This document shows, one piece after another, positions 1 through 64,000 of a stretch of 64,000 nucleotides of DNA (the first letter of the stretch is position 1; every line of letters begins with the position of its first letter). Below the pieces are notes generated by a model. That model made no database searches. It was given only the letters and a program-made list of their open reading frames with translations, and was not told where the DNA came from. The DNA comes from Gallionella sp. (GTDB taxonomy: Bacteria > Pseudomonadota > Gammaproteobacteria > Burkholderiales > Gallionellaceae): positions 99,932 through 163,931 of the forward strand of contig PLWV01000017.1 in NCBI GenBank assembly GCA_003153155.1. The letters are read 5' to 3'. The position numbers and the translations under genes are program-made.

Positions 1-975
1 GAGCGGGTCGTAGAACGCCAGATTCTCGATCGATTCCTCCGCTGCCTTTCGTTCCGTCATGTCGCTAAGTGCCCCAATATAATGTGTGACGACCCCGTCG
101 CCCCCCTTGACGGCCGAGATGCTGCGCCATCCGGGATATACCTCCCCATTTTTGCGTCGATTCCAGACTTCCCCCTGCCATGCTCCAGTGCGCTGTAGGG
201 TCTCCCACATCGCGCGATAGAAGTCCGCGTTGTGGCGGCCAGACTTGAGCAGGCGCGGTGTTTGGCCCACGGCTTCCTCGGACGTATAGCCGTTGATCTT
301 GGTAAATGGCTGGTTGACCCGCAGGATCACACCGTCGGCATCGGTGATCATCATGCTTTCTTGCGACTCGAAGGCGACTGCGGCGATGCGAAGTTCGGCC
401 TCCGTCCGCTTGCGATCGGTGATGTCACGGGCAATGCCAAGTACGCCAATCAACTGTCCTGATTCATCGTGCACCGGTGTTTTGACAACCTCTACTGCGG
501 CAAGGTGACCGTCATCGGCGAAGGTCACCCATTCCTCATTGACGCTGAGGCCACCATTGGCAAGGGCGGTGCGGTCGCGTTCACGAAATAAATCGGCTCG
601 TTTCTTGTCCATGAAATCGTAATCGGTCTTGCCGACGATCTCTGCCTCTTTCGCGCCGAAGGAACGCTCGAACATTGGATTGCAGGTCAGATAGACACCA
701 TCTGGGCTCTTGAGCCAGACCAAGTCCTGTATTGTTTCAAATAGCGTACGCAGACGCGCGTAGGAAGACTTCTGATTTTGATATAGGGCATGCATCTCTT
801 CCGATGAAATGGCAAGAGAACGCTCCAAGGTATACCGTTCCTGATCGGCGTCGCGATAGGCTTGGTCAATGACAGACAACAAGTTCGACCAAATTGCAGC
901 ATCGGGAGGAAGCTGTTCATCCAAGCCGTGTTTACGTAGTTGCCGAGCAAGGAGAGGATTCAGGCCTTTGTTCAT
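1..975 (-). CDS. PAS-domain sensor protein, probable diguanylate cyclase (3' end outside window)
   Basis: The frame is open from an ATG at 975 to the window edge (325 codons). After about 60 residues there are two PAS domains, roughly residues 65-185 and 190-310, each ending in the usual DITDRKR or DMTERKA linker. The last visible residues, NLAFYDPL, match the first residues of a GGDEF domain, so a diguanylate cyclase, perhaps with an EAL domain, is likely but not seen. The ATG overlaps the stop of the upstream FIST gene (ATGA), so the two are probably translated together. A FIST ligand sensor and a PAS signalling output in one operon fits known FIST contexts. The ligand cannot be told from sequence. 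Confidence 0.85.
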   Translation of the reverse strand, partial: MNKGLNPLLARQLRKHGLDEQLPPDAAIWSNLLSVIDQAYRDADQERYTLERSLAISSEEMHALYQNQKSSYARLRTLFETIQDLVWLKSPDGVYLTCNPMFERSFGAKEAEIVGKTDYDFMDKKRADLFRERDRTALANGGLSVNEEWVTFADDGHLAAVEVVKTPVHDESGQLIGVLGIARDITDRKRTEAELRIAAVAFESQESMMITDADGVILRVNQPFTKINGYTSEEAVGQTPRLLKSGRHNADFYRAMWETLQRTGAWQGEVWNRRKNGEVYPGWRSISAVKGGDGVVTHYIGALSDMTERKAAEESIENLAFYDPL

Positions 976-2111
976 TTTTCCCAAAATGAGGTCAGTGTCA
1001 TGGTTTGATTGTGCAGATCGCAGCGTCCGCTCGCCAGGGGAGACAATTCGCCGTAGGAGTAATAACCGATCAGATCGCATCTTGGCGGCAAGCCATCAAG
1101 CACAGCTTCAATCTCTTCTTCTATGCGCTGGGTCAGTACGAGCCGACGTCCAACACAACTGATAGCCACCGTAAGTAGTGGACCGCCAGGGTAATCTTCG
1201 AACGCGAGCTGGCCCACAGCATCGGAAGCCCCATCTATCAGACGTTCAAAATTGGCTCGCATCAGGCGCACAAAGCTACCCTGTGGGATATCACCCGCGA
1301 AGGTGATGGAATTGTCGGCTTCGTTCACGGAAAGGATGGTGCGGACGGTCAATCCATCTTGCTCGAGATCATTGCGTATCGCAAGCGGAAACAACAGCCC
1401 GGTAGCTGGCAAACCCGCCGAGCGCTCACCGAGATATTTCTTGTATAGGGCCAGTGCAGGTTGCCCATCCAAGTTATAGAGCACATTGCCTTCGGAGTGC
1501 GTAACCTCGCGTTCCGGCCCCAAAACGTCCCATCCTCCTCGGGAGCCGTGGGCGATACCCACATGTTCGCCGTATAGCCCCACCGCTACGACATGGTTAG
1601 ATCGTGGCGCTTTGTCCACCAACACCCATGTTTTCTTAAAACGATCTCCATCACCAGCCAGCCCACCTGTCACCACAACGTCCTGCGGCAGATTCTGCGA
1701 CAATCCCTTGGCCAGTTCCGACCCGTTGACCGAAAGGCCATCGGATAATACGAATATTCCTCTAAGGTCGGGTGCATGGAGAGTGCTTGCCAAGTACGAA
1801 CCAACTTGAAAGGAAATATTGGGGTCAATGATTTCGCTGGCAGTCAAGCGCAGAATCGTATGGGTGAATTTCATCACGGCCACTGCCAGCGTATTATCTT
1901 CAAGCGAATGGCCATATATCTCGCCAGCGGTTGAACAGCCAGTCCAGATCGAGCGGGGGAAAATCCTGCGAAGATCGGCGATCCCTGATATCAGAGCGTC
2001 CGCATCAGACGCGCCAAAAACAATCAACAAAGTGCTATCGGAATCCAATGCGGAGTCTAATGGTTTGTCCCATCCGCCAGCGGGTGTATATTGATATGTT
2101 GAAAGCAGCAT
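972..2111 (-). CDS. FIST N/C-domain sensory protein
   Basis: A 379-residue protein with FIST_N (about residues 25-220) and FIST_C (about 225-360). FIST domains are predicted small-ligand sensors, possibly for amino acids, found with chemotaxis and cyclic-di-GMP proteins. Landmarks are the GCSTAGEI segment near residue 58, GGLAGDGDRF near 148 and a C-terminal CDLIGYYSYGELSP, all typical of the family. There is no signal peptide or membrane helix, so it is cytoplasmic. The start at 2111 gives the full family length. Its stop overlaps the start of the PAS gene, indicating a sensor-output pair. Confidence 0.85.
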   Translation of the reverse strand: MLLSTYQYTPAGGWDKPLDSALDSDSTLLIVFGASDADALISGIADLRRIFPRSIWTGCSTAGEIYGHSLEDNTLAVAVMKFTHTILRLTASEIIDPNISFQVGSYLASTLHAPDLRGIFVLSDGLSVNGSELAKGLSQNLPQDVVVTGGLAGDGDRFKKTWVLVDKAPRSNHVVAVGLYGEHVGIAHGSRGGWDVLGPEREVTHSEGNVLYNLDGQPALALYKKYLGERSAGLPATGLLFPLAIRNDLEQDGLTVRTILSVNEADNSITFAGDIPQGSFVRLMRANFERLIDGASDAVGQLAFEDYPGGPLLTVAISCVGRRLVLTQRIEEEIEAVLDGLPPRCDLIGYYSYGELSPLASGRCDLHNQTMTLTSFWEK

Positions 2112-2466
2112 TCGATACTCTTTCTAACGATATTTGTCGTTCAACTTATTGAGTCCACCGCAATTAAAACGAACACCTGTATTCATTGAATGATGATCAA
2201 GGCTTATACGGCATTGCGGACTACCCTACTGATGAGCATTCTACGCTCAAATATTATTGGAGTCCTGTCCGATCTGTTTGATGCTCGATGACATTGCACC
2301 AGAGCTGACGGAGTTTTCCAAGTCAATATGCCAAATGGCCTAGATATTTTTTGAAGAATGACCGCTATGAGAGAAATTTTTGGTCGTCTGCTTTTGGCAC
2401 GAACCGGCATGTCATGTGGCAATATTGCCTGCCGCAAAGCGGTCGTTCACCAAGTCGATTCTACGG
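2112..2466. other. Intergenic region, no gene seen
   Basis: These 355 bases lie between the FIST promoter side and the 3' end of integrase A. An open frame of 77 codons on the minus strand (2204-2437) has no ribosome binding site and no protein-like composition. The left boundary of the element carrying integrase A may lie here, but no tRNA fragment or repeat was found to mark it. Confidence 0.5.
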
Positions 2467-3558
2467 CTACTTCTGAACTAATACCAGCCGATCACTATTC
2501 CTATTCAACCTATTAATTACATCCCTAGCCTTGGATGTCACCTGCCGCTGTTCGAGGTGTGCATACCTTAAAGTGGTTTTAATATCACTGTGCCCAAGAA
2601 TTTCCTTAACCTCATAAACGCTCATACCATTCTGCACCAATCGTGAAGCATGCGTGTGGCGTAAGGTATGAATCCGGCAATCACGCAAACCAGCCCGTTG
2701 TATAGCCTTTCGAATCGACATCGCAGAGTATCCACGTGCATCACCATTCCGATTGCAGAAAACGTAGCGGCTGGACTTGTTAGCATCTCTGCGTGACAGC
2801 ACCTCAAACACCCGATCCGTCATGTACAGTACGGTCTCGTTTTGTACTTTCTGCCGCCACAAATGGATTGTCCGGCTGGCAAGATCGATGCGCTGCCACT
2901 CGATATTGGCGATCTCACTGTATCTTGCGCCCGTGTCCAACAGCAGTACCACCAAGTCATAGGCATCTCGTAGCGAACGCTGAATCTCCGCTGATCGTTC
3001 CGCTACAGGTGGAAGTCCAGCACCATGACGCATGGGGTCGAGTGCCACGAGCAAGCGACGTTCTTCATCATCGGACAGATAGCGAAGTGAATTTTTCGGT
3101 AGCTTGATTTGAGGGAACGTAACTTCGCTGACTTGGTAGCCAAGCTGCTGCGCAAACTTCAATGTGCCTCGGATTAACAGCAATCCGTACTTGATCGACT
3201 CGGCACCAACGCCTTCGGCAATACGGTCACGCTTAAATTTCTCCAAGTCACGTGAAGTAATTTCGTCTATATGCTTCTTCATTGGCAGCAGCCTGCGCAA
3301 CACCGTTTCATATGCGATCAGGTTGCGGTAGCTGGCAATCCCCTGCTTGGATAACTTATACTGCTTGAAAGCATCGGCCAATGTGATCTGCTGTTTTCGG
3401 CCTTGATATGTTTCGGCATGAAGCTTGGCCTTTAACTCGATCTCCATCTGCTCGGCGATCTTCTTGATGGTCGTCCTGGATGATTTGATGTAGGTCTGTC
3501 CATTGAACTGGAAGTGAATGTACCAATTTTTGCTGTTCCCGCGTTTGACGACTGACAT
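2467..3558 (-). CDS. Tyrosine recombinase (island integrase A)
   Basis: A phage-type integrase of 363 residues with an N-terminal arm-binding region, SAM-like core-binding domain (about 70-160) and catalytic domain. The catalytic set is visible: Arg in GARYSEIAN, HTLRHTHASR (HxxR), GHSDIKTT and Tyr in RYAHLE. The frame is open 20 codons further up to an ATG at 3618; I chose MSVVKRG because the third integrase in the window also begins MSIVR. It is very similar by eye to integrase B at 38400-39470. It lies about 0.8 kb from a tRNA-Thr-derived att copy, so it probably drove insertion at that tRNA. Confidence 0.92.
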   Translation of the reverse strand: MSVVKRGNSKNWYIHFQFNGQTYIKSSRTTIKKIAEQMEIELKAKLHAETYQGRKQQITLADAFKQYKLSKQGIASYRNLIAYETVLRRLLPMKKHIDEITSRDLEKFKRDRIAEGVGAESIKYGLLLIRGTLKFAQQLGYQVSEVTFPQIKLPKNSLRYLSDDEERRLLVALDPMRHGAGLPPVAERSAEIQRSLRDAYDLVVLLLDTGARYSEIANIEWQRIDLASRTIHLWRQKVQNETVLYMTDRVFEVLSRRDANKSSRYVFCNRNGDARGYSAMSIRKAIQRAGLRDCRIHTLRHTHASRLVQNGMSVYEVKEILGHSDIKTTLRYAHLEQRQVTSKARDVINRLNRNSDRLVLVQK

Positions 3559-3909
3559 GACGTTTCCGATACGGTTATTTGATGCGTAGACCATCATCAA
3601 TTCCAGCATCAAAGGCAACAGCCGTCACGTCATGAGTTCCTTAACTTATTGAGGATACCTGCCATTCGCATTAATTCTCAATGCAGGCGTACATTAGCCG
3701 ACCGGGTCTAATTCGCGGGGGCGCGGCATGACCACATCATCGTCGCGGTGTGCTTCTACCCCCTGCCGCCTTATATATCCAATAGCTATTTAAAAGTAAC
3801 ATATAAGTATTTCACAGGCATATACAATAGCTCTAGACTGCGCCTCAACAAATTGAGATTGAAGCATTTTATTTATCTATTGTTCGAGATAAAGAAAGGA
3901 AGGCAGTCT
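3559..3909. other. Intergenic region between integrase A and the DUF934 gene
   Basis: The 351 bases hold an A+T-rich stretch (about 3770-3900) just upstream of the DUF934 ribosome binding site AAAGGAAGG, and presumably its promoter. The first 50 bases repeat the leader of integrase B almost exactly (up to AAAGGCAAC). No other gene is supported. Confidence 0.4.
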
Positions 3910-4329
3910 ATGTTTATGTTGATCGAGAATGGCCGCATCGTGTCGGATGGATGGAGAACCCTGACCCTTGCGGAAGACGATACTCCGCATAACGTGAGGT
4001 TGCCGGTGGGGCCGGTGTTGGTGCCGCTGTCGGTATGGAAAGCACGTCGTGCCGAACTGATACATCGCGAATATGAACACGGTTGGGCGCTCGGCATCTG
4101 GCTTGCTGCCGAAGAAAGTGCGGAGGCGATTGAGCACGATATTGACGACTTCACTGTGATCGCCATCGATATTGATAAGTTTACCGACGGCAAAGGCTTT
4201 TCGACCGCCCGCCTGTTGCGCGAGCGTTACGGCTATAAGGGTGAGCTGCGCGCTATCGGTAATGTGCCTCGCGACAGGTTCGACTTCAACTCGGCTATCC
4301 AGTCTGAACAACTCGCTGCTGTTGGTTAA
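3910..4329 (+). CDS. DUF934 family protein, C-terminus altered or truncated
   Basis: A 139-residue product beginning MFMLIENG after a good ribosome binding site; the frame is open further up but that part is not protein-like. The segment FTVIAIDIDKFTDGKGFSTA followed by RLLRERYGYKGELRAIGN is the signature of DUF934, a family of unknown function usually encoded next to the sulfite reductase gene in proteobacteria. Family members normally continue with RDQLFYLxRCGFDAF and some 25 more residues. Here the text jumps to RDRFDFNSAIQ and stops soon after, so the C-terminus looks deleted in frame. No cysI-like partner is present. It is probably a stranded remnant beside the att site. Confidence 0.6.
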   Translation: MFMLIENGRIVSDGWRTLTLAEDDTPHNVRLPVGPVLVPLSVWKARRAELIHREYEHGWALGIWLAAEESAEAIEHDIDDFTVIAIDIDKFTDGKGFSTARLLRERYGYKGELRAIGNVPRDRFDFNSAIQSEQLAAVG

Positions 4330-4436
4330 ACAGTTTTGACCGTGGTCGACCAACGCACTTTTTGCATCGAAAAGTGATGTGACTTTTGATGCCAGTCTTA
4401 ACACTGCACAAACTGTAGGGTCTGCGGTCTACCGTA

Positions 4437-4472
4437 AAATGAAAAAGGGGCTACATATCATGTAACCCCTTG
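4437..4472 (-). terminator. Duplicated copy of the tRNA-Thr terminator
   Basis: On the minus strand a GGGGTTACA stem pairs with TGTAGCCCC and is followed by a T-rich run. It corresponds to the terminator at 40887-40922 behind the intact tRNA gene. Confidence 0.75.
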
Positions 4473-4478
4473 ATTTAC

Positions 4479-4523
4479 TGGTGCTGGAGAGAGGAATCGA
4501 ACCTCCGACCTACGCGTTACGAG
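4479..4523 (-). pseudogene. tRNA-Thr(CGT) 3' fragment, 45 nt
   Basis: It holds the 3' half of the tRNA from the anticodon loop through the T-arm and acceptor strand to encoded CCA. It differs from the intact gene at 40928-41003 at one position in the T-arm side. The 5' half is absent, so it is an att footprint and not a working gene. Confidence 0.9.
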
Positions 4524-4543
4524 AGTTAGACACCAGTGTATTC

Positions 4544-4666
4544 CCTCGCATATTCAGCAGCGTGTAGCGGCATATATTTATAGTGATATCAATTTTGATG
4601 GCACTCTCTATCGAAAAGTTGATACCACTCTGAGGCCACTATTATACAGGCTGAGGTGACCAGCCG
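4544..4666. repeat. Element-end repeat, copy 1
   Basis: Directly repeated at 8539-8662 (about four-fifths identical by eye). It starts CCTCGCATATTCAG and contains two direct subrepeats of the form TTTTGATNNCACTCT plus an inverted TAGTGATATCA. Short repeated motifs next to an att site fit arm-type integrase or excisionase binding sites (inference). Confidence 0.75.
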
Positions 4667-4767
4667 CTTTCGGTGTACAGTACCGTTTATGCGAAGTTCC
4701 GGTATCTGCCAAATCAGACATTCGCTACTCTCCGTTATATTGGTGAAGAGACGCACATGAAGGAATA

Positions 4768-6402
4768 TTGATTAGAGTGGAAGCCACAGCGGAGAATGCA
4801 TGGCAAAACGTTCGACAAGTCGTACTTGCCAGAGACAAGAATCAATGTATTGAGTGTGGATTCACCCAGAATCTTCACACACACCATCTTATACCCAGGC
4901 ATCTCGGTGGTTCAGACTCCCCATCAAACCTGATTACTCTTTGTGCTGCGTGCCACGCTGCGCGTCACCCAACTTTGCAAATGTCTCTGTCTCGTAGGCT
5001 CATAGAAAGCTGGGCGTTTAGACTTGCTCGTCTCTTCGACTTTAACGATGAACTTCCAGAAAACACTGAGCAACTGTCACTCGCGCTTAGGATCATGCGT
5101 AAGGACCGATTCCTCGATGGTCAACTTAATGTTGTCCTGGCAGCACTTCGTGGAGAATCAATGCTTGTTGTTAGGCCGACCGGTTCAGGAAAGACCCTCT
5201 GTTTCCAACTTCCCTCACTACTGCGGAATGGCACAGCATTTGTCCTCTCACCACTCAAGGCGCTGATGACTGATCAGATTGCGGAACTTCAACGCTTGAA
5301 AATCCCCGCCACATTCATCAATGGTGATTTAATTCAATCTGAAAAGGCTGCAAGATACGAACTCCTTGAACAAGATACTTTGAAATTTCTATATTTGACC
5401 CCCGAGCGGTTTGATACTACTGTAATTCGTGACCCCAAAGAAGTCGAAAGATTGACACGCATACGCCCAAGTTTTTTGGTAATTGATGAGGCTCATTGTG
5501 TTGACCGATGGGGCGAAGACTTCCGGCCTAGTTATGGACGTATCCATGAACTAAAAGAGGCACTCGGGAACCCTCCGACACTCGCTTTCACTGCGACTGC
5601 AGGGGTGAAAGCACAGCATCGAATTCTAGAGTCGATCGGCATTCCCGATGCGCGTGTTTTCGTATCTGGTGTTGATCGACCTAACATCGGATTAATACGA
5701 CATGAAGTATTCTCAATGCAGGATCGCTGCCACATAACGAAAAAGCTAATTAATTCTACAAACGGCAAGGTAATGATCTTCGTCCCAACAATGAAGGTAG
5801 GTGAAGAAGTCAGTAAGGCACTGGCTGCAAGCGGTCTTTCCATACCTTTTTACCACGGCAAGCTATCTTCTACTGACCGGGAATTTCTTCTAGGCCGTTT
5901 TACTGGAAGGATTAAGCCAGAAATTAATGAAGTGATATGTACTAACGCATTTGGCATGGGAATTGACATCTCGAACGTTCGCGTAGTGGTTCACTGGTTA
6001 CAACCAGAGTCTGTAGAAGATTACCTCCAGGAGTTCGGTCGAGCCGGCAGGGACGGCAAGCCTGCAATTGCAGTTATATTTAAATGTAATGGCGATACTG
6101 GATTAAGGATATTCATGGCTGAAAAAACAGCCGAGAAGACCAGGGCAAATGGAATCGACGGCTCGGCCTCGTACCAGCGAAAACTCGAAAGCATTACTGA
6201 ATTGGACCAAATGATCCGTAATCGAAGGTTGTGTTTCAGAAAACAAATTATGGATTACTTCCAGGAGGGAACTTCAAATCAACGTTCAGTCGCTATCCGC
6301 ATTCTAGAATGGCTGCTTGGTCGCCGTATCAGGGTTGATCGAGCAAAGTTCTGCTGCGATGCATGTAATGCCTCATCTGCTCGGAAGCAGCTCGGGATAT
6401 AG
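4768..6402 (+). CDS. HNH nuclease fused to RecQ-like helicase
   Basis: A 544-residue fusion. Residues 10-70 form an HNH domain with C27xxC30, HHL at 39-41 and C59xxC62 (zinc-binding type). Residues 110-440 are a RecQ-like SF2 helicase: Walker A PTGSGKT at 137-143, SPLKALMTDQ (Ia), VIDEAHCVDRWG (II), FTATA (III), CTNAFGMGIDISNVR (V) and QEFGRAGRDG (VI). The end has a cysteine pair (FCCDACNAS) like the RecQ zinc site. There is no HRDC domain. The start is uncertain: TTG at 4768, or GTG at 4777, which is better spaced from AGGA. Helicase-nuclease fusions in islands commonly act in defence or element maintenance; the role here is inferred. Confidence 0.88.
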   Translation: MIRVEATAENAWQNVRQVVLARDKNQCIECGFTQNLHTHHLIPRHLGGSDSPSNLITLCAACHAARHPTLQMSLSRRLIESWAFRLARLFDFNDELPENTEQLSLALRIMRKDRFLDGQLNVVLAALRGESMLVVRPTGSGKTLCFQLPSLLRNGTAFVLSPLKALMTDQIAELQRLKIPATFINGDLIQSEKAARYELLEQDTLKFLYLTPERFDTTVIRDPKEVERLTRIRPSFLVIDEAHCVDRWGEDFRPSYGRIHELKEALGNPPTLAFTATAGVKAQHRILESIGIPDARVFVSGVDRPNIGLIRHEVFSMQDRCHITKKLINSTNGKVMIFVPTMKVGEEVSKALAASGLSIPFYHGKLSSTDREFLLGRFTGRIKPEINEVICTNAFGMGIDISNVRVVVHWLQPESVEDYLQEFGRAGRDGKPAIAVIFKCNGDTGLRIFMAEKTAEKTRANGIDGSASYQRKLESITELDQMIRNRRLCFRKQIMDYFQEGTSNQRSVAIRILEWLLGRRIRVDRAKFCCDACNASSARKQLGI

Positions 6403-6502
6403 ATAGATGGATATGAAATCATCTCCTTTGGGCCGACATGACATTGGCGAACCTAAGCATTGTGTCGAAAGCAGTAGTTGTCAAAGTTCCGCTTTTTGAC
6501 GT

Positions 6503-6781
6503 TTAATGCCTCTCCTGCCCTATTCCAACAACAACATTTCCCAACACTCCAACAAGAATCTCCATTCCATCTGTCATTAGCTGTATCTGCTCTTCATTGG
6601 GCTTGGTCATGCCGATCATGGCGAGTTTCTCTTCAAGTGGAAGTTCGCCATATTTCGATTGATAATGCGCTACATTCATGGCCAGCAGCCTTGAGCATTC
6701 CGCAATTTCTTCCTTGCTTACTTGCTCAATGAGAAGATCAGCGAGTTTGTTATATTGGTCAAACATCGATAAATCAGACAT
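6503..6781 (-). CDS. Small conserved hypothetical protein (92 aa)
   Basis: An acidic, helical 92-residue protein starting MSDLSMFDQYNKLADLL, with GAGAACTCC complement (GGAGTTCTCC) ahead of the ATG as ribosome binding site. No known domain is recognised. It is divergent from the secreted HNH gene, with only 15 bases between the two starts. The C-terminal segment contains a glycine/valine-rich stretch. Function unknown. Confidence 0.6.
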   Translation of the reverse strand: MSDLSMFDQYNKLADLLIEQVSKEEIAECSRLLAMNVAHYQSKYGELPLEEKLAMIGMTKPNEEQIQLMTDGMEILVGVLGNVVVGIGQERH

Positions 6782-6796
6782 GGGAGTTCTCCAAAA

Positions 6797-7312
6797 ATGA
6801 AGTTCTACTGTACTCGATTCCTTCTACGGCCAGCCATTCTTGCGCTGGTGCTTTCATCCTCTTCATGGGCTTCAGACATGCCCGATCCGACACTTACCCC
6901 TGGCGCAATCAATCCTTATGTTACACAAGCAAACATCCATCAGACTGTGTGTATGAAAGGATATACCAAAACGATTCGACCCCCCACTCACTTCACCAAC
7001 AAGCTTAAGAAGCGGCAGATACGCGAATATGGCTATGCTGACAGGAACCCCAAGCATTACGAAGAAGACCACCTGATTGCTCTTTCAATCGGTGGTGCAC
7101 CTGATGATCCGCGCAACCTTTGGCCAGAACCCCGAATCAGCGAGTGGGATGCCAAGAAGAAGGATCGGTTAGAGTTTGTGTTTTATAAGATGGTATGCAG
7201 GCAAGAAATACCGCTTGCAGAAGCTCAGCACGAGATGGCGACAAACTGGATAGAAGCTTGGAAAAGGTATGTGCCAAGTCACCAGCATTATCGGTTTAAG
7301 AGGGTTGATTAA
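6797..7312 (+). CDS. Secreted HNH-type nuclease-like protein
   Basis: The first 25 residues form a signal peptide ending in SSWASD, so export to the periplasm is expected. The rest contains YEEDHLIALSIGGAPDDPRN followed by LWPEP, an HNH/ββα-metal motif (the EDH histidine and the N of RNLWPE) shared by many small exported proteins in proteobacteria. There are two cysteines that could form a disulfide. Length 171 residues. It may digest DNA outside the cytoplasm; activity is not shown. The next gene begins 21 bases downstream, so they may be cotranscribed. Confidence 0.75.
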   Translation: MKFYCTRFLLRPAILALVLSSSSWASDMPDPTLTPGAINPYVTQANIHQTVCMKGYTKTIRPPTHFTNKLKKRQIREYGYADRNPKHYEEDHLIALSIGGAPDDPRNLWPEPRISEWDAKKKDRLEFVFYKMVCRQEIPLAEAQHEMATNWIEAWKRYVPSHQHYRFKRVD

Positions 7313-7333
7313 GTAATTGTTTAAGGTACAGCC

Positions 7334-8002
7334 ATGTGTGGACGCTACGAGCTCAATCAATCACCCGCCAAGCTCAAGAAACATTTCGATACAACGTGCG
7401 AACTAGACTTCAAGCCACGTTTCAATATCGCGCCGAGCCAGACGGTTCCGGTCGTTCGTCTCGACGACACAGGCAACCGGGTATTCACTCTCGCCCGATG
7501 GGGGCTGATCCCCTCTTGGGTCAAAGACCCTAAAGAAGTACAGCACCCGATCAACGCCAAATCGGAAACAGCCGCCATCAAGCCGATGTTTCGTCATGCC
7601 TACCGCAAGAGCCGTGTGCTTGTTCCGGCAGATGGGTTTTATGAATGGGCAGCTAAAGACGGAGTAAAGCAGCCCTACTTGATCAGGCTGCGAGATGGTG
7701 CGGCTATGGGCATTGGTGGCCTACTTGAACACTGGCAAGGCCCTGAAGGTGACGTTGCGACCTTCACCATCCTCACGACCGAAGCCAATTCATTGATGGC
7801 GAAGATCCATGACCGCATGCCGGTGATTATCAAGCCGGAAGATTACGCCACCTGGCTCGACACAAACTTCACTGATGTCATCAAGATTCAAGGAATGGCG
7901 CTACCGTATCCAGAACGTCTTATGGAGGCCTATCCTGTTAGCCGCAAGGTCAACAGCCCGAAGTATGACTCGCCGGATTTGATTGAAGAGGTTCACTTAT
8001 AA
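7334..8002 (+). CDS. yedK: SRAP-family DNA-protein crosslink protein (YedK/HMCES)
   Basis: A 222-residue SOS response-associated peptidase protein. Cys2 directly follows the initiator Met (MCGRYE) and is the residue that bonds covalently to abasic sites in single-stranded DNA once Met is removed. The family motifs NIAPSQ, NAKSET and FYEWA are present, as is IHDRMPV near residue 155, whose His belongs to the active site. It protects abasic sites and is often carried on phages and islands. No LexA box was identified upstream. Confidence 0.95.
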   Translation: MCGRYELNQSPAKLKKHFDTTCELDFKPRFNIAPSQTVPVVRLDDTGNRVFTLARWGLIPSWVKDPKEVQHPINAKSETAAIKPMFRHAYRKSRVLVPADGFYEWAAKDGVKQPYLIRLRDGAAMGIGGLLEHWQGPEGDVATFTILTTEANSLMAKIHDRMPVIIKPEDYATWLDTNFTDVIKIQGMALPYPERLMEAYPVSRKVNSPKYDSPDLIEEVHL

Positions 8003-8034
8003 GCTAGTGAACGACCGTTAGCGGAAACTCCACG

Positions 8035-8150
8035 CTAATACTCCTCCGGCAACAGCAAACACGTTGATGACCGATCCGCTTCGGTAATAACCCACAACTT
8101 GTCGCCGCAATCATTCATCGCATAGCTCGACATAACTCTATACCTACCCC
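8035..8150 (-). pseudogene. Remnant of the 90-aa hypothetical gene found at 13212-13484
   Basis: On the minus strand these bases encode the C-terminal third of the 13212-13484 product (RVMSSYAMND, then KLWVITEADRSS and LLLPEEY, stop at 8035). The match stops near 8150 with no start codon or N-terminal part. It is a truncated duplicate. Confidence 0.75.
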
Positions 8151-8215
8151 GACTTTTTTTATCGGCTTGATCATGGTTCCGTGATGTACTACAGTTCTTG
8201 CCCTTGGACTAACTG

Positions 8216-8533
8216 TTGTTAAGCGACGTGTTTATGGATTTCGTTTCAGCTGCCGAGTGTTGTTATGAGATTCACACCAAAGGCCGCCATAGGGTGTGGG
8301 ACGCTGATTTCTTGCTGATAGAGGTGAGAACCTCTCAGCAACTCTCCGAGGCCGATCGTACCGCCCTAATTAGTCTCCTCGACGACCCGGCGAGTTCTAA
8401 CTTGTTCAGTGACTCAGTGGCCATTGGGGAAATAGAGAACATCCTTTTTCAATACGATGAGTTCACCGAAGAGTGGAGCAAGATATGTACAGAGATTCTC
8501 TTGGGAAAGCGGGGTGGATACTTTGGAGGATAG
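8216..8533 (+). CDS. Hypothetical protein (up to 105 aa)
   Basis: An acidic small protein rich in Glu, Asp and Ser with aromatic residues, no recognised domain. The start could be TTG 8216, GTG 8228 or ATG 8234; none has a strong ribosome binding site, so the ATG is a reasonable choice. It ends six bases before the second element-end repeat. Function unknown; confidence that it is expressed is moderate. Confidence 0.45.
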   Translation: MLSDVFMDFVSAAECCYEIHTKGRHRVWDADFLLIEVRTSQQLSEADRTALISLLDDPASSNLFSDSVAIGEIENILFQYDEFTEEWSKICTEILLGKRGGYFGG

Positions 8534-8538
8534 TCTGT

Positions 8539-8662
8539 CCTCGCATATTCAGTGGCGTGTAGCACCGTCATTTTAGAGTGATATCATTTTTGATGGCACT
8601 CTATATCGAAATTTTGATACCACTCTAATGCCGCAATTATACAGCCTATGATGACCGGCAGT
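8539..8662. repeat. Element-end repeat, copy 2
   Basis: Direct repeat of 4544-4666 with the same internal TTTTGATNNCACTCT subrepeats. No tRNA fragment accompanies this copy. Shortly after it, at 8703-8718, is a 16-base match (CCAATTTTTGCTGTTC) to the 5' coding end of integrase A, possibly a scar. Confidence 0.7.
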
Positions 8663-8794
8663 TTTACGGTAACGTAATTCGTTATCTGACCTTCCGCAAC
8701 GTGCCAATTTTTGCTGTTCAACGAACATCCACTTTACTGGAGGCAAGTAAGTAACCTCCTGTTTTTGCAGATAACAGTTATTAAATAGTTCTGG

Positions 8795-9262
8795 TCAGTG
8801 ATTCCACCAATCCTTCAGCCATTTCCACAACCCATGTTGCGCAGATTTATTGGGGAGCTCCTTTGCAAGTTGATTAATTTTAGGTTGATTCAAAATATCA
8901 ACAGCTTTACGCGCATTCCCTTGTTTGATGTGTCGATTGATGTCACGCTGATCGCGTTCTTTGACGCGGCGTACCTCTTTGTGGGACATCGGACCTGACC
9001 ATACAACACGACTCCTTCTTATCCAGTAATGCGAACGACAGGGAAAATCCCAGTTCCCTATGGACGGGTACAGCGTGACCAGATTTCCATCACGATACAG
9101 TTTCCATCTTGCAGGAGAGAGGGAGGTTACAACCTTCATTCCACACCCACAACAGCACCTATGAGTAGCAGTTCCATATTTTTCGCTGATGTAGAGTACA
9201 CCGTCCTGAATCTCACGGGGTATCAGTTCAACAAACTGTGGGGTGATAGCCACAAGTTTCAT
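8795..9262 (-). CDS. DUF6527 family protein, putative zinc-binding partner of the ubiquitin-like module
   Basis: A 155-residue protein with HRCCCGCG near residue 35, then LYPSIGNWDFPCRSHYWIRR near residue 65, the pattern I associate with DUF6527. The CxCxC cluster with the later Cys/His pair suggests a zinc-bound treble-clef-like fold (inference). The last third is basic and helical. Its start overlaps the E1 stop (ATGA), so it is the third gene of a Ubl-E1-DUF6527 operon. It could act as an E3-like or substrate-recognition factor; this is a guess from context. Confidence 0.75.
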   Translation of the reverse strand: MKLVAITPQFVELIPREIQDGVLYISEKYGTATHRCCCGCGMKVVTSLSPARWKLYRDGNLVTLYPSIGNWDFPCRSHYWIRRSRVVWSGPMSHKEVRRVKERDQRDINRHIKQGNARKAVDILNQPKINQLAKELPNKSAQHGLWKWLKDWWNH

Positions 9263-10446
9263 GTGTTAGGTTCGGATGGCTTCGCACCACGAGCGAGAGA
9301 TTGAAGATCGATCGAGAAGGTCAAATTATGTGCCTGCTCGCTATCCGAATAAAACTGAAAGTATTGCTTCCAGCGTATCACAGCGATAACAGCATTCAAT
9401 GCATTCATATCAGCCACCTGAACATTCGAGTAGATTTCGTCTGCAATGTCATCATGTACATCAAGGCAGGAATCCAAGTGGTCGTTCTTTTCTGGCGTGC
9501 ACAGCGTCACACGACAGTTTCCACGAATGCTCATCGTGTCTTCAATCTTGGTCAACCCCATGCCCACGTCTATGAACGGAATTCCAGAGCTCTTCAGGTA
9601 GTTGCAGATGAGCTTACGAGCAGGGCCTTTGTCGACGGCGACAAACACAAAATCAAACCCCGCCAACTCCTCGATATTGCTTTCGGTGACGTAGTATGGA
9701 TGAAGAATGATTCCCTTTCGCATCGGATCGTACATGGCACGAAAGTAGTCAACCTTCAAAGGCTCTGCCTGAAGCTGCTCAAGGGAAGCCGCAGCAGGAG
9801 ATCGAAAGGCGTTATATGGCTTGAAGGTGTCCCCATCGTATAGATGGATTTCTTTCACCGGCGTTTTGGCGGTCAGATCGAGAATATAGCTGCCGGTTCC
9901 ACCCAGCCCAACAATGGCAATACGTGATAACCAGAGCTTCTGGGTCACGGCCACAATGCCAGCACGAGCTGATGCAGAATCACCATAACGAAAAACTGAA
10001 TCATCGTTTTTGGAGGCAACGGCACGTCCCGTTCTCGCATCGGCATCCTTATCAATAAACCGCGCTTGCGCACCGAGAATATTGATGTAGTGGGTGATTT
10101 TTTCGTAATAATCTGCAGGGAAATCCTCACGGTTGTCTGGCTTCAGCGAAAAGTAGTGTTGAGCCACGAATCTATCGAACAGGGTCGCTGGATTGCTATT
10201 GTTGATCATCTGCGAGAGCGGCTGGCCGTCTTTATTGCATGGCGTGTCCCCAACAAAATAAACCGTATGATCCGGCTTTCCGGTCTCAACATACGCACAG
10301 GCGATGATTCCGTAAGCAACCTTGCGATTTGAGGTGACGTACGGAACCGAGCTGACAATCAGGAAGCTCTTGTAGACAGTGAGCTCGTATTTTTCCGAGA
10401 CCAGCTTCTGAACATCCGGCCTAAGAGCGATGGGAGCGTTCGACAT
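9259..10446 (-). CDS. E1-like ubiquitin-activating enzyme (DUF6791 + ThiF)
   Basis: A 395-residue protein. Residues about 1-145 match a domain I know as DUF6791, and about 155-390 a ThiF/MoeB/E1 adenylation domain, with the nucleotide loop GLGGTGS at 180-186, LYDGD at 202-206 and a cysteine-containing stretch after residue 310. E1-like enzymes adenylate the C-terminus of a ubiquitin-like protein. It overlaps the upstream multiubiquitin gene by 26 bases and the downstream DUF6527 gene by 4. No separate E2 or JAB deubiquitinase gene is present; whether the N-terminal domain is E2-like is open. Confidence 0.85.
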   Translation of the reverse strand: MSNAPIALRPDVQKLVSEKYELTVYKSFLIVSSVPYVTSNRKVAYGIIACAYVETGKPDHTVYFVGDTPCNKDGQPLSQMINNSNPATLFDRFVAQHYFSLKPDNREDFPADYYEKITHYINILGAQARFIDKDADARTGRAVASKNDDSVFRYGDSASARAGIVAVTQKLWLSRIAIVGLGGTGSYILDLTAKTPVKEIHLYDGDTFKPYNAFRSPAAASLEQLQAEPLKVDYFRAMYDPMRKGIILHPYYVTESNIEELAGFDFVFVAVDKGPARKLICNYLKSSGIPFIDVGMGLTKIEDTMSIRGNCRVTLCTPEKNDHLDSCLDVHDDIADEIYSNVQVADMNALNAVIAVIRWKQYFQFYSDSEQAHNLTFSIDLQSLARGAKPSEPNT

Positions 10447-10696
10447 CGAATTTCATACCATTTACTAATTCGACCGATTCACCGTCCTGAAGTTGACCAT
10501 CGGGCCCATGCGGGGAGACGTATTGAACCAGGTAAATAATTTCACCTGGCTCGCCGGGGAACGCGAGATTTACCAACTCCCGATAGCTGATTTTGGGGCC
10601 TGGCACCTCGAACTCGCTTCCATTGATTTTAATGTGAAAGCTTGAACGCTTGCCGTTCTCATGTGTATCTTTGGTGCTTCCTTCTGAATTGCTCAT
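10421..10696 (-). CDS. Multiubiquitin-domain protein (ubiquitin-like modifier)
   Basis: A 91-residue protein with one multiubiquitin-type β-grasp domain (residues 18-88). Landmarks are FHIKINGSEFEVPGPKISY and ELVNLAFPGEPG. The frame is open further upstream, but the ATG at 10696 has AGGAGA eight to nine bases ahead and starts where homology begins. The C-terminus ends in SHRS with no Gly-Gly, so either processing or a non-glycine C-terminus is used, or it is a non-conjugated scaffold. It is the first gene of the operon and lies 141 bases from the divergent sigma-like gene. Confidence 0.85.
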   Translation of the reverse strand: MSNSEGSTKDTHENGKRSSFHIKINGSEFEVPGPKISYRELVNLAFPGEPGEIIYLVQYVSPHGPDGQLQDGESVELVNGMKFDVERSHRS

Positions 10697-10837
10697 AATT
10701 AGGTTTCTCCTATAAAGTGACAGCGCTGAAATTGTGCTCTCACTACGTATGGCTACAAGCAACCCACCTTGCAGACAAAATGCAAAAAAAATATTTTCGG
10801 GATGTCTGTATACTGGAAAAAAGGAGCCTTTTACGGC

Positions 10838-11401
10838 ATGGGACCTAACTTGATAACCACAGAGAAAATTCAAGATGTACTATCAGTAGATGAATTTAAG
10901 GGGAACCTTAGTTCATTGACTGAGGTGCAGTGGATAAAGCTCGGAAAGTCGGCTGAATACCTATGCATGGGTTTGGCTATTGAAGGTCAAGATATTCTGA
11001 ATTTGGCTTTTTGTAAGGCATTGGAAGGAAAGAGAAAGTGTCCAAGGGGGCTTCCCGTAGAAATTTTTATCTATGGTGCTATCGAAAGCCTTGTCAATGC
11101 CTACTTAAAAAAGCGCAAACGCGACCCGCTCCACCTCACGGTTAAGGTATCAGAAGAGGACGATTCTCAAGATATCGATAACCTACAAACAACTATGGAT
11201 ACGCCTGAAGAAATATTGACAGCCAAACAGACGCTTGAGGAAATAGATCAGATCATTAAGGATGATGAAGCTATGGTAGTTATGGCGCAATTGGATGGAT
11301 ATAGTCCGCAGCAAATACAAGAAACTGTAGGCCTAACTCCAAGTCAGTATGCAAGTACACTGAGATCCATTCGGCGTAAACTAAATAAGCTGGCAAAATA
11401 A
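10838..11401 (+). CDS. Sigma-factor-like DNA-binding protein
   Basis: A 187-residue protein; ATG 10838 follows AAGGAG at good spacing, whereas an upstream in-frame ATG (10769) lacks one. The N-terminal half resembles sigma region 2 (QDILNLAFCKALEGKR, then an aromatic and Leu-rich helix). The C-terminus has a region 4-like helix-turn-helix: LDGYSPQQIQETVGLTPSQY followed by RSIRRKL. It may direct transcription of this module. It starts a three-gene operon with an ImmA/IrrE protease, and such proteases typically cleave transcription regulators. Confidence 0.7.
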   Translation: MGPNLITTEKIQDVLSVDEFKGNLSSLTEVQWIKLGKSAEYLCMGLAIEGQDILNLAFCKALEGKRKCPRGLPVEIFIYGAIESLVNAYLKKRKRDPLHLTVKVSEEDDSQDIDNLQTTMDTPEEILTAKQTLEEIDQIIKDDEAMVVMAQLDGYSPQQIQETVGLTPSQYASTLRSIRRKLNKLAK

Positions 11402-11413
11402 GGAGTTCCTAAG

Positions 11414-11833
11414 ATGACATCAAATGCAAATGATCCGCGCGTGGAACTAAATAAAATCGCAAAACTATTAGTCGAGGACATGTTTAACACACCTGATGCT
11501 GAACTACTGCAAGAGGCCACAAAGGATGAATCACTGAAGGAAGCTGGCATTTCGGCGAAAAATGCTTACCAAAAAGCTATTCAAGACGTTGGTGCCAAAA
11601 GACTGCAGGCGGCAAGAGTAGCAATGACCTCTGTTAATAAACAGCCCCCATCTGTGCATCGCCACGTAGACGCTCTAACTGCGCATAAGATAATTGCGAA
11701 ATTAACTGCCGCAAATGATTCCAGCCTAACCCTTGCTGCGCGTAACTTGAATAATATCAGTGACAAGGAAGCAATAGAGTTGGTTATGGAATTAGTTGAG
11801 TTAGGGGCAATCGATAAGGATATTCAATTTTGA
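11414..11833 (+). CDS. Hypothetical protein between sigma-like and ImmA/IrrE genes
   Basis: A 139-residue acidic helical protein with AAGGAG eight bases before its ATG. No domain is recognised. It ends in TGA overlapping the TTG start of the protease gene, so the two are coupled. By position it may be the protease substrate or regulator (for instance an anti-sigma or repressor), but nothing in its sequence proves this. Confidence 0.65.
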   Translation: MTSNANDPRVELNKIAKLLVEDMFNTPDAELLQEATKDESLKEAGISAKNAYQKAIQDVGAKRLQAARVAMTSVNKQPPSVHRHVDALTAHKIIAKLTAANDSSLTLAARNLNNISDKEAIELVMELVELGAIDKDIQF

Positions 11834-12624
11834 ATATACACCTCAGCACATCTAAAGCCGAGCGGAGGTTGCTGGAGCTTGGCATCTTTGATCCCACAGC
11901 AATAGACCTTGAGGCAATTGCATGGGATGAAGGAGTGCGCGTGCAATACAGAAATCTGGTTGGCTGTGAGGCGCGACTTGTTGGATACACTGATCGAGCG
12001 ATCGTTACGATCAGAGAATCATCTGATCCTCGCAGGAAGCGATTCTCTCTGGCACATGAATTAGGCCACTGGAATTATCACCGGGGCCGTTCCTTTGAAT
12101 GCAGAGTTGATGATTGGATTGAAGGCTATAACAGTAAGCCAATCGAGGAGAAAGAAGCGGACAAATACGCTTCAGAACTCCTAATGCCCGCTTACATGTT
12201 TGAGCCCTTAGCTAAGAAAGTTAAACGCCCAACATTTGATGGTGTAAAGGAGCTTGCGGATATATTCAATACCAGTCTAACTGCAACTGCGATTCGTTTG
12301 GTCAACATGAATGTTTGGCCACTGGTGCTTATTAGTCATTCAAAGAATGGCCGGGTATGGTTCAATCGCTCAAAGGATATTCCTGAAAGATGGTTTCCAC
12401 AAAAGGATTTGAGTCAAGATTCAATGGCATTCGACATGATCTTTGGTAACGAGCAAAGAATTCGGCACCAAAAAATATCAGCCGATGCATGGTTTGATAA
12501 TCGCGAAGCAGAGCAGTATGACATTATTGAGGATGCTCTTCGTATATCCAACAATCAAATTTTATGCCTGCTATGGTTGGAAAATGATGAAATGCTCAGA
12601 GACATAGAATATTCGCGCTTCTAA
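11830..12624 (+). CDS. ImmA/IrrE-family metallopeptidase
   Basis: A 264-residue protein with zinc-protease motif HELGH at residues 76-80 and the downstream EKEAD at 107-111, which supplies the third metal ligand. This is the M78/ImmA/IrrE arrangement. Known members cleave repressors (ImmR, DdrO) after a signal such as DNA damage. The TTG start overlaps the stop of the preceding gene. A C-terminal region of about 100 residues beyond the protease core is unassigned and may sense the signal. Confidence 0.9.
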   Translation: MNIHLSTSKAERRLLELGIFDPTAIDLEAIAWDEGVRVQYRNLVGCEARLVGYTDRAIVTIRESSDPRRKRFSLAHELGHWNYHRGRSFECRVDDWIEGYNSKPIEEKEADKYASELLMPAYMFEPLAKKVKRPTFDGVKELADIFNTSLTATAIRLVNMNVWPLVLISHSKNGRVWFNRSKDIPERWFPQKDLSQDSMAFDMIFGNEQRIRHQKISADAWFDNREAEQYDIIEDALRISNNQILCLLWLENDEMLRDIEYSRF

Positions 12625-12668
12625 GCGACAGTTTAGAATATTCACATGATCGATATTACGAAAGCTTT

Positions 12669-13178
12669 ATGACACTTACAAGGCCGCCAAATACTGAACC
12701 TAATAATGTTCTCTATCGAATTCAACGGGGATTAAGTGGCTATATTAGTTATCTGGCTGCTTGCGAGATGAATCAGTCATTCAGCGAATACCTCTTGTAT
12801 GAGCCAATTCTTAGGTTACTTATGGCACGTAACTTTGTCGTTCAGTGTGAGTATGAATGCCCTGGCATTGAACAACCAAAGAAGGGTGACAAAAAACGTC
12901 TCGATTTCTATGTAACTGGTAATGGCATTGAGCTTGCAATGGAAGTCAAGTGGGTAACAAGAAAGAAAAAACTAGATGTAACTGGAGATGTGGAAAAACT
13001 AAGGGCATTTAGTGCTGCAAGAACAGGTTCTTTAGCGGTGCTTTGTATATTTGGACGGAAGTCATTCATAGAGGATATTAGCTTTGACGATCACTTCTTG
13101 AGAGAAAGAGGAAAAGCGATTTACGCTGATTTGGTTAGAACGAAATACGGCTGCCGTATTTTTGAATTCGCCGATTAG
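12669..13178 (+). CDS. PD-(D/E)XK-like nuclease, putative
   Basis: A 169-residue protein. FSEYLLYEPILRLL gives a helix with conserved Glu, followed by DKKRLDFYVTGNGIELAMEV and KW, which fits the Asp ... ExK core of PD-(D/E)XK nucleases (the D of RLDF, E-V-K of MEVKW). It lies 44 bases after the ImmA/IrrE gene on the same strand and may be an effector of that operon. Substrate unknown. Confidence 0.6.
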   Translation: MTLTRPPNTEPNNVLYRIQRGLSGYISYLAACEMNQSFSEYLLYEPILRLLMARNFVVQCEYECPGIEQPKKGDKKRLDFYVTGNGIELAMEVKWVTRKKKLDVTGDVEKLRAFSAARTGSLAVLCIFGRKSFIEDISFDDHFLRERGKAIYADLVRTKYGCRIFEFAD

Positions 13179-13211
13179 CAACTCTTCAGACAATAACAGC
13201 TAACAAGATTT

Positions 13212-13484
13212 CTAATACTCCTCCGGCAGCAGCAAACACGTTGATGACCGATCGGCTTCCGTAATGACCCACAACTTGTCGCCACGATCATTCATCGCAT
13301 AGCTCGACATTACTCTATACCCTTCCTCAACGCTACGCTGATTCTCCAGCCGGTCTTCCTCGGGAACGCATCCCCAGTCACCGTTAGCATGCCGAGACAA
13401 TAATCTCCACGCTTCAATACCGTTTTCCTTCATGGACTGAAGTGCTCCGGGCGTTGCCACTACCTGACCTAATTTAAACAGCAT
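13212..13484 (-). CDS. Hypothetical protein (90 aa) with LWVITEADRS motif
   Basis: Starts at MLFKLGQVVATPGAL, with GGAGAG seven bases ahead; an ATG ten codons further up is less well placed. The C-terminal part (KLWVITEADRSSTCLLLPEEY region) reads like a family common on proteobacterial plasmids and islands, of unknown function. A truncated second copy lies at 8035-8150, showing duplication within the island. Confidence 0.7.
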   Translation of the reverse strand: MLFKLGQVVATPGALQSMKENGIEAWRLLSRHANGDWGCVPEEDRLENQRSVEEGYRVMSSYAMNDRGDKLWVITEADRSSTCLLLPEEY

Positions 13485-13637
13485 TTTTTTACTCTCCGGA
13501 AATGATGCCGACATGGCACTTCATCATCCGGTGGATCACTGCTGCTTTAGCAACTGAAAAATATTTACCTTAAAGCCGTTGCCCTACCCTTGGATCGGTT
13601 GGATGGTGTCCGTGTGGTTAAGACAGAAGGAGCACAC

Positions 13638-13832
13638 ATGAAATCGCTAACAACCAAGCAGAAGCAAGAAATGGTGGAAATCATCATCGAGGAATTCGGA
13701 ACTGGAATGACGCTTGATGAATTTACTGATGCCCTGCTCGGCTTGCTGGAAGACGTGCCCGGATTCGAAACTGCGAAGGAAAGCACTATCAACAAAGTCA
13801 CTCAACAACTATGGAGAAAATATCATGACTAA
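13638..13832 (+). CDS. Small hypothetical protein (64 aa)
   Basis: An ATG at 13638 follows AGAAGGAGC. The product is helical and acidic, starting MKSLTTKQKQEMVEII. Its last codons overlap the start of the next gene (CATGACTAA), so the pair is translationally coupled. It has no recognised domain; the spacing of charged and hydrophobic residues fits a small helical DNA- or protein-binding module. Confidence 0.6.
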   Translation: MKSLTTKQKQEMVEIIIEEFGTGMTLDEFTDALLGLLEDVPGFETAKESTINKVTQQLWRKYHD

Positions 13833-14217
13833 GAAAATCACAGTACCAGCAAAAAACGCAGTAACCAAGGCAGCACCAGCAGCTAAATCTGCACCAACCG
13901 CAGTAAAGAAAACTGCACCAGCGGCAGCAACTCCCGCTGCCGTAACCAAACCAGCACCGGCTGCTGTCGAACCGAAAAAGATCGATATGAACAAACCGTC
14001 GATCAAGGATGCCATCGCCAAGGGCAAGGAACTGCTCAAGGAAGGCAAGACCAAGGCCGATGTGGCGATGGTCATTTTCGAGGCGTTGAAGGCTGAGGAA
14101 AAAGATGTTGTGATCGCCGCATTCGTCCAAGGTGCAACACTCACCGAAAAAGGTGCGGTTACCTACTGGTACAACTGCAAACGCAAGGCGGGAAAAACTT
14201 CAGCCGCAAAGGCTTAA
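13825..14217 (+). CDS. Ala/Lys/Pro-rich histone H1-like protein
   Basis: A 130-residue protein. Residues 1-50 are low complexity with repeated AAPAAK and KTAPAA units like histone H1 tails or bacterial H1-like DNA-binding proteins. Residues 55-130 are an ordered helical region beginning MNKPSIKDAIAKGKELLKEG. It probably binds DNA nonspecifically through its basic tail (inference). Its stop overlaps that of the convergent replication gene by three bases. Confidence 0.65.
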   Translation: MTKKITVPAKNAVTKAAPAAKSAPTAVKKTAPAAATPAAVTKPAPAAVEPKKIDMNKPSIKDAIAKGKELLKEGKTKADVAMVIFEALKAEEKDVVIAAFVQGATLTEKGAVTYWYNCKRKAGKTSAAKA

Positions 14218-17200
14218 CCGCTGATGTTGGCATCCACGTCAGACATGGATGCCAACAGTTTCTCCTTGGCGGTTGGAGCCTTGGCCACCTTTATCATGGG
14301 GTCAATCGCGCCCTTGGCGTACGTTGGCTTGGGATGACCAGCCAGCCACTCTTGATCGACATCACGATCCTGCAACATTGTTTTCCACGCCTCCCTGACT
14401 GACTGATCCGCTCTCCGATCTGCAATAGTCTGCACCAGAGCCAGCTTGTCGCCGTCCAGCGTATAGATATACCGCTTGTTTCCGCCGGATGACTTGGCTT
14501 TTTGTTTTCCTAGCGACAAGCCGACAAGCCTGAGCAGCGCGTTTAGTTGCTGTATCGGATTTTCACGCACATCCTTGCGAACAGGAATGTCGAGCAGCCG
14601 TTCGATTTGAAGTTTTTTGCGGATACACTCCTTGGTGAAGCCTGCCAGATCAACTATTTCCAACTCTTTGCTCACGTCAAACTGCTTATCGGCGTCCATC
14701 AGCCCCGCAACGCTGAATAACGAAACTAACAATTTCTGCTGCTGCGCCGGATTCTGCCGGTCACCGGCCAGTTTGTACTCGTCCCTCAACTCTCTGGATC
14801 GCAAATCCTCTCTCGACAAGTACAGCATCTCAAACTTCCTGACGCATTTCCGGAATCTTCCATCGTCATGCTGTTTCAGCAGCGCCTGCGTCACGTCCTC
14901 GCAGTAGAAGGATTCCAGCTCGTAGCGCCGCATGGCGAGCTTTTCCTCCGGGGTGATTTTTCCAGAGTCGACTTTGCGCTGGTATGCGTCATACATTTCC
15001 GGGCCTATCATCTCCGCGCCAAGAATCCCCTCCTCCGTCTTTTTTGCCAATCGTTCCTTGCCTGCATCAATCGCCTTCTTCCCCTCACGTGCGAGGAGAT
15101 CATTGTTTTCCACATCGACCACCGTCCAGCCGTTGTGCCTCTTGAGATCACGGAAGTTTTTCAGCAGCCGGTTCTTTGATGCGCGTTGCATCGCGGTAAT
15201 GCTGGCAAAAATCGTCTCGTACAGCACATCTTGGTTGTATTTTTTCGATCCATCGGGGTTGATACTAAGGAACAAGCGATGTTCCGCATCGGAGGCAATC
15301 AACTCGGCGCGAATCGCATTGTCATCGGCCTCGAAGTTAAATTCCTGTGCTGAAATGTAGACGTGCGTCTGTTTTGGGTTACGCACCCGCGCAAGCTGCT
15401 GGTCGATGTCAAAGTGGGTATTGATTCGCGCCTCGAAAATGCCGAACACCGAGTCGATCAGTTGGCCATCATTGTCAAACGTAATGTCGATCCCCGTCCC
15501 CAGCGCGGGCGACACAAAGATCGCGTCATAATCCAGCACACGGGTCTTGATGTTGTTTATCACGTTTTGAATTTCCGGCAGGTGTGCGTTGTCACTGGTC
15601 ACTGCCAGCAAACGCTTGGCATCACCGAATTGCTCGCCGATTTCGCTGTATAACTCATCAATCTTGGCCTTGGAGTTGGAGCACACGAAGCAGCGCTCGC
15701 CACGCCGCAGGCTGGCGAACAATTCGCCGACCAGATGATTTTTGCCCTTGTATAGCTGCACCGTTTTATTCGGTGGCGTCCATGTGTTAACGATGGCCTG
15801 ATATTCACCCGCATCATCCAGCAACGTGTCGATGATCTCGATGCTCGTGCGTCCAAGGTCGGCGTCCAGCAGGTAAATCGATTTGGCCTTGTTGATGAAG
15901 TGCTTGAACGTGTGCAGTATTTCGCGCCGGTTCTCATTCATGGTCTCGGCAAGCAGGTGAGAGAACACCTGCTCCGCCTCGTCGATCAGAATCAGGTCGT
16001 ATTGGTGGGTCATGGTGTTGAGCCGCGTGGTCAGGCTGTCCACGCATACCGCGTAATGGTTGGTCGCGGCGTTGTACTCCGACTTAACCAACTCATCGTC
16101 GCCGGATTCTTGCAAATAACACGTCAGTCCAAGCCGCTTGGCTGATGCAGAAATCAGCGCGCGCCGATGCCCGATGAGCAGGATTGACGCATTTTGTGAT
16201 TTATATTCTTTCACCAGCGAGCGCAACCACTCGGTCTTGCCAGTACCCTTGGGACTTTTAATTAAGGTGATGTGATACGGTATGTTTAGCCGCCCTGCAT
16301 CGGGATTGACCACGCGGCGATCAAGCAGGTTGCCGTCGCTATCTGTTATCGAATACTTACCTTCCCTTGAAATATCAGGATTGACGTAAGGCAAGTATCT
16401 TTCTGACAGAGGGGTGATGGTTCCGCCGCGAATCTCATTCAGCGATGGCATGCCATCCTCGGTATCGTACCGCTCGAATTCATCTACCGTCAGCTTCAGG
16501 ACACAGTCCCACGAGTAGTCGAAGTTGTACTGGATATCATCGCGACCACTGCCACCCTTGCCGTTGTCCAAAAAGTACGTCGTGACACACTTGCTGCAAT
16601 ATAGCCCCGGATTTCCTTGCTTGGAGCGCAGCGTGACGGCACTCGGCTTGTTGTCGCTATGCCGTGGGCAAAATATGCGTTCGCTTTCTGGAATCTCGGA
16701 CAGCTTGAAGCGCACGCCGGATTCCGTTTTCACTTCGGTGTCCTTGGGCAGCACGACGATGGATCGCGTGTTGCTTCGCTTCTGGTCGCCTGCCATTGAT
16801 GCAACAGCCAGTCGCGTTTCCTTGGTTCGCGCAACCAGCTCATCCACCTGCTGCTCCGGCAATATTTTGCCGATCACATTGGGCGTTGACGTTGTTGAAC
16901 CGAAGAACATGTGACAGGCATCCTTGCATGCCGTGTCACCGCCCAATCGCATAATCAGGCCAGTCAGCGCATTTCTCATTTTTACTGCATCCGTGATCGA
17001 CACCTCCAACTCGAACACGAGGCGAAATCGCGGAAAATCTTCGCTGTGGCTGGGTGTGGTGTAGAGAATGCTGGCGTATTGTTTGACAAACTCGTCATCC
17101 AGAGCATTTTGTACCGTCAGCCCGTGGTCGATGTCCACCGCCAGAAATCCGGCTTCCACAAAATTCGATTGCTGGCGCCACCCACCCTTGTGCTGCGCAC

Positions 17201-17336
17201 AGAATGCGTAGCCACTTTGAACACTTTGCGCCAACTCCGCCGCACTGATGTCTACGTTCTGGAAAGTGCCGGTATGTTTTACGAGCACCGCCTGGGTTGC
17301 CTTGTCGACGATGTTTTTGTTGATGGCTATTTTCAT
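14214..17336 (-). CDS. CyRepA1-type plasmid replication protein (primase-helicase)
   Basis: A 1040-residue protein; the ATG at 17336 has AGGA seven bases ahead, and the extra upstream frame is low-complexity Ile/Thr. The N-terminus has primase-polymerase character (GFLAVDIDHG near residue 70 with the acidic pair, and a zinc cluster around FCPRH ... LYCSKC at 245-280). The middle is an SF2-like helicase: KSPKGTGKTEW Walker A near 385, LILIDEAEQ motif II near 470, and QQLARVRNP near 695. This layout matches the CyRepA1 family of origin-binding replication proteins. It implies that the island, or the plasmid it came from, can replicate. Confidence 0.8.
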   Translation of the reverse strand: MKIAINKNIVDKATQAVLVKHTGTFQNVDISAAELAQSVQSGYAFCAQHKGGWRQQSNFVEAGFLAVDIDHGLTVQNALDDEFVKQYASILYTTPSHSEDFPRFRLVFELEVSITDAVKMRNALTGLIMRLGGDTACKDACHMFFGSTTSTPNVIGKILPEQQVDELVARTKETRLAVASMAGDQKRSNTRSIVVLPKDTEVKTESGVRFKLSEIPESERIFCPRHSDNKPSAVTLRSKQGNPGLYCSKCVTTYFLDNGKGGSGRDDIQYNFDYSWDCVLKLTVDEFERYDTEDGMPSLNEIRGGTITPLSERYLPYVNPDISREGKYSITDSDGNLLDRRVVNPDAGRLNIPYHITLIKSPKGTGKTEWLRSLVKEYKSQNASILLIGHRRALISASAKRLGLTCYLQESGDDELVKSEYNAATNHYAVCVDSLTTRLNTMTHQYDLILIDEAEQVFSHLLAETMNENRREILHTFKHFINKAKSIYLLDADLGRTSIEIIDTLLDDAGEYQAIVNTWTPPNKTVQLYKGKNHLVGELFASLRRGERCFVCSNSKAKIDELYSEIGEQFGDAKRLLAVTSDNAHLPEIQNVINNIKTRVLDYDAIFVSPALGTGIDITFDNDGQLIDSVFGIFEARINTHFDIDQQLARVRNPKQTHVYISAQEFNFEADDNAIRAELIASDAEHRLFLSINPDGSKKYNQDVLYETIFASITAMQRASKNRLLKNFRDLKRHNGWTVVDVENNDLLAREGKKAIDAGKERLAKKTEEGILGAEMIGPEMYDAYQRKVDSGKITPEEKLAMRRYELESFYCEDVTQALLKQHDDGRFRKCVRKFEMLYLSREDLRSRELRDEYKLAGDRQNPAQQQKLLVSLFSVAGLMDADKQFDVSKELEIVDLAGFTKECIRKKLQIERLLDIPVRKDVRENPIQQLNALLRLVGLSLGKQKAKSSGGNKRYIYTLDGDKLALVQTIADRRADQSVREAWKTMLQDRDVDQEWLAGHPKPTYAKGAIDPMIKVAKAPTAKEKLLASMSDVDANISG

Positions 17337-17406
17337 GGTGAATCCTATTATTGTTATTTTTATTGTTATCGTTATGTGGGACGTAGATTGGTATTTCGAT
17401 GCGATT

Positions 17407-18552
17407 CTACGCTGCATTATTCGTCGCATGCAGCCGATTCAACACGTCCACTGCCAATCTTGACGCATCGCTGGGCGCCAAGTCGGCGTAGTAGCTTGCC
17501 GTGATGTCCACGGTCGCATGACCCAAGATTTTTGACACGTAGTGGATTGGCACGTTGTTCTGCACCAGCCGAGATGCACAGGTCTTTCTAAGGTTGTGGA
17601 ACGACACGCCTTCAATGCCAGCCCGGTCGCATGCACTGCGGAACGCTCTCGGTGAATATTTGCGTGACCCGCCTGACTTGCTCTCGAAAATGTAAACCTG
17701 ATTGCTCGGCTTGGCATCGAACCTGCGTTGCAGCACCTCCCCTGCCCGGTTTGTCAGCTGCAACATCGTCTGATTGCCCACCTTCGGGCGATACAGCTGC
17801 ACCTCGTTGCGATCCAGCCGCACGTCTTTCCATTGCAGCTTTGACAGCTCGCTGTGTCGGCATCCGAGGTCAAGCAGCAGCAACGCGAAGTCATAGGCGT
17901 CGTTTTTCATCCTGCGCATTTCTTCGGTCTGGTTTTCAACTGTTGCAAGGCCACGAGCTGTCCTATCCGGATGCAGCTCTTCCAGCAACCGTGCTTCTTC
18001 CTCAATGCTCAGGAACCGGATACGCTTGCGGTCTGGCTTGATTGCATTGTCCCGCTTGATCTCGGCCAGGTTGAGCGCTGGCACTTCATATCCTAATTTC
18101 CTGCATAGCTTGATGATGGCGTTCAGCGTCAGTAGCTCATACAGGATCGTCCCGTTAGCGTTCTGCTCTTTCCGGCGTTCAAGGACTAATCGCTGCAAAT
18201 CCTTGGTCTTGAGCTCGTGCAAATTAGTACTGCCGTCAAAGCCGAAACAAGCCGCACGGTTCCGCGTGCCGGGATGATTCTTTAACCCCACCAGCTTGTT
18301 CGCCCGTGCCTTGATGTTGCTGTATTCGTTGTTATCGCGTTTACTGTCGAGGAATAACTGAATCGCCGCCTTGACCGTGATCGGCTCGGCCTTATCGTTG
18401 AGCGATGCCTCTATCGCCTTCCTGCGTTCACCCTCCTCCACTTTCTTGGAGACGGTCTTGTTGCTGGTGCCGGTTGAACCGAAGTGTTTCTTGCCGTGTA
18501 GCTGGAACGAGTAGTACCAGTTCGGACTTGATGCGTGTCTGACTATGCTCAT
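17407..18552 (-). CDS. Tyrosine recombinase (integrase C)
   Basis: A 381-residue integrase only distantly related to integrases A and B. Catalytic residues are Arg in GCRHSELS, HNLRKTCASR (HxxR), GHATVDIT and Tyr in SYYADL. It lies 70 bases upstream of the replication gene on the same strand, so integration and replication genes form one block. The ATG at 18552 is preceded by AGGAG, supporting this start. It may belong to a different element captured by the island. Confidence 0.9.
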   Translation of the reverse strand: MSIVRHASSPNWYYSFQLHGKKHFGSTGTSNKTVSKKVEEGERRKAIEASLNDKAEPITVKAAIQLFLDSKRDNNEYSNIKARANKLVGLKNHPGTRNRAACFGFDGSTNLHELKTKDLQRLVLERRKEQNANGTILYELLTLNAIIKLCRKLGYEVPALNLAEIKRDNAIKPDRKRIRFLSIEEEARLLEELHPDRTARGLATVENQTEEMRRMKNDAYDFALLLLDLGCRHSELSKLQWKDVRLDRNEVQLYRPKVGNQTMLQLTNRAGEVLQRRFDAKPSNQVYIFESKSGGSRKYSPRAFRSACDRAGIEGVSFHNLRKTCASRLVQNNVPIHYVSKILGHATVDITASYYADLAPSDASRLAVDVLNRLHATNNAA

Positions 18553-18683
18553 GCGTTTCTCCTAATTTAAAGACGCCACTTGATGTGGCCTCATTTCTAT
18601 TTATGAGTGACGCGAGCGTGTGTGCAATAAAAAGGTAAGGCAACGCTGGAGTTAGCATTGGCGCGGCTTACGGAGGTGGTCAG

Positions 18684-18726
18684 CTTTTACACTAATTCGG
18701 AAAAAACTGGCGAATTAGTGTAAAAG
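18684..18726. promoter_or_regulatory. 16-bp perfect inverted repeat
   Basis: CTTTTACACTAATTCG at 18684-18699 is mirrored by CGAATTAGTGTAAAAG at 18711-18726, 11 bases apart. It lies about 130 bases ahead of the integrase C start, so it may be an operator for a dimeric regulator or part of an origin. Confidence 0.6.
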
Positions 18727-18892
18727 TTGGCCTTTCAGAGGACTTCGATGCCCCAATTTGGGGGCCGGTTCACGTTCAGGCCATCGTTCCCCAAATGTCC
18801 GGCGACATTGCCGGGAACAGTTGCGAATCGTAAAAACACCGTATAGCCACGGTTAGTGCGCCGACAAACCGTGAGCCGGAGCAAAACGGAAG

Positions 18893-18936
18893 CTATCGGT
18901 TTACTCTTATATATCTATCGGATTACTGTTATATAT
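18893..18936. repeat. Tandem 22-bp direct repeats, possible iterons
   Basis: CTATCGGTTTACTCTTATAT and CTATCGGATTACTGTTATAT begin at 18893 and 18915, abutting with two mismatches over 22 bases. A degenerate CTATCCTTATA follows at 18956. The period of 22 places the units on one DNA face, as in iterons. Confidence 0.6.
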
Positions 18937-19218
18937 AAGGACAGATACTAAACAGCTATCCTTATAAAAGCCGCATTGGGTGCCGGTAGAAGGCGATTCG
19001 AGGCAGGGTTGGCTCGAATAATGTTAGCCCGTTGATGGTTTGGATTGTTTTTGACCCTTGGCAATTGCTGGAGATGATGGCAACATCGTTATATTAAAGT
19101 TACACGGTGTAAAAACGCCCCTAGGCTCTGAGTTATATCGTGAATGACTGTTGCTGTGGCTGGAGATAATTATATTGTTCTAGGTGTGGTTTTCAGCGTT
19201 TCGGAATTGGGTGGCCTC

Positions 19219-20631
19219 TCATCGATTCAAAAAGTTAAGCTTATTCTGCTTTGGCTGAATCTCTTGCCATAGACTATCAAAAATCATTTCTGCGTTAGGC
19301 AGAACGATGGTTTGAGATAATGCAGATTCCAAATTTTCTTTTGTCACAACCGCGACACCTTTGTTTCGCACTTCCTCAATATCAGCTTTAACTTCATCCT
19401 TTGGTTTTGAAGTAACGATTACAGGTAACACCCTTAAATGATGATTGCCCGACGAAATCAGACGCTTTCTGACAATCTCGCTACGTTCAACTAATTTTGC
19501 CACTTTGTCACTTTTTAGCAAACCCGTTGTGCATTCCACTATCAAGATGTTGCCACTTGGAGTCGTTGCTACAATATCTGCTGCATCTGAAGTATTTTCT
19601 CTACCACCAACTTGAGATGTACTAAAACCAAGCATCCACAATAACCAAGCAATTCCAAACTCGAAATCTCGCGCGTCCTTTCCTCGTCGTTGTTCATCAA
19701 ATAAATACGACTGAAGTACACCTAAACCACCGTGGAACTCTTCCAATAATACGCGACGTGAATTCTGATAATTCTTTGGGTCAGCAATCCAGTATTGATG
19801 ATGAGCGAACCCGTTATAACAAGCAAAACAATTAAGCGCAGCCCCTTTGGGAATACTCACCTTGCCTGCACCTTGGCGAAAGTGTTCAAGCTCAGACCAA
19901 TTAATCACATTACTTAAAATGTTGCCTCTGGCCTCTGTCTTACTATGCAGTAACACACGATAACCAATATAGCACTTGGCAGGATCGAGCGTTTTTGCAA
20001 GGTTAATGAGTATTGTTCCTTCCTCACCATCCACAGTTGATTTGGCATCTATTGCTGCAACAGACGTGGCAACCACTTCAAAAATAGCCGAGCTACTTTG
20101 ATTGCCAGCCAGAGAATACTCAGCAATCAACTCATTCAGAGAATCGAAAGGCCGAGAACAGGCTTTAAGTTCCCAATCAAAATCAGGCTGATCGATATAT
20201 GTCTGCAGCCCATCACCGGTAATCGTAAGAACCGAAAGCCGGTTCCCGCCCGCAATAGCATCACGATTAAATCCGTCAAAATTAGCATGTAGGCTTCCAC
20301 CAGCATTGGCGGATTTAGGAAATATAAGCTTTCCGGCCGGCGTTTCAAGCCCCCCAGTACTAAACAGTTGCACGATTAGCTCTCGAAAATTCACGCCTAA
20401 CACAGAAAGATAGAAATTCCCCGCAAGTAACCGCGCGGATTCGAACTGCGTATGAGGAATGGCTGATGGCGCTGTATGCAGGAATAAACGTCCCTGAAGC
20501 AAATAAATTGTGCCTCTCTTGCGCACAGCAAAGTAGCTCAAACTCGCATCAGTATATGCACTTTCCCATGGTGCAATAGCAGAGAATAACCGCTCAATTT
20601 CATTATTAATATGCTCAGGTATCGTATTCAT
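19219..20631 (-). CDS. Restriction-endonuclease-fold protein attached to type I RM operon
   Basis: A 470-residue protein. The first 300 residues are unrecognised β-rich sequence. Residues about 315-420 look like a Mrr/PD-(D/E)XK fold: EFGIAWLLWMLGFSTSQVGG, then DAADIVATTPSGNILIVECT, where the usual ExK reads ECT. Its ATG shares a base with the hsdS stop (TAATG), so it is translated with the type I enzyme. It could be an extra nuclease, an anti-restriction control factor or a second effector. Confidence 0.65.
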   Translation of the reverse strand: MNTIPEHINNEIERLFSAIAPWESAYTDASLSYFAVRKRGTIYLLQGRLFLHTAPSAIPHTQFESARLLAGNFYLSVLGVNFRELIVQLFSTGGLETPAGKLIFPKSANAGGSLHANFDGFNRDAIAGGNRLSVLTITGDGLQTYIDQPDFDWELKACSRPFDSLNELIAEYSLAGNQSSSAIFEVVATSVAAIDAKSTVDGEEGTILINLAKTLDPAKCYIGYRVLLHSKTEARGNILSNVINWSELEHFRQGAGKVSIPKGAALNCFACYNGFAHHQYWIADPKNYQNSRRVLLEEFHGGLGVLQSYLFDEQRRGKDARDFEFGIAWLLWMLGFSTSQVGGRENTSDAADIVATTPSGNILIVECTTGLLKSDKVAKLVERSEIVRKRLISSGNHHLRVLPVIVTSKPKDEVKADIEEVRNKGVAVVTKENLESALSQTIVLPNAEMIFDSLWQEIQPKQNKLNFLNR

Positions 20632-21809
20632 TATTTGCTGAACACCTGCGCCAGTAATCCGTCAAAGATGGCTTGTGCCTTGCCGGTGGCGGCGGATTGT
20701 TGGGATTGGATAGCGCGGATTTGCTCGATACTATTGGCAAAATGGTCTTGCAATTCTTTCGATGGTATTGGCAAAGCCAGTTCACTCAACTCGGACGCAT
20801 TAAATTTTCTGTTGATCTGCTGACGAGATACACTAATAAAATAACCTCTTGCCCTCATTAAATTTAGCATCGACCAGAGGAAGTGCGAATTTAGCCGTTT
20901 GGCATTTGGTCTCAGTCTCAGTAGAAATGATACATGCAGCACTTTCTCATCACTTTCCCACAATGCTGTCTTGCCAATGTGCGACTCACTACCATTGCGC
21001 CAGTTGAATAGTAGATCACCTCTCTCCACAGAGCATTTTTTAATTTTGTTTTCTGTAGCGAAGCAATATCGCTCGACAGTTGGATCGATTACGCCCGCAA
21101 GCAATACATTTGAAATAGTCAGGATTCGCAATCCCTGTTCCTTAGAAATCGATGTATCAAGCTTGTCGGCTATGCCGTAACTAACCTCACATATTTCATC
21201 GAGCCTTAACTTCGGCCACCCTTTCGGGTTCGTTGCGGGATCGCCGAACATGTCGAGGAACAACGCGGGGATCAGCTCAGTAGCTTTTTTCTCGGCCTCG
21301 CGCCGCAGCCGCACGATGCCATCAGCACGGGATAGAATATCCACGATGCGGCGTTGTTCGGTGATGGGTGGTAATGGTAGTGGTTGGTCTAGCACCTGTG
21401 AGTCCATTACTGCGGGATACATTGCACCAGCCACAAGAGAAGTCAGACTTTCTACAAAATTGCGAGACCTCACGAAGTAAAATAGGTATTCCGGTAATAC
21501 CTTGGCTGTGGCTCGAAGCACACAAAAACCAGTGCTCGCAACTTGGCCATCAAGATCAGCTGAGACAAGTGCTACTGCATTCAGATTTGGCCTAACTGTG
21601 GACACCAAGATGTCTCCCGTATGGATCAGTTTGCGCGCTCGACTTGGAGCCTCAGATCCAAACATGCTTCTTGTTCCAACGACAATCTTCTCGGTGTTAT
21701 CTATTGCAGCTACATCGACGTAAATGAAGCTCTCATTCGGTGCCTTGGTAGGATTCCGAGTGCCAGTGGTTTTCTCGACAATTTCTCCGAGCTTGGCGAG
21801 TTCATGCAT
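20631..21809 (-). CDS. hsdS: Type I restriction enzyme specificity subunit HsdS
   Basis: A 392-residue subunit with two target-recognition domains, each followed by a conserved helix: PLPLPPITEQRRIVDILSRA near 135 and ALPIPSKELQDHFANSIEQI near 355. The two domains each read half of a split DNA target. The start ATG overlaps the hsdM stop (TGATG). It determines the sequence that HsdM methylates and HsdR guards. Confidence 0.95.
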   Translation of the reverse strand: MHELAKLGEIVEKTTGTRNPTKAPNESFIYVDVAAIDNTEKIVVGTRSMFGSEAPSRARKLIHTGDILVSTVRPNLNAVALVSADLDGQVASTGFCVLRATAKVLPEYLFYFVRSRNFVESLTSLVAGAMYPAVMDSQVLDQPLPLPPITEQRRIVDILSRADGIVRLRREAEKKATELIPALFLDMFGDPATNPKGWPKLRLDEICEVSYGIADKLDTSISKEQGLRILTISNVLLAGVIDPTVERYCFATENKIKKCSVERGDLLFNWRNGSESHIGKTALWESDEKVLHVSFLLRLRPNAKRLNSHFLWSMLNLMRARGYFISVSRQQINRKFNASELSELALPIPSKELQDHFANSIEQIRAIQSQQSAATGKAQAIFDGLLAQVFSK

Positions 21810-23431
21810 CAGGCAGGTTCTCCTAGAGCGGCCCGCAACGCTTCAACTTCCTCGGCAATCTCAACCTCTATTGCCGCCAATTCATCCAACAACTCGCGCG
21901 GGTCGCGATGCTCGACGGCAGTCTGGCTCATCGGGCGGTAGCGTCCGGCAGAGAGATTGAAATCGTTGGTGCGCAAAGTCGCTGCATCGGCGAACCACCA
22001 TTGCTGAGGCCATTCCGCTGCTGTATCTCGCGCAGACCATTCTGCCCTGCGTTCTTTGCGAGTGCGGTAGGCATCTGCCAGCATCGGCAAGTCGTCTGCC
22101 TCAATGGCGGTGTCGTGATTGGCATCCAGCTTGTAGCCGTCATTGTCGGCGTGCAGGAACAGCACGTTTTCAGTGCTACCGCCTTTCTGGAAGAACAGCA
22201 CAGAAGTCTTTACGCCGGAATACGGCTGGAACACGCCACCGGGCAAGCTGAGTACAGCCTCGACGGTGTTGTTCTCAATCAATTGGCGGCGCAATTCCTT
22301 GTGCGCACCAGTGGAGCCAAACAGCACGCCTTCGGGGATGATGACACCGCAACGTCCGCCTGGTCGCAGGCTGTCCATCATGTATTTGAGAAACAGCAGT
22401 TCGGTCGCGGTGCTGGTACCGACCCTCACTTCATCCACGATGCGGTCTTTATCCAACCGTCCGGAGAACGGTGGATTGGCGAGCACGATGTGGTAGCCTT
22501 CCAACGGCAAGCCTAACTCGGTTTTGCGTTCGTTATCTAACGTGGTGGTGAGTACATTGCGCTGCAAGATGCGCACATTGGCCAAGCCACGCAAAGTGAG
22601 GTTCATGGTGGCAAGGCGCACCATCTTGGGGTCAACGTCGTTGCCGTAGAAGGTGCTATTTTGCAGCAAGGAGACTTGTGCCGCTGAAAGCTTGTCTCCG
22701 ATGCCACGCTTTTGCCTTTTTCCATCCACGTCTTCCTCATGGATGCCGTTCGGCGATGAATTGGCAAGGCGAATATAGTTGAACGCTGCCACAAGGAATC
22801 CCGCTGTGCCTGCTGCCGGATCGTAGATAGTTTCGCCGATCTTCGGATCGAGCATTTCCACGATGGCTCGAATGATGTGACGCGGAGTGCGAAACTGTCC
22901 AAGTTCACCCGCCTGTTTGATCTGGCGCAGCACATGCTCGAACAGGTCGCCTTTGGTGTCGGTATCTGCTTGATCCAGACGCAGCCCATCCACCAGATTC
23001 ACCACTTGGGTCAGCACGGTAGGTTCATCGATAGAAAGACGCGCACCATTCATGAAATTGACCGCAGAGCGCTCCGCGACTTCGGTAAAGAACGGAAACA
23101 CTTCGTCGCGCACGAAGCGCACCAGTGCTTCACCATTCAAGCCCTTGGCCCATACCGACCATTTGAAACGGCTTTTAGGTATAGTCCTGGCGTTCGATTC
23201 CGGTGCATTGAGCGGATTGCGCAATGTCCATTCACCCGCAAACAGCGATTCATATTTCTGTTTGTGCACCTTGGCCTTCATGGTGTTCTCGGCATCGATG
23301 CCTTCGATGAGATAGAAAAAGAACAGGAAGGAAAGCTGCTCGGCATTGCTCATCGGGTCTGGATAGCCGCCACCGTATAGGTAGTTGCGTATCTGGTCGA
23401 TGGACTGGCGCATTTCTGGAGTTAATGACAT
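21809..23431 (-). CDS. hsdM: Type I restriction enzyme methyltransferase subunit HsdM
   Basis: A 540-residue N6-adenine methyltransferase. An N-terminal HsdM helical domain precedes the catalytic domain with AdoMet motif DPAAGTAGFL (about residue 203) and catalytic NPPF (about 320). Length is normal. It forms M2S with HsdS. HsdM ends inside the HsdS start, and a 27-base gap separates it from hsdR. Confidence 0.96.
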   Translation of the reverse strand: MSLTPEMRQSIDQIRNYLYGGGYPDPMSNAEQLSFLFFFYLIEGIDAENTMKAKVHKQKYESLFAGEWTLRNPLNAPESNARTIPKSRFKWSVWAKGLNGEALVRFVRDEVFPFFTEVAERSAVNFMNGARLSIDEPTVLTQVVNLVDGLRLDQADTDTKGDLFEHVLRQIKQAGELGQFRTPRHIIRAIVEMLDPKIGETIYDPAAGTAGFLVAAFNYIRLANSSPNGIHEEDVDGKRQKRGIGDKLSAAQVSLLQNSTFYGNDVDPKMVRLATMNLTLRGLANVRILQRNVLTTTLDNERKTELGLPLEGYHIVLANPPFSGRLDKDRIVDEVRVGTSTATELLFLKYMMDSLRPGGRCGVIIPEGVLFGSTGAHKELRRQLIENNTVEAVLSLPGGVFQPYSGVKTSVLFFQKGGSTENVLFLHADNDGYKLDANHDTAIEADDLPMLADAYRTRKERRAEWSARDTAAEWPQQWWFADAATLRTNDFNLSAGRYRPMSQTAVEHRDPRELLDELAAIEVEIAEEVEALRAALGEPA

Positions 23432-23458
23432 TGCAAGTTCTTTCTATGAAGAAGCCGG

Positions 23459-25603
23459 TTACTGCGTGTTGGCTGGACGATCTTGCGTAGTGGCTTGGTG
23501 TATTTCTTTGTCTAAATGGAATACGTTGGTGTTGAGGCTTCCTATCACTTCATCCAGTTGAGACTTGCCGCCGAAAACACGCAGCGCATTCTGGTATCCG
23601 CCTTGCGAGCTGAAGATCGGCAGCGCAAAGTAGTCGCTGGTGAACTCGTTCCATGTTTCGGCATTGGCACGTAACTGACTGCCGACCACTCGCAGGAGGT
23701 TTTCTTGTAAGGGGTTGAGGTCAGTACGCGACACCAACCAAGCCTCGAATCGTGTGCCCAGTTCGCTCGCTTTCTGCTCGGATACTTCCGGAAAAACGAT
23801 GTTGCCGTCCTCATCCACCGTGACCCATTCGCGAGTAGTCGGGTCGATATGGTCGTCGATGTCGAGCGACAGGAGCTTGCGAGGCTGGGATGGAGGTCGT
23901 CTTGGTCTTTCAATAATGAAGCCACCCGTTGCGTAGTCTTCATCATCTCCGTGGTAATCCGTGACACCAACGAAATCGAACATGGTAAATAGCGGCTTGT
24001 TTTGCGACTTGCGTGTGCCACGTCCACGCATCTGCTGATACAGGATGACGGACTTGGTGAAACGAGCAAACACCAGATTGGCAACTTCCGGACAGTCAAA
24101 GCCCGTATCCAGCATGTTCACCGATACCAGTATTTGCGGAAACTGTTCCTTCTTGAAGCGCTTGATCTTGGTCATACCGTCCACGGTATCGTCCCGGCCC
24201 ATGCCGGAAACCACATAGTCGGCATATCGCACATTAGGCGATGACTTCTTGTCCGCGAAGGCTTCATCAAACATCTGCGCCAGCGTCTCGGCATGGCGTT
24301 TAGTGACCGCAAACACGATGGTCTTGCCCATCAGCGGTTTGCGCTGGATGCCCCTGTGGTCGATGTAGCCGTTGTCCATTACCTGACGGAATTCGCGCAC
24401 CAAAGCGCGGTTGCGTTCGGGGATGGTGAAGCGACGTTCCAGCGCATTCGGGTCGATCATCACGGAATCGTTTTCCTTGAACAGCACTTCAAACTCTTGC
24501 TTGGTCTTGGCATCCATCGCCGACCAGTCCAACTCGTCGCGCTTCACTTCAAAACCACCTTCTGCTGCGGTCTTGACGGTCTTGGCTTTATAAATCTGGT
24601 ATGGCACGAGATAACCGTCGCGGATGGCGTCCCTGAGTTTGTAGATGAAGGTGGGCTTGTCCACTTCGAAGAATTTCAGGGTGTCGCGCACAAATAATTT
24701 GTCGTCTTCATCCTCTGTGGCGGTCTCCTCTCCGCCGACACAGGGTGTGGCGGTCAGGCCGATCTGGATGCCGTCGAAGTGCTTGAGCACGCCACTCCAT
24801 TTTCCATAGATGCTGCGGTGGCATTCGTCCGAGAAAATTAGATCAAAATATCCGGCAGAGTATTCGCCGTAGATATTGATCATGCTTTGCAATGTGGTGA
24901 TGGTGATTCGCTTCTCATCCTGAAAGCGTCGACCCGCCCGCAACACATAGGACGGATAATCCGGCAGGTGTTCGGCAAAGGCGTCTTCTGTTTGTATAGC
25001 CAGCGGGATGCGATCTACCAGAAAAAGCACACGGGTCACGGCGTTTGCTTCGAACAATCTCTTAATGAGTGCTACGGCAGTGCGGGTCTTGCCTGTGCCA
25101 GTCGCCATTTCTACCAGCAGTTTACGGCGACCTTGTTCGATCTCGCGGCAAAGGGTTTGAATGCATTCTTGCTGGTAATCGCGTCCGGCAATTTTGACAT
25201 CGATAGGAACGCTTAACGGCTTGCGAGCAACTTGCAGGGTTGCGAAGCGACGCTCCAGGTCATCTTGCTTAAAGAATGTTTTAACGGGACGCGGAAAGGC
25301 TTCGCGCTGCCATTCCCAGAACCGAATCTCGTTACCGTTAGCAAGGAAAATATAGGGAACCTTGAGTTGCTTGGCATAATTCCTTGCTTGCTCGGCGGCA
25401 TCTCCAGGACTTACGGAAAAACGCTTGGCCTCAATAACCGCAAGCGAACGACCATGCCGGTCGCACAGCACATAGTCAGCGCGTGTACCGTCGTCCTGCA
25501 TCACCTCATAACGAACACTCATACCGTCGGCAAGGCTCCAACCTTGCGCGATGAGCTGGCTGTCAATGATGACGCGAGAAAAAGCTTCGTTGGTGGATTG
25601 CAT
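23459..25603 (-). CDS. hsdR: Type I restriction enzyme translocase/nuclease subunit HsdR
   Basis: A subunit of about 714 residues, close to EcoEI-type R. An N-terminal nuclease core (DYVLCDRHGRSLAVIEAKRF, an Asp ... ExK motif) is followed by SF2 motor motifs: MATGTGKTRTA (I), SDECHRSIYG (II), GLTATP (III) and QQMRGRGTR (VI). The frame also opens at GTG 25621; ATG 25603 (MQSTNEAF) is the more usual start. First gene of the operon hsdR-hsdM-hsdS plus the 470-aa protein. Confidence 0.95.
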   Translation of the reverse strand: MQSTNEAFSRVIIDSQLIAQGWSLADGMSVRYEVMQDDGTRADYVLCDRHGRSLAVIEAKRFSVSPGDAAEQARNYAKQLKVPYIFLANGNEIRFWEWQREAFPRPVKTFFKQDDLERRFATLQVARKPLSVPIDVKIAGRDYQQECIQTLCREIEQGRRKLLVEMATGTGKTRTAVALIKRLFEANAVTRVLFLVDRIPLAIQTEDAFAEHLPDYPSYVLRAGRRFQDEKRITITTLQSMINIYGEYSAGYFDLIFSDECHRSIYGKWSGVLKHFDGIQIGLTATPCVGGEETATEDEDDKLFVRDTLKFFEVDKPTFIYKLRDAIRDGYLVPYQIYKAKTVKTAAEGGFEVKRDELDWSAMDAKTKQEFEVLFKENDSVMIDPNALERRFTIPERNRALVREFRQVMDNGYIDHRGIQRKPLMGKTIVFAVTKRHAETLAQMFDEAFADKKSSPNVRYADYVVSGMGRDDTVDGMTKIKRFKKEQFPQILVSVNMLDTGFDCPEVANLVFARFTKSVILYQQMRGRGTRKSQNKPLFTMFDFVGVTDYHGDDEDYATGGFIIERPRRPPSQPRKLLSLDIDDHIDPTTREWVTVDEDGNIVFPEVSEQKASELGTRFEAWLVSRTDLNPLQENLLRVVGSQLRANAETWNEFTSDYFALPIFSSQGGYQNALRVFGGKSQLDEVIGSLNTNVFHLDKEIHQATTQDRPANTQ

Positions 25604-25741
25604 GGTGCGTGAGGGTATCACAGCACGGCAGAAGTTTGGATATGCCGAACGGACTATGTATTTTCAGTGCGACCGATCATCGCGCTCCGGCCTGTCTTAC
25701 CAAAATAATTGTAAAAGTGAAAATGTATAATCAGAAAGCCA

Positions 25742-26467
25742 CTAAGAGCAGATATCGCCCCGAATTGATTTCAACTTTATATTTAATATTCCAAACAAGG
25801 TATGCTGTGCATGAAGCACTTCGCGACATGTTCTCTCGATTCGTTTCACTGCATCGTCTACCTTGGTTTGTATTTCATCTGGAGGTGCAACGCCATTTAC
25901 CTGATCACCAGTTTTCAATCCCTCCCACAAAATAGCTTCGTAATGATCTTGGAGAACTCTGTTCTTTTGGTACTGCTCGGGAGTCATTACTTCCCAGTTA
26001 AACGTCGTCCAGAAAACCGATAGCACATGCGCAGCTGACTTCACGCTGTTCACGATATCACGTAGGTCTTCGATTGGTTTAGTCGCTTCAATACTGAATT
26101 GAGCGCGGAATCGATAGCTAAGTGCCCATAAGCGAGAGAGCTTTTCGAGGTGCTTGTTGTGGCGTTCTATCGGAATCCATGCAAGATTCTTTTTATGACG
26201 TACATCATCAGGTTCACCTTCATCCGGTTGCCGAGTTTCACCTTCGCCGCCAAACCCGCCTGACGACCGCATATAACTTATAATTTCCTTGACCTCATAG
26301 CAGAGTGCCAGAACCTCTTCGCAAAGTTCTGATCTGCGTTTCCACATTGCTTCTCTTCGCCATGCATCAATGCCATATAGAGCCAGAAACACACCGAGAA
26401 TCACTCCAATCGAAGTGGCGATGTCCGCAAAATCTTTGAGCGTGGTCATTAGTTCGATCTCCGACAT
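25742..26467 (-). CDS. Membrane-anchored hypothetical protein (241 aa)
   Basis: One transmembrane helix at about residues 13-32 (IATSIGVILGVFLALYGIDA) followed by a basic stretch and a long, mostly helical cytoplasmic region with many charged residues. No known domain is recognised. It is a separate minus-strand gene upstream of hsdR and downstream of a cassette-boundary repeat. The architecture resembles many single-pass island proteins of unknown role. Confidence 0.65.
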   Translation of the reverse strand: MSEIELMTTLKDFADIATSIGVILGVFLALYGIDAWRREAMWKRRSELCEEVLALCYEVKEIISYMRSSGGFGGEGETRQPDEGEPDDVRHKKNLAWIPIERHNKHLEKLSRLWALSYRFRAQFSIEATKPIEDLRDIVNSVKSAAHVLSVFWTTFNWEVMTPEQYQKNRVLQDHYEAILWEGLKTGDQVNGVAPPDEIQTKVDDAVKRIERTCREVLHAQHTLFGILNIKLKSIRGDICS

Positions 26468-26514
26468 TGTATTAGGTGGATTTTACTTCGATGTAAGTAT
26501 GCTGGAATCGCTGA

Positions 26515-26955
26515 CAACCTGCCATAAAAGTTGCACCAGTTTTGGCTCACCACTTTTAACCGCTTGGTTATCGTGCCGAATATTAGGTACGCCATAAACT
26601 CTATAAGTTTATGGTGTAGGTCTAAGCAGAGTAAAAAGAAGAGGATGCACAACGGCATCCTCGATTTGATTCCAACTTTGTCAGTTTATTGACCCGCACA
26701 ATGTTGGCAAACAGTCTTGAAGTTATTTCATGACTGTCATTCATGCCAAGCTGTTGTGGCAACAATGGTCGGTTCGTTTGATGGCAAACACGGCAGACTA
26801 TAGCAAAACGTCCCGGCTTTTCATGCAGCAAAGCCATTTCCAGTATAGGCACCATCCGGCAAAACAGTAAACAGGACAACGGTTTTTCACTGTTGTCTTG
26901 TTGTGGGATTTATAGGATTGTGGTCACAGTGGAAAAACTGTTGCTCACGGCAGAC
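26515..26955. repeat. Cassette-boundary repeat R1
   Basis: This is the fullest of four related copies. Its left half (about 26515-26775) matches 32880-33150, including an identical block of about 60 bases starting TTCCAACTTTGTCAGTTTAT. Its right half (about 26700-26955) matches 29275-29510 and 36045-36190 through AACGTCCCGG, CAGCAAA and GGAAAAACTGTTGC segments. Short frames within it are not consistent between copies, so it is treated as noncoding. Confidence 0.75.
26632..26662 (-). terminator. Hairpin terminator within R1
   Basis: On the minus strand GAGGATGCC pairs with GCATCCTC and is followed by TTCTTTTTAC. R3 holds the same structure with compensating changes (GAGGACGC / GCGTCCTC), so pairing is conserved though the bases differ. 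Confidence 0.65.
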
Positions 26956-26975
26956 TTGGGGTGGAGATATGCATC

Positions 26976-27164
26976 CTATTTCTTCCGTTCCTCAATATCA
27001 TCAACAGACGTGTAAGGTTTACCAAGCTGAAACGCAAGCCGCCTTGCGCGAATATAAGCAATCATCGCATCTAACGCTGGATCAGTCCCCCGCTTGGCAT
27101 CAACTTTGACCTCAGCTTGTGCAGTGGATTTTTCCAACAATTCTTCTAAACTCTTTTTTTTCAT
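26976..27164 (-). CDS. Small hypothetical protein (62 aa), last of small-gene array
   Basis: Start MKKKSLEELLEKSTAQ with GAAAGGAGTAAACAAA just ahead; an in-frame ATG six codons further up overlaps that leader. The protein is charged and helical with no known domain. It shares the leader pattern GAAAGGA-AAACAAAATGAAA with the gene at 28190-28426 and a similar leader with the gene at 27743, which marks these genes as one family by organisation. Confidence 0.6.
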   Translation of the reverse strand: MKKKSLEELLEKSTAQAEVKVDAKRGTDPALDAMIAYIRARRLAFQLGKPYTSVDDIEERKK

Positions 27165-27214
27165 TTTGTTTACTCCTTTCAAGAGTGATTAATTTAATTG
27201 CGTCTATGGAAGAT

Positions 27215-27256
27215 GCAGGCAAGATAGCAAAAGTAAAAACTGCCAATCTTGCCTGC
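27215..27256. repeat. Hairpin with 11-bp stem between small genes
   Basis: GCAGGCAAGAT (27215-27225) pairs with ATCTTGCCTGC (27246-27256) across a 20-base loop. No T-run follows on the minus strand, so a simple terminator is doubtful. Confidence 0.6.
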
Positions 27257-27274
27257 GAAGGACAACCTGCGGTG

Positions 27275-27646
27275 TTACGAGTTTAGTTGTATATCTGGTC
27301 TAACAACCCATCTCACCGATGTAATCTCATCGCCGTCATCAACTTCTACTCCACAAGATTGGCCAGGTACGATCGGGTCAATCTCCAGTGCCTCATGCAC
27401 CAAGTGAATATACCCACTTGCTTTGTCGCCGGTTAAGCTTGAGTTGTTTTGGTCAACATCGATCAGAATGACGCCATGATGGATGTTCTCATTGTCTGGC
27501 TGACATACACAGTCAACACTCCAGACTAAAGTCCGGCCAGAATCAGTTACAACCGAATCCAGCTTTCGCATTTCAAATTCGAAATACTCAAGTTCGGATG
27601 CGTGCGAAAAGTCTAATGCTTGTGCTACGTGTTTTGCTTGCTTCAT
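27275..27646 (-). CDS. Hypothetical protein (123 aa) of small-gene array
   Basis: An acidic protein beginning MKQAKHVAQALDFSHASEL. It shares a loose pattern with the next gene upstream (27743-28123): an MK-A start, a W-x-x-(D/S)CV segment in the middle and SVRWVV / VVRWLL near the end, suggesting old paralogues. No known domain. AGAAAG lies ahead of the ATG. Confidence 0.6.
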   Translation of the reverse strand: MKQAKHVAQALDFSHASELEYFEFEMRKLDSVVTDSGRTLVWSVDCVCQPDNENIHHGVILIDVDQNNSSLTGDKASGYIHLVHEALEIDPIVPGQSCGVEVDDGDEITSVRWVVRPDIQLNS

Positions 27647-27687
27647 GTTCGACTCACTTTCTTGAAGTTAAGATTAATGAAGGGGCA

Positions 27688-27726
27688 AGACAAGGAGGGT
27701 TGAAGTTGCATTTGACCTCCTTGTCT
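27688..27726. repeat. Hairpin with 11-bp stem between small genes
   Basis: AGACAAGGAGG (27688-27698) pairs perfectly with CCTCCTTGTCT (27716-27726). It sits directly after the stop of the 27743-28123 gene on the minus strand, without a T-run. Confidence 0.6.
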
Positions 27727-27742
27727 CTATTAGATGAATTGA

Positions 27743-28123
27743 TTATTGCCGCATTGACACTGTGAATACGCCAGGTTGATTTGGCACCCGCTTCAGAAGC
27801 CACCGCACAACTGACAACTCGCCACCTACGGTTTCAATCTGAAATGATATTTCTGAGGAAGACACTTTGATGTCGTATTCCTCAAGAAATACTTCTATGC
27901 AGCTCAATGCCTTTTCGTCATTTGATATAGTCGCGTCATCTGCTATATCAATCACGCCGGGTTCTTCGCCGACCAGCTTTGAATTGTGTACACAGGATAT
28001 GCCCCATGAAGACATCCCCTTGTTCGGGTAGTAGTCGGTATCAGGCAGCCTCCGAATTGTCATTGCGAAGATATCTGAATCGTTAAGAGCTACTGTGTTT
28101 GATACTGATTTTGCATCTTTCAT
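27743..28123 (-). CDS. Hypothetical protein (126 aa) of small-gene array
   Basis: An acidic protein starting MKDAKSVSNTVALNDSDIF, with AGAAAGAGAGAAACAAA before the ATG. The C-terminal VVRWLLKRVP and mid-protein WGISCVHN correspond to SVRWVVRP and WSVDCVCQ in the 27275-27646 product. No function is recognised. It lies between two hairpins. Confidence 0.6.
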   Translation of the reverse strand: MKDAKSVSNTVALNDSDIFAMTIRRLPDTDYYPNKGMSSWGISCVHNSKLVGEEPGVIDIADDATISNDEKALSCIEVFLEEYDIKVSSSEISFQIETVGGELSVVRWLLKRVPNQPGVFTVSMRQ

Positions 28124-28158
28124 TTTGTTTCTCTCTTTCTGTGTTAATTAGATTAAGG

Positions 28159-28183
28159 AAAAAGAGGGGATTTACCCCCTCTC
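28159..28183 (-). terminator. Hairpin terminator behind the 78-aa gene
   Basis: On the minus strand AGAGGGG pairs with CCCCTCT and TTTTTCC follows, a standard intrinsic terminator just past the stop at 28190. Confidence 0.7.
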
Positions 28184-28189
28184 TTCTGT

Positions 28190-28426
28190 TTATTTCATTT
28201 GATGACAGAATCCTGTATCCAATACTTTGATGAACAGGTTTCCAACTTTTTTACAATCCTTTCTGGTAGTTGCTTCGGTAATATCAAAAAACTCATACCC
28301 CATTCCGTAATCGTATGTTCCAACTACGAATCCACCCAATTCCTTAGGTGTAAGGGTGAAGGTTTTCCCATTGGGGAGAATGATTTGAACAGTTTTAGTT
28401 GTTTTTGAATCTACAGATTTTTTCAT
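28190..28426 (-). CDS. Small hypothetical protein (78 aa), first of small-gene array
   Basis: Start MKKSVDSKTTKTVQI with GAAAGGAAACAAA ahead; an in-frame ATG five codons up lies within that leader. The sequence alternates β-strand-like segments (VQIILPNGKTFTLTPKELGG) and ends in a cysteine-bearing tail. Unknown function. It is the most upstream of four minus-strand genes with similar leaders. Confidence 0.6.
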   Translation of the reverse strand: MKKSVDSKTTKTVQIILPNGKTFTLTPKELGGFVVGTYDYGMGYEFFDITEATTRKDCKKVGNLFIKVLDTGFCHQMK

Positions 28427-28516
28427 TTTGTTTCCTTTCAAGTTAATTTGAGTCGAGCGAAATTGTTCGACTCGGTGGAGTCTTTAAAAATTTGAGTTAA
28501 ATTGTTAAAGAGCGAT

Positions 28517-28553
28517 GTGATGAATGAAATGGAAAAAAAAGATCATTCATCAC
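28517..28553. promoter_or_regulatory. 11-bp perfect inverted repeat upstream of small-gene array
   Basis: GTGATGAATGA (28517-28527) and TCATTCATCAC (28543-28553) flank a purine-rich loop. It lies between the divergent starts of the small-gene array and the 210-aa gene, so it could be a shared operator. Confidence 0.5.
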
Positions 28554-28620
28554 AAGAATCACTTTACGTATCCGTGATACGATTTTCTGCACTCAGCCTA
28601 ATTGGGGGAATTCAGTTGTT

Positions 28621-29253
28621 ATGATGAAAAACGAACAGGTATACGAGATGTGGTATGAGTTCTTGAAGCGCACAGACCCAAATGATTGGTCAGTTGCAGT
28701 GAAACGGGACTTTATGGGGGTGATGGAGCAGGACTTCGAAGAATGGTTCTTTGATGCCTACTTTAAGATATTTTCACCTGCCGCACTTGGTGTCGCGCCT
28801 GTTCGGCAATATTCTGATCCTGGTGATATCCGCTTTAACAGCAAGACAGACATGATCATTGTTGTTGATCTGTCTCGACCAAAGGATAGACTGATGAAAT
28901 CAATCGACTTTCTACTGGATCTCAAGCAGCCTTTACGAAAACTTGGCCGTGCGAAATTCCATCAGCTTCCAGCCAAGTACATGTTCGCAAAACGTCCTGA
29001 TATTGAGGCACTGAAAATTGTGTTGGATGTTCACGATGCAAAACGTGATCATCCAGATTGGACACTTTGGGAGGTTGGCAGTTATTTACAAAAATTACAT
29101 CCGATTTTGCTTAAACAAAAGTTAAATAAGACCGACACAGTCGCAGTAAGGACGGCAAAACAGAAAGTACTTACTGCTACGTTCGGACGTTACTTGGCGA
29201 GGGCGGAGAAGATTAAGGCGGGTGTGGTGAAGGGTGTATTTCCTGCTGCGTAA
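28621..29253 (+). CDS. Hypothetical protein (210 aa)
   Basis: Starts MMKNEQVYEMWYEFLKRTDP. The N-terminal YEMWYEFLKR pattern and the later KRPDIEALKIVLDVHDAKR resemble a family of unknown function seen on integrative elements. Aromatic residues are frequent in the first 60 positions; the C-terminus is basic and Ala-rich, which fits nucleic acid binding. It is divergent from the small-gene array and ends just before repeat R2. Confidence 0.6.
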   Translation: MMKNEQVYEMWYEFLKRTDPNDWSVAVKRDFMGVMEQDFEEWFFDAYFKIFSPAALGVAPVRQYSDPGDIRFNSKTDMIIVVDLSRPKDRLMKSIDFLLDLKQPLRKLGRAKFHQLPAKYMFAKRPDIEALKIVLDVHDAKRDHPDWTLWEVGSYLQKLHPILLKQKLNKTDTVAVRTAKQKVLTATFGRYLARAEKIKAGVVKGVFPAA

Positions 29254-29274
29254 ACTGTAAACAGCCTTAGACTA

Positions 29275-29510
29275 CTCCTCCTCCGGCAGTAGCTGGCAAA
29301 CAGTGTTGAAGTTATCTCGATAGCGTCAGCCATCTTGCGTCGAGTGGCAATGCTGCTCGGCATTTAGAATAACGTCCCGGATTTTCACCAGCAAAACCTT
29401 CTCCATTGTTGGGACTATCCATCAATCTTGAGCACTGTACAACGGGATCGTTGCCTGTTGACCTCTTTTCGAAATTGTTGGATTGTGGCCATACTGGAAA
29501 ATCTGTTAGC
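29275..29510. repeat. Cassette-boundary repeat R2
   Basis: Starts CTCCTCCGGCAG, then GGCAAACAGTGTTGAAGTTAT (as in R1 and R3 with one or two changes), then AACGTCCCGGATTTTCA and GGATTGTGGCCATACTGGAA as in R1 and R4. It is more diverged in the middle. It separates the 210-aa gene from the amidohydrolase gene. Confidence 0.65.
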
Positions 29511-29620
29511 CTTGCCAGCCTTGGTGTAGGTCGTCAGATGGGGTATATATACGGCACTGTTACACCATCGCTTAAGAGTTGTAGGTAGACATCGCTGTAA
29601 CACTTATTTGAGGAGTTGCC

Positions 29621-31114
29621 ATGAAGCGCCTTTCTCTTTTAGTTACTGTACTTCTGTTATTTGGTTGTGCTCACCCAAATAACCAGCCAATAGCCGTTAG
29701 TAGTGTTGTTAGCGAAGTTTTTGATGGCTCGGGATACCCAGTTGAAGTGTGTGACTCCAGCTATGTTGGAAAACCTGCAAATTGTATTTTGTCTGGTTCT
29801 GGCAGTAGCCAAATCATCCGTGGCAATGTCATCAGCGATGGTAAGCTTTACGTAGGCGGCGGGTTGCTAATCGGGAACGATGGACGTATCAAGGCATCTG
29901 GATGTAAATTGCCTCAAGAAGCGGCTGTCACCTTAGATTGTCCTGGCTCACTTATTTCGGCGGGCTTCATCAATCTGCACGAGCACATTGATTATAGTTT
30001 CCAGCAACCGCCACATCCTCCAACACTAAAGTGGAAACATCGTTACGAATGGCAGAAACTTTCTGCCGCCGAACGTGGCTTTGATTATTGGGCACCCGAT
30101 AAAAAGAAGAGCCCTGATGAGTGGACAGAAGTTAGTGAACGTGCAATGTTGCGGCATGCTCTTAGTGGCAGTACATCCATATCAGGCGCAAAGGATTTCC
30201 GTGCTTTTCTCCGTAATCTGAAGCTGAATACTGACTCTCTTGCAACTCCATATGGAAAGCCTGTCGAAGACAGCACTTTCCCAATCTGGAGCGAAAGCAA
30301 ACAATGGCTAACCGCGCCGTGTGACACTACGCAGATAAACGCCATTAAATTCGACAAAGACGATCCATATATTCCTCACGTTGGAGAAGGAACCAATGAT
30401 GGGGCTCGCTTCGAAATCGGTTGCGTATTGGACGCTATTCAAAGCAAGACTACCCCAAATGCATTTATTCATGTTGTAGCAATTGATGATGCTCAAATTG
30501 AACGTCTTAAGACTCAAGATGTTTCAGCGGTGGTGTCACCTCGATCCAACTTTCAGCTATATGGCGCTACAGCCCCTTTGGTTAATCTAAAAACTGCTGG
30601 CATCAATATGGCGATTGGTACAGACTGGTCACCGTCTGGTTCATTGACTGAACTAGATGAAGCTCGATGTTTGGCACGCTACAATCGAGATAGATTAAAT
30701 GGCTCGTTTACCTGGTCCGATATACACCGCATGATGACCGAGAATGGTGCTAAAGCAGTGGGCTTACAGGGGCAGCTTGGAAAACTTGCTGTCGGTGAAT
30801 ATGCTGATATTGTGATTTTAGACAGCGCAGGACGTCATAGCTTGGGCGAAGTCTTGGAAAACAGTGCTCTTAAGGAAACCATTGCTGTGTTTATTGGCGG
30901 TCGTGCAGCAAGCTTCCCTAGTGCTTGGGTAGGAAAATTGTCTGAGTTAGATAACTGTTCGCCCGATCCTCGTGATCTATGTGGCCAGCAACGTACTGTT
31001 TGTGGTGGAGATGCTCAACGAAGCTTGACAAAGTTGTTGCAGCAGTCCACATATACTATCGACGACACCAAAATCTGCGTCCCTCAGCCTACCGACGATT
31101 GCGTGGCACTTTAA
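29621..31114 (+). CDS. Lipoprotein amidohydrolase-family metal hydrolase
   Basis: A 497-residue protein with a lipobox signal (LLLFGC at 12-17), so it should be a membrane-anchored lipoprotein. The amidohydrolase fold is shown by SAGFINLHEHIDYSF (the HxH metal ligands), FIHVVAID with a further His, and MAIGTDWSPSGS with the metal-binding Asp, ending with the usual LAVGEYADIVILD. It resembles imidazolonepropionase/cytosine deaminase-type hydrolases, but the substrate is unknown. A TGAGGAG site precedes the ATG. It has a cysteine-rich tail. The next gene lies 76 bases downstream. Confidence 0.82.
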   Translation: MKRLSLLVTVLLLFGCAHPNNQPIAVSSVVSEVFDGSGYPVEVCDSSYVGKPANCILSGSGSSQIIRGNVISDGKLYVGGGLLIGNDGRIKASGCKLPQEAAVTLDCPGSLISAGFINLHEHIDYSFQQPPHPPTLKWKHRYEWQKLSAAERGFDYWAPDKKKSPDEWTEVSERAMLRHALSGSTSISGAKDFRAFLRNLKLNTDSLATPYGKPVEDSTFPIWSESKQWLTAPCDTTQINAIKFDKDDPYIPHVGEGTNDGARFEIGCVLDAIQSKTTPNAFIHVVAIDDAQIERLKTQDVSAVVSPRSNFQLYGATAPLVNLKTAGINMAIGTDWSPSGSLTELDEARCLARYNRDRLNGSFTWSDIHRMMTENGAKAVGLQGQLGKLAVGEYADIVILDSAGRHSLGEVLENSALKETIAVFIGGRAASFPSAWVGKLSELDNCSPDPRDLCGQQRTVCGGDAQRSLTKLLQQSTYTIDDTKICVPQPTDDCVAL

Positions 31115-31190
31115 GGGTATTAATGTTTGAAGCTATCGATTTGCAGTGCGATGTTTGCACCATCATTTACTAAATGAATAAGAGAGCTTT

Positions 31191-32213
31191 ATGGAACTAA
31201 AGACAATTCATTGCTTCTTGGTTCATCCTGCTAAACGAGAGGAAACACAACCCGATATTGGTGGAACATCAGTTCCAAAGAAAGGGTTACTTTACTCAAT
31301 GCTCAAGGGAATATTTGATAAATCTGAAGAGGATTGTCGAACTGACATTAGCTTTAACCATAATGCTACAGGAAAGCAACAAAATGATTGTCGCGACCTA
31401 CTACTCGCTTACATCAATAGTCACAGGGTCGATGACGGGCGCAGTATTGCCCTTCGCCTACAAGCTGTAACAACACATAAATCTGGATTGGGACTTCTTT
31501 TTTTGATGGTTGGCAACGATGGCGACAAGTCAAAGCTAGTTTTGTCGCGTTTTCCTGCTGATCAAGGAATCCTTGCGGAGGAAAGCAAGGATTCTTTGAC
31601 CGTCGAGTTTCTCGAAAAGGTGTTCATGAAAAGTGCGACAGCTTATAAATCTGCTTTATATGAAGGAAAACCTACCGCCAATGCTTTCTGGACAGGTCGA
31701 GCGACTGACAAACAGATTAATAATCCTGGACATGAATTTGCAAATTATTGGATTCGAGATTTTCTGTCTTCTGAACTTCGGACGACCTCTGCAGCCGGAA
31801 GCCGCCGCCTCGCCCAAGCGTTGCGAGTAGCTATGCAAAACCTATCTGAAACAGAAGCAAAGTCTGAGATCGCTGCAGCCGTTACGCTTATAACAGGTAT
31901 CGATGGGAAGACCACAAGCGTCGAGGCTTTCTGCGATCACTTCGGATTATCCTCAAAAGCAATTGACGCTGTTCGCAAAGCTATCAAGCATGACAACCTG
32001 ATGTCAGAGAATTTCCAATTTGATGCTGTTGAGTTCAAGCGCCATATTGCTTTCCGTTCGGTGGAACTAAGCAATGGAGGTATTCTTACTGCTGATGCTT
32101 CACAATTCGACAATATTTTTCATCGAGAGGATCTGAAACTGGACAAGAAAGAAGTGCGGTTTACAACACAAGGCAAAATAGTAGATCAGCGGCTGCGGAA
32201 GGGTAAGATATGA
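31191..32213 (+). CDS. Unknown protein paired with RelA/SpoT synthetase (340 aa)
   Basis: A 340-residue soluble protein with no motif I recognise with certainty. The middle third (residues 100-190) alternates strands and helices; the last third has a helix-rich region with SVEAFCDHFGLSSKAIDAVR. Its stop overlaps the start of the RelA/SpoT gene by four bases (ATGA), so the two are made together. In toxin-antitoxin logic it would be the antitoxin or a sensor; no homology supports either. Confidence 0.6.
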   Translation: MELKTIHCFLVHPAKREETQPDIGGTSVPKKGLLYSMLKGIFDKSEEDCRTDISFNHNATGKQQNDCRDLLLAYINSHRVDDGRSIALRLQAVTTHKSGLGLLFLMVGNDGDKSKLVLSRFPADQGILAEESKDSLTVEFLEKVFMKSATAYKSALYEGKPTANAFWTGRATDKQINNPGHEFANYWIRDFLSSELRTTSAAGSRRLAQALRVAMQNLSETEAKSEIAAAVTLITGIDGKTTSVEAFCDHFGLSSKAIDAVRKAIKHDNLMSENFQFDAVEFKRHIAFRSVELSNGGILTADASQFDNIFHREDLKLDKKEVRFTTQGKIVDQRLRKGKI

Positions 32214-32836
32214 ATAATTTGGAGGAAATCTATCGGCAACGGCACTCGCAATTCCTTGTGCCAGTAGCAGAGAAGTTAGAATTACATCTTAAAGACTGTC
32301 TTTCATCTCTCCATAGGATAGACCGTATATGTTCAAGAGCGAAAAGTCCGGCGCGGTTTATGCAAAAGGCTCTGAAAAAGGTTAATCAAATACCGAAGTA
32401 CTCCGATCCTCTTAATCAAATACTGGATCAAATTGGTGCTCGAGTAGTGACATTTTATACATCGGACGTCGAAGTCATTGCCAAGGAAATAAATCGGTAT
32501 TTCCATTCGATTGAAAACAAAATCTTAGTTCCGGACGGCGAAAGTGAATTCGGCTATATCGGGCAGCATTTTATTTTGCTATTGCCTTCGGACGTTTTGG
32601 CTGGGTTTAATGATGATGATAACCTACCACAATTCTTTGAACTTCAAATCAAAACTCTATTCCAACACGCATGGTCGGAGGCTGAGCATGATTTGGGATA
32701 CAAAACCACCAGCCAACTAACTTCCTTGCAAAAACGAAAAATTGCATTTACAGCAGCACAGGCTTGGGGAGCTGATAATATTTTTAATGACCTCTACAAC
32801 GAACTTGAAAGCGATCATGCTTTGAATAGCCAATGA
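32210..32836 (+). CDS. RelA/SpoT-type nucleotide pyrophosphokinase (small alarmone synthetase, toxSAS-like)
   Basis: A 208-residue protein with the synthetase fold only and no HD hydrolase. Motifs: ILDQIGARVVTFY (near 71-83), the GYIGQHFIL equivalent of GYRSIH (115-123) and ELQIKTLFQHAWSEAEHDLG with YK (144-165). Such proteins make (p)ppGpp or (pp)pApp, or pyrophosphorylate tRNA in toxSAS toxins. A gene immediately upstream, overlapped by four bases, fits a toxin-antitoxin or phage-defence pair. Confidence 0.85.
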   Translation: MNNLEEIYRQRHSQFLVPVAEKLELHLKDCLSSLHRIDRICSRAKSPARFMQKALKKVNQIPKYSDPLNQILDQIGARVVTFYTSDVEVIAKEINRYFHSIENKILVPDGESEFGYIGQHFILLLPSDVLAGFNDDDNLPQFFELQIKTLFQHAWSEAEHDLGYKTTSQLTSLQKRKIAFTAAQAWGADNIFNDLYNELESDHALNSQ

Positions 32837-32879
32837 AAAAAAAAGTTAAAAGTTAAAAGGCAAAAATCTCGACACACCA

Positions 32880-33150
32880 AAGCTGTAATCACCAACGAAC
32901 TGTCCCTGAAACTGTCCCAGTTTTGAAACAGTATTGCTAACCGTCTGGTTACAGTGGGAAACGATAGGTACGTCATAAACCCATACAGCTTCAGCCCCAG
33001 GTATTCCAGCTTGGAAAAAGAAGAGGACGCTCGTCGGCGTCCTCTAATTAATTCCAACTTTGTCAGTTTATTGACCCGCACAATGTTGGCAAACAGTCTT
33101 GAAGTTATTTCATGACTGTCTTTCAAGCCAAGCTGTATTGGCAACAATTA
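32880..33150. repeat. Cassette-boundary repeat R3
   Basis: Matches the left half of R1: CCAGTTTTG, GGTACGTCATAAAC, a hairpin GAGGACGC / GCGTCCTC, and the nearly identical block from TTCCAACTTTGTCAG to GCCAAGCTGT. The stretch 33151-33470 after it shows no gene. R3 separates the RelA/SpoT pair from the graspetide cluster. Confidence 0.75.
33014..33044 (-). terminator. Hairpin terminator within R3
   Basis: Minus-strand stem GAGGACGC / GCGTCCTC followed by TTCTTTTTCC. It corresponds to the R1 hairpin with paired base changes. No minus-strand gene lies directly upstream, so it is part of the repeat. Confidence 0.6.
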
Positions 33151-33470
33151 TCAGCTTGCGAAGAACCTCCACTGTTGGTCACTATCTGTAATGTCCCTGA
33201 CAATTGTGATCGCCTGGTATCTGGTCGCTGCTGCCGTAGAATCGCCGGTGATTCTGTTTGGTTGGTGCGCAACATTCGGCCAAAGCCGAGGGTCGCGAGC
33301 GTCTGCTTTATGGCAGGGTAATTGCGATGTTGAATTTCCGGAGTGTGCCAGCAGTGGACGTTCGAGGCTCTAAGTTATCGTTTGGTGCAGACGGAAAGTA
33401 ATTGCACCACCAATAGCGTCCCTGTACACTTAAAAAAAATAGTGGTTTTACTTACTTAAAAGGCCAACAA

Positions 33471-33677
33471 ATGAGTTTGCTGTTCCCAACCCCTGTCGTT
33501 CCAACTGTCCTACGCGCAGTGCTATCCACGCCTGAGGTTATTCAGTTGTCAGGGGTTGTCACTTTGACAAGTGAAGACCCCCTTCCTGCAATTGTGGATA
33601 TAGACCAAAGTGGCTATCTGCTTTCGCATGGAACGATAAAAACTGCGGTTGACAGCGAGACAACTGATGAAAATTGA
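33471..33677 (+). CDS. Graspetide precursor peptide 1 (68 aa)
   Basis: A short leader-plus-core peptide. Its second half shares the pattern EDPLP ... GY-LS--T--T-V--ETTD(D/E)N with precursor 2. The C-terminal segment TAVDSETTDEN carries Thr/Ser donors and Glu/Asp acceptors for side-chain ester links made by ATP-grasp ligases. The leader EDPLPAIVDI is the probable enzyme-recognition region. The gene lies 72 bases ahead of precursor 2. The ribosome binding site (AAAGG) is modest. Confidence 0.75.
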   Translation: MSLLFPTPVVPTVLRAVLSTPEVIQLSGVVTLTSEDPLPAIVDIDQSGYLLSHGTIKTAVDSETTDEN

Positions 33678-33749
33678 GCCAAAGATAAGTAGCACGTTCG
33701 GTTAAATTTCTAACACGACAACTAATCACTAAATAAAGGGGGGAGAGCA

Positions 33750-33932
33750 ATGACATTGTTGCCATTTGTGATACATGCAACCGGGCTAGCTAGTTTGCCC
33801 AAGGCTCCACGCAACAGTCTCACTACAGAGGATCCACTTCCGTCAGTTCTTGAGTTGACCGGGGATGGCTACGTCCTGTCGATTGCTACCCGTTTGACAG
33901 CAGTTTCGCGAGAGACTACTGATGACAACTGA
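33750..33932 (+). CDS. Graspetide precursor peptide 2 (60 aa)
   Basis: Preceded by a strong GGGGGGAGAG site. The sequence TTEDPLPSVLELTGDGYVLS is followed by the core RLTAVSRETTDDN. The EDPLP leader block and ETTDD terminus are shared with precursor 1; TRLT-V--ETTDD is shared with precursor 3. It overlaps precursor 3 by 11 bases: the ATG of the next gene lies in the codons of the two core Asp residues. Confidence 0.8.
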   Translation: MTLLPFVIHATGLASLPKAPRNSLTTEDPLPSVLELTGDGYVLSIATRLTAVSRETTDDN

Positions 33933-34149
33933 TCTTCAGACGGCTTCTCCAGTGTTGACACCCTTCCTTCTGCGGTTCGCCGAACAGATAGAACATGCGG
34001 CGCCCCAACTACTACGATATGACGAAGCGCGCCAAATCGCTCAGGTGCAGATCAATGGCACGTGGGTCGATACACCGGACGCGCTGGAGCACACCATTCA
34101 CTCTACTAGGTTGACAAAGGTCCAAGCTGAGACTACTGATGACGAGTGA
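33922..34149 (+). CDS. Graspetide precursor peptide 3 (75 aa)
   Basis: The leader differs (RFAEQIEHAAPQLLRYDEAR then an INGTWVDTPD segment) but the end, TRLTKVQAETTDDE, keeps the core pattern of precursors 1 and 2. It overlaps the ATP-grasp gene by 11 bases, again with the ATG inside the Asp-Asp codons. The different leader with a shared core suggests recombination or use of a separate recognition site by the same ligase. Confidence 0.75.
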   Translation: MTTDLQTASPVLTPFLLRFAEQIEHAAPQLLRYDEARQIAQVQINGTWVDTPDALEHTIHSTRLTKVQAETTDDE

Positions 34150-35119
34150 GAGCTATGTGCTCGTCGTCAGTACCGTGGTGGATGTCGCAACCGACGATGT
34201 TGTGAGGCGCTTGTCGAATCGCTCCATTAAATGTCGCCGCATCAATACTGAAGACTTTCCGTTCAAGCGTGCATTATCACTTCCTTTTGGAGGTGATGGA
34301 ATCAGCCAATGGCTGGAATTAGATGGTGAACCTCTTCCTCAACCAGCAGCGATCTGGTATCGCAGGATGCGCTCGCCAGCGAGGCCCGAGGGAATGCAGG
34401 AAGGTGTCTATCAGTTTTGCCTACAGGAAAGCCGCGCAGCGCTCCTTGGGGGTATTCTGACTGGTTCCACTCAATGGATGAGCCACCCGGCATCTGTGTG
34501 GCAATCAGAGTTCAAGCCCTTTCAGTTGGCAATGGCTCAAGCGCTGGGACTTCGTGTGCCTCGGACGACCATAACAAACAGTCCCTCAGCCATTCGGGAG
34601 GCTTTTGCAGCCTTTGGCACAATGGTGGTAAAGCCTACGCGAACAGGCCACGTTGTATATGATGGCAAGGAACACGCCGTCTTCACGTCAAAGCTGCTAG
34701 CAGAGCATCTTGAATATCTTGAAGGCGCATCGCTGAGCCCGGCTATCTACCAGGAACTCATTCCCAAACGATTCGACATCCGCGTCACAGTTGTCGGTGA
34801 ACGCATCTTTGCTGCTGCCATCGACTCGCAAACCGACCCTGAGGCGTGCATCGACTGGCGGCATACCGAGAACCCGGAGCTTCCACACTATCCAGTTACA
34901 CTACCACCAGAAGTTGAGAGCAAGCTCCTAGAATTAATGAAACGACTTGGGTTAAACTTCGGCGCTATAGACCTTGTTCAAACGCCAGAGGGCGAGTACT
35001 ACTTCCTCGAGGTCAACCCAAACGGGCAATGGCTATGGATAGACGACATGCTCGGGTTGGGCATCTCAGACGAAGTGGCAGGCTGGTTGTCTAGAGCGGT
35101 GACATATGGGACTACGTAA
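34139..35119 (+). CDS. ATP-grasp peptide ligase, MvdC/MvdD family (graspetide synthetase)
   Basis: A 326-residue ATP-grasp enzyme. The family signs are the DWR triad at 239-241, KPTRTGHVVYDG near 165-176 for ATP binding, and FLEVNPNGQWLW at 289-300 with the metal-binding Glu and Asn. Enzymes of this group form ester or amide links between Ser/Thr/Lys and Asp/Glu side chains of a precursor peptide. Three overlapping upstream precursors with acidic ETTDD ends are the evident substrates. The 3' end overlaps the membrane-protein gene by 14 bases. Confidence 0.9.
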   Translation: MTSESYVLVVSTVVDVATDDVVRRLSNRSIKCRRINTEDFPFKRALSLPFGGDGISQWLELDGEPLPQPAAIWYRRMRSPARPEGMQEGVYQFCLQESRAALLGGILTGSTQWMSHPASVWQSEFKPFQLAMAQALGLRVPRTTITNSPSAIREAFAAFGTMVVKPTRTGHVVYDGKEHAVFTSKLLAEHLEYLEGASLSPAIYQELIPKRFDIRVTVVGERIFAAAIDSQTDPEACIDWRHTENPELPHYPVTLPPEVESKLLELMKRLGLNFGAIDLVQTPEGEYYFLEVNPNGQWLWIDDMLGLGISDEVAGWLSRAVTYGTT

Positions 35120-35987
35120 AATTCGACCCAGTGACTTGATCGACTGCATTTTCCCTAGGCTAAAAAGGAAAAATGCACAGGCGGAAAGTGACGATAAAGC
35201 ACGGAGGGCAACGGCACGAGCCGAAGAAGAGAAACTTGTGGCCGGGCTTCCTTCTGACGAAGAGCAGCTAAAGGAGCATCTGGAATCCGTTGAAAAGATC
35301 GCTGAAAAAGAACAATCACGTCTCGAAAGCGTCAACGCTCGCCTTATGAGTATCGTCGGCCTCACATCCATTGCCGCAACTGTAGTTCTCACGGCGCTTT
35401 TTGCAATGGCCGCCGGCACAATGCCGTTGCATCAAAGTGTGGCAAAGTGGACGCTCGTGCCTGGATGCTTTTACCTTACCTTGCAGCTTTATGCAGCACT
35501 TTACGCTGCGATCAAAGGTCTGTCACGTGCACCTTATATCTATGAGACTGCGGTTGATCTCTTGCCATCAGCCCAATTGGCAGGTAGCGATTTCCTGCGC
35601 CACCGCATTTCTCAAAAGCTCGAAATGCTGGAACAGCATCAGGATGTAAACAACGAAAAGGTGGGTCAAATGGCAGTGGCTCATCGCGCCGTAATTAACT
35701 TTCTGTTCGCACTCGTGATACTGGCCGCCGTTGCCTCCTTGATGGCACTTAATCGCGAGCCACCGAAGGATTCCGTTGTTTGTAGCGAGGTGTTGAATAA
35801 GCTTTGCGCAGCACAAGAGAACTCTGTCACAAACGCCCCTTTAGCACCTCGTGGAGGAGAACAGAAACCTGTTCCAGAGAAAGATGGGTTTAGCTCCAAG
35901 GAAATGCAGACTTCTCCTGCAAAGCCGCCAGCGTTGCCAAGCATCACCAATTATCCCAAAAGGAAACCTGTCCTACCGGGTCATTAA
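35106..35987 (+). CDS. Membrane protein of graspetide cluster (293 aa)
   Basis: The N-terminal 75 residues are charged and coiled-coil-like. Hydrophobic helices lie at about 80-103, 112-135 and 200-217, then a Pro-rich tail of 75 residues with CSEVLNKLC. No transporter or protease motif is seen. It overlaps the ligase gene by 14 bases and so belongs to the same operon. It could be an immunity, anchoring or export protein; unknown. Confidence 0.7.
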   Translation: MGLRKIRPSDLIDCIFPRLKRKNAQAESDDKARRATARAEEEKLVAGLPSDEEQLKEHLESVEKIAEKEQSRLESVNARLMSIVGLTSIAATVVLTALFAMAAGTMPLHQSVAKWTLVPGCFYLTLQLYAALYAAIKGLSRAPYIYETAVDLLPSAQLAGSDFLRHRISQKLEMLEQHQDVNNEKVGQMAVAHRAVINFLFALVILAAVASLMALNREPPKDSVVCSEVLNKLCAAQENSVTNAPLAPRGGEQKPVPEKDGFSSKEMQTSPAKPPALPSITNYPKRKPVLPGH

Positions 35988-36044
35988 AATCTACGTCTTT
36001 ATTCTCAGATGGCATTCCCTATTGCAACAATGATCCGTTAGTTT

Positions 36045-36190
36045 AACGTCCCAATTTTCATGCAGCAAAACCTTCTCTACTATCTGCACCATCCAGCAAA
36101 ACTGTAAACAGGACAACGGCGTTTCACTGTTGTCTTCTTGCCGAATTCATTGGATCGTGGACACACTGGAAAATCTGTTGCTCACAATCA
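36045..36190. repeat. Cassette-boundary repeat R4
   Basis: Matches the right half of R1: AACGTCCC ... TTTTCATGCAGCAAA, ACTGTAAACAGGACAACGG, CACTGTTGTCTT and ACTGGAAAATCTGTTGCTCAC. It contains a GACAAC / GTTGTC hairpin shared with R1. It separates the graspetide cluster from the 89-aa gene. Confidence 0.7.
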
Positions 36191-36460
36191 CTATCGCTTT
36201 AACCTGTTAGACCGCGCGATGAGATCATTCATGACCGACCGTTGCTTTTCGACGGCTGCCTGCCTAAACACCTTGGGGTCGGTTCGAGAATCAGATTGTG
36301 TTGATTTGTCGCTTTTAACTCTGACCCGGTACTCCAGCCAAATAACATTTTCGTTGGTTTGATTGTCGTAGCCTTGCCATAGTTTTTTCACCTTGGATGA
36401 AGCCTTGGTTGATTGAAATCCGAATTGCACATCCAGCAAAGTCAATATTTTATTCCACAT
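36191..36460 (-). CDS. Hypothetical protein (89 aa)
   Basis: Starts MWNKILTLLDVQFGFQST with GGGGG nine to ten bases before the ATG. Basic C-terminal half with many Arg and Lys, no known domain. It is oriented toward repeat R4 and divergent from the tandem small genes at 36552 and 36790. Confidence 0.5.
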   Translation of the reverse strand: MWNKILTLLDVQFGFQSTKASSKVKKLWQGYDNQTNENVIWLEYRVRVKSDKSTQSDSRTDPKVFRQAAVEKQRSVMNDLIARSNRLKR

Positions 36461-36551
36461 CGTCGTGATGACCCCCTGAGAGGTATTTATCCAGGATGGC
36501 CAAGACAGCCATCAGCATAAATATCTGTACACCAAACAGGAGGTAGCGGAT

Positions 36552-36758
36552 ATGAAACTATCAGAAGTCGCAAATGACTTGGAACAACGCCGAATTGAGA
36601 TGCTGAAGAACAATGCCCAACGTGCCAAGCAGAAAGCTGCTTATGCGAAGTCGGCTCAGGCATGGTATCAATTACAAAATGCCCAAGCTGAAGAACTGAA
36701 AGCTCGTCAGAGATTTATTCAAGCCGCCGTAGCTTCTTCGAACAGCTACCATCCTTAA
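36552..36758 (+). CDS. Small helical protein (68 aa), tandem paralogue 1
   Basis: Begins MKLSEVANDLEQRRIEMLKN, with ACAGGAGG ahead. The whole protein is predicted helical, rich in Gln, Ala, Lys and Arg, coiled-coil-like. The next gene repeats the first 25 residues with few changes, so these arose by duplication. Function unknown; the basic amphipathic helix would suit DNA or RNA binding. Confidence 0.65.
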   Translation: MKLSEVANDLEQRRIEMLKNNAQRAKQKAAYAKSAQAWYQLQNAQAEELKARQRFIQAAVASSNSYHP

Positions 36759-36789
36759 TTGCAGCCATGATCAACAGGAGACAACGAAA

Positions 36790-36966
36790 ATGAGATTAGC
36801 CGAAATCGCAAATGATTTAGAACAACGCAGAATTGCAATACTAAAAAACAATGCCGAACGTGCCAAGAAGCTTGTTAAAGATGAGCAAGCGAGGGATAAG
36901 ATGAGAAAGGCTCGCGAACAGTTAATGGAGCCTGCGGCAAAGTCGAATTATTCGTTGATGAATTGA
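36790..36966 (+). CDS. Small helical protein (58 aa), tandem paralogue 2
   Basis: ATG at 36790 with CAGGAGACAAC ahead, reading MRLAEIANDLEQRRIAILKN then NAERAKKLVK and ending in SLMN at 36966. It lies 31 bases behind its paralogue at 36552-36758 and shares its N-terminal half closely; the C-terminal half differs. Helical, basic, unknown role. Confidence 0.65.
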   Translation: MRLAEIANDLEQRRIAILKNNAERAKKLVKDEQARDKMRKAREQLMEPAAKSNYSLMN

Positions 36967-37072
36967 TGTGTGTTGTCAATGTATGCTACCTCACAACACA
37001 AAGTTTTCTTCAGGTGGCAACCAGCAGAAATGGCCCCCATTGGATATTGCGACTTCCCGAAAGCGGCCGTCA

Positions 37073-37588
37073 CTACTTCGTTTTATGGTCAAGGCTCTGG
37101 CCGCAGGCAACATAGTTGCCTCTGCATATAAATGTTGCTCCGGTACACGTGTTGCGACACTCTTGCTGCCCATTGTCGCATTGAAGAAATGCTTCCCCGC
37201 AACCGGGACTTCCCGTCCCCACTTCCTGACAATCTGTGGTAAGGACTTTTTTCGCAGTAACGGATTGTAACTCGCACTTAACATTATCCCCGGGGCCAGG
37301 CCAACCGGAACCTTGTGCCCATCCCTTAACGGCGACGTTTTTTCTATCGGTACCTATAAAAACTCTACAGTTATGGCTCCCGACTGCGGCAATGGAGCAA
37401 ATGAAATAGCTCTGATCCGGTAGTGGCCACTTATATCCATGTTCTTCACACGATGGGGCCCCTTGACCTGAATCGCAATGTGCAATTTCCCCATTCACTG
37501 GATATACCACCGCGTCGTCAGAAGCCATCGCTCGTTGATACAATCCTATGATGGTCAATATTACAATCATTGTCACAAAACTTCTCAT
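37073..37588 (-). CDS. Secreted cysteine-rich protein (171 aa)
   Basis: The start at MRSFVTMIVILTII has GGGG six bases ahead (an in-frame ATG two codons upstream sits directly on it). Residues 1-22 form a signal peptide ending in RAMASDD. The mature part has 12 cysteines, with a dense C-terminal set, CGEAFLQCDNGQQECRNTC through FICRGNYVAC, so several disulfides are likely in the periplasm or outside. No homologue is recognised. It lies 13 bases downstream of the HNH gene on the same strand. Confidence 0.65.
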   Translation of the reverse strand: MRSFVTMIVILTIIGLYQRAMASDDAVVYPVNGEIAHCDSGQGAPSCEEHGYKWPLPDQSYFICSIAAVGSHNCRVFIGTDRKNVAVKGWAQGSGWPGPGDNVKCELQSVTAKKVLTTDCQEVGTGSPGCGEAFLQCDNGQQECRNTCTGATFICRGNYVACGQSLDHKTK

Positions 37589-37601
37589 CACCATCCCCTT
37601 T

Positions 37602-38384
37602 TCAATTTTGTTGGCGGTAAGTATCCATCTGCAAAGCCATTGTATTCTTTTTGATCATGTACTGCCTAAGCTGCTCAATGCCAAGTGCAGGTTGAGTCCT
37701 GTGGATAATTGCATGACAATTAGGACATATAGGTCGCAAGTCAGTTATTGGATCAAGTTTGTATTCCTTCTTAATCTCGGATATTGGTATTAGATGATGC
37801 ACGTGAATATAACGCTTTCCGATGTTACCATATGTCTTTTCAAAGTCAAAAGAGCACACAGCACATTTGTAGCCATAATGTTTAATGCATTTTTTTCTTG
37901 CATCTGAATTACGCTCATATATGTTTACTGAAATTGTTTTTGCAGCACCTTCATAATATTGCTCTGGTTTATCCAACTCTTCCGGCAGTTGGCCCGTTAC
38001 AACACCATCTGATGCGAACCAATCGGGTCCGACTTTAATCAATGTCTTGGGACTTAATTTACGTACGAAATCCTTAATTTTTGCTGGCCCAAACCCATGC
38101 TTGTCTTGTTTCTCATTGGAAAATACAATTGGAAAGGTTTTTAGTTGATATCCTTTTTGTTCGATTAACCGGATATGTTCACTTGATTGGTCATACGCTG
38201 GCTGCTTTCTTCCTTGAACGTTTGATTTCCACTCCTCGCTGAATATGCGCGAAATGTTCCCGTTAGTGTTCTTATCCCACGCACCAAATATAATCACTTT
38301 ATCCTTCGAATTTATGAAGGACCAACTCCATGTCCAATTTCGACATGTGGCACCTTGTGATTCAATAAATTCTTTACGATTCAT
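37602..38384 (-). CDS. HNH endonuclease with N-terminal recognition-like domain
   Basis: A 260-residue protein; start MNRKEFIESQGATC has GGAG eight bases upstream. The C-terminal HNH domain shows CAVCSFDFEKTYG, then HVHHLIPISEIKK and LRPICPNCHAIIHR, with two CxxC zinc pairs and the HH catalytic pair. The N-terminal 130 residues (NWTWSWSFINSKDKVIIFGA) read like domains found ahead of HNH in modification-dependent restriction enzymes; that role is inferred. It sits next to integrase B. Confidence 0.82.
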   Translation of the reverse strand: MNRKEFIESQGATCRNWTWSWSFINSKDKVIIFGAWDKNTNGNISRIFSEEWKSNVQGRKQPAYDQSSEHIRLIEQKGYQLKTFPIVFSNEKQDKHGFGPAKIKDFVRKLSPKTLIKVGPDWFASDGVVTGQLPEELDKPEQYYEGAAKTISVNIYERNSDARKKCIKHYGYKCAVCSFDFEKTYGNIGKRYIHVHHLIPISEIKKEYKLDPITDLRPICPNCHAIIHRTQPALGIEQLRQYMIKKNTMALQMDTYRQQN

Positions 38385-38399
38385 AATTATCACTCCATG

Positions 38400-39470
38400 C
38401 TACTTTGAAGTTTGATTTAATCGATTGATCACATCCCTCGCTTTTGATGTAACCTGACGCAACTCGAGGTGACTGTAACGCAAGGTCGTCTTGATGTCAC
38501 TATGGCCCAATATTTCTTTCACCTCATAAACCGACATGCCGTTCTGTACCAGTCTTGAAGCGTGTGTGTGGCGTAACGTATGCACTCGGACATTCTGTAA
38601 TCCAGCCCGTAGAATCGCTTTGCGTATTGCCTGAGTGCAATATCCACGTGAACTTCCTGCGCGGTTGTTGAACACATATTGGTTGGACTTGTCTGCTGAT
38701 CTGCGCGACAACACCTGATATACCCTATCACTCATGTACAAGATTGTTTCGTTTTGTACCTTGGAGCGCCATAAATGGATCGACCACGCAACAAGGTCGA
38801 TGCGCTGCCACTCGATGTTGGCAATTTCAGAATATCTTGCGCCTGTGTCCAGTAGTAGTATCACCAAGTCATACGCATCTTGTAGAAAGCGTTGCATTTC
38901 AGCAGATCGTTCCGCTACTGGTGGAAGCCCAGCACCGTGACGCATCGGGTCGAGTGCCACGAGCAATCGACGCTCTTCATCATCGGATAGGTAGCGAAGT
39001 GAATTTTTCGGTAACTTGATTTGGGGAAACGCAATGTCGCTAACTTGGTAGCCAAGCTGATGCGCAAACTTCAATGTGCCACGGATCAGCAGCAAACCGT
39101 ACTTGATTGACTCTGCGCCAACACCCTCGGCAATGCGATCCCGCTTAAATTTCTCCAAGTCTTGCGATTTCAGTTCGTCGATGTGCTTTTTCATTGGAAG
39201 CAGTCGGCGCAGCACCGTTTCATGCGCAATCAGGTTGCGGTAACTGGCTATACCTTGCTTAGATAACTTGTACTGTTCGAACGCATCGGCCAACGTGATC
39301 CGCTGCTTTCTGCCTTGATACTGCTGCGAATGCAGCTTGGCCTTCCACTCGATCTCCATCTGCTCCGCGATCTTCTTGTTGGTGGTTCTGGATGACCGGA
39401 TGTAGGTCTGCCCATTGAACTGGAAGTGAATGTACCAGTTTTTACTGTTTCCACGTTTGACGATGCTCAT
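38400..39470 (-). CDS. Tyrosine recombinase (island integrase B)
   Basis: A 356-residue integrase nearly the same as integrase A across the arm-binding and core-binding domains and most of the catalytic domain. Active-site residues are Arg in GARYSEIAN, HTLRHTHASR, GHSDIKTT and Tyr in LRYSHLE. Start MSIVKRG is chosen to match integrase A; the frame continues upstream by 37 codons. It lies 1.3 kb from the att copy at 40791-40972, with one cargo gene between, so it is the likely recombinase of the whole island. Confidence 0.93.
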   Translation of the reverse strand: MSIVKRGNSKNWYIHFQFNGQTYIRSSRTTNKKIAEQMEIEWKAKLHSQQYQGRKQRITLADAFEQYKLSKQGIASYRNLIAHETVLRRLLPMKKHIDELKSQDLEKFKRDRIAEGVGAESIKYGLLLIRGTLKFAHQLGYQVSDIAFPQIKLPKNSLRYLSDDEERRLLVALDPMRHGAGLPPVAERSAEMQRFLQDAYDLVILLLDTGARYSEIANIEWQRIDLVAWSIHLWRSKVQNETILYMSDRVYQVLSRRSADKSNQYVFNNRAGSSRGYCTQAIRKAILRAGLQNVRVHTLRHTHASRLVQNGMSVYEVKEILGHSDIKTTLRYSHLELRQVTSKARDVINRLNQTSK

Positions 39471-39857
39471 GACGTTTCCGATACGGTTATTTGATGCGGA
39501 GACCATCATCAATTCCAGCATCAAAGGCAACGGCATCTGTGCTGAGATACGCCAGCCATAAAGAAACATTGGATTGTGCAACTAAGTGCAGTGCGTATTA
39601 TCGTGACCTTTGCCCACCGATCTCATTAATACTGACCAGCAATTCTCAAGCTCGGTTACCATGGAAACCGCAGGTCGCGAGTGACCGCTTCGGCAGGCAG
39701 TTAGAATATGCGTATAGCCGCTTCGTGCCAAAAGCAATGGGATTCCCAAGGTTGCTATTCAATTTGACTCACGGCACGATGCAGTTATGAAGATAGTTTT
39801 TCTACAGCTTCGTTATACAGCACCATTCACGTAGTAAGAAACTGAAAGGAAGTTGCC
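39471..39857. other. Intergenic region, no gene seen
   Basis: These 387 bases between integrase B and the decarboxylase gene include the integrase leader shared with integrase A (39471-39530). No coding frame is supported. AAAGGAAGT at 39845 is the ribosome binding site for the next gene. Confidence 0.4.
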
Positions 39858-40592
39858 ATGCCTAGCCAATTTGAGGGAACTCATCTTTCCAGCACGACAC
39901 CACCGTACGTTATGCCGCCATTCACCTATGAAAACAATCGGACGCTGGCTATAACTTTCAAGACTTCTCCCGATGTGCTTCGGGCCTTAGTACCTGAACC
40001 GTTGGTCGTCAACCCAGACAGCTTGATGACCATCTACGTCGGCTCACTTAACGTCGTTGATCCCAAGCAGATCAGCTATTTCGAGGCTGGGATCATGATC
40101 CCAGCCTCGTATGGGCACGATAAGGGTTGTTACATGCCGGTACTTTACTTGGACAAGGTGCTGCCCATAACGATAGGCCGGGAAGTATTTGGGTATCCGA
40201 AGTTCCAAGCTGATTTTAGTATGGAAGTAGAAGCTGGAGTTGTCCACGCAAGTGTAATGAGCGAGGGAACTTTGCTGATAGACGCCACCTTGCATATGGG
40301 AGCACCAATTCAGCCTACAGCCTTTTCTCCGCGTTCCGTTTTCTTGATGAAAACGGTTCCCTCTGTTACGGGAGGCTCAATGAATGACGTGAAGCACTTG
40401 ACCACAGCTGTGCTTCGGGACGAAAAGAATAGTGAAGTGCGTCCTGGTAAAGCGACATTGCGTTTGGGCTCAACGGCATCCGATCCTTTGGGGATGATTC
40501 CTGTTATTGAGGTTGTAAGTAGTGTTTATTACATTGGTGGTTTCGTCATAGATTACGGCCGGGTTGTGTACGACTACCTCGCGAATGAATAA
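39858..40592 (+). CDS. Acetoacetate decarboxylase-family protein
   Basis: A 244-residue protein. REVFGYPKFQADF contains the Schiff-base lysine of acetoacetate decarboxylases (GYPK), and IPASYGHDKGCYMPVLYLD corresponds to the family core before it. Usual family length is 240-250. The classic enzyme converts acetoacetate to acetone and CO2; many relatives act on other β-keto acids, so the substrate is open. It is single cargo between integrase B and att. Confidence 0.88.
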   Translation: MPSQFEGTHLSSTTPPYVMPPFTYENNRTLAITFKTSPDVLRALVPEPLVVNPDSLMTIYVGSLNVVDPKQISYFEAGIMIPASYGHDKGCYMPVLYLDKVLPITIGREVFGYPKFQADFSMEVEAGVVHASVMSEGTLLIDATLHMGAPIQPTAFSPRSVFLMKTVPSVTGGSMNDVKHLTTAVLRDEKNSEVRPGKATLRLGSTASDPLGMIPVIEVVSSVYYIGGFVIDYGRVVYDYLANE

Positions 40593-40790
40593 ATCTGTGG
40601 CAGGCAATCCGCGAACGAACATCCGCTTTATAGAATCTCGAGTGACGGCAAGGTGTCGCTGTGTGTGGGCAATGCGTAACACTTGGTCAGCTTGAAGAAG
40701 ATATGGTGGTCACACAGAATGGAATACGCAGTGCAGCGCAGCTAAACGTAGTTGTGCAGTATCAATCGCCGCAGGCGGTAGCGTAAATAT
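40593..40790. other. Intergenic segment before the right att repeat
   Basis: About 200 bases with no coding frame. A short ACGAACATCC segment also occurs at about 8721. Nothing else is recognised. Confidence 0.3.
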
Positions 40791-40972
40791 CGTGGTAGAC
40801 CAACGCACTTTTCACTGCAAAAAGTGATGTGACTTTTGATGCCGGTCTCAACACTACAGAGAATGTGGGGTCGCGGTCTACCGTAAAAAGAAAAAGGGGC
40901 TACATATTGTGTAACCCCTTGATTTAATGGTGCTGGAAAGAGGAATCGAACCTCCGACCTACGCGTTACGAG
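40791..40972. repeat. Right att direct repeat (intact tRNA-Thr side)
   Basis: Partner of 4341-4523. It begins CGTGGTAGACCAACGCAC, includes a CACTTTT / AAAAGTG hairpin and the terminator, then the 3' 45 nt of tRNA-Thr. Inner ends GGTAGACC and GGTCTACC form an inverted pair about 80 bases apart in this copy. Confidence 0.9.
40887..40922 (-). terminator. Intrinsic terminator of tRNA-Thr
   Basis: Minus-strand GGGGTTACAC / GTAGCCCC stem followed by TTTTTCTTTTT, starting six bases after the tRNA CCA. Confidence 0.85.
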
Positions 40973-41003
40973 TGCGTTGCTCTACCAACTGAGCTACTCC
41001 AGC
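40928..41003 (-). tRNA. thrV: tRNA-Thr (anticodon CGT)
   Basis: A 76-nt cloverleaf on the minus strand: acceptor GCTGGAG / TTCCAGC with encoded CCA, D-arm GCTC-AGTTGGTA-GAGC, anticodon loop CTCGTAA reading ACG (Thr) and T-arm GGAGG-TTCGATT-CCTCT. The 3' half from the anticodon loop is the integration target of the island. The gene symbol is uncertain. Confidence 0.9.
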
Positions 41004-41038
41004 AAAAAACGGGGGTGATTATAGAGGACGCACAGCGC

Positions 41039-42103
41039 TTAGTGCCAGCGGTATTCCTCTACCGGGAAAGGTTGCGGCTTGCCTTCGATTTCATTCAGCA
41101 GCAGTTCTGCGCTGGCCAGGGACATGGTCACACCGTAGCGAAAATGTCCGCTGTTAGCGTAGAGGTTGGTGAGGCGCGGATGACGTCCGATGGTGGGAAT
41201 GTTGTCCGGCGAACCAGGACGAAAGCCTGCCCAATGTTGCACCGGCATTCGGTCACGCCAGCCCGGGAAAATCTCGCGCACGCGCTGTAACAGGCTGTCG
41301 CGCGCCTCAACGGTGGTGGATTTGTCGAAGCCGACATTTTCCAGCGTGCTGCCGACCAACACATGCCCATCGCGACGCGGGATTAAATACAGATTTTCTT
41401 TGAGCAGGATTTGCTGGAACGGCGGAGTATCGAACTTGAACAATAGAATTTGTCCGCGTATCGGACGGATGTCCATGTTGAGCGCGTGTTCGCCCAACAA
41501 CGTTTTGCTCCATGCGCCCGCCGCTACTATGTAGGCATCCGCGCCGAATTTGCCCTGCGTGGTTTGTAACGCAACTACACGTTCACCTGCAATCTCAAAC
41601 TTTTGCACTTCATGTTGTTCGAGGATCATCCCGCCAAGCATTTCCACACGCTTTCGCAGCGCATGCAACAGGCGCGGATTGCGCACTTGTGCGACCTCCG
41701 GCAACAGCAGCCCAGAACCCATTTCAACAGGTAAATAATCGGCAAGATTGACCGACTGCAACACCAACTGATGTTGCGCACACCATTGCGCGGCAAGCTC
41801 CGCTTGGTATGGCGGCAACAGCAACATGCCGCTGCGTTGATATTCAGGATCGATGCCGGTGGAGGCATGCAGCGTGGAGGCAGCCTCACTGAACATACTC
41901 ATCCCGCGCTGCGCGAGGCGCGTGACAGCCTCTTGATAATCCCAAGGGCATAATGGCGAGAGGATGCCGCCGCCTGCCCAGGATGCTTCCCGTCCTACTG
42001 TGCCGCGTTCGACCAGCGTCACACGATAACCCGCTTGCAACAGGACTTGTGCGCTGGTCAGACCGACCACGCCGCCGCCGACGATCAGGAAATCCGTTTG
42101 CAT
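41039..42103 (-). CDS. thiO: Glycine oxidase ThiO (FAD-dependent)
   Basis: A 354-residue DAO-family flavoprotein. The FAD-binding motif GGGVVGLTSAQVLLQAG is at residues 8-24, ASWAGGGILSPLCPW follows, and the C-terminus has HWAGFRPGSPDNIPTIG. ThiO oxidises glycine to iminoglycine for the thiazole of thiamine. No other thi gene is close. It lies next to the tRNA and, on the minus strand, downstream of ispH. Confidence 0.85.
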   Translation of the reverse strand: MQTDFLIVGGGVVGLTSAQVLLQAGYRVTLVERGTVGREASWAGGGILSPLCPWDYQEAVTRLAQRGMSMFSEAASTLHASTGIDPEYQRSGMLLLPPYQAELAAQWCAQHQLVLQSVNLADYLPVEMGSGLLLPEVAQVRNPRLLHALRKRVEMLGGMILEQHEVQKFEIAGERVVALQTTQGKFGADAYIVAAGAWSKTLLGEHALNMDIRPIRGQILLFKFDTPPFQQILLKENLYLIPRRDGHVLVGSTLENVGFDKSTTVEARDSLLQRVREIFPGWRDRMPVQHWAGFRPGSPDNIPTIGRHPRLTNLYANSGHFRYGVTMSLASAELLLNEIEGKPQPFPVEEYRWH

Positions 42104-42130
42104 GTGGTAAAGAAAATCAGGGTTGCCAGT

Positions 42131-43069
42131 TCAGGATTTCGCGACGATCGGGATCAATGTCCTGGGCAATGGGAACACCACGTTCTCGACGATGCCCTGC
42201 AACTCGATTACTTTTTCCCCGCCCATTTTTTCCATGCGTGCGATCACGCCTTGCACCAATACCTCCGGTGCAGATGCGCCTGCGCTGATGCCCACTCGCG
42301 CTTTGCCGGCGAACCACTCCGGCAGCAATTCTTCGGCGTCATTCACCAGATAGGCGGGCACCCCGACATTCGCGGCGACTTCGCGCAAGCGGTTCGAATT
42401 CGAGCTGTTCGGCGAACCCACGACGACCACCACATCGCATTGTTTTACCAGCATCTTCATCGCGTCCTGGCGATTTTGTGTGGCATAGCAGATGTCGTCT
42501 TTCTTTGGGCCGGTGATAAACGGGAAGCGTGTCTTGAGTGCCGCGATGATCGTGCTCGCATCGTCCACAGACAGCGTGGTTTGAGTGACGTAAGCGAGAT
42601 TTTTTTCGTCGTTAACTGTGAGATGCGCAACCTGCTCCGGCGATTCCACCAGATACATACCGCCATTGCTCTGTCCCATGGTGCCTTCCACTTCGGGGTG
42701 TCCGGCATGACCGATCATCACAATCTCCTTGCCCTGCTCGCGCATCCGCGACACTTCGATATGCACTTTGGTCACCAGCGGACAGGTCGCATCGAACACG
42801 GTCAGCCCGCGCGCTTCGGCCTCATGACGCACCGCTTGCGACACACCATGCGCACTGAAGATCAGGATGCTGCCGCTCGGCACATCCGCCAGATCCTCGA
42901 TGAAAATTGCACCCTTCCGGCGCAAACCATCTACCACGAATTTATTGTGCACCACTTCATGACGCACATAAATCGGCGCGCCATGCAGAACCAGCGCGCG
43001 CTCCACGATTTCAATGGCACGATCCACCCCGGCACAAAAACCGCGCGGATTAGCCAGCAACAGTTCCAT
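42131..43069 (-). CDS. ispH: 4-hydroxy-3-methylbut-2-enyl diphosphate reductase IspH
   Basis: A 312-residue 4Fe-4S enzyme of the last MEP-pathway step, making IPP and DMAPP. Iron-sulfur cysteines are in NPRGFCAGV, in the DATCPLVTK segment and near GSPNSSNSN (KQCD upstream). HGVSQAV and the TQTTLSV(D) segment are also family marks. The start overlaps the lspA end by 20 bases. The order ribF-ileS-lspA-ispH is common in proteobacteria. Confidence 0.97.
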
Positions 43070-43643
43070 GTTTGTTCTCCTTGAAGCTGTCTAAAATTAA
43101 TAGGAACGCACCGCAGGTGATGGCAGAATCGGCAAGGTTAAACGCAGGGAAGTAATGCTCATCCCAATGGAACGACAAGAAGTCCACCACATAACCATAC
43201 GAGATTCTATCGATCAGATTGCCCAGCGCGCCGCCGAGTATCAGGCTCAACGCGAAGGCAAACAGCGTTTGCGTAGCATGTTTGCGCAACAGCCAGACTA
43301 TCCACGCCGAAGCGACTATCGCGATGATGCTAAACAGCCAGCGTTGCATCCCGCCCGCATCGTTCAAGAAACTGAATGCGGCGCCGGTGTTATGCGCCAG
43401 CATCAGATTGAACACGCTGAGCACGGTGAAACTCTCGCCAAAGGCAAAGTGGTTTGTGATCCACGCCTTGCTCAATTGGTCGAGCACGATCACCAATGCA
43501 CTCAACGATAACCAGCGTAACAACTCCCCTCGCCCACTTGCGGGAGAGGGAGCGGGGGAGAGGGTATCTATGCGCCGAACCTCCCTCTCCCCTAGCCCCT
43601 CTCCCATTTGCGGGAGAGGGGAACCGTTCTTTTGCTCAAGCAT
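43050..43643 (-). CDS. lspA: Lipoprotein signal peptidase LspA, N-terminus extended by a repeat
   Basis: The family core starts at [20 protein letters not shown] and has the four helices and catalytic Asp pair ([10 protein letters not shown] and the NLIDRISYG region). Ahead of it are about 38 unusual residues ([15 protein letters not shown] ...) encoded by a dispersed GGGAGAGGG repeat at 43524-43622. The ATG at 43643 overlaps the ileS stop (ATGCTTGA), so it is probably the old start and the repeat landed in frame just behind it. Cleaves prolipoprotein signal peptides in the inner membrane. Confidence 0.88.
43524..43622. repeat. Dispersed GGGAGAGGG-type repeat inside lspA
   Basis: Two blocks of the well-known CCCTCTCCC ... 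GGGAGAGGG repeat (GCGGGAGAGGGAGCGGGGGA and CCCTCTCCCCTAGCCCCTCT) lie in opposite arrangement, forming hairpins. It is in frame with lspA. Confidence 0.8.
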
Positions 43644-46554
43644 ATCTGCGCGCCTCGCCGGTGCCATATAAATTGCTTATGCAGCGCCCACACAGCGTGG
43701 CGTGCTGCACATCCGCACCAATATCGGCGCGGTAATGCCAGCAACGCTCGCACTTTTGTCGTTGTGACGCAACTGCCGAAACAGCGCTAGATGAGCTATC
43801 AAGCTCAGCAATAGTATAAAAATTTGCTTGAGAGGTAACTAAAATAAAACGTAACTCATCTCCAATATCTTTCAGAGCATCATAAGTAATCCCATCCACA
43901 CCTACTTCAACCTCAGCCTGTAATGATGAGCCGATCTTGCCTTCCATTCTTATTGTCTCTAAGAATCTTTGTACGGTGGCGCGAATTTCACGTAACTTTT
44001 GCCAGCGCGTAAAAATTTCAACTCTATTTCCCAGTAAAGGTAACTCATACCAGTCGCTAGCAAACACGCTATCATCCTCTTTGCCGCTCAACACCTCCCA
44101 CACCTCCTCGGCAGTGAAGCTGAGTATCGGCGCCATCAATCGCACCAGACTATGTGTGATGTGATGCAACGCATTCTGCGCAGAACGGCGCGCAGCGGAA
44201 TCCGTTCCGGCAGTATACAAACGGTCTTTCAGGATATCGAGATAGAACCCGCCCAGGTCTTCTGAACAGAAGGTCTGCAATCTTTGCGCGATCAGGTGCA
44301 ATTCATAGCGTTCGTAATCCTGCTTCACCTCATCCTGCAATTTTTGTGTCATCGCCAGCGCATAGCGGTCGATCTCCAGCCATTGCCCAACCGGCAGTGC
44401 GTGTCTGGCGGGATCATAGTCGGCTGTATTCGCCAGCAGGAAACGCAGCGTGTTGCGGATGCGCCGGTAGCTTTCCACGACACGCTTCAGGATCTCGTCG
44501 GAGATGGTCATCTCGCCGGAATAGTCTGTCGATGCCACCCACAAACGCAGAATATCGGCACCGAGCGTGTCGAAAATCTTTTGTGGCGCGATGACGTTGC
44601 CCTTGGACTTCGACATTTTGTGCCCGCTGCCGTCCACCACGAAACCATGCGTCAGCAAGGCCTTGAAAGGCGCATGCCCATTGATGGCGCAACCCGTCAG
44701 CAGCGAGGACTGGAACCAGCCGCGGTGCTGGTCGGAACCTTCCAGATACAGGTCGGCGGGTGTATGCAATTCCGCGCGACGCTGCAACACCGACGCGTGT
44801 GTGACACCCGAATCGAACCATACATCCAGGGTGTCGCTGAGTTTCTTGTAGTGCTCTGCCTCCGCACCCAACAAGTCCACCGAGTTCAGGCTGAACCATG
44901 CCTCGATACCGTCGCGCTCAACCAGCATGGCCACCTGCTCCAGCAATTCCGGCGTGCGAGGGTGCAACTGGTTGGTTTCCTTGTGCACGAAGAAGGGCAT
45001 CGGCACGCCCCAGCTGCGCTGGCGCGACACGCACCAGTCGGGGCGAGTCCTGATCATCGCCTCCAGGCGGGCACGCCCCCAAGATGGGAAGAACTGTGTG
45101 GCTTCGACGGCCCGATTGGCAAGGTCGCGTAAACTGAGTCCATCGTGTATCGAACGAGAACGCCCCTCACGTACCAGCTTTTCCACATCCGCCACCACTG
45201 GATAAGCAACATTATCCATACCAATGAACCACTGCGGCGTGGAACGGAAGATGATCGGCGTCTTGTGCCGCCAGCAATGCGGATAGCTGTGCTGCACTTT
45301 TTCCATATGCAATAAATGACCACTGGCTTGCAGCGCATCAATCACCACATCATTGGCCTTCCACACAAACAGCCCGCCGACCAGCGGCGTGTTGGCGATG
45401 AACTTGCCATCGTCACCGACGGGATTATCAGTCGGCAGATCATATTTTTGCCCGACAAAATAATCGTCCAGACCGTGCGCCGGTGCGGTATGCACCAAGC
45501 CCGTACCCGCTTCCAGCGTGACGTGATCGCCGCAGATGATGGGCACGATGCGCTCATAGAACGGGTGTTGTAGCGGCAACAACTCAAGTTGCTTACCCTT
45601 ACACATTCCCTTAACAGCAAACGTTTTTGCCCCATATCGTTTCAGCAACTCCGGCATTTCCAATTGATATACCTCTTCTTTGGTCGGCTCCCAAGAAGAC
45701 ATTGATGTCGGCCCGCCACCATGAGCAACAAAATGATTGGCCACAACTAGCCAGTGTTGATCTGTCCGAACAAGCGCATAGTCAAACTCCGGATGCACGC
45801 TCACCGCTTGGTTGGCGGGCAGCGTCCACGGTGTAGTAGTCCAGATCACCGCATACACCTTGGCATCGCCCGGCAAGGACACACCGAATGCCTTGCCCAA
45901 TGCTTCCTTGTCCCTCACCTCGAAGCCCACATCGATCGCGGGCGAAACCTTGTCTTCATATTCCACTTCCGCCTCTGCCAGCGCAGACTGACAATCCAGA
46001 CACCAGTTCACCGGTTTGTATCCTTGATACAGATAGCCGCGCTCATAGATGCTGCCGAGCGCGCGCATGATGTCGGCCTCGGTCTTGAAATCCATGGTGA
46101 GATAAGGATGATCCCAATCGCCCAGCACGCCGAGACGGATGAAATCTTTCTTCTGCCGCTCGATCTGCTCGGCGGCATATGCGCGACACAGTGCGCGGAA
46201 TTGTGCAGGGGGAATCGCCTTGCCGTGTTTCTTCTCGACCTGCAATTCGATCGGCAACCCGTGACAATCCCAGCCCGGCACATAAGGCGCGTCGAAACCA
46301 GCCAGCGTCTTGCTCTTGACAATGATGTCCTTGAGTATCTTGTTCACCGCATGGCCGATGTGAATGTCGCCGTTCGCATACGGCGGACCGTCGTGCAGGA
46401 TGAATTTCGGCTTACCCTGCTTGGCCGCGCGGATCTTCTGGTAGCGTTGCTGTGCCTGCCAGCGCGCCAGCATCTGCGGCTCGCGCTTGGCGAGATCGCC
46501 ACGCATCGGGAATGGGGTATCGGGTAGATTTAAAGTGGCTTTGTAATCGGTCAT
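43636..46554 (-). CDS. ileS: Isoleucyl-tRNA synthetase
   Basis: A 972-residue class I synthetase. HIGH motif is in [12 protein letters not shown] near residue 65, KMSKS in [10 protein letters not shown] near 630, with editing domain between ([12 protein letters not shown]). The C-terminal zinc site is [10 protein letters not shown] ... [10 protein letters not shown]. Full length. Gene order ribF-ileS-lspA-ispH supports an operon. Confidence 0.98.
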
Positions 46555-46563
46555 ATCGGGGAA

Positions 46564-47490
46564 TCAGTCATGTTGTTCAAACCATTTCTTTGCATGCTCT
46601 ACATCCAACGCAATGTGCCGCGTCAGCGTTTCCACATCGGGATATTTTTCTTCATCGCGCAGTTTTTGCAAAAACTCCACGCGTAAATGTTTGCCATAAA
46701 TCTGTTGCTCAAACTCGAACAGATGTACCTCGAAAACCGGGTTGGCATCGTGCTTCACCGTTGGCCGCACACCAAGGCTGGCCACACCTTGCAGCACGCC
46801 CAGACCTTCGGCATGTACCTGCACCACGAAGATGCCGGACAGCGGCGGGCGGTTGTGCTTCAGCTGTATATTCGCGGTGGGGTAACCGATCTTCCTGCCC
46901 AAGCCATCGCCATGCACCACCCGTCCGCTGATGCTGTAATGTCGCCCCAGATAACGCTGAGCCTCACGCATCTGCCCAGCCAGCAAGGCGGCACGTATCT
47001 CCGTGCTGGAAATCCGTACCCCGTCATGCTTCACACTGCGAACCGCATGCACCGCAAAATCGAGCTGCGCGCCGATTTTTTCCATCAGCGCGAAATCGCC
47101 GGTGCGCCCGCTGCCGAAACGAAAGTCGTCGCCGATCAACACGAACTTGGCAAACAACTTTTCATGCAGTACATTGATAAAATCTGCCGCGCCCATCTGC
47201 GCAAAGTGCGCATTAAAACGACATACTTGCACGCGGTCTATGCCCAGCGCGGCAAAAAATTCCAGCTTTTCGCGCAGACTGGTCAACCGTGCCGGTGCTT
47301 GCTGCGGGGTAAAAAACTCGCGCGGATGCGGCTCGAAGATAATTACCGCCGTTTGCAGGCCGCGCGCTTGTGCCGCTGCACGCAACTCGTTCAGCAAAGC
47401 CTGATGGCCCAGATGCACCCCGTCGAAATTACCGATGGTGAGCGCGACTGGTCGGCTGTCATGGGAATTAAGTCCGCGTAGAATCAACAT
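46564..47490 (-). CDS. ribF: Bifunctional riboflavin kinase/FAD synthetase RibF
   Basis: A 308-residue two-domain enzyme. N-terminal FMN adenylyltransferase: TIGNFDGVHLGHQALL near residue 21, SSTEIRAAL near 160. C-terminal flavokinase: GRKIGYPTANIQL near 200 and VFEVHLFEFEQQIYG near 255. Produces FMN and FAD. It ends nine bases upstream of ileS. Confidence 0.97.
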   Translation of the reverse strand: MLILRGLNSHDSRPVALTIGNFDGVHLGHQALLNELRAAAQARGLQTAVIIFEPHPREFFTPQQAPARLTSLREKLEFFAALGIDRVQVCRFNAHFAQMGAADFINVLHEKLFAKFVLIGDDFRFGSGRTGDFALMEKIGAQLDFAVHAVRSVKHDGVRISSTEIRAALLAGQMREAQRYLGRHYSISGRVVHGDGLGRKIGYPTANIQLKHNRPPLSGIFVVQVHAEGLGVLQGVASLGVRPTVKHDANPVFEVHLFEFEQQIYGKHLRVEFLQKLRDEEKYPDVETLTRHIALDVEHAKKWFEQHD

Positions 47491-47584
47491 GGGCGCGGAT
47501 TATACCCGATGGACGGGTGATCATTGGAGGTTAAACGGTTAGGTACTAAGTGAACAGCATTGGGGTCGATCCCCTTTCGCCCCG

Positions 47585-47797
47585 TTAAACCTTTTTCAAA
47601 AATTCCGGTTTCAGCCGCAGGCCTTTGACCTTGTCAGAATTCCCCTCGACCGCCTCATCGCCCTCTCCGAGGTGAATATTCTTGATCACCGTTCCTCTTT
47701 TTAACGTGACGGATGAGCCTTTTACCTTCAAGTCCTTAATGACCTGCACAGAGTCACCATCACTGAGCACGTTGCCATTGCTATCTTTTACATCCAT
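47585..47797 (-). CDS. PhnA-like/YjdM C-terminal domain protein
   Basis: A 70-residue protein matching the C-terminal PhnA/YjdM domain: VKDSNGNVLSDGDSVQVIKD, LKVKGSS and a terminal LKPEFLKKV. The usual N-terminal zinc ribbon is absent, a short form seen in many bacteria. Despite the old name, a role in phosphonate use is not established. GAGGAAAAAA precedes the ATG. Confidence 0.85.
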   Translation of the reverse strand: MDVKDSNGNVLSDGDSVQVIKDLKVKGSSVTLKRGTVIKNIHLGEGDEAVEGNSDKVKGLRLKPEFLKKV

Positions 47798-47826
47798 TAT
47801 TTTTTTCCTCTGAACATTAATAAAAT

Positions 47827-48219
47827 CTATTCCGTCGTTTTACCGTCGAAGTGTTCGCTGTCCGTCTCCGCTTCGGCGCGGGTATGGTGAACGATGCCGT
47901 CCCGATGATTCGGCGGCGCATAGAGCGTATAGAGCTTCATTGGAACACTGCCGGTATTGATGATGTTGTGATTCGTCCCAGCCGGGACGACTACCGCGAA
48001 ACCGGCGCGGATCGCCGTCCGAACTCCATCGAGAACCGCCTCACCGGCCCCCTCCTCAACGCGAAAGAACTGGTCGAGCTTGTGGACTTCCGCCCCAATC
48101 TCTTCCTTGGGCTTTAACGCCATCACGACCAGCTGGCAGTTCTTTGCCGTGTAAAGCACCCGTCGAAACTCAACGTTCTTGACGGCAATATCCTCGATAT
48201 CCTGCACAAAACCTTTCAT
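47827..48219 (-). CDS. Cupin-domain protein
   Basis: A 130-residue single-domain cupin. GAEVHKLDQFFRVEEGAGEA gives cupin motif 1 with His and Glu ligands (the first His replaced or shifted), and VVVPAGTNHNIINTG gives motif 2 with His. AGGAGAGTT precedes the ATG. Enzymes of this form range from isomerases to dioxygenases; no substrate is evident. Confidence 0.8.
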   Translation of the reverse strand: MKGFVQDIEDIAVKNVEFRRVLYTAKNCQLVVMALKPKEEIGAEVHKLDQFFRVEEGAGEAVLDGVRTAIRAGFAVVVPAGTNHNIINTGSVPMKLYTLYAPPNHRDGIVHHTRAEAETDSEHFDGKTTE

Positions 48220-48272
48220 AACAACTCTCCTTTGATAGTTTGCCCCATGGGGCGTTGAAATGCCATACAGAA

Positions 48273-48887
48273 TTACCCGCCGAGTGTCTGGTCCTGGTTT
48301 TTGAACCAGTCGAGTGCCTGATCAAAATGCTGGGGATCAAAATCTGGCCAATATTCATCTCTGACATAGAAATCCGCATAAACCGATTGCACCGGGAGAA
48401 AACCGCTCAATCGGCGTCCTCCTCCCCAGCGTACAATCAAATCCAGACGTGAAACTTCATCTGAACGCAGTCCACCGTTTTTAAGACCGTCCAGATCCCA
48501 TTCCCAGCCATAGTTGACGAGTAGATTCACCTTCATTCCGACACCCTGGCGTTGCCGGAATTCTTTCAACACCGCAGGGAATTGCGCCGAGGTCTCATCA
48601 CCGACAACAAGCAGAGCCGCGCCACGGCGTGCAATCTCGAAAGCGAATGCAACGGTGGCCTCGCTGAACGCCTGTTTCTGAATGGAAGGCCGCTTGGTGT
48701 TGTCCTGGGTAAAGCAGTAGATCGAAACTTCCTTGATCCCGCATTCTTTACATTTCTCATACAGCAGCAAGCCCGGGGCGATACCATGTGCATATCCGGC
48801 TTGTTTGGGCAGACCATGATCTATGGCCCAGCGACGATTTCCATCGGGAATAAAGCCGACGTGATGCGGAATATTATTTTTCGCCAT
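48273..48887 (-). CDS. UppS-like cis-prenyltransferase paralogue
   Basis: Start MAKNNIPHHVGFIPDGNRRW is preceded by AAGG; an upstream in-frame ATG (48956) adds 23 residues not typical of the family. Cis-prenyltransferase marks: IPDGNRRWA (usually MDGNGRWA), HGIAPGLLLYEKC and DLIVRWGGGRRLSGFLPVQS with the C-terminal SRFLPWQ equivalent. At 204 residues it is short. A paralogue of UppS with unclear product length. Confidence 0.75.
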   Translation of the reverse strand: MAKNNIPHHVGFIPDGNRRWAIDHGLPKQAGYAHGIAPGLLLYEKCKECGIKEVSIYCFTQDNTKRPSIQKQAFSEATVAFAFEIARRGAALLVVGDETSAQFPAVLKEFRQRQGVGMKVNLLVNYGWEWDLDGLKNGGLRSDEVSRLDLIVRWGGGRRLSGFLPVQSVYADFYVRDEYWPDFDPQHFDQALDWFKNQDQTLGG

Positions 48888-49091
48888 TGCAACCTTTATT
48901 CCAAAATGATGTGTGGGCCATACGATATGAAGATTATCATTAAATGCAATTTGCAAATGGCACCTGTTATTGAATCGGCAATCAAATGATGTGAGCCATC
49001 TTTATTATTAGATGTGGGTGGCGTCTCTCCATTGCATTTTCTCTATTGAAATCCTTCGGTAAAACAACCAAATGGGTCAGCATCGCAATCC

Positions 49092-50555
49092 CTATCCCGT
49101 CCCACCCACCGTCAACCCGTCTATCCTTATCGTAGGTTGCCCCACGCCGACCGGCACACTCTGACCTTCTTTGCCGCAAGTGCCAACGCCGGGATCGAGT
49201 GCCATGTCGTTGCCGATCATCGAGATGCGCGTGAGCACGTCGGGGCCGTTGCCGATCAGGGTTGCGCCTTTGACTGGATGGGTGATTTTGCCGTCTTCAA
49301 TCATGTAGGCTTCGGCGGTGGAGAACACGAATTTGCCGTTGGTGATGTCCACTTGCCCACCGCCGAAATTCACCGCATACAGGCCGTGTTTGACCGAGGC
49401 GATGATTTCTTTCGGGTCTTTGTTGCCGTTGAGCATGTAGGTGTTGGTCATGCGCGGAATCGGCAGATGCGCATAGGATTCGCGCCGCGCGTTGCCGGTG
49501 ACCGGCACGCCCATCAACCGCGCGTTGAGGGTGTCCTGCAAATAACCGCGCAGTATGCCGTTTTCGATCAGCGTGGTGCATTGCGTGGCGTTTCCTTCAT
49601 CGTCCATTTGTAACGAGCCGCGCCGTCTTGCCAGCGTGCCGTCATCCACCACCGTCACGCCTTCCGCCGCGACACGTTCGCCGACACGGCCGGAGAACGC
49701 CGAGCTGCCCTTGCGGTTGAAGTCGCCTTCCAGGCCGTGGCCGATGGCTTCATGCAGCAGGATGCCTGGCCAACCGTTGCCCAGCACCACGGTCATGTTG
49801 CCCGCCGGGGCGGGCGAGGCATCCAGATTGGTCACCGCCTGATGCACGGCTTGCGCGGCATAGCGGCGTAACATTTCATCGTCGAAATAATCGTAATCAA
49901 AGCGTCCGCCACCGCCCGCCGAGCCTTGCTCGCGCTTGCCGTTGCTCTCAATGATGACCTGCACCGACAACCGCACCAGCGGGCGTATGTCGGCATTCAT
50001 CAAGCCGTCGCTACGCGCCACCATCACCACTTCGTATTCGCCGGCCAGTCCCGCCATCACCTGCACCACGCGCGGATCGAGCGCGCGCGCATAGCCTTCG
50101 AGACGTTCCAGCAATGCGACTTTTTCCGCATCCTTGAGGCTGGCGATAGGATCATGCGGCAAATAGATTTCGCGCCGCGAACCGTGACGTATAGCAGGCA
50201 CACTCTGTGTGCCGCCCTGCCGTGCAATCGCACGCGTGGCTTGCGCCGCGCTGTCCAAGGCATTCAGGCTGATGTCATCGGAATAGGCGAAAGCGGTTTT
50301 TTCGCCGCTCACCGCACGCACCCCAACGCCCTGATCGATATTGAAACTGCCGGATTTGACGATGCCCTCTTCCAGCGACCAACTTTCGGCGCGGCTGTAT
50401 TGGAAATACAAATCGGCGTAATCAAGCCGGTGCGCCATCATGCTGGCGAACACTTGTTCGATATGACCCGCCTCGATGCAATAAGGCGCGAGCAGCGCTT
50501 GTTGCGCGGTGCCGAACAGCGTATCGAAAGACTGATTTTTTTGCACGGGATTCAT
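49092..50555 (-). CDS. tldD: Metalloprotease TldD
   Basis: A 487-residue member of the TldD/PmbA family. The zinc motif [11 protein letters not shown] lies near residue 268 and a later cysteine-containing [11 protein letters not shown] near 468. TldD works with PmbA/TldE to degrade unfolded or modified peptides, including maturation of microcin B17 and PQQ-like peptides. Full length; no pmbA lies in this window. Confidence 0.96.
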
Positions 50556-50711
50556 CTCAATTCTTTCTGGTGCATGGACATAACCAGCGACTTAGCGAGC
50601 GTTAACCAGCGGCTTATGTCACCGTTTTTTGGTGACTTAGCCGAATGGCTATGCAAAGCTGTTTGCTCGCTTAGTCGAATGGCTAGTGGTTCTATCAAAA
50701 GTTTTTCGTAA

Positions 50712-51620
50712 TCAAGCACAGCTAAATAAAATGCGATGCGTCAGCGCGGGCAGGCTGGTGCGCAGACTGGCCTGATAGGATGGATTCACATCGGCGACCA
50801 CCACGCCGGAGCCGCGCGGCAAACGATCCAATACGCGCCCCCACGGATCGACGATCATGCTGTTGCCATGCGTCTCGCGCCCGTTGACGTGATAGCCACC
50901 CTGCGCGGCGGCGATCACATAAGCCAGATTTTCAATGGCGCGCGCGCGCACCAACACTTCCCAGTGCATCTTGCCGGTGGTCTCGGTGAACGCGGAAGGC
51001 AGCACGATGATGTCCACATTTTTCATCGAGCGGAATAGCTCGGGGAAACGCAGGTCGTAGCAAATCGCCAGGCCGATACGCCCAAACGGGCTGTCTATCA
51101 CCACCACTTGATCGCCCGGCTCTATCGTTTTCGCTTCGTGATAATTTTCGTTGCCCAGCTCCAGGTTGAACAAATGTAACTTGTCATAGCGCGCCACCTG
51201 CTCGCCCTGTTCATCGAACACCAGGCAAGTATTCCTGACCTTGTCCGGTGTGCTGGCCGCCAGCGGGATCGAGCCGCCCACCAGCCAGATTTTGTATTGG
51301 CGGGCTGTTTCGCTGAGGAACGATTGGATCGGCCCTTGTCCAGGCTGCTCGCGCACCATGACCTTGTCTTGTTCGGTCATGCCCATGATGGCGAAAAATT
51401 CCGGCAGCACCACCAGTCGCGCGCCTTGTTCAGCGGCTTTGGCGATGAGGCGCCGCGCTTCGCTCAAATTGCCCGCGACATTCGGACCGGAAGCCATCTG
51501 AAGGGCGGCCACCTTGAAGGCGTTGACCCGCGCGCCACGCCCAAGAGCAGGCAATCTGCTATCCGCTAAAGCGAATGCGGAGTTGTCGCTACGTTGTTGT
51601 GTTGAATCACTTGCTGACAT
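50712..51620 (-). CDS. Nitrilase-family carbon-nitrogen hydrolase (Nit1/deaminated glutathione amidase-like)
   Basis: A 302-residue protein. Catalytic triad: Glu in LPEFFAIMG, Lys in RYDKLHLF and Cys in AICYDLRFPELFR. The core starts at FKVAALQMASGPNVAGN; about 32 residues precede it, so a later start is possible. Family members of this type hydrolyse deaminated glutathione in metabolite repair. It lies 27 bases from yhdP and points away from the same strand as tldD, a conserved neighbourhood in betaproteobacteria. Confidence 0.9.
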   Translation of the reverse strand: MSASDSTQQRSDNSAFALADSRLPALGRGARVNAFKVAALQMASGPNVAGNLSEARRLIAKAAEQGARLVVLPEFFAIMGMTEQDKVMVREQPGQGPIQSFLSETARQYKIWLVGGSIPLAASTPDKVRNTCLVFDEQGEQVARYDKLHLFNLELGNENYHEAKTIEPGDQVVVIDSPFGRIGLAICYDLRFPELFRSMKNVDIIVLPSAFTETTGKMHWEVLVRARAIENLAYVIAAAQGGYHVNGRETHGNSMIVDPWGRVLDRLPRGSGVVVADVNPSYQASLRTSLPALTHRILFSCA

Positions 51621-51646
51621 AATTTTCTCTATTCGCTCGGGTTAAT

Positions 51647-54600
51647 TTATTTTGCTTGGCCTTCGCCAACCTTGACCACGTTGGGGTCGCTCCATGTTCC
51701 GCTGACATTGTATTCAAATGACACCAACTTATCGAGCGGATTGCCCAATACCTTGTTGATGATGAGCGATCCGATACCCACCGCCGGGCTGATGGCAAAC
51801 GCGCCGATCAGCGATACGCTGCTTCCCAGGGTCGGCAATACCCGCACGCGCAAATTCTGCGTTTCATTATTCAAATCAACATTGCCTTTCATGGTCACTT
51901 TGGCAGAAGAACCATCGAGGTGAAAATCCTGGGTCTCGATCACGCCGTCTTTGATTGTGGCATTGCCGTTGATGTTGTCGAACTGAAAACCCTCGCTGAA
52001 CACGTCGGTAAAACCCAGGACGATATGTTTTGGCAGGTCTTGCAGGCTGAGCACACTGAGCAATTTGCCGGCGCCCGAATCCATTTTCAGGAACCGGCCC
52101 TTGTTGGTATCCAGCTTGAGCGTGCCGTTCAAAGTAGCATAACTGAATTCGTCCGGCGTGCCGGCCCATGACAAATTAGCCACCAGTCTGCCACTGCCGC
52201 CCTTGACGGTATTGGGATAGCCGGAACGCCCCAGAATCTTTCCCGCATCGCTGATATCCAGCACCAGATTGACCTGTGTTTGCAGCTTTCCTTCCGCATC
52301 CCTCCAGACTCCATCTCCCGCCAAGCTACCGTCCGGGTTGGTGATGTTCAGACGGCGCAACCGCCAGTCCTTGCCATCCGGGTGTCCAACCAGCTCGAAG
52401 CGCCCGATTTGTTTGCCTATTAGTTGCAGGTTCTCAATCGAGATATCCAGTGCGGGCAGATTGCCGGGGTGCAGGTGCGACGGCGGCGTCATGACAGCGT
52501 GTTCGGTTTTGTCTGGCAGCGCGGGTTTGACGGGTTCAGCCGACGGCAAAGGTTGTTTGTCACTCAACCATTGCAGATTAGTTAAATGCGCGCGGAACAG
52601 GCTGCCCGTTTCATATCCGTGCGGCTCCCATACCACTTCGCCGTTCAGCGCGCTGCTGGACAGCTGCGCAGCCAATCCGTCGCCACGCTTGGCGCCAACG
52701 ATATGCAACGCGCTGACACTCTGCCCATAACCGGTTAATTTCTCGATGCGCAGATTTACTCCGGCGATTGGAAATGCCGGACCGGCTTTCCCCGCACCGC
52801 CTGTCAAACCCTCCCAGCCTTGTATCGACAACACCGGCAAGCTGCCTACCAACCACACGCCTGTCCTGAGCCCAGTCGAAGCCTGTCCTGAGCCTGTCGA
52901 AGCGGCCTGTCCTGAGCTCTGTCGAAGGAGGCCGTCCTTGCCTCGTGATAATTTCTGCACCCTTTTTAATTCCGGCGACTTGTCCTGGATACCGAAATTG
53001 ACCACGCCGCGCTTGATGACCATCGCACCGCTTTCGTCGCGGCGCTCCAGTCGCGCACTGAGCAGATTGCCCAGTTGGGCGGTAATCACATCCTGTCCCT
53101 CTGCGACAGAACCTTCCACCACAGGCCGCTTCGACGAGCTCAGGACAGGCCGCTTCGGCTGAATCAGGACAGGGTTCTTTTCCACGTGCAACGTCATCAC
53201 CTCGGCGGCGCGTTTGGAGAAGGGTTGCGGCAAACTGGAACTGATCCCCTGCAAATTGGAATTGATGATGATCTTTGCGGATTTTTTAACCACGCTGATA
53301 TCGGCATCCCAGGCCGCATTGCCATGCAAATAATTCAGCAGCGGATGGGGCTCGATCTTGCGCAAAACATCGACGTTGATGCGCCCTTTAAGGGTGGCAT
53401 GCACCGCACCGCCCGCGGCGGTCTGCACATTGATGCTGGCCGTTCCACCCAGTATTTCTGCCGATACGCCGTTGGCTTGCATATCCGATTCAGTGAACGA
53501 CAAAGCACCGTGCGTGTTGCGCAACAACGGCACGCCTTCGCCCAGATCAATATCGTTATCCTGCACTTTAATCGTTCCGGACACTTTTACCGGCAGGTCG
53601 CCCAGCAGCGGGATACGCATGGACAAATCCAGATGCCCGTTGCCGCTGGCACTGATACCGTCGGTGAAACCGTCTATGTAACCGCGCACCGGACTCTTCT
53701 GCACGAATTCCAACAATGAATTGCTCGCAGCAGCAGCCTCGCCCTTTATTTCCAGCGACAAGTCCTTGCTCAGCATGTTCGGCAAGGTGACGGTGACGTT
53801 CTGCAAGCGCGAGTGGAGTATAGTCGCTGATGGTGACTTCACTTCCAGTCTGTTACCGCGTATCAATAATTCACCGTTGATGTTTTCGATGCGCGGCCAA
53901 TGTTTATCGAATTCCAGCACCGCATCCTGCGCATGTCCGCCGATTTCAAATAGCGCGTTTTTGGTACCGTCCAGCGGAAAGTCACTCAGATTACCTTTGA
54001 TGCGGAGACGGAAATCTTCGGTGTGTCCCGCCAGCAGCGCGCCGTTCAACCAGTCGTTGCCTTCCTTGTTCAGTGCGATCAGCGGGGTATAACGGGCAGC
54101 GCGTCTGATATCGCCACGCGTCAATCTGGCCGTCAAATCCAGAACACCAAAGGTGCCGGCCAGCGTGTGATAACCGCCATACAGACTGCCAGCCAGATCA
54201 TCGTTGGCGAATGCGAGGTTATCGACATCGATCGACAATTCCCCGCGTTCCCGCTGCCAACCCGCCTGGCCGGTCAATGTAGCGAAAGACAACGGTTCCC
54301 GCATCACGCCCGGCGCATCCACAGCCAAGCGGCGAGAATTGATACTAAGTCTGCCACTCGCTTCGTTGCCATCCACATCCACAGTCAAACCGGAAAAACC
54401 GGGCATTTTGCCGACCTGATTTACAGCAAGGTTCTCAAAATGTCCCTTGAGTTTGTAGCTATCCGGTTTTTTAGGTGAGCCTTGCCATTGCGCATCCAGA
54501 TTGGACACCTTTCCCCTTGGCGCATACGCATCCAGACGCGCGCGCAGATCGGCTTCCATCGGCAAGAATTTTGCCAGGCTGGCAAGGCTTTCCAATTGCA

Positions 54601-55699
54601 ACAAGTTGGCGCGTATCTCTCCGTTCGCAGGTTGGCCGCCGACGCGCTGTTTATTGCTTGCATTTACGGCGCGAAAATAAAAATCCGTGGGTTGAAATTC
54701 GACCCCGTTTTGCAATCGCATCGCCAAATGCGTGGTGGAAACTTCAAAACCGCCGGTTACTTCTTGCCATGCGGCGCGACCGCGCAACTCGAGCAACGCT
54801 ATTTCAGGCACATCCTCGGCGAGTTTGGCGACCACATCACGCAAGTCCAGATCGGCAGTGATTCCCGTAACCTTTCCACCTTCGACATTCAGCCAGCCGC
54901 GCAGCGCACCGCGCCCGCGATTGAATTCACCGGGCAAATCCAGCCATGGCCGCCAAGCTGTTACATCGGTGTAATCAAGCTGTGTAAATATCTGGCCTTG
55001 CCATGTTCCCAAGTTATCAAAACTTTTCCCGTGAAACTCACCGCGCACATCCAGCGGGGTCGCCAGTTCACTTGGCGGTATCGCACTCAAGGCAAAACTG
55101 TGTCGGCTGAACAAGCTATCAACGCGCAAATTGACCTGTTGCAACACCAGCGGCGGCGCATCGCGCTGCTCGTCGATCCAAACGATAAGGGCATTGCGCA
55201 CCACAATGTTAGACTGATGCAACAGCCAGTCGGCCAAATTGTTATCGCCGCCTTTTTTAGAAAGCGCCACACCGCCGATAAAAACTTTTCCTTGCGCATC
55301 CCTGCGTATCAGCAGTTCCGGTCTATCGATTTCCAGGCTGGCCAGCCGAAGTTCAGCGGTGAACAGCGACATCCACGATACGCTACCATCAATGCGTTGC
55401 AGCACCAATGCGGGTTGCCGCTGCTCATCCAGAATGCGCACATCGGTAAAATTCAGGTACGGCAGAAAGCCCCGCCAATCACCCTGGATCTTGCCGATGG
55501 CGACCGGATTGCCTATCGCGCCTGCCAAAGAAGCGGTGATCCTGTCATGATATTGCTCGATATCCGGCAATAGCCAATAGCGCAGCACAATGATGGCAAG
55601 TGCGATCAGCACAGCCGCAACCGCCGTCACAACGATGGTGAGTCGCATCAGCCAGTTCAAACTGCGCCTGAGCAAACGGGCGGAAAAAGAGTTAGACAT
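51647..55699 (-). CDS. yhdP: YhdP-family AsmA-like envelope protein
   Basis: A 1350-residue protein with an N-terminal membrane anchor (LTIVVTAVAAVLIALAIIVL, residues 21-40) and a very long β-rich periplasmic domain, with the C-terminal AsmA-like region around FLKMDSGAGKLLSVLSLQDL. It belongs to the bridge-like lipid-transfer group (YhdP/TamB/AsmA) that moves phospholipids to the outer membrane. Two in-frame insertions of a dispersed repeat (52861-52930 and 53128-53175) encode odd segments such as LLRQSSGQAASTGSGQAS. Confidence 0.92.
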   Translation of the reverse strand: MSNSFSARLLRRSLNWLMRLTIVVTAVAAVLIALAIIVLRYWLLPDIEQYHDRITASLAGAIGNPVAIGKIQGDWRGFLPYLNFTDVRILDEQRQPALVLQRIDGSVSWMSLFTAELRLASLEIDRPELLIRRDAQGKVFIGGVALSKKGGDNNLADWLLHQSNIVVRNALIVWIDEQRDAPPLVLQQVNLRVDSLFSRHSFALSAIPPSELATPLDVRGEFHGKSFDNLGTWQGQIFTQLDYTDVTAWRPWLDLPGEFNRGRGALRGWLNVEGGKVTGITADLDLRDVVAKLAEDVPEIALLELRGRAAWQEVTGGFEVSTTHLAMRLQNGVEFQPTDFYFRAVNASNKQRVGGQPANGEIRANLLQLESLASLAKFLPMEADLRARLDAYAPRGKVSNLDAQWQGSPKKPDSYKLKGHFENLAVNQVGKMPGFSGLTVDVDGNEASGRLSINSRRLAVDAPGVMREPLSFATLTGQAGWQRERGELSIDVDNLAFANDDLAGSLYGGYHTLAGTFGVLDLTARLTRGDIRRAARYTPLIALNKEGNDWLNGALLAGHTEDFRLRIKGNLSDFPLDGTKNALFEIGGHAQDAVLEFDKHWPRIENINGELLIRGNRLEVKSPSATILHSRLQNVTVTLPNMLSKDLSLEIKGEAAAASNSLLEFVQKSPVRGYIDGFTDGISASGNGHLDLSMRIPLLGDLPVKVSGTIKVQDNDIDLGEGVPLLRNTHGALSFTESDMQANGVSAEILGGTASINVQTAAGGAVHATLKGRINVDVLRKIEPHPLLNYLHGNAAWDADISVVKKSAKIIINSNLQGISSSLPQPFSKRAAEVMTLHVEKNPVLIQPKRPVLSSSKRPVVEGSVAEGQDVITAQLGNLLSARLERRDESGAMVIKRGVVNFGIQDKSPELKRVQKLSRGKDGLLRQSSGQAASTGSGQASTGLRTGVWLVGSLPVLSIQGWEGLTGGAGKAGPAFPIAGVNLRIEKLTGYGQSVSALHIVGAKRGDGLAAQLSSSALNGEVVWEPHGYETGSLFRAHLTNLQWLSDKQPLPSAEPVKPALPDKTEHAVMTPPSHLHPGNLPALDISIENLQLIGKQIGRFELVGHPDGKDWRLRRLNITNPDGSLAGDGVWRDAEGKLQTQVNLVLDISDAGKILGRSGYPNTVKGGSGRLVANLSWAGTPDEFSYATLNGTLKLDTNKGRFLKMDSGAGKLLSVLSLQDLPKHIVLGFTDVFSEGFQFDNINGNATIKDGVIETQDFHLDGSSAKVTMKGNVDLNNETQNLRVRVLPTLGSSVSLIGAFAISPAVGIGSLIINKVLGNPLDKLVSFEYNVSGTWSDPNVVKVGEGQAK
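52861..52930. repeat. Dispersed CCTGAGCCTGTCGAAG repeats inside yhdP
   Basis: Three tandem degenerate copies of CTGTCCTGAGCCTGTCGAAG lie in frame with yhdP. This repeat is scattered in many proteobacterial genomes. Confidence 0.8.
53128..53175. repeat. Second dispersed repeat inside yhdP
   Basis: GGCCGCTTCGACGAGCTCAG and a following AGGACAGGCCGCTTCGGCTG are inverted relatives of the 52861-52930 repeat. Also in frame. Confidence 0.7.
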
Positions 55700-55772
55700 T
55701 GAATAACCTAAGGCGCAAACGCGCCGGAATTAGTGCCTAAAATTTATAATTGGAAGACAATGCGTATTCTAA

Positions 55773-55912
55773 CAGGGTGTTGAAAAACGTAGCGAGCGAC
55801 GGCAGAACAAAGCGCGAAAGGGCGAAAAAGCGGAGTTTACAAAAAGTAAATGAGCATTTTGAGCCCTTGAGCAACACAGTTATGCCGAGCGCAGTCGTTT
55901 TTCAACAGCCTG
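55773..55912. mobile_element. MITE-like element with 17-bp terminal inverted repeats
   Basis: CAGGGTGTTGAAAAACG at 55773-55789 is mirrored by CGTTTTTCAACAGCCTG at 55896-55912 with one mismatch. The 140-bp interior is a known-looking noncoding betaproteobacterial repeat with further pairing (AGCGAGCGACGGCAGAAC against the right half). It lies between the divergent yhdP and glnE and may carry promoter or terminator function. Confidence 0.75.
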
Positions 55913-55928
55913 CTAACTTAAGGAGCCT

Positions 55929-58667
55929 ATGAATACCGCCAACTCACCGCCCACGACCTTCGCCGACTTGCTGCAAAAGACGTTGTACTGCAGCCGTTAT
56001 GCCAAACGGGCGCTGGAGACAGACCACCGCCTGCTGAATTGGTTGCAAGAAAGCTACACCACACCATGCAGCCGCACGGAAATGCAAGTTTTGTTGCAAC
56101 AGTCCGGGCTCGATCTGGACGACGAAACCGGATTGGCGCGAGCCGTGCGCGAATTGCGCAAACAGGTGATGGTCAAGCTGATTCTGCGCGATCTGAATGG
56201 GCTGGCCGACTTGAACGAAGTCATGCAATCCATGACCGCGCTGGCGGAGGTGTGTGTGCAACGCGCGCAAGCCTGTTTGACGCGAGCGTTGCATGCGCAA
56301 TTCGGCAGCCCGTCAGGTGCAGCGAGCGCGACAGCGCAGGAATTGCTGGTCATCGCCATGGGCAAACTGGGCGGCGGCGAGTTGAATGTCTCATCCGATA
56401 TTGATTTGATTTTTGTGTATCCGGAAGACGGCGAAACCGATGGCCCACATAAACTGAGCAACCACGAATTCTTTACCCGGCTGGGTCGCCGCCTGATCAA
56501 CATCATCAACGAACTCACTGCCGACGGCTATGTGTTCCGCGTGGATATGCGACTGCGCCCCTACGGCGACAGCGGCCCGCTGGTGACGAGCTTTGCCGCA
56601 CTGGAAGAATATCTGATCAGCCAGGGCCGCGAATGGGAACGTTACGCATGGATCAAGGCGCGTGTCATCGCACCGGCGGACAGTCCGCAGACCGCCGAAC
56701 TGACGCAGCTTGTGCAACCGTTCGTGTACCGCAAATACCTCGACTTTGGCGCAATCGATTCGATGCGTAAATTGCACACACAGATCCGTCAGGAAGTGCA
56801 ACGCCGCGACCGGCTCAACAACATCAAACTCGGACCGGGCGGCATACGCGAGATCGAATTCACCGCACAGGTATTCCAACTGATACGCGGCGGAAGCGAT
56901 GCCAGGCTGCGCATCCGTCCCACCCGAGGCGTACTGCAACAGCTAGTCGAAACCGCTCAATTGTCCGCGCCGGTGGTTGCCGCTCTGGATGCGGCTTACG
57001 TGTTTTTGCGCAATCTGGAACACCGCTTGCAATATCTGGATGACCAGCAAACCCAGGAATTACCCGGGAAAGCCGAAGATCAGCAAATCATCGCGCATGC
57101 CATGGGCTACGCGGATTACGCCGCTCTGCTGAAGGAGCTTGATCGCCATCGCGCGCTGGTCAGCCAGCAATTCGAGCAGATCTTCGGTTCGCAGCAGACG
57201 GAGCAAGCCGAAGCACTTTTGGCCGGGCACCCGAATGACGCACAACTGTGGCGCGAGGAGATCACCGCCGAAGAATTGAATACGGCTTTGGAAAAGCTGG
57301 GCTATCACGCCGCACCGGACAGCGCGCAACGCCTGCTGCAACTGCGCGCCGGCAACCGCTACCGGCAACTACCCGAATTGAGCAAGCAGCGGCTGGACAG
57401 ACTGATCCCGCAATTCATCATCTTAAGCGCCCAACACAGCGACCCCGATGCAACACTGTCCAGATTGCTGACCTTGCTGGAAGGCGTCAGCCGCCGCGCC
57501 GCCTACCTCGCCTTTCTGGCCGAGTATCCGCAGGCCTTGCAGCGATTGACCCGATTGGTCGCCGCCAGCAGTTGGGCGAGTGAATATCTGACGCTGCATC
57601 CGGCGTTGCTCGACGAATTGCTGGATGCGCGCGAGATGTATCAGCCGCCGCAGTGGCAGCAGTTCGATCACGACTTGCAAACCCGCCTGGATGACTGCGC
57701 TGAAGATGCCGAGCGACAACTGGATGTGTTGCGCCATGCGCAACAGGAACAAACATTTCATCTGCTGGCGATGGATCTGCAAGACTTGCTGCCGCTGGAA
57801 ACACTCAGCGATCACTTGAGTGATTTGGCTGATTTGATGCTGCGCCACGTGCTGGCATTGTGCTGGAGCAGCGCGCGCAGGCGGCATCGCGACGATGCGA
57901 AATTCGCCATCATCGCGTATGGCAAGCTGGGCGGTAAAGAGCTTGGCTACGCCTCCGATCTGGATCTGATCTTTCTTTATGACGACGATCATCCCGATGC
58001 GCAGGAAAACTATGCAAGACTGGCGCAACGCATCAACACCATGCTCGGCAGCTATACTTCATCCGGGCGTTTATATGAAACCGATTTGCGCCTGCGCCCG
58101 AATGGCGCGAGCGGATTGCTGGTGAGCTCGATCGAGGCGTTCGCCGAATACCAGCAAAGCCAGGCATGGGTTTGGGAACATCAGGCTTTGACGCGCGCCC
58201 GCTTCAGCGCCGGTGACACACGGATCGGCACTGCCTTTGAGCAAATCCGCCGGCGGGTGCTTTGCCAACCGCGCGACCTGACGACGCTGCGCAAGGAGAT
58301 TCTGGCGATGCGCCAAAAGATGCTCGACGGCCACCCCAACGATACCGGCCTGTTCGACATCAAGCATGACCGGGGCGGCATGGTGGATATCGAATTCATG
58401 GTGCAATACATCGTGCTGGCTTATGCCCATCAACACCCGCAATTGACCGCCAACATTGGCAACCTGGCGTTGCTCAAACTGGCAGGCGAGCTGGGTCTTA
58501 TTCCTGTTGATATTGCCGAACAGACCCGCGCGCTGTATCGCACTTTGCGCCAGACACAACATCGCATCCGACTTAACAACCTGTCGCCATGCCGTATTGA
58601 ACAAGGCGAAATCGAAACCGCCGCATGCCGGAAGTTATGGGAAATGCTTTTTGAAGAGAGCCTCTAA
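55929..58667 (+). CDS. glnE: Glutamine synthetase adenylyltransferase/deadenylase GlnE
   Basis: A 912-residue enzyme with two nucleotidyltransferase domains. The first (IAMGKLGGGELNVSSDIDLI near 138-157) deadenylates and the second (IAYGKLGGKELGYASDLDLI near 660) adenylates glutamine synthetase in answer to PII and glutamine. Both keep the GS-x10-DxD core. Starts seven bases after an AAGGAG site. Confidence 0.97.
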   Translation: MNTANSPPTTFADLLQKTLYCSRYAKRALETDHRLLNWLQESYTTPCSRTEMQVLLQQSGLDLDDETGLARAVRELRKQVMVKLILRDLNGLADLNEVMQSMTALAEVCVQRAQACLTRALHAQFGSPSGAASATAQELLVIAMGKLGGGELNVSSDIDLIFVYPEDGETDGPHKLSNHEFFTRLGRRLINIINELTADGYVFRVDMRLRPYGDSGPLVTSFAALEEYLISQGREWERYAWIKARVIAPADSPQTAELTQLVQPFVYRKYLDFGAIDSMRKLHTQIRQEVQRRDRLNNIKLGPGGIREIEFTAQVFQLIRGGSDARLRIRPTRGVLQQLVETAQLSAPVVAALDAAYVFLRNLEHRLQYLDDQQTQELPGKAEDQQIIAHAMGYADYAALLKELDRHRALVSQQFEQIFGSQQTEQAEALLAGHPNDAQLWREEITAEELNTALEKLGYHAAPDSAQRLLQLRAGNRYRQLPELSKQRLDRLIPQFIILSAQHSDPDATLSRLLTLLEGVSRRAAYLAFLAEYPQALQRLTRLVAASSWASEYLTLHPALLDELLDAREMYQPPQWQQFDHDLQTRLDDCAEDAERQLDVLRHAQQEQTFHLLAMDLQDLLPLETLSDHLSDLADLMLRHVLALCWSSARRRHRDDAKFAIIAYGKLGGKELGYASDLDLIFLYDDDHPDAQENYARLAQRINTMLGSYTSSGRLYETDLRLRPNGASGLLVSSIEAFAEYQQSQAWVWEHQALTRARFSAGDTRIGTAFEQIRRRVLCQPRDLTTLRKEILAMRQKMLDGHPNDTGLFDIKHDRGGMVDIEFMVQYIVLAYAHQHPQLTANIGNLALLKLAGELGLIPVDIAEQTRALYRTLRQTQHRIRLNNLSPCRIEQGEIETAACRKLWEMLFEESL

Positions 58668-58738
58668 AAATCTGCTCCGCGACTCAGCAGCTGCGTTGCG
58701 CGATGCTCGCGACGATCTTTAGAAGTTTCGGAAGAAAT

Positions 58739-60040
58739 TCAAGCGGGAGGAGCAGAAACTTCCTGCGCCGCTGGCGGCAGCACTTTTGCCGGATGTGCGG
58801 CATCGATGGGAAGTGCGGAGAGGCGATACATGACCATCTCGCCTTTGCCCTTGACGTTTATGGTGGCGGGCGGCTCGAATGCATAGTCGTGTCGAATGCG
58901 ATTGTATGTGGTCCTGTCCACCTGGATCACCCCCTCAACGGCCTCATCGGTGAGCCGGCTGGCAACGTTCACCGTATCTCCCCACAAATCATAGATGAAG
59001 CGTTTGGTGCCGATCACCCCGGCAACCACAGGCCCGGTGGCTATACCGCTGTGAATATCCAGCTTGAATCTGGACAGATCCGGATGGTTGGTCACAAAGT
59101 CACGCATCTCCAAAGCCAAGTCGGCAATATCGTTGGTGTAATTTGAATTGTCGCGATTCAACCCGCCGACCGCCATGTAGGCATCACCAATCGTCTTGAT
59201 CTTTTCCACGCCGTATTTTTCACACAACTGGTCAAAACCGGTGAATATGGTATTCAGCAAACCAACCATTTGCTCCGGGGAGAGCGACTCGGTCAGTTGC
59301 GTAAAATTCACCAAGTCAGTAAACATCACCGTCACATCCGCATGCCCATCTGCGATTAAACCCTGGTGATTCTTCAGTCGTTGCGCAATACTGCTTGGCA
59401 GCACGTTAAGCAACACGCGCTCGGATTTCTTCTGCTCTTCAGCCAGCAATTGATGCTGCTGATCGAGTTGTTCCCTGATCTTGTCCATCTCCACGACAAA
59501 GTAGCGCACCAGAAAATAAATGATGGCAGACATCGCGGAGAAGTTGAGCGCGAAGAATACGCCGATAGTCTTCATCGACATTCCGTTACTCTCTCCTGCA
59601 CCGAGAAAATAATCGAACGATCCGGACACAGCCGTCATTATGATATAAGCGATAAACCAGGGAACGGACTCGCGCCAACCGGATACGACCAGCGCACCAA
59701 TCGGGGCCAGCAGTGCCCATAGCATTATCCCGCTGGATGTCACTGAGCTGCCGATACTCCACTGCATCATGAAGGGCGAGAACAGGAACAGGCTCAGTTG
59801 CACGAAGCGGAACGGTTTGAACCGCTTGGTCTTGAGGTAATAAACCAGCGAAGCTACCGAGATGAGTTGATAGCCCAGTGGCACATTTGCCGGAAAGTGC
59901 AGTCCCATCAGCCAATAAAGCCCCAGCCACAGCGCCACCGCCAGATTCATGAAGCCGCAGGCAAAGATCAGCAGATCTTTGTGCAGCTTGTCTTCTTGTG
60001 TATCCATGGTTTCTTCGGTGATTACGGGAAGCTTCGCCAT
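58739..60040 (-). CDS. Membrane-bound class III adenylate/guanylate cyclase
   Basis: A 433-residue protein. About six membrane helices occupy residues 20-190, then a helix linker (QQHQLLAEEQKKSERVLLNV with LPSSIAQRL), then a class III cyclase domain. The metal-binding Asp are in VTVMFTDLVNFT and IKTIGDAYMAVGG, and GIATGPVVAGVIG and LWGDTVNVASRL are also present. The LWGDTVN motif supports nucleotide cyclase activity; substrate is more likely ATP. Convergent with glnE. Confidence 0.93.
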   Translation of the reverse strand: MAKLPVITEETMDTQEDKLHKDLLIFACGFMNLAVALWLGLYWLMGLHFPANVPLGYQLISVASLVYYLKTKRFKPFRFVQLSLFLFSPFMMQWSIGSSVTSSGIMLWALLAPIGALVVSGWRESVPWFIAYIIMTAVSGSFDYFLGAGESNGMSMKTIGVFFALNFSAMSAIIYFLVRYFVVEMDKIREQLDQQHQLLAEEQKKSERVLLNVLPSSIAQRLKNHQGLIADGHADVTVMFTDLVNFTQLTESLSPEQMVGLLNTIFTGFDQLCEKYGVEKIKTIGDAYMAVGGLNRDNSNYTNDIADLALEMRDFVTNHPDLSRFKLDIHSGIATGPVVAGVIGTKRFIYDLWGDTVNVASRLTDEAVEGVIQVDRTTYNRIRHDYAFEPPATINVKGKGEMVMYRLSALPIDAAHPAKVLPPAAQEVSAPPA

Positions 60041-60227
60041 CTGTTCAAGTACCCTTCTGAATTGAGTTATCAGCTAATACCAACCACAAAAGCAATCATA
60101 CCCGAATTTGCATATCTAAGGAAACGAGCCTGAATTTCCAGACAATTTTAAGCGACGCCCCTTCATAAAGTTGCCGGAAGAAGCTAGAATCCGAGCTTTG
60201 CAACTGACTCATCAAAGGAATCCCATT

Positions 60228-61148
60228 ATGTCGATGTCCGACCGCGACGGTTTTATCTGGTATGACGGCAAGCTCGTACCGTGGCGCGATGCCACCACCC
60301 ACGTGCTGACCCACACCCTGCATTATGGCATGGGCGTATTTGAGGGCTTGCGCGCCTATCAGGCCGCCAATGGCACCGCAATCTTCCGTTTGCAGGAGCA
60401 CACCGACCGACTGTTCAATTCCGCGCACATCTTCCAGATGAAGATGCCTTACGACAAAGCCACCGTTATGGCAGCGCAGCTCGAGGTCGTTCGTGCCAAT
60501 AAACTGGAATCCTGTTACATACGCCCGATCTGTTTTTACGGCTCTGAGGCGATGGGCATCGCCGCCAAATCTCTTTCGACACATGTCGCCATTGCGGCTT
60601 GGCCGTGGGGCGCGTATCTCGGTGACGCCGGCATGCAGAAAGGCATCCGTGTCAAGACTTCCAGCTTCACCCGCCATCACGTCAACGTGAATATGTGTCG
60701 CGCCAAGTCGGTGACGACTTATACCAATTCGATACTGGCGCACCAAGAAGCCGACAACGACCACTACGACGAAGCCCTGTTGCTGGATGTGGACGGCTAC
60801 GTTGCGGAAGGCGCCGGCGAAAATATTTTCATCGTCAAGAAAGGCAAGCTGTATACGCCTGACCTGACCTCCTGCCTGGAAGGCATTACGCGCGATTCCA
60901 TTTTCACGCTGGCGCAAGAAATGGGTATCGAAGTAATCGAGAAACGCATCACCCGCGACGAGGTTTATTGTGCCGATGAAGCCTTCTTCACCGGCACGGC
61001 CGCTGAGGTGACCCCGATCCGCGAACTAGACCACCGCACCATCGGCGGCGGTTCGCGCGGTGCTATCACCGCCAGGCTGCAACAGGCTTTCTTTGATTGT
61101 GTGGCGGGAAAGCATCCGCAGCACACTGGCTGGCTAAGCTATGTTTAA
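60228..61148 (+). CDS. ilvE: Branched-chain amino acid aminotransferase IlvE
   Basis: A 306-residue class IV PLP aminotransferase. Start MSMSDRDGFIWYDGKLVPW has AAAGGAA ahead. GMGVFEGLRAY, the Lys-containing TSFTRHHVNVNMCRAKSVTT with K of the ANK-like loop, and TSCLEGITRDSIF are typical. It makes Leu, Ile and Val from 2-oxo acids. Full length. The small zinc protein gene follows at 21 bases. Confidence 0.96.
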   Translation: MSMSDRDGFIWYDGKLVPWRDATTHVLTHTLHYGMGVFEGLRAYQAANGTAIFRLQEHTDRLFNSAHIFQMKMPYDKATVMAAQLEVVRANKLESCYIRPICFYGSEAMGIAAKSLSTHVAIAAWPWGAYLGDAGMQKGIRVKTSSFTRHHVNVNMCRAKSVTTYTNSILAHQEADNDHYDEALLLDVDGYVAEGAGENIFIVKKGKLYTPDLTSCLEGITRDSIFTLAQEMGIEVIEKRITRDEVYCADEAFFTGTAAEVTPIRELDHRTIGGGSRGAITARLQQAFFDCVAGKHPQHTGWLSYV

Positions 61149-61169
61149 CGGAGCGTCAGGAGAAATATT

Positions 61170-61370
61170 TTGAGCAAACAGAACATCACCCAGCGTTATA
61201 TCGAAATCACCGCAAATGATTTGCCACTATCCTGCCCGATGCCGAATATTAATTTGTGGAACGCACATCCAAAAGTGATGATTCCGCTAAATCATGGCGG
61301 CGAGGCACGCTGCCCGTATTGCGGCACGTTGTATCGGTTTAAGGGCGAGCTGCCTAAAGCGCATCACTAA
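61170..61370 (+). CDS. Zinc-finger domain protein (zf-CHCC type)
   Basis: A 66-residue protein with a TTG start after CAGGAGAAA. The last half, PLNHGGEARCPYCGTLYRFK, holds His and CxxC of the zf-CHCC domain found in betaproteobacteria and in the mitochondrial complex I subunit NDUFS6. Commonly found behind ilvE in this group. Role unknown. Confidence 0.85.
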   Translation: MSKQNITQRYIEITANDLPLSCPMPNINLWNAHPKVMIPLNHGGEARCPYCGTLYRFKGELPKAHH

Positions 61371-61580
61371 AAACCTGCTGCGCGATTCGATACACCCGCA
61401 AGGAGTAGGCCGGTGGGTTCCCGGCGACAATGCCGCCACCCTTCCGCACGCTGCGTCGTGCGGTGCTCGCTCCTTCGCCTACCCATTAGGTATGTCTCAG
61501 TTGCTGCGCTCCGTGCTCCTTGCTCTCGAAACGCCCGCTACGGTTTTGGGCAATCTACTAAACACAGGTCATTTGGTGTT

Positions 61581-62642
61581 ATGAAAAAGATATTAGTCAT
61601 CGGCCCCAGCTGGGTGGGCGACACCATGCTGATGCAGCCGATGCTGCTGCGCCTCAAGCAACGTCACCCAGCCTGTCAGATTGACGTGCTCGCCCCGCCG
61701 TGGACAGCCGCGCTGTTGCATGCCATGCCGGAAGTGCACGAGGTCATCATCAACCCATTCCTGCATGGTGCGTTTCGGCTTGGCGCACGTTATCAACTCG
61801 GGAAAAAACTGCGCAGCGCGCAATACGATCAAGTCATCGTGCTGCCCAACTCGCTGAAGTCGGCACTCCTGCCATTTTTTGCGCGTATCCCGCTGCGCAC
61901 CGGTTTTGTCGGAGAAGCGCGCTATATCCTGCTCAACGATGCACGCAAACTCAGCAAGACCACCTTGCCGCTGATGGTGGAACGCTTCGCGCAACTCGCC
62001 GAAGACAAACGAGGCAAAATCCCACACCCCTTGGCCAATCCCAGGCTGGAAGTTTCCGAAGCTCAACGCGATGCCACGCTGCAAAAGCTCGGCTTGATGC
62101 TGGATAAACCCGTCGCGGTGTTTTGTCCCGGTGCCGAGTACGGGCCAGCCAAGCGCTGGCCTGCAACCTATTTCGCGGAGATCGCACAACGTCTGCAGCG
62201 CCAAGGTTATGCGGTATGGCTGATCGGTTCTGCCAAAGACAAGGAAGTCTCGGACAAGATTATCGCGCTGGGCAATTCGGAGTGTCGCAACCTGTGCGGC
62301 GGCACCGATCTGACAGATGCCATCGCGCTGCTATCTTGTGCGCAACTGGTCATCAGCAATGATTCCGGTCTGATGCATCTGGCTGCCGCACTGGATCGGC
62401 CGATGTTGGCACTGTTCGGCTCGAGCAGCCCGCAATTCACGCCGCCTCTGTCCACGCAAGCACATGTCATCAAGCTCGATATCGAGTGCAGCCCGTGCTT
62501 CAAACGCGAATGTCCGCTCGGTCACTTCAACTGCATGGTGCAACTTACCCCCGATCTGGTATGGGAAAAATTTATCGTTCCCATGCTCCGCGTGGGAACG
62601 ATAAAAAACGAAAAATCGATAACATTCCAAAAATCTGTATAA
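61581..62642 (+). CDS. waaF: Lipopolysaccharide heptosyltransferase II
   Basis: A 353-residue GT9 glycosyltransferase. Start MKKILVIGPSWVGDTMLMQP; the longer upstream frame is not protein-like. FCPGAEYGPAKRWPATYFAE and ISNDSGLMHLAAALDRPMLA are family core motifs. It adds the second heptose to the LPS inner core. The last 20 residues are encoded partly by a dispersed inverted repeat, so the C-terminus looks extended. Confidence 0.94.
   Translation: MKKILVIGPSWVGDTMLMQPMLLRLKQRHPACQIDVLAPPWTAALLHAMPEVHEVIINPFLHGAFRLGARYQLGKKLRSAQYDQVIVLPNSLKSALLPFFARIPLRTGFVGEARYILLNDARKLSKTTLPLMVERFAQLAEDKRGKIPHPLANPRLEVSEAQRDATLQKLGLMLDKPVAVFCPGAEYGPAKRWPATYFAEIAQRLQRQGYAVWLIGSAKDKEVSDKIIALGNSECRNLCGGTDLTDAIALLSCAQLVISNDSGLMHLAAALDRPMLALFGSSSPQFTPPLSTQAHVIKLDIECSPCFKRECPLGHFNCMVQLTPDLVWEKFIVPMLRVGTIKNEKSITFQKSV
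62572..62604. repeat. Inverted repeat at 3' end of waaF
   Basis: TTATCGTTCCCA and TGGGAACGATAA pair perfectly around TGCTCCGCG, the common CGTTCCCACGCTCCGCGTGGGAACG-type repeat. It falls inside the waaF frame. Confidence 0.8.
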
Positions 62643-62725
62643 ATCTGCGTAATCTGCGGACTCAGTCGCCATTTTCAAGTTAATATAATTCATCAACAAT
62701 CTTCATTAAAGCCAAGGCCAGCGCA

Positions 62726-64000
62726 ATGCAGAACTTACCCAAGGAAATCTTCAAGGCTTATGACATACGCGGCATAGTCGGCAAGACGCTGACGCCCAAA
62801 GTGGTTGAAGCCATCGGTCATGCCATCGGTTCGGAAGCCACCGCACGCGGACAGAGCACAATCGCGATTGGACGCGATGGCAGACTGTCCGGTCCGGAAC
62901 TGATCGCCGCCCTTGCGCGCGGTATTCAGAAAAGCGGCATCAATGTGATCGATGTCGGTTGCGTTCCCACGCCGATGGTGTATTTCGCCGCCTACCAATT
63001 GCACACCGACTGTGCGGTGATGCTCACCGGCAGCCACAACCCGCCGGATTACAACGGCCTGAAGATGGTGCTGGCGGGTGAAACCCTGTCGGGCGAAACC
63101 ATCCAGCAATTGCGCTCGCGCATCGAGCAAAACAACTTGACGCACGGCAACGGCAGCTACACGCAACGCGACATCAGCGCGGATTATATCGCGCGCATCG
63201 TCTCCGACATCAAGCTGGCACGCCCGATGCACGTCACCGTGGATTGCGGCAATGGCGTGGCAGGCGCTTATGTCGCCAACCTGTATCGCCAGCTCGGCTG
63301 CATCGTGCAAGAGATGTATTGCGAAGTTGACGGGCATTTCCCCAACCATCATCCTGACCCTTCTCAACCGGAAAACCTGCAAGACCTGATCGCCGTGCTG
63401 CGCGACAACGACAGTGAACTGGGACTAGGGTTCGACGGCGATGGCGACCGCCTCGGCGTGGTGACCAAAGACGGCAAGATCATCTATCCGGACCGCCAAC
63501 TGATGCTGTTCGCCGCCGATGTGTTGAGCCGCAATCCCGGCGCGGAAATAATTTTCGACATCAAATCCACGCGCAACCTGTTCGGCTGGATACGATCACA
63601 CGGCGGCAGACCGACGTTATGGAAGACCGGGCACTCCCTGATCAAAGCCAAAATGCGCGAAACCGGCGCGCTGCTGGCCGGTGAGATGAGCGGCCATGTG
63701 TTCTTCAAGGAGCGTTGGTACGGCTTTGACGATGGGCTGTACACCGGGGCGCGCCTGCTGGAAATTCTGAGCAAGGTGCAAAATCCCAGTGCCACGCTGA
63801 ATGCTTTGCCGGATGCGATCTGCACACCGGAACTGCACATGCATACCGCCGAAGGCGAGAACCACGCGCTGCTTGCACGACTGCAACAGACCGCGAGGTT
63901 TACCGATGCCAAGGAGATCATTACTCTGGACGGCCTGCGTGTGGAATACGCCGACGGCTTTGGCTTAGCGCGCCCGAGCAACACCACGCCGGTGATCGTA
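62726..64000 (+). CDS. Phosphomannomutase/phosphoglucomutase (3' end outside window)
   Basis: 425 codons, open at the window edge. The family serine motif MLTGSHNPPDYNG (active Ser) is near residue 98, the metal loop GFDGDGDRLG near 237 and the sugar-specificity GEMSGHVFF near 320. This AlgC-type enzyme interconverts 1- and 6-phosphates of glucose or mannose for LPS and exopolysaccharide. It follows waaF by 83 bases. Confidence 0.93.
   Translation, partial: MQNLPKEIFKAYDIRGIVGKTLTPKVVEAIGHAIGSEATARGQSTIAIGRDGRLSGPELIAALARGIQKSGINVIDVGCVPTPMVYFAAYQLHTDCAVMLTGSHNPPDYNGLKMVLAGETLSGETIQQLRSRIEQNNLTHGNGSYTQRDISADYIARIVSDIKLARPMHVTVDCGNGVAGAYVANLYRQLGCIVQEMYCEVDGHFPNHHPDPSQPENLQDLIAVLRDNDSELGLGFDGDGDRLGVVTKDGKIIYPDRQLMLFAADVLSRNPGAEIIFDIKSTRNLFGWIRSHGGRPTLWKTGHSLIKAKMRETGALLAGEMSGHVFFKERWYGFDDGLYTGARLLEILSKVQNPSATLNALPDAICTPELHMHTAEGENHALLARLQQTARFTDAKEIITLDGLRVEYADGFGLARPSNTTPVIV

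Follow-up and report, generated by a model that had tools for sequence, protein, structure and literature searches.

Genes and repeats of the locus

The window analysed here is a 64,000-nt stretch of Gallionella sp. DNA (assembly GCA_003153155.1, contig PLWV01000017.1, positions 99,932 to 163,931, forward strand). The locus of interest within it consists of two divergent gene groups. On the minus strand lie overlapping genes (by 4 and 26 nt) for a ubiquitin-like protein (Ubl; 10421..10696, 91 aa, a single PF14452 domain, 8e-16), an E1-like enzyme (9259..10446, 395 aa; PF20590 (DUF6791) at the N-terminus, 4.6e-41, and ThiF PF00899, 9.9e-14) and, as the third gene of this effector operon, a DUF6527 protein (8795..9262, 155 aa; PF20137, E 6.8e-24). 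A gap of exactly 141 nt (10697-10837) separates the Ubl gene from the plus-strand genes. These encode an ECF-like sigma factor (10838..11401, 187 aa; TIGR02937, 6.2e-8), a helical partner protein (11414..11833, 139 aa), a CapP-like M78 (ImmA/IrrE) metalloprotease with the HExxH motif (11830..12624; PF06114, 1e-14) and a PD-(D/E)XK-like ORF (12669..13178, 169 aa) with a D..ExK-like stretch read by eye. All genes called in the first-pass annotation were found in their places, including the overlaps and the 141-base divergence.

The 5-kb cargo has 110-nt direct repeats on both sides (8035..8144 and 13212..13321, 94% identical), of which the right copy forms the 3' end of a 100-aa gene (13212-13514). 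These repeats and an integrase mark the region as a mobile cargo slot.

The nuclease-like ORF had been proposed as an arm of the system. We had to abandon this, as the ORF has no relative in the plasmid collection and no match in the 10 related loci tested, which rules it out as a member of the cassette described below. Its SfsA match was sub-threshold (0.0083). The ORF is a bystander or a locus-specific add-on outside the conserved cassette.

A Bub-like operon and its E1

The Ubl does not end in Gly-Gly, as the first-pass annotation had recognised, but in RSHRS. A C-terminal Ser is found in the window and in loci L006, L027, L028, L033 and L163, and from these sequences we read the Ser-ending C-terminus as the natural one. 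The DUF6527 neighbour is also present in L006, L027 and L028, and is annotated in L038, L080 and L089.

BubCD was the PDB sequence match of the window E1 (9.1e-5) and took Foldseek ranks 1-8 when a weak model (mean pLDDT 52) was used as the query. By predicted fold, Citrobacter BubCD is the closest solved structure. The operon thus shares with Bub a multiubiquitin-family Ubl, a BubCD-type E1 fold and the DUF6527 neighbour. Unlike Bub, its E1 has no JAB domain and it has no separate Prok-E2_E protein, with DUF6791 present instead. Among the Bub comparison loci, Prok-E2_E was found in L078 and L080, and the JAMM motif was read in L038, L080, L085 and L089. BubB is probably the E2, going by PDB titles and gene neighbourhoods.

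Both E2 and JAB parts had been reported as absent from the locus. For JAB this holds at the sequence level: Pfam found neither JAB nor E2_E in the window operon, and the 395-aa E1 gave no JAB match and has no JAMM motif. There is no separate E2 gene either, but the absence of E2 does not follow, because DUF6791 carries a His60-x9-Cys70 pair and, in the same weak model (mean pLDDT 52), an alpha-beta4 start, both of which look E2-like. His60 and Cys70 are invariant in an alignment of 5 E1s, where Cys70 is the only invariant Cys; a further E1 alignment made for this question covers the ThiF part only. DUF6791 found no E2 match by profile against the PDB, where it gave one chance-like match, and no match by hhalign to two E2_E proteins. 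We regard DUF6791 as a candidate E2-like domain, and an unlisted E2 fold is not evidence against this.

In the plasmid collection, the E1 matched 116 records (E<=1e-5). The Ubl/E1 operon stands without the sigma cassette in L006, L028 and L033. In L006, whose E1 is 90% identical to that of the window, the Ubl operon is preceded by a winged-HTH, CapS-like gene, as in CapK + CapS; the STAS part of its product was read by eye only and is unmatched. In contrast to L006, the window has no CapS-like gene; the L006 contig ends there, and no capK was seen on it. The Ubl/E1/DUF6527 half resembles Bub and can sit behind another controller.

The sigma-partner-protease cassette

The sigma factor, the partner of about 140 aa and the CapP-like M78 protease recur together as a cassette at 27 loci, the partner gene always holding the same position. 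The protease matched 32 records of the plasmid collection (E<=1e-10). When 15 plasmid loci were opened from protease matches, a sigma gene and a small gene lay directly upstream of the protease in 14; the sole exception, L091, has a helix-turn-helix gene instead. Eight further loci of the 32 were reached via sigma or partner matches, all with the complete trio. Together with the window, L026, L027, L092 and L097 these make up the tally of 27 loci, which are not independent of one another. The cassette faces Ubl operons in 8 of them, CBASS in 4, small DUF2188/DUF3892/92-aa genes in 6, a ThiF and patatin operon in 1, and 8 are unassigned. In L092 the facing genes are out of view because the sigma gene starts at the locus edge. 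The first-pass annotation had proposed one fixed system of two halves and had named the frequent occurrence of either half alone as counting against it. Each half was found alone, the Ubl/E1 operon in the three loci given above and the cassette opposite CBASS and further gene sets. The halves are modules in their own right, and the controller stands in front of operons of several kinds, Ubl and CBASS among them.

In the viral collection, a single-protein search found no sigma relative. Since the partner and sigma profiles are too variable for scanning, the protease profile was used there; it returned 53 loci, with the trio in two of them (L092 and L097). The phage collection held no protease relative at E<=1e-10. 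Among 398 Pseudomonadota genomes the sigma profile gave 6 matches at E<=1e-8, the own genome included, and the other five had no CapP-family protease or partner in the 10-11 kb covered at each, so the sigma family also exists without the protease. A class sample of 369 genomes gave 19 sigma matches at E<=0.001, where the own genome and G364 alone stand out (next best 6.7e-6). The same two genomes were the strong ones among the 4 partner-profile matches (E<=0.01) in 339 genomes of the class. The third gene of L032 reached nothing above the Pfam cut-off, so it was not identified as a protease; it may have an Ntn-hydrolase look. In the literature we found no description of a sigma/partner/M78 protease cassette.

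The sigma protein scored 32.4 bits with TIGR02937 (sigma70-ECF), which is below the cut-off of 42.9. However, its family profile matched ECF SigH entries in the PDB (4.1e-7 and 1.5e-6) over a span from sigma2 to sigma4, and by homology the 187-aa protein has both the sigma2 and sigma4 parts that characterise ECF factors. The protease is, by sequence, a CapP-family M78 enzyme, as indicated by PADLOC capP (9.1e-63) and by a match of residues 64-175 to the PDB CapP 7t5t (6.9e-8). In the protease tree the sigma-type (27) and CapH-type (13) enzymes are separated by one change (support 94/82).

The partner ends in the tail LTLAARNLNNISDKE. An A[AFH]R motif is found in this tail in 25 of the 27 trio loci, and in one of the 5 protease-less loci, where it lies elsewhere in the protein. 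The pattern R-x4-[LMIVF][ST]xx[DE], which was picked after both sets had been seen, occurs in 10/25 partners and 6/10 canonical CapH proteins (shuffles 0.40 and 0.19). By hhalign profile only the tail aligns with that of CapH (probability 1.3%). PADLOC capH gave 0.0032 for the partner. CapH was rejected as its identity, since 11 canonical CapH proteins start with an XRE fold and the partner has no XRE-HTH. The capH family search of 339 genomes, which served only to obtain canonical CapH/CapP pairs, matched 233 of them and all 14 control genomes; it thus measures XRE proteins in general. The structure model of the partner is weak (mean pLDDT 60), and no homology to a known anti-sigma factor was detectable among the matches listed. 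Its sequence features make the 139-aa protein, to which the first-pass annotation had given no role, the likely substrate of the protease, and we propose that it is an anti-sigma factor with a C-terminal protease tail.

An ECF factor is also expected to have its own promoter with fixed -35/-10 spacing. We found such promoters across the loci. The consensus TGTCYGA-N17/18-GC(C)ATAG was framed on 5 loci and scored against shuffles on 25 others; the test was not blind, as all regions had been read before the consensus was fixed and one -10 form came from the test locus L038. Sigma-facing sites reached p<=0.05 in 15 of the 25 test loci and effector-facing sites in 13, leaving 10 and 12 that were not significant, while none of 3 sigma-free controls did. 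L027, the closest relative of the same layout, fails both ways, and so do L037, L039, L082, L083, L088, L089 and L090. In all 22 loci where both sites scored at least 10/13, the spacer was equal on both sides (18/18 without near-duplicates, reached in 2 of 100000 permutations; 25/28 when any site is counted). The gap between the -35 elements of the two promoters ranges from 1 to 178 nt, which argues against a single operator. Among the protease-less loci, the sigma-facing promoter scored 12/13 in L035 and L036 and 10/13 in L037 (p 0.08).

Of the two sites in the window, the effector-facing one alone is significant. It lies on the minus strand at 10747..10777, with the -35 TGTCTG (10772-10777), an 18-nt spacer and the -10 GCCATAC (10747-10753), and agrees with 11 of the 13 consensus positions, a score equalled by 1 of 200 shuffles. 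A possible autoregulatory promoter faces the sigma gene on the plus strand at 10803..10832, with the -35 TGTCTG (10803-10808), a spacer of 17-18 and the -10 GCCTTT. At 9/13 (63/200 shuffles reach it) this site is not significant alone and was placed by analogy with the other loci; its best spacer is 17, which differs from the effector-facing 18. The string TGTCTG-N18-GCCATA occurs exactly once in the own genome. When one mismatch was allowed, the scan gave 7 matches against 10 for the reversed pattern used as control, which leaves the exact site as the sole informative one. Taken over all loci, the presence of two promoters, one for the sigma gene and one for the effector operon, is well supported at the sequence level. 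The earlier proposal that protease and sigma factor switch on the Ubl arm is supported, both by the repeated finding of the cassette and by the promoter dedicated to the Ubl operon.

Proposed switch and its alternatives

We consider it probable that the three genes form a controller with CalpL/T/S logic and a CapP-family protease, which switches on an effector operon. The 139-aa partner would keep the ECF-like sigma factor inactive. The M78 protease is probably stimulated by single-stranded DNA that arises from damage or when phages replicate, a trigger carried over from CapP and PprI, and it would then cut the partner in the conserved tail at the C-terminus; both cleavage and trigger are what we infer. 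The freed sigma factor would take RNA polymerase to two mirror-image promoters in the intergenic region, that of its own gene and that of the effector operon, a step backed by the promoter anatomy across loci. The effector here would be the Bub-related operon, in which the E1 may activate the C-terminal Ser of the Ubl and perhaps transfer the Ubl to the Cys70 in the enzyme's own DUF6791 domain, conjugating it to targets. A broader reading has, in our judgement, about even chances: CapP-family proteases would recognise one tail on the unrelated CapH and anti-sigma proteins, and the E2 of the window would be the E1-fused DUF6791, acting with a Ser-ended Ubl without JAB maturation. If true, one exchangeable activator switch arms very different immune operons, ubiquitin-like conjugation included, a protease recognition tail is common to two unrelated regulators, and bacteria have a new way to arm such systems.

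An excerpt of PMC12751052 describes the protease - anti-sigma - sigma logic of CalpL/CalpT/CalpS in the defence of type III CRISPR. The window fits this logic in its gene order, tail and promoters; however, the Calp protease is a Lon-SAVED protein sensing cA4, whereas that of the window is an M78 enzyme. No CalpT or CalpS entry was among the matches listed (in one search, the best 60 of 96). In Deinococcus, according to a partial text of PMC10904395, the ssDNA-stimulated M78 protease of PprI/IrrE - DdrO cleaves the C-terminal domain of the regulator. A C-terminal cut by an M78 protease is likewise proposed for the window, but DdrO is a DNA-binding repressor and no sigma factor is involved. CapH + CapP has in common with the window a CapP-family M78 protease near immune operons, Bub included, and the substrate tail pattern. 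The presumed substrate in the window is, unlike CapH, not an XRE-HTH repressor. The window has, in addition, a sigma factor and dedicated promoters, which would make the control one of activation.

The last comparison suggests an unusual CapH/CapP pair, in which the sigma-like and 139-aa proteins would together repress by binding DNA until the protease inactivates them, with the inverted TGTCCG sites as operator. The CapP-like protease, the CapH-like tail and the CGGACA/TGTCCG inverted repeat between the genes would all fit, and 219 of 544 Bub operons adjoin CapW or CapH+CapP in the portion of PMC13373217 available to us. We nevertheless find this explanation unlikely. The half-sites lie 1-178 nt apart, yet the -35/-10 spacers stay at 17 or 18 and are paired in 22/22 loci with two good sites, and a varying gap with constant spacers points to two promoters rather than one operator. 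Moreover, the partner lacks an XRE-type HTH, and the other protein resembles sigma factors over its length.

The preferred reading, a protease-released sigma factor, must also be weighed against mere neighbourhood. That an ordinary ECF sigma island lies beside an unrelated Ubl operon through defence-island clustering is suggested by the cargo slot with its repeats and integrase, and by the halves being found apart. The divergent layout speaks against it, and so does a common promoter grammar that reaches the effector side in 13/25 test loci and 0/3 controls; we give this explanation a still lower chance than the repressor. Lowest of all we place the reading of the trio as a toxin-antitoxin-like or plasmid-maintenance locus, with a harmful protease, the partner as its antidote and no relation to switching on the neighbour. 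Many copies are plasmid-borne, and one study (PMC10538038) treats metalloproteinase/HTH-Xre pairs as toxin-antitoxin systems. However, the cassette stands repeatedly opposite CBASS and Ubl operons, its effector-facing promoters are spaced like the sigma-facing ones, and the protease-less versions (L035, L036, L037) retain sigma, partner and sigma-facing promoter. For the window itself, clustering would have to account for an effector-facing site that 1/200 shuffles equal and whose exact string is unique in the own genome.

A sigma factor, partner and protease cassette

Every gene listed by the first-pass annotation was found at its coordinates, in two operons that diverge across 141 bp. The minus-strand genes, which overlap start to stop, encode a ubiquitin-like protein (Ubl, PF14452), an E1 (DUF6791 + ThiF) that falls in the NCBI PRK06153 group, and a DUF6527 protein. 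On the plus strand, a sigma-like gene is followed by a gene for a 139-aa protein, a CapP-like M78 protease and, 44 nt further on, a nuclease-like ORF of 169 aa.

The protease of the window had 32 matches (E<=1e-10) in 72,556 plasmid records. We opened 15 loci (L numbers denote loci in other genomes, plasmids or viral contigs) through these matches; in 14/15 the two genes directly upstream encode a sigma-like protein and a small one. In L091, the one locus that differs, this place is taken by a helix-turn-helix gene, in the ordinary CapH layout. Eight more of the 32 records (L029-L031, L034, L038-L040, L042) were chosen through sigma or partner matches, so the presence of all three genes in 8/8 is not independent evidence for those two genes. 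Profiles detected the sigma in 22/23 plasmid loci and the small protein in 20/23, some of these loci having been used to build the profiles. The small-protein profile missed the Bacteroidota pair L089 and L090, though the gene occupies the right place. Trio loci total 27, drawn from the 23 plasmid loci, the window, two whole genomes (L026, L027) and two IMG/VR contigs (L092, L097), and their partner proteins are 113-146 aa long. No description of this cassette was found in the literature searched; it may be counted under CapH+CapP in two Bub papers or in Lau et al. 2022.

Probable paired promoters of one sigma factor

The sigma family profile matched ECF SigH entries in the PDB (4.1e-7 and 1.5e-6), spanning sigma2 to sigma4. 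The stronger evidence for a real sigma factor comes from the DNA. On reading the intergenic regions we observed TGTCCG followed, after 17-18 nt, by a GCATAG-like element, in both directions. A consensus of 13 positions (TGTCYGA-N17/18-GC(C)ATAG) was framed on 5 loci and scored on 25 others (20 trio, 5 protease-less), with 200 dinucleotide shuffles each. In this test, which was not blind (the regions had been read beforehand and one -10 form was taken from L038, a scored locus), sites with p<=0.05 were found in 15/25 loci facing the sigma gene and in 13/25 facing the effector, with about 1 expected. Control Ubl loci without the sigma had 0/3 in either direction. L027, L037, L039, L082, L083, L088, L089 and L090 had no significant site in either direction; the sigma-facing site was not significant in the window and L040, nor the effector-facing one in L026, L032, L035 and L038. 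The effector-facing site of the window scored 11/13, reached by 1/200 shuffles, and its exact string occurs once in the 2.75-Mb assembly. The sigma-facing site scored 9/13, with a best spacer of 17 versus 18 on the effector side.

Between loci the spacer is 17 or 18. Within a locus it was equal on both sides in 22/22 loci where both sites reached at least 10/13, in 18/18 after removal of near-duplicates (2 of 100000 permutations) and in 25/28 when any site was counted. Over the same 22 loci, the gap between the two -35 elements ranges from 1 to 178 nt. The operator of a dimeric repressor fails to explain equal spacers combined with such a gap. Two promoters read by one sigma account for both the spacer match and the variable gap.

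The partner tail and its possible cleavage

The 139-aa partner has no Pfam family above cut-off and no convincing relative among solved structures; a weak model (mean pLDDT 60) predicts it to be all helix. In the family alignment, a helical N-terminal part is followed by the tail LT-x-AAR-N-x4-SD. In 25/27 trio loci (all but L089 and L090), an A[AFH]R motif occurs 24-35 residues before the end; the motif is absent from 4 of the 5 protease-less loci and sits elsewhere in the protein in the fifth, L032 (Fisher p 0.002 for the tail with versus without protease, over loci that are not independent).

In the comparison with canonical CapH, which is of the XRE-HTH type, the partner proved not to be, so it was rejected as a CapH-type protein. 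Only in the tail can the two be aligned (AARNLNNISDKE against FFRKYKNMSEPD). The pattern R-x4-[LMIVF][ST]xx[DE], drawn from the partner family once the CapH alignment was known, occurs within the last 55 residues of 10/25 partners (0.40 expected by shuffling), 6/10 canonical CapH (0.19 expected) and 0/4 protease-less partners. The apparent likeness is a lead, not proof, and would fit a single protease family that cleaves the same kind of tail on two different types of regulator.

In the mechanism that we propose, the partner would hold the sigma and the M78 protease would cut the tail of the partner. The sigma would then drive its own gene and the effector operon, a step supported by the promoter anatomy. 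The M78 proteases CapP (PMC13373217) and PprI (PMC10904395) are reported to be activated by ssDNA. Within the literature consulted, the nearest published logic is that of CalpL/T/S: a Lon protease activated by cA4 is described to cleave the anti-sigma CalpT and free CalpS (PMC12751052). On this reading, the cassette would be an activating version of the CapH/CapP controllers whose logic resembles that of Calp.

Exchange of effectors, variants and mobile setting

Effector classes of the 27 trio loci were assigned by annotation, Pfam and phmmer. The trio faces Ubl operons in 8/27 (window, L027, L038, L078, L080, L085, L089, L090), CBASS nucleotidyltransferase operons in 4/27 (L029, L040, L084, L088), a ThiF + patatin operon in 1/27 (L079), small DUF2188, DUF3892 or 92-aa genes in 6/27 (L030, L031, L034, L077, L086 and, across an IS element, L087) and genes of no assigned class in 8/27. 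In the protease tree, one change splits 27 sigma-type from 13 CapH-type rows (support 94/82). Ubl and CBASS loci are interleaved inside the sigma type; therefore effectors have been exchanged. L006 is the exchange in reverse, the same Ubl operon behind another controller: its Ubl, E1 (90% identical to that of the window) and DUF6527 come after a gene for a 183-aa protein whose C-terminal part is a winged HTH (MarR_2 3.3e-4, under cut-off). This gene occupies a position like that of CapS in CapK+CapS, a pair that, according to PMC13373217, precedes 231 Bub operons.

A 92-aa gene, grouped as one family by length and place only, recurrently faces the cassette (L029:4004-4282, L030:4559-4837, L031:4564-4842, L034:4511-4789, L086:3316-3594) and is a candidate small effector. 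It adjoins DUF2188 in 3/5 loci, and the two copies tested (L029, L030) have no Pfam family. In L038:3912-4862 and L085:2926-3828, the multiubiquitin protein has a C-terminal end similar to that of the standalone Prok-E2_E protein in L080 (RHNxxWRPGxDGIWTMxKRVE), which hints at a fusion of Ubl and E2.

L035, L036, L037 and L041 have a sigma and a short partner (78-87 aa) without protease. Ahead of their sigma genes, the promoter signature scores 12/13 in L035, L036 and L041 and 10/13 in L037. Opposite the pair lies a gene of the rRNA adenine methyltransferase family in L036 and L041, and an S8 peptidase in L037. In L032 (Mesorhizobium), a Ubl/E1 operon lies opposite a sigma and a partner with a degenerate tail (MAFKS); the third gene encodes a 478-aa protein (L032:5924-7360) with no Pfam family above cut-off, whose start looks Ntn-hydrolase-like by eye.

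In the window, the 5-kb cargo lies between 110-nt direct repeats, 94% identical (8035-8144, and in the right-hand gene 13212-13514); each repeat corresponds to the 3' end of a gene for a 100-aa protein. This gene has seven full or 3'-end copies on the contig (C15 of genome G000), and the Ubl/sigma block lies between two of them. A sister element at about 63-78 kb of C15 has an integrase (C15:76155-77300) alike by eye to that at 17407-18552 of the window, and its matching slot holds a UmuD-like gene (Peptidase_S24 5.5e-32) and, by eye, a UmuC-like ORF. The repeat-flanked unit looks like a cargo-exchange element. Translations of the window also read as a type I restriction-modification-like set, with methylase and helicase/nuclease-like genes (21809-25621) and a specificity-like ORF (20631-21809). 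About 16 kb from the first Ubl operon, the genome carries a second, different one (L177, G000 C15:88588-92572) encoding a Ubl (Multi_ubiq 4.1e-5, just under cut-off), a ThiF protein (about 512 aa, 2.1e-37), a protein resembling phosphotransferases (APH 2.9e-9) and DUF6527 (7.6e-16).
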